10,489 nt of DNA from Oxalobacter sp. (GTDB taxonomy: Bacteria > Pseudomonadota > Gammaproteobacteria > Burkholderiales > Burkholderiaceae_D), in contig JAAZED010000276.1 of assembly GCA_012512465.1 (NCBI GenBank), positions 1-10,489 of the forward strand, in the 5' to 3' direction. Under the pieces are notes generated by a model. The model ran no database searches, was not told the DNA's origin, and saw only the letters and a program-made list of their open reading frames with translations. The position numbers were made by a program, and so were the translations under genes. Below are positions 1-10,489 of this stretch, piece by piece (position 1 is the first letter of the stretch; each line of letters opens with the position of its first letter).

Positions 1-627
1 GATGTCGACCTGACCGAGCAGGGCCGGGCAGAGGCCAAAACAGCCGGCAGCATTTTGCGAAAGGCCGGCTTTGAATTCGATCTTGCCTATACCTCCGTTC
101 TCAAGCGGGCAATCCGGACACTTCTGATTGCGCTGGATGAAATGGATTGCATGTGGCTGCCCGTATCCTGCCAGTGGCGCTTGAACGAAAGGCATTACGG
201 CGCTTTGCAGGGATTAAACAAGGCCGAAACGGCTGACAAATACGGTTCAGAGCAGGTTCACGTCTGGAGAAGGAGTTACACCACGCCACCGCCTGCTCTC
301 AACCCGGATGATCCCCGTACATCCTACGCTGCCCCGGCATATCGCACACTCAGCCGCGATGAAATACCATTGACTGAAAGCCTGAAAGATACCGTTGCCC
401 GTGTCATGCCGTTATGGAATGATGTCATCGCACCACAGGTTCGCGAAGGCAAGCGTATCCTGATGTCAGCGCACGGTAACAGCCTGCGGGCACTTTTCAA
501 GGAGCTGGATAATATCAGCGATGAGGATATTGTCGGACTCAATATTCCCACGGGACAACCTATTGTCTACGAGCTGGATGCCAACCTGAAACCTATCCGG
601 AATTACTATCTGGATGTGAATACCTGA
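1..627 (+). CDS. gpmA: 2,3-bisphosphoglycerate-dependent phosphoglycerate mutase, 5' end cut by window
   Basis: Interconverts 3- and 2-phosphoglycerate in glycolysis and gluconeogenesis, in the cytosol, through a phosphohistidine intermediate. The frame is open from the first base ([13 protein letters not shown]), which matches the family just after the N-terminal phospho-acceptor RHG motif. About 27 residues including that His therefore lie outside the window. Visible family motifs are the YTSVLKRAI stretch, the [16 protein letters not shown] block carrying the catalytic Glu, the WRRSY segment, and the second catalytic His in [10 protein letters not shown]. The C-terminus is [13 protein letters not shown] followed by YYLDVNT, shorter than the E. 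coli tail, which is usual variation. It precedes the envC-ctpA group with an 82-base gap. That gap holds no convincing terminator, so co-transcription is possible. Identity is certain; only the start is missing. Confidence 0.96.
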
Positions 628-709
628 TTTTTTCAAAAGAGGAAAAAACGATTATTGCAGCAAAACGACTTATACCGATTGGCCTGTCATAGGGTGATGT
701 GAAATACCG

Positions 710-2173
710 ATGAATGTTTTCCGCATCATGTTTCCTTTTTCTATGCCTGTAAAAAAAGAAATCGGCTGTCATGTTTTTCTTCTCGCGCTGACCGTTTTCC
801 TGTCAGCTGTACTGACTGCACCCTATACAGCAGCACAAACCTCAAAAAAGACAGCAACCACGCAAAACAGCAAAACAAAAACACCGGCAAAATCCGGTAG
901 CACCAGCACAAAAAAAACCACCGCGAAGCCTGCCACAAAAACAGCCGCTTCCTCAAAAAAACCAGCAAAAGCGGCCGCCAAATCCCCGGCAAAAGCGAGC
1001 AACACAAAGCAAAAGCAGGTGGCAGAAACCGAACGGGGAAAAGTCCGCCAGCAATTGACCCATCTGAAAAAAGAAATCGGCAAAACCGAAACCGAAAAAG
1101 GCAAGGCCGCAGACACACTGGCAAAATCTGAAGAAGCCATCAAAAGCACCAACCGCACCATCCAGGAACTCGAGCAGAAACACGCATCAACAGAAAACCG
1201 TCTTGGTCAGTTAACGTCCGAGCAATCCCAACTCGAAAAAACCGTCGCCCAGCAACAGAACCAGCTCGCGAAACTGTTGCAGGAACAATACATTTCCGGC
1301 AATGAAGACCGCATGAAGCTGCTCTTATCCGGCGACAACCCCAACCGGATCAATCGCGAACTGCAGTACATGACCTATATTTCCGAAGCTCAGGCAAAAC
1401 TCACCATCGCCCTTCGCGCCAATCTGAAAACCGTCGACGGCAAGCGGCAGCAGACCGAATCAACCAAACAGGAACTGGAAAAAATCGCGCAGCAAAAACA
1501 GACACAAAAACAAAAGCTCGAAAAAGAAAAAGCCGAGCGCGCAGTGCTTTTAGCGCAGCTTTCTTCCAAACTGAAAGAACAGCAAAAACAGGCAGAACGA
1601 CTGGCGCAGGATGAAAAACGGCTTTCCTCCCTGGTCGATAATCTGGCCAGGAAAATTGAAGAACAGCGCAAAGCTGCGGCAGCAAGAAAAGCTGCTGCAG
1701 CAAAAAAACAGGCCGCCAAAAAAGGGCAGAAACCTCAAAAAGTCGAGGCCGTTGCGGATGCCGAGTCTGCAAAAAGCTCCTTTGCCCAGCAGCGTGGCCG
1801 CATGAAACTGCCGGTGAGGGGAACCATCACGGCCCATTACGGATCAAAACGGGCCGATGGGCCCAGTTGGAAAGGCATTTTCATCCAAAGCGGTCATGGC
1901 GCGGATATCCGGAGTGTTGCCAATGGCGAAGTCGTCTTCGCTGACTGGCTGCGCGGCTTTGGCAACCTGATTATTGTCGACCATGGCGCACAATACATGA
2001 CAATTTATGCCAATGCGCAAACCCTGCGCAAAAAGGTTGGCGACAATGTGAAAGGCGGCGATGTTATAGCCAATGTCGGCAATAGCAGCGATAATACGCA
2101 AACCGGTTTATACTTCGAGATGCGCCATAACGGGCGTGCATTCAACCCGATGGACTGGGTAACTACTAGGTGA
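710..2173 (+). CDS. envC: EnvC-like murein hydrolase activator, degenerate LytM/M23 domain
   Basis: Predicted periplasmic coiled-coil protein of 487 residues. Family members activate N-acetylmuramoyl-L-alanine amidases at the division site and do not cut peptidoglycan themselves. Layout: signal peptide about residues 13-42 (hydrophobic HVFLLALTVFLSAVL, likely cleavage after TAA before Gln43); a Lys/Ala/Thr/Pro-rich low-complexity stretch about 44-103; long coiled coil about 105-345, including an Ala/Lys-rich patch near 321-345; LytM domain about 365-487. The LytM domain lacks catalytic metal ligands: the first His position is in SWKGIF, the usual HxH is replaced by YAN, and LHFE is LYFE, as in E. 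coli EnvC. An ATG at residue 12 is an alternative start with a more compact signal peptide, but it has no clear Shine-Dalgarno; the chosen ATG has only AGGG about 15 bases upstream. The stop overlaps the ctpA ribosome binding site, suggesting coupling. Confidence 0.9.
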   Translation: MNVFRIMFPFSMPVKKEIGCHVFLLALTVFLSAVLTAPYTAAQTSKKTATTQNSKTKTPAKSGSTSTKKTTAKPATKTAASSKKPAKAAAKSPAKASNTKQKQVAETERGKVRQQLTHLKKEIGKTETEKGKAADTLAKSEEAIKSTNRTIQELEQKHASTENRLGQLTSEQSQLEKTVAQQQNQLAKLLQEQYISGNEDRMKLLLSGDNPNRINRELQYMTYISEAQAKLTIALRANLKTVDGKRQQTESTKQELEKIAQQKQTQKQKLEKEKAERAVLLAQLSSKLKEQQKQAERLAQDEKRLSSLVDNLARKIEEQRKAAAARKAAAAKKQAAKKGQKPQKVEAVADAESAKSSFAQQRGRMKLPVRGTITAHYGSKRADGPSWKGIFIQSGHGADIRSVANGEVVFADWLRGFGNLIIVDHGAQYMTIYANAQTLRKKVGDNVKGGDVIANVGNSSDNTQTGLYFEMRHNGRAFNPMDWVTTR

Positions 2174-2176
2174 TAT

Positions 2177-3634
2177 ATGAGCGGAAAACTTCGCAATTTT
2201 ATACTGATAGGGCTGGGCATGCTGGCAGGTATCGCTGCTTCCATGCAGTTTTCTGCAATGGCACAAAAGCAGACTGCCCCGCTTCCCCTGGACGAGCTAA
2301 GGCAACTGGCTGATGTTTTCGGACTGATCAAGTCCGACTACGTTGAGCCTGTAGACGATAAAAAACTGCTGACGGAAGCAATTTCCGGCATGGTTGCCTC
2401 GCTGGACCCGCACTCGGCCTATCTGGACAAAAAAGCGCTGAAAGAGCTGCGCGAAGGCACACAGGGACGCTTTGGCGGGCTGGGAATTGAAGTGGGAACC
2501 GAAGATGGTTTCATCAAGGTGATCTCCCCCATTGAAGATACGCCTGCCTATCGCACCGGCATCAAGCCTGGTGATTTGATCACCCGTTTGGATGGTGTCT
2601 CCGTCAAGGATATGACACTGGATGAAGCCGTCAAAAAAATGCGCGGCGAGCCAAACACCAAAATCGTGCTCACCATCGTGCGAAAAAATGAAAACAAACC
2701 GCTGGTGATGACGATTGTCCGCGAAGAAATCCGCGTCCAGAGCGTCAAATCCAAAATGATTGAGCCTGGCTATGCCTGGCTCAGGGTCGCCCAGTTCCAG
2801 GAACCGACAGTGGATGACCTCGTCAAGAAAATCAACGCGATCTATGCCCAAACTCCCAATATCAAGGGGCTGGTTCTGGATCTGCGCAATGATCCAGGCG
2901 GTATTTTGCCGGGTGCTATCGGGGTGGCATCCATCTTCCTGCCAAAGGATGTGGTTATCGTTTCAACAAACGGTCAGCTGCCGGAATCCAAGGCAACCTT
3001 TTATGCCCGCCCTGAATTTTATGCCGGCCGTCACCTGAATGACCCGCTGTCCAAACTGCCGCCCCAGATCAAGACGGTACCCATCGTTGTCCTGGTCAAT
3101 ATCGGCTCAGCGTCCGCCTCTGAAATCGTGGCTGGCGCCCTGCAGGATCACAAGCGCGCCACTATTTTGGGAACACAGACATTCGGCAAGGGATCGGTTC
3201 AGACCGTTCGCCAGATTTCACCGGATACCGCAGTCAAACTGACAACCGCACGCTATTACACGCCGAATGGCCGCTCCATCCAGGCCAAAGGCATTGTTCC
3301 TGACCTGATGGTGGATGAGACGCCGGAAGGCGATGGCTACAACAGCCTGCGTCTGCGTGAAGCGGATCTGCTGAAACATCTTTCCAATGATCCTGCCCAA
3401 AATGAGGATGAAGCCCAGCGGATCAACGAAGAAGAAGAACAGAAGCTTTTAAGCAACACCAAGAAATACAAGCCGCTTGAATATGGCAGCAAGGACGACT
3501 TCCAACTGACGCAGGCACTGAATCACCTGAAAGGACAACCCGTCAAAATCTCGAAAACCAAAGTCGAAGAAAAGAAAAACGGGGCTGATGCTGAAAAAAC
3601 AGAAACAGAGTCCAATCTGAAAAACAAGCAGTAA
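2177..3634 (+). CDS. ctpA: S41 family carboxyl-terminal processing protease
   Basis: Serine protease of the CtpA/Prc family that degrades or trims envelope proteins from their C-termini; in several proteobacteria CtpA controls cell-wall hydrolases. It has 485 residues. An N-terminal signal or anchor segment lies at about 6-28 (FILIGLGMLAGIAASM), then an N-terminal helical domain, a PDZ domain at about 95-170 (FGGLGIEV, GIKPGDLITRLDG), and the S41 catalytic core. The Ser/Lys dyad is visible: in GSASASEI the middle Ser is residue 313, and Lys338 in TFGKGSVQ lies exactly 25 residues later, as in E. coli Prc. The C-terminal tail (about 400-485) is charged and Glu/Lys-rich. AGGTGA (2168-2173) overlaps the envC stop and serves as ribosome binding site, so the two genes are probably translated together. 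The envC-ctpA pairing is common and fits a role in peptidoglycan remodelling; the substrate is not shown by sequence. Confidence 0.95.
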   Translation: MSGKLRNFILIGLGMLAGIAASMQFSAMAQKQTAPLPLDELRQLADVFGLIKSDYVEPVDDKKLLTEAISGMVASLDPHSAYLDKKALKELREGTQGRFGGLGIEVGTEDGFIKVISPIEDTPAYRTGIKPGDLITRLDGVSVKDMTLDEAVKKMRGEPNTKIVLTIVRKNENKPLVMTIVREEIRVQSVKSKMIEPGYAWLRVAQFQEPTVDDLVKKINAIYAQTPNIKGLVLDLRNDPGGILPGAIGVASIFLPKDVVIVSTNGQLPESKATFYARPEFYAGRHLNDPLSKLPPQIKTVPIVVLVNIGSASASEIVAGALQDHKRATILGTQTFGKGSVQTVRQISPDTAVKLTTARYYTPNGRSIQAKGIVPDLMVDETPEGDGYNSLRLREADLLKHLSNDPAQNEDEAQRINEEEEQKLLSNTKKYKPLEYGSKDDFQLTQALNHLKGQPVKISKTKVEEKKNGADAEKTETESNLKNKQ

Positions 3635-3643
3635 TCTGCGGGA

Positions 3644-4441
3644 ATGAACACGCGCCAATCTGAACGTTACTCCCGCCATATCCTGCTGAAAGAACTGGGC
3701 ATGGATGGCCAGGAAAAAATCCTGGCTGCCCATGCCCTTGTCATTGGCGCAGGCGGCCTGGGATCACCTGCCTGCTATTACCTGGCTTCCGCTGGAATCG
3801 GGAAAATCACGCTCGTGGATGACGACACAGTAGACTTGTCCAATCTGCAACGGCAAATCCTGCATACAACCGATCGTATCGGCCGGCCGAAAGCCGTTTC
3901 CGGAAAAACCACGCTGTCGAAAATCAATCCGGATATCGACATTATTGCGTTAAATGAGCGGCCGGATGAATCCCGCCTGCATGAACTTGCCGAAAGCGCA
4001 TCGGTTGTTCTGGACTGCACTGATAACTTTGCCAGTCGCCACATCATCAACCGGGTTTGCGTTGCCAGCCGCCGGCCACTGGTATCCGGCGCGGCACTGC
4101 AGTTTGACGGACAGGTATCGGTCTATGATATGCGCGCAAACGATGCGCCATGCTACTCCTGCCTGTTTTCAGCCGACCAGCCGTTTGAAGACAGAAAGGC
4201 GGCACAATTCGGCGTCTTTGCTCCTGTTGTCGGCATCATCGGCACCATACAGGCTGCGGAAGCCTTGAAACTCGTGGCCGGCATTGGCAAATCACTGGCT
4301 GGTTCACTGCTGATTCTTGATGGACTGACCATGTCGTGGACCCGGATACAGCTTGACCGCAATCCGGATTGTCCTGTCTGCGGCAACACCAGGCCCGCGC
4401 CTGAAATCACGAAGCGCCATAACGAGCGCGATAGGCATTGA
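3644..4441 (+). CDS. moeB: MoeB/ThiF/HesA family sulfur-carrier adenylyltransferase
   Basis: E1-like enzyme of 265 residues that adenylates the C-terminal glycine of a small sulfur carrier protein (MoaD in molybdopterin synthesis or ThiS in thiamine synthesis). Visible features are the ATP-binding loop GAGGLGS (35-41), the acidic DDD at 59-61, the SNLQRQ motif with catalytic Arg70, Lys83, Asp127 in DCTDN, and two zinc-binding pairs, CYSC (170/173) and CPVC (243/246). There is no C-terminal rhodanese domain. It starts 9 bases after ctpA with only a weak GCGGGA upstream, so it is probably expressed by read-through from the envC-ctpA unit. No moaD, thiS or other cofactor gene is present nearby, so MoeB versus ThiF cannot be decided from this window; moeB is the conventional name for this form. 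Its 3' end overlaps the convergent pyrE by 35 bases. Confidence 0.88.
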
Positions 4442-5072
4442 CCGCATCACGGTACTGCGACAGGGAAGAATCAACCCCATCCTGCGAAAGATAGGTCATC
4501 AGGTCATCAAGGCTGGCAATCGACAACACCGGCATGTGGTAGGCATTCTGCACTTCCTGAACAGCTGAGAATTCGGACAGCGCATCATCCTTGCCTGAAC
4601 GCTCCATGCGATCCAGCGCAATCAGTACCGCAGCAGGGGTCGCACCAGCGGCCCGGATAATCCCGACAGATTCATTGACAGACGTCCCGGCGGAAATCAC
4701 ATCATCAACAATGACAACCCGCCCGGCCATTGGCGCGCCAACCAGGGTTCCTCCCTCTCCATGATCCTTGGCTTCCTTGCGGTTATAGGCAAAAGGCGCA
4801 TTGCGCCCCCGGTTTGACAATGCGACTGCTACCGCAGCAACCAGTGGAATCCCTTTGTAAGCCGGACCATACAGCATATCGAACGCAATGCCGGAATCCA
4901 GGAGCGTCTGCGCATAAAAATCCGCCAGCCTGCCAAGTGAGGCACCATCATTGAACAATCCGGCATTAAAAAAGTAAGGGGATGTGCGCCCGGCCTTGGT
5001 AATAAATTCACCAAAACGCAACACCCCGGAATCAACGGAAAACTGGATAAAATCCTGTCGCAAATTACTCAC
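4407..5072 (-). CDS. pyrE: orotate phosphoribosyltransferase
   Basis: Transfers phosphoribose from PRPP to orotate, giving orotidine 5'-monophosphate in de novo pyrimidine synthesis; cytosolic. The 221-residue product shows [19 protein letters not shown] near the N-terminus, the flexible catalytic loop with [11 protein letters not shown] (about 98-108), and the PRPP-binding signature [13 protein letters not shown] (about 119-131). I chose the GTG at 5072 (product begins MSNLRQDF) because a GAGG sits six bases upstream of it. An upstream in-frame GTG at 5084 would add four residues (MRPI) but has no plausible ribosome binding site. The 3' end lies inside the convergent moeB. Upstream is the trpB terminator, so pyrE is likely its own unit. 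Confidence 0.95.
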
Positions 5073-5112
5073 TATCGGCCTCACTCACAGCAAAAAATCA
5101 AAAAAACACTCC

Positions 5113-5141
5113 ATTGTAGCGCGTGAAAAACAATTGGGAAA
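5113..5141 (-). promoter_or_regulatory. possible sigma-70-like promoter for pyrE
   Basis: On the minus strand, TACAAT (5118-5113) matches the -10 consensus at five of six positions. With a 17-base spacer, the -35 position is TTTCCC (5141-5136), a poor match. It lies about 40 bases upstream of the chosen pyrE start and just downstream of the trpB terminator, where a pyrE promoter is expected. The untranslated leader is T-rich, and I see no attenuator in it. Confidence 0.35.
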
Positions 5142-5180
5142 AGCGTTGTGCCTTACAGAAAGCAGACAGCTCCTGCTGCA

Positions 5181-5210
5181 ATAAAAAAGGGAAGAAAGCC
5201 TCTTCCCTTT
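5181..5210 (-). terminator. intrinsic terminator of trpB
   Basis: On the minus strand, AAAGGGAAGA (5210-5201) pairs perfectly with TCTTCCCTTT (5195-5186) around a five-base loop: ten base pairs, followed directly by a T-rich tail ending TTTAT at 5181. It begins about 20 bases after the trpB stop codon. There is no T tract on the plus side, so it should work for trpB only. Confidence 0.9.
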
Positions 5211-5230
5211 GATATCACGACACATGGAAC

Positions 5231-6430
5231 TTACAGATTAAGATAATCGGCAACAAAATCCGCATCCTTGTCCCCTCTGCCCGAGAGATTGACCAGGATC
5301 GTCTTGTCCTTGCCCAACTCCTTTGCCGCCCGCATGGCATAGGCCACGGCATGCGCACTTTCCAGTGCAGGAATAATCCCCTCCACACGAGATAACGTAA
5401 TAAAGGCATCCAGGCATTCCTGGTCTGTTGCCGATTCATACTGCACCCGCCCCATGTCCTTGAGATAACAGTGCTGCGGCCCAACACCCGGATAGTCCAG
5501 ACCGGATGCAATCGAGTAAACCGGCAATGTATTGCCATCCTTGTCCTGCAGGGCATAGCATTTATAACCATGCAGCGTGCCCTTGGTGCCCAGTGTCATG
5601 GTTGCGGCATTGTCCGGTGTATCCAGCCCTTTTCCGGCCGGCTCCACACCCACCAACCTCACCGATTCATCCGGCAGAAATTCCGTGAACATCCCAATCG
5701 AATTTGAGCCGCCCCCCACGCAGGCCACTATCATATCCGGCAGTTTTTTTTCGCGTGCCAGAAATTGCTCACGCGACTCCTTGCCGATAATCATCTGAAA
5801 ATCGCGCACCATTTTCGGGAACGGGTGCGGTCCAACCGCAGAGCCAATCGCGTACAGAAAATTATCCGGGTCCTTGACATACTCATCAAAGGCGCTGTCG
5901 ACCGCATCCTTCAGCGTCTGGGTACCGCGGGTAACCGGAATCAGTGTCGCGCCCAGGATTTTCATCTTGGTGACATTCGGGTGTTCTTTTTCAATATCAA
6001 TGACGCCCATATGAATTTCACAGGGAAGCCCTACCAACGCACAGGCGGTTGCCATCGCAACGCCATGCTGCCCGGCCCCGGTTTCTGCAATCACCTTGGT
6101 CTTTCCCATAAACTTGGCCAGCAGCGCCTGCCCCAGGCAGTGATTGATCTTGTGCGCACCGGTATGATTCAGGTCTTCCCGTTTGATGAAAATACGGGCA
6201 CCGCCCTGGCGTTCTGTCAGTTTTTTCGCAAAATAAATCGGGCTGGGGCGACCAACGTAATGGGTATACAGTTCCTGCAACTCATCCTGGAACGCCCTTG
6301 TCTGCCTGACAGTTTCATAGGCATCACTGATCTTGTCCATGGCAACTTTTAACTCAGGCGGAATGATCTGCCCGCCATACTCACCAAAATACCCGGCCTT
6401 ATCCGGCATTTCCCCAAACTGTTGCGACAT
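5231..6430 (-). CDS. trpB: tryptophan synthase beta subunit, free-standing
   Basis: PLP enzyme that joins indole and L-serine to give L-tryptophan, normally as an alpha2-beta2 complex with TrpA. The 399-residue product has the PLP lysine in NHTGAHKIN (Lys94), the catalytic Glu in AETGAGQHG (about 116), the phosphate-binding loop [10 protein letters not shown] (about 240-249), [11 protein letters not shown], and the C-terminal LSGRGDKD. Length and motifs fit the classical TrpB1 type, not the longer TrpB2. I chose the ATG at 6430 (MSQQFGEM) because AAGGA lies seven bases upstream; a TTG fifteen bases earlier falls within that ribosome binding site and is unlikely. It stands alone, with its own promoter and terminator and no trpA or trpF beside it, unlike the usual betaproteobacterial trpF-trpB-trpA grouping. 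The N-terminal region ([15 protein letters not shown]) also looks unlike the common Burkholderiales TrpB as I remember it. Confidence 0.95.
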
Positions 6431-6473
6431 ACTTGTTTCCTTCAATTATTTTTAATCATCCAAACAGGCAAAA

Positions 6474-6502
6474 ATCATAACTCCGATACGCTGTAATGTC
6501 GA
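6474..6502 (-). promoter_or_regulatory. sigma-70-like promoter for trpB
   Basis: On the minus strand, TCGACA (6502-6497, five of six to the -35 consensus) is followed by a 17-base spacer and TATGAT (6479-6474, five of six to the -10 consensus). Transcription would start about 37 bases upstream of the trpB ATG. That leader is too short for a classical leader-peptide attenuator, and I see no trp leader peptide. Confidence 0.65.
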
Positions 6503-6529
6503 ATATCCTGCCCGCATTTTTCGTGTTTT

Positions 6530-7768
6530 TTATTTGTTACCGTTCCAGGGCGCGATTTTGGGGAGCATCATCATGCCCGGCAATGCCAGGACAAAACAGA
6601 TATTGAAAAACATGAACCAGCCGGTCTGATCCACGATAAAGCCCGCGGATGCGTTGATAAACGTGCGGGGAATCGCCGCCAGAGACGTAAAAAGCGCGTA
6701 CTGTGTGGCACTGTACCGCTTGTCCGTGGTTCTGGCGATATAGGCAACAAAGGCCGCCGTTCCCAGCCCGACCCCCAGGGCTTCAAAACCAATCACAAAG
6801 GCAAGGATATAGGGATTTGCGCCCTGTACCGCTATCCATGAAAAGCCCAGAATGGATACCGCCTGCACCACCCCATACAACCACAGTGCCCGGTTGATGC
6901 CCAGGCGGATCATCCAGATCCCCCCCAGCATGCCGCCGATCAGGCTCGCCCAGAAACCGGTCGTTTTCGCAATGGCGCCAATCTGGGTCATGCTAAATCC
7001 CAGGTCCAGATAAAACTTAGTTGCCAATGCCGTAGCCAGGCTGTCCCCCAGCTTGTACAGAAAAATAAAACTCAGGATAAAAAAAGCATTCTTCCAGCCC
7101 GCACGGGTAACAAACTCCCTGAAAGGCAAAACAACCGCTTCCCGCAGATTGGCCGGAGGTACGCCATATATTTCGGGTTCCTTGATCAGAAGTGAGCAGA
7201 TAAATCCTGGAATCATGAAAGCGGCTGTTATCCAGAAGACCCATTGCCAGCTCATCATGTCCGCTAAAATCAGGGAGAGTGCCCCAGGAACCATGCCCGC
7301 AACCCGATAGGCATTCACATGAATGGCACTGCCCAATCCCTGCTCATTATCCGGCAGCAATTCCCGCCGGTAGGCATCCAGTGCGATATCCTGGCTCGAA
7401 GACAGGAAAGCAACAAATGTGCACAAGAGGCCAATCAGCAAAAGATGCTTCATCGGATCAAGCATGCCCATCATGCCGATGGAAAAGAAAAGGCCAAGCT
7501 GGGTAATTGCCATCCAGCCGCGCCGGCGCCCCATCTTTCCAAGGCTGAAGCGGTCCATCAGCGGCGCCCAGATAAATTTCCAGGTATAGGGGAACATCAC
7601 CAGCGCAAAAAGGCCCAGTGATTTGACATTAAGTCCCGACTTGGCAAGCCAGGCCTGAAGCAGGTTAAGCAGGATAAAAAGCGGCAGTCCGGATGAAAAA
7701 CCGATAAAAACGCAAATCAGCATGCGCTGGTGAAACGCACTGAAGAATTTGCGCTCAGGCGTTGTCAT
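6530..7768 (-). CDS. ampG: AmpG-like muropeptide permease (MFS)
   Basis: Inner-membrane major facilitator protein of 412 residues. AmpG imports GlcNAc-anhydro-muropeptides for cell-wall recycling and thereby feeds beta-lactamase induction in some bacteria. Family signatures are GFSSGLPLFILLNLLQAWL near residue 22, the loop MDRFSLGKMGRRRGW between TM segments 2 and 3, SSSQDIALDAYRRELLP, FLYKLGDSLATAL mid-protein, and SATQYALFTSLAAIPR near the end. About twelve hydrophobic segments are visible. It is shorter than E. coli AmpG (491 residues), lacking the extra C-terminal membrane segments, as in many other proteobacterial AmpG proteins. Its ATG overlaps the metW stop (ATGA, four bases) and it has no strong Shine-Dalgarno of its own. 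It is therefore probably translationally coupled to metW and transcribed with metX-metW. Substrate specificity is inferred from homology only. Confidence 0.88.
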   Translation of the reverse strand: MTTPERKFFSAFHQRMLICVFIGFSSGLPLFILLNLLQAWLAKSGLNVKSLGLFALVMFPYTWKFIWAPLMDRFSLGKMGRRRGWMAITQLGLFFSIGMMGMLDPMKHLLLIGLLCTFVAFLSSSQDIALDAYRRELLPDNEQGLGSAIHVNAYRVAGMVPGALSLILADMMSWQWVFWITAAFMIPGFICSLLIKEPEIYGVPPANLREAVVLPFREFVTRAGWKNAFFILSFIFLYKLGDSLATALATKFYLDLGFSMTQIGAIAKTTGFWASLIGGMLGGIWMIRLGINRALWLYGVVQAVSILGFSWIAVQGANPYILAFVIGFEALGVGLGTAAFVAYIARTTDKRYSATQYALFTSLAAIPRTFINASAGFIVDQTGWFMFFNICFVLALPGMMMLPKIAPWNGNK

Positions 7769-8382
7769 AAGCCGGATGATGCTTTCTTTTTCAATCGAAA
7801 AACAGCCAGCGCGCCACGCAGGTTGCGAAGAAAAGACACCGGTTTTCCATGGTGAAGCGCCACGCAGTCTGTCACCGTCAGCCCGACCCGATTGGCCAGG
7901 TCGCCAAAATCACTGATCGTCGCGCACCGCAGGTTCGGGGTGTCATACCACTCATAGGGCAACTCCTGGGTTACCGGCATACGCCCTTTCAGCAGCGTCA
8001 GGCGATTCTGCCAATAAGCAAAATTAGGAAAGGAAACAATGGCTTCATTACCCACCCTTGCAATATCGTGCAACAGTTCTTCCACATTTTTCATCATTTG
8101 CAGCGCGGACAGGCACAGCACCGTATCAAAAGAATTATCCGCAAACAGGTCAAGCCCCTTTTCCAGATCATGCTGGATAACCGGTACCCCCCTGCTTGCA
8201 CAGCCCGGAATTTTTTCATCGTCAATTTCAACACCGTAGCCACTGCATCTTTTTATCGAATGCAGATATTCCAGCATGGCGCCATCACCACATCCCAGGT
8301 CCAGCACATGCGCCTCTTCCGGAACCCAGTGGGCGATAAATGCCAGGTCGGCCCTGAGTTCCCGCAGTTTGAGTACGGCCAT
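7765..8382 (-). CDS. metW: methionine biosynthesis protein MetW
   Basis: A 205-residue protein with a class I SAM-dependent methyltransferase fold. The SAM-binding motif is HVLDLGCGDGAMLEYL (about 25-40); further conserved pieces are the QHDLEKGL segment, FDTVLCLSALQ, and SFPNFAYWQNR. MetW is the regular partner of MetX in many proteobacteria and is thought to be needed for MetX function in homoserine acylation; its own methyl acceptor is not established. The ATG shares one base with the metX stop (TGATG), and GGAGGA in the metX tail serves as ribosome binding site, so the two are tightly coupled. The stop overlaps the ampG ATG. The reading frame is intact, unlike its partner metX. Confidence 0.93.
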   Translation of the reverse strand: MAVLKLRELRADLAFIAHWVPEEAHVLDLGCGDGAMLEYLHSIKRCSGYGVEIDDEKIPGCASRGVPVIQHDLEKGLDLFADNSFDTVLCLSALQMMKNVEELLHDIARVGNEAIVSFPNFAYWQNRLTLLKGRMPVTQELPYEWYDTPNLRCATISDFGDLANRVGLTVTDCVALHHGKPVSFLRNLRGALAVFRLKKKASSGL

Positions 8383-9519
8383 CAGTTCCTCCGCTCCTCA
8401 ATTTCCAGCCACATCCTGTCAACGTAGGATCGGACCAGGTCATGGTATCGTTCATCCGTCAGCAAGAAGGCATCATGCCCGTGCGGCGCGTCAATATCCG
8501 CGTAGGTCACTTCCCGCCGGTTATCAATCAGCGCCTTGACGATTGCCCGGCTGGCATCGGAAGAAAAACGCCAGTCCGTTGTGAATGATGCCAGCAAAAA
8601 TTTTGCCTGCGTGCCTGCCAGTGCCCTGGTCAGGTCACCATCGTAAGGTGCTGCGGGATCAAAATAATCCAGCGCCCGGGTAATCAGCAGATAGGTATTG
8701 GCGTCAAAATAGGAAGAGAACTTGTCGCCCTGGTAATGCAGATAGGATTCGATTTCGAACTCCACACCAAACCCGAAATGATACTGGCCCGAACGCAGCA
8801 TGCGGCCGAATTTTTCGGACATGTCCACATTGGAAAGATACGTGATGTGGCCTATCATGCGCGCCACGCGCAAACCGTTTTTCGGCAGGACACCATACGC
8901 ATAAAAATCGCCGCCGTGAAAATCCGGATCGGTCAGAATCGCCTGGCGGGCCACATCATTAAAGGCAATATTCTGGGCTGAGCTTGGCTGTCGATGCAAT
9001 AGCAATACAGTGTTCGAGCCGGGCCGGAAACATCATGCTCCACGCCAGCGCCTGCATCCCCCCCAGAGAACCACCCATCACGGCAGCAAATTTCCGTATG
9101 CCCAGCACATCAGCAAGACGGGCCTGTGACTGCACCCAGTCTTCAACGGTGACAACAGGAAAACCATGTCCATAAGGCTTGCCCGTTTCGGGATTGATAT
9201 GCATCGGCCCCGTAGAACCAAAGCAGGAGCCCAGGTTATTCACGCCGATGACAAAAAAACGGTTGGTATCAACCGGCTTTCCCGGTCCAACCATGTTGTC
9301 CCACCAGCCAATGTTATTAGGCTGATCCTCATAATACCCGGCCACATGGTGTGAGGCATTCAACGCATGACAGATCAGTATCGCATTCGATTTATCCGCG
9401 TTGAGCGTTCCGTAGGTCTCATAGACCAGCGTGTAATTGGCAATCAATGCGCCGCTTTGCAAACGCAAAGGCTCATCAAAATCAATTGACCGGGCAGTTA
9501 CCGCTCCAACAGAAGTCAT
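8382..9519 (-). pseudogene. metX: homoserine O-acyltransferase MetX, interrupted by a frameshift
   Basis: Alpha/beta-hydrolase that acylates homoserine, the first committed step of methionine synthesis; MetX proteins partnered with MetW in betaproteobacteria are usually assigned as O-succinyltransferases. The N-terminal frame, starting at ATG 9519, contains [21 protein letters not shown] and the nucleophile elbow [10 protein letters not shown] with Ser151. It then runs off after IASTAKLS into a TAA at 8961-8959. The C-terminal frame resumes with [15 protein letters not shown] and carries the Asp of TTDWRF and the His of PHGHDAFLL. Relative to the family sequence KLSAQN, two bases are missing near 8979-8984; adding them gives a normal 379-residue MetX. 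No slippery site is visible. This is either a disabling mutation or a sequencing or assembly error. The start is also uncertain: GTG 9534 and even CTG 9546, four bases after GGAAGG, are in frame. It is first in a SAM-regulated operon with metW and ampG. Confidence 0.85.
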
Positions 9520-9569
9520 GTATTCGTCTTGCACCCTGAAAAACAGCGTGCCTTCCTTTTTATTTCATG

Positions 9570-9608
9570 AAAAAACAAAGCCCGAAAGCAGCGGACCTGT
9601 CGGGCTTG
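9570..9608 (-). terminator. intrinsic terminator in the metX leader (riboswitch expression platform)
   Basis: On the minus strand, AAGCCCGA (9607-9600) pairs with TCGGGCTT (9585-9578), eight base pairs with a 14-base loop, followed by TG and a run of six T (9575-9570). It lies about 50 bases upstream of the metX ATG and about 14 bases after the riboswitch aptamer core. It could also end ptsI transcripts. Its 5' strand overlaps a possible antiterminator hairpin (9617-9604), as expected for a transcriptional riboswitch. Confidence 0.8.
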
Positions 9609-9612
9609 TTTT

Positions 9613-9688
9613 CAAGCTCGCTTTAGCCGCATTTATTTCGGGGACATCCCCCTGCGCCCGCAAGCTGAATTGTTCAAATCGGCGCAAC
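9613..9688 (-). ncRNA. SAM-II-type (metA motif) riboswitch upstream of metX
   Basis: Minus-strand RNA that fits the SAM-II aptamer, which binds S-adenosylmethionine through an H-type pseudoknot. P1 is UGCGCC (9686-9681) with GGCGCA (9658-9653). Loop 1 begins GAUUUGAAC and ends CUUGC, like known SAM-II loops. After P1 comes a small extra hairpin, GGGG-AUGU-CCCC (9651-9640), then the A-rich AUAAA (9636-9632) and the conserved core GCUAAAG (9627-9621). The bases after the core can pair back to loop 1 (for example 9621-9615 with 9666-9660, seven pairs with one G-U), although the exact pseudoknot register is uncertain. A promoter immediately upstream and an intrinsic terminator immediately downstream, followed by metX, make the assignment strong. 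The motif match is from memory of the family consensus; no covariance-model search was run. Confidence 0.8.
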
Positions 9689-9694
9689 AGTACA

Positions 9695-9723
9695 AGCATA
9701 ACGAAGTCATCGCCCAGCGTCAA
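9695..9723 (-). promoter_or_regulatory. sigma-70-like promoter of the metX-metW-ampG operon
   Basis: On the minus strand, TTGACG (9723-9718, five of six to the -35 consensus), a 17-base spacer, and TATGCT (9700-9695, four of six to the -10 consensus). Transcription would begin near 9691-9688, directly before P1 of the riboswitch, so essentially the whole leader is riboswitch. It starts about 20 bases after the ptsI stop. Confidence 0.75.
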
Positions 9724-9743
9724 ACCACAGAAGAAAAAAAGCG

Positions 9744-10489
9744 TTACACGGCTGCAGGCAACTGCCTGACTTTCTCAACAGCCCGCTCGATCGCATCCGG
9801 CTCTCCCAGACTCAATATTCTTTTTACCCTGGGTGCAAGCTCTTTTAAGCTGGCATTGAGAATTTCCTGCTTCACCGTCAAAAGCTGGGTGGAGTGCATG
9901 GAAAACTCCCTCAACCCCATGCCGAGCAAAAGCCGCGTCATGGCAGGATCTCCTGCAAGCTCACCACAGATGGATACCGGCAAACCAGCCTTCGCACCCG
10001 CCCTGATGACCGTTGACAACATGGTCAGAATCGCCGGATGCAAGGGATTGTACAAATGGGCCACTTCCGGATCTACGCGGTCAATCGCCAGGGAATACTG
10101 GATCAGGTCATTGGTACCGATCGACAGAAAATCCAGGCGACTGGTAAACATGGACAAGGCAAAAATCGCCGCCGGCACTTCAACCATGGCGCCAATAGGA
10201 ATATTCGGGTCAAACTTCACCTTTTCGGCCTTCAATTGCGATTTGGCCTGCTCAATCATCGCCAGCGACTGGTCAATCTCAAAAGCATGCACCAGCATCG
10301 GAATCAGCAGCTTTACCGGACCAAAAGCCGATGCCCTGAGGATAGCGCGTAATTGCGTCAGGAAAAGCTCCGGCTCCGCAAGGCAAAAACGGATAGCACG
10401 CTTGCCCAGTGCCGGGTTCAGCACACTGAAATCAGAAATGCCGATCGGCTTGTCTGCACCGATATCCAGCGTACGGATCGTCACAGGAC
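9744..10489 (-). CDS. ptsI: PTS Enzyme I (phosphoenolpyruvate-protein phosphotransferase), C-terminal part
   Basis: Transfers phosphate from phosphoenolpyruvate to HPr, the first step of the phosphotransferase system. Only the C-terminal PEP-binding TIM-barrel domain, about 248 residues, is in the window; the frame is open at the right edge and the start and phospho-His domain lie outside. Visible active-site pieces, in order, are LDIGADKP, the PEP-binding Arg in KRAIRF, LRAILRASAFG, the metal-ligand Glu in AMVEVPAA, the SIGTNDLIQYSLAIDR motif with metal-ligand Asp, the catalytic Cys in SICGELAGDP, and LLGMGLREFSMHS. These match E. coli PtsI closely. In betaproteobacteria PtsI usually belongs to an incomplete PTS with regulatory roles; HPr and an EIIA would be expected next to it outside the window. 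A run of seven T starts just after the stop, but no hairpin directly precedes it, so ptsI transcripts may end at the metX leader terminator. Confidence 0.95.
   Translation of the reverse strand, partial: PVTIRTLDIGADKPIGISDFSVLNPALGKRAIRFCLAEPELFLTQLRAILRASAFGPVKLLIPMLVHAFEIDQSLAMIEQAKSQLKAEKVKFDPNIPIGAMVEVPAAIFALSMFTSRLDFLSIGTNDLIQYSLAIDRVDPEVAHLYNPLHPAILTMLSTVIRAGAKAGLPVSICGELAGDPAMTRLLLGMGLREFSMHSTQLLTVKQEILNASLKELAPRVKRILSLGEPDAIERAVEKVRQLPAAV

Follow-up and report, generated by a model that had tools for sequence, protein, structure and literature searches.

Riboswitches of the SAM-II class (Rfam RF00521, SAM_alpha) are already on record for betaproteobacteria: Bordetella is included in the SAM-II alignment of 2005 (Corbino 2005, PMC1273637), and SAM-II elements with terminators were later reported from alpha- and betaproteobacteria (Barrick and Breaker 2007, PMC2258182). 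Two further leader elements of methionine genes have been filed separately. Leyn 2014 (PMC4239095) presented metXZ as a new beta-proteobacterial element, found in 35 of 199 genomes and in 30 cases before metXW, for which a pseudoknot with terminator and antiterminator was proposed; the cited sections of that paper draw no link to SAM-II and name no ligand, and the SAM_alpha scan they report returned just Rhizobiales and Rhodobacterales. Bp2_287 (RF02424) is filed as an sRNA gene. Khoo 2012 proposed that it acts in cis in methionine metabolism and names purF, metZ and metX as neighbours in a legend (PMC3521395), and according to a 2024 review RIT77 of B. cenocepacia is Bp2_287, an expressed RNA whose coordinates span 135 bases (PMC10987360). 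Two more described systems are close in fold. SAM-V is an H-type pseudoknot with a short stem-loop (P3) directly after P1, which SAM-II is said to lack (PMC6061858), and the SAM-II family with enlarged loops, RF01726, is listed for Bacteroidetes and marine sequences (Weinberg 2010, PMC2864571).

The window, that is the whole stretch of DNA analysed, comprises 10,489 nucleotides of a contig from Oxalobacter sp. It carries a metX leader that we regard, with a probability of about 0.83, as a transcription attenuator built on a riboswitch of the SAM-II class, in its betaproteobacterial 'metXZ' branch. The leader lies between the end of ptsI (3′ part, ending at 9744), its upstream neighbour, and the metX ATG (9519), and reads promoter, aptamer, terminator on the minus strand. 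The first part of metX (8959–9519, minus strand) is nearest to homoserine O-succinyltransferase MetX (NF047916, 323.1 bits for the part; the cut-off, set for the whole protein, is 560). It is followed on the same strand by metW (7765–8382; TIGR02081, 235.4 bits, cut-off 189.5) and by an ampG-type transporter gene (6530–7768; TIGR00901, 489 bits, cut-off 350), which overlaps the end of metW. The metX gene is split over two overlapping frames (8382–9534); the frame is broken near 8980 and resumes in another frame as a second part (8382–9005, minus strand; NF047916, 318.5 bits). As a genome of the same species contains metX as a single 394-codon open frame, the break is either an assembly error or a strain variant. 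The genes of the window also include trpB and pyrE, the latter (minus strand) overlapping a moeB/thiF-type gene (plus strand) tail to tail by 35 bases (4407–4441). The host genome consists of 2.04 Mb in 448 contigs. Oxalyl-CoA decarboxylase was detected above its cut-off in 12 of 13 genomes of the genus versus 1 of 14 control genomes; together with the several Oxalobacteraceae among the named metX relatives, this makes Oxalobacter the probable genus. The host bacterium is probably gut-dwelling.

A preliminary description of this DNA had placed a promoter, SAM-II elements and an eight-pair terminator on the minus strand at 9723–9570, and reading of the letters confirmed this layout. A motif scan located the −35 hexamer TTGACG at 9718–9723 and, 17 bases from it, the −10 hexamer TATGCT at 9695–9700; together they match 9 of 12 consensus positions, and one such site was found in the 701 bases scanned versus 0.5 expected. 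Transcription is predicted to start a few bases before P1. The 5′ strand of P1, UGCGCC (9681–9686), pairs with GGCGCA (9653–9658), and the bases between the two strands read GAUUUGAACAAUUCAGCUUGC. They include GAUUUG (9675–9680), which opens loop L1 and by homology would provide the third strand of the SAM-II triplex, and CUUGC (9660–9664), the conserved pseudoknot segment forming the 5′ side of P2. L3, AAAUAAAUGCG, follows at 9628–9638 and the core GCUAAAG, the 3′ side of P2, at 9621–9627. P1, GAUUUG, CUUGC and GCUAAA thereby stand in the same order as in RF00521, and as in that family the promoter lies a few bases 5′ of P1, the terminator comes after the aptamer and methionine genes (here metX–metW) are located downstream. 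The window differs from the family in an extra hairpin after P1, in CAGCUUGCGG around the core and in a short or weak P2a. The folding energy of the whole leader is unremarkable (z −1.43).

Conservation was analysed in 92 metX upstream regions, namely 12 from the genus (12 of the 13 genomes searched, two of them from one species) and 80 named records, the best 80 of 551 metX relatives. The named records are mostly betaproteobacterial by title, several being Oxalobacteraceae, and a few are titled just 'Proteobacteria' or 'Gammaproteobacteria' (e.g. L058, L107, L100). The motif GAUUUG..CUUGC..GCUAAR with at most one mismatch was present in 79 of the 92 regions; these 79 leaders, to which the counts below refer, include identical ones and amount to 74 distinct stretches. 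P1 with at least five pairs (best of four offsets) was found in all 79, its fourth pair being C-G in 43 and U-A in 36. Covariation of P1 within the set of a single spacing was not above shuffles, and three of the six pairs are invariant. According to the preliminary description the assignment would fall if P1 and GCUAAA were not conserved in related metX leaders; both are conserved, and this refutation therefore fails. The promoter is retained with the −35 hexamer in the same position and at fixed spacing in 12 of 12 genus leaders, and TTGACN-N16-18-TANNNT was found just 5′ of the aptamer in 36 of the 79 leaders (genus plus best 80 of 551) versus 0.07 expected from shuffles. Evidence for P2a is uneven. 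Its first pair is C-G in 48 of 51 leaders of the metX set, pairs 2, 3 and 5 are not above shuffles, and the fourth pair exceeds them modestly (29/51 versus 21.9; 22 of 1000 shuffles); in 34 other Burkholderiales elements the second pair was seen in 26 versus 19.2 (3 of 1000). In the window and the genus, P2a is weak beyond one C-G pair. Of the 13 regions lacking a motif match, two end at a contig end (L049, L095), L070 was found by our model R1 (see below) and L085 in part, and the remaining nine gave nothing above chance in the motif and R1 searches. The metX upstream regions of this set from Massilia, Pseudoduganella and Duganella (L050, L052, L053, L055, L099) are among those without the motif.

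The extra hairpin, GGGG-AUGU-CCCC (GGGGAUGUCCCC, 9640–9651), was not mentioned in the preliminary description. It is located directly 3′ of P1 and before the AUAAA stretch, at the place of P3 in SAM-V, so that the window joins the core of SAM-II to a stem positioned as in SAM-V. The two differ in that the window has a longer P1 and a terminator, whereas SAM-V controls ribosome binding (PMC6061858). The L3 region of the window folds with −7.5 kcal/mol (shuffle p 0.023; 0.007 for the identical row L032), and the compact stemless L3 that is typical but not defining of SAM-II is absent from it. Among the 79 leaders (12 genus and best 80 of 551), L3 measures 11–14 bases in 49 and 21–48 bases in 30, and in 18 of the latter the fold beats 95% of mononucleotide shuffles. 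In the alignments to our model R3 that were inspected, the hairpin appears as a pure insertion. We suggest that the aptamer may tolerate this stem between P1 and L3, at a position corresponding to that of P3 in SAM-V.

The check named in the preliminary description, a search of the stretch with the Rfam model SAM_alpha (RF00521), gave no significant match. None reached the cut-off of 36 bits in the window; a permissive search yielded 15.0 bits (E 0.39) over model positions 10–42, i.e. P1 and L1, half of the motif, and no match at E 0.001 was obtained in the host's own genome. The inserted hairpin plausibly explains part of this low score, since leaders without it (L056, L058, L059, L060) reach 27.6–33.5 bits; L040, which also lacks the hairpin and shows other changes, reaches 22.9 bits. 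A search of the genus at E 10 was dropped as evidence and used just for taking places, because it gave matches in 13 of 13 genus genomes but also in 14 of 14 controls. Five Rfam families matched positions 9500–9760 at E up to 10. SAM-V, which we take to be RF01826, was not among them, nor did the long-loop family RF01726, likewise a SAM-II with enlarged loops, match at that threshold; the weak matches to MicC, Thr_leader and CRISPR-DR22 were far below their cut-offs and were rejected. RF00521 marked the metX leader in 15 of 15 related loci that were hand-picked, most of them for a short L3 (22.8–41.5 bits); L107, L110, L064 and L103 exceeded the cut-off, and L040 and L082 had E values of about 0.7. 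In 20 related loci, mostly of Oxalobacteraceae and their relatives, four of which are also among the 15, nothing was detected at any Rfam cut-off. At L064 a TPP riboswitch (61.1 bits) was observed on the opposite strand at 1714–1805, some 80 bases away from the element of the metX leader.

Models were then derived from the leaders themselves, each from one linker class, because the MAFFT alignment mis-registers the one- and two-base linker classes of P1. Model R1, built from 30 metX leaders, found all 35 held-out leaders whose P1 linker is of the other, longer kind. It also recovered all 30 classical RF00521 loci from another class of the phylum (E 1e-6 to 0.004), about 10 of which are distinct in the parts compared and which we infer to be alphaproteobacterial; this search gave one further match, at E 0.87. 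Model R3, built from 19 leaders of which none is from this genus, scored 65.2 bits in the 10.5 kb window (E 3.8e-18), the next best match being 11.6 bits, and detected all 12 genus leaders, the window's among them (34.5–66.6 bits). Homology to SAM-II is seen in both search directions, and a SAM-II-type identity is well supported by sequence comparison, the argument being carried by the related leaders and the models built here and not by an Rfam match in the window. At E 0.01, R1 matched 110 of 150 Burkholderiales genomes, the host's own included. In 29 loci of the order (L154–L182), tblastn placed metX downstream in six and metK in one, and MetZ-like and MetH-like starts were recognised by eye downstream of many others.

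The intrinsic terminator (9578–9607, minus strand) consists of the arms AAGCCCGA (9607–9600) and UCGGGCUU (9585–9578), forming eight pairs, and the U tract UGUUUUUU (9570–9577), and it ends about 50 bases 5′ of the metX ATG. A simple terminator scan alone was not above chance (1 found versus 1.0 expected). Among the 12 genus leaders and best 80 of 551, 72 of the 79 leaders have a hairpin followed by eight bases of which four or more are U, and 69 of these 72 hairpins lie at or below −9 kcal/mol. Five Undibacterium leaders (L044, L045, L047, L051, L054) keep the aptamer and have no convincing U-tailed terminator (none, or hairpins of −1.7 and −5.8 kcal/mol). Between core and terminator lies a small hairpin, also absent from the preliminary description, CG-A-GCUUG-AAAA-CAAGC-C-CG (9601–9620, −7.4 kcal/mol), which overlaps the 5′ arm of the terminator and is a candidate antiterminator. 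A similar GCUUG/CAAGC-like hairpin follows the core in 9 of 12 genus leaders; the version of L037, GCUUU/AAAGC, is weak. Pairing of GCUAAA with downstream bases (at least five contiguous pairs) occurs in 61 of the 79 leaders (genus and best 80 of 551) versus 27.3 expected; within the genus it was found in 1 of 12 leaders and is absent from the window.

On this layout we propose the following course of events. Transcription would start just 5′ of P1. At high SAM, P1 would close and the pseudoknot form, CUUGC pairing with GCUAA and GAUUUG serving as third strand. The bound aptamer would take up GCUAAAG together with the base or bases immediately 3′ of it, disfavouring the small hairpin 9620–9601, and AAGCCCGA would be left free, so that the terminator could form and metX–metW(–ampG) would be off. 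At low SAM the small hairpin would hold the 5′ arm of the terminator and the polymerase would read through. The preliminary description already had SAM turning off metX–metW–ampG by termination, which is plausible in that it fits the layout and published SAM-II cases. For SAM-II of S. meliloti metZ, high SAM was reported to raise the terminated leader RNA and to lower read-through mRNA, promoter activity also going down (PMC9373788). The coupling itself was analysed by constrained folding. Blocking the aptamer core lowered the upstream pairing of the terminator arm in 65 of 69 leaders (mean 0.64 to 0.42), but random blocks did as much (mean 0.42; core lower in 32/69, p 0.77), and in the window the random control was lower than the core block (0.38 versus 0.47). 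This effect was dropped as support for coupling, and the exchange of hairpins is therefore proposed from the overlap and from precedents (PMC1273637, PMC2258182, PMC9373788).

A second, diverged form of the element was detected in the host genome by both R1 and R3, 59 bases before metK (TIGR01034, 590.7 bits; L014 1505–1580, G000:C384:5027–5102). This metK form reads GAGUUAA instead of GAUUUG, with the pattern GAGUUAA..GACAACUUGC..GCUAAAGCGUC, at L014 GAGUUAA..GACAACUUGC..GCUAAAGCGUCGC. Model R2, built from nine copies of the metK form from the genus Oxalobacter, located it in 11 of the 13 genomes of the genus; other Burkholderiales carry the element as well. In 19 of the best 30 R2 loci of the order, metK follows 58–94 bases downstream; the other 11 showed no metK in the stretch examined, and four of these have a canonical copy 88–201 bases upstream. 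P1 of the metK form varies with compensation, pair 5 being C-G in 19, U-A in 9, G-C in 8, A-U in one and unpaired in one of 38. RF00521 gave 16.5–18 bits on the metK form, and R2 gave just two matches among the 30 classical loci, both of them weak (E 0.046 and 0.66).

Three other explanations of the metX leader have to be weighed. The same aptamer might let SAM act mainly on translation or via Rho, the terminator being constitutive or feeding only a short leader RNA. The five Undibacterium leaders, in which the scan found the aptamer without a convincing terminator, would fit such a mode, as would the lack of a specific effect in the folding test and the report that a terminator 3′ of SAM-II at S. 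meliloti metA lowers expression in both media (PMC9373788). In the window, however, the terminator ends some 50 bases short of the ATG, the ribosome-binding region lies outside the aptamer, and all 12 genus leaders carry a hairpin of −12 kcal/mol or better that starts 5 to 15 bases after the core and is followed by a U-rich tail, weakest in L037 and L041. We consider this mode rather unlikely. A SAM-II fold that binds another SAM-related molecule (SAH, methionine or spermidine) would have a parallel in the spermidine-sensing variants of SAM-I (PMC10853860), and the metK form of the same genome, with its third strand changed from GAUUUG to GAGUUA, likewise speaks for it. The metX leader itself has retained GAUUUG, CUUGC and GCUAAA as in the classical family, however, and the genes downstream are methionine genes, which makes a different ligand very improbable here.

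The last explanation concerns the opposite strand, from which an antisense small RNA would be made with no leader riboswitch being present. RF02424 matches the plus strand at 9575–9713, far below its cut-off (17.7 bits versus 70), and in Burkholderia Bp2_Cand287 was one of the candidates examined by RT-PCR and is discussed as a validated one (PMC3521395). Against this, promoter, terminator U tract and SAM-II core all point toward metX, and the consensus of RF02424 opens with a run of A and GCCCGC, as the complement of a terminator would. In 120 Burkholderiales genomes, RF02424 detected 19 places in 18 genomes at E 0.001, one above cut-off, and at 19 of 19 (L227–L245) R1 matched the same place on the opposite strand. 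The locus above cut-off (L227, 107.5 bits, minus strand) has by eye a metZ-type gene after the element on the plus strand and a purF-type gene before it. We give an antisense RNA almost no weight at the metX leader. Bp2_287 and the SAM-II-type attenuator favoured here would be the same leader element, consistent with the cis-acting role suggested by Khoo 2012 (PMC3521395), the difference being that Rfam models its antisense strand and lists the family under sRNA genes. The metXZ element, a metXW or metZ leader, likewise agrees in gene context, conserved blocks and terminator, the pseudoknot being assigned here by homology (PMC4239095).

The preliminary description held that SAM-II in a betaproteobacterium deserves documentation. 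Its presence is well supported; it is not new, given Bordetella in the alignment of 2005. The analysis adds a connection among SAM-II, metXZ and Bp2_287, which had been filed apart, as well as the P3-like stem and the metK form. Apparently new is that metXZ is SAM-II, that RF02424 models the same element in antisense and that the host has a second form before metK; a search of open-licence papers in PubMed Central found none in which metXZ or Bp2_287 is equated with SAM-II or the metK form is named. By this assignment the orphan element of 2014 gains a ligand hypothesis and a known fold, and an Rfam sRNA family is found to model the antisense of a riboswitch. It also helps to explain why standard SAM-II scans list few betaproteobacterial members compared with the 110 of 150 Burkholderiales genomes matched by a tailored model, and methionine control in Burkholderiales would become directly testable. 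More tentatively, and with considerable doubt, we raise the idea of a betaproteobacterial methionine regulon (metX, metZ, metH, metK) on an unrecognised SAM-II branch. The host would then possess two sub-classes: a metX form bearing a P3 like that of SAM-V, and a metK form whose changed third strand would alter ligand choice or affinity. If true, one cell would read SAM use and SAM synthesis through two different pockets.

Some metK-type elements (L206, L211, L212, L215, L216, L220, L224), partly in tandem with a canonical copy, precede other genes as judged by eye. The frames after them are a small frame beginning MYDCL.. or MFDCYLDE.., or a MATE-type transporter-like frame (..LAGPIIIAQLAQTAMAFVDTVMAG..).
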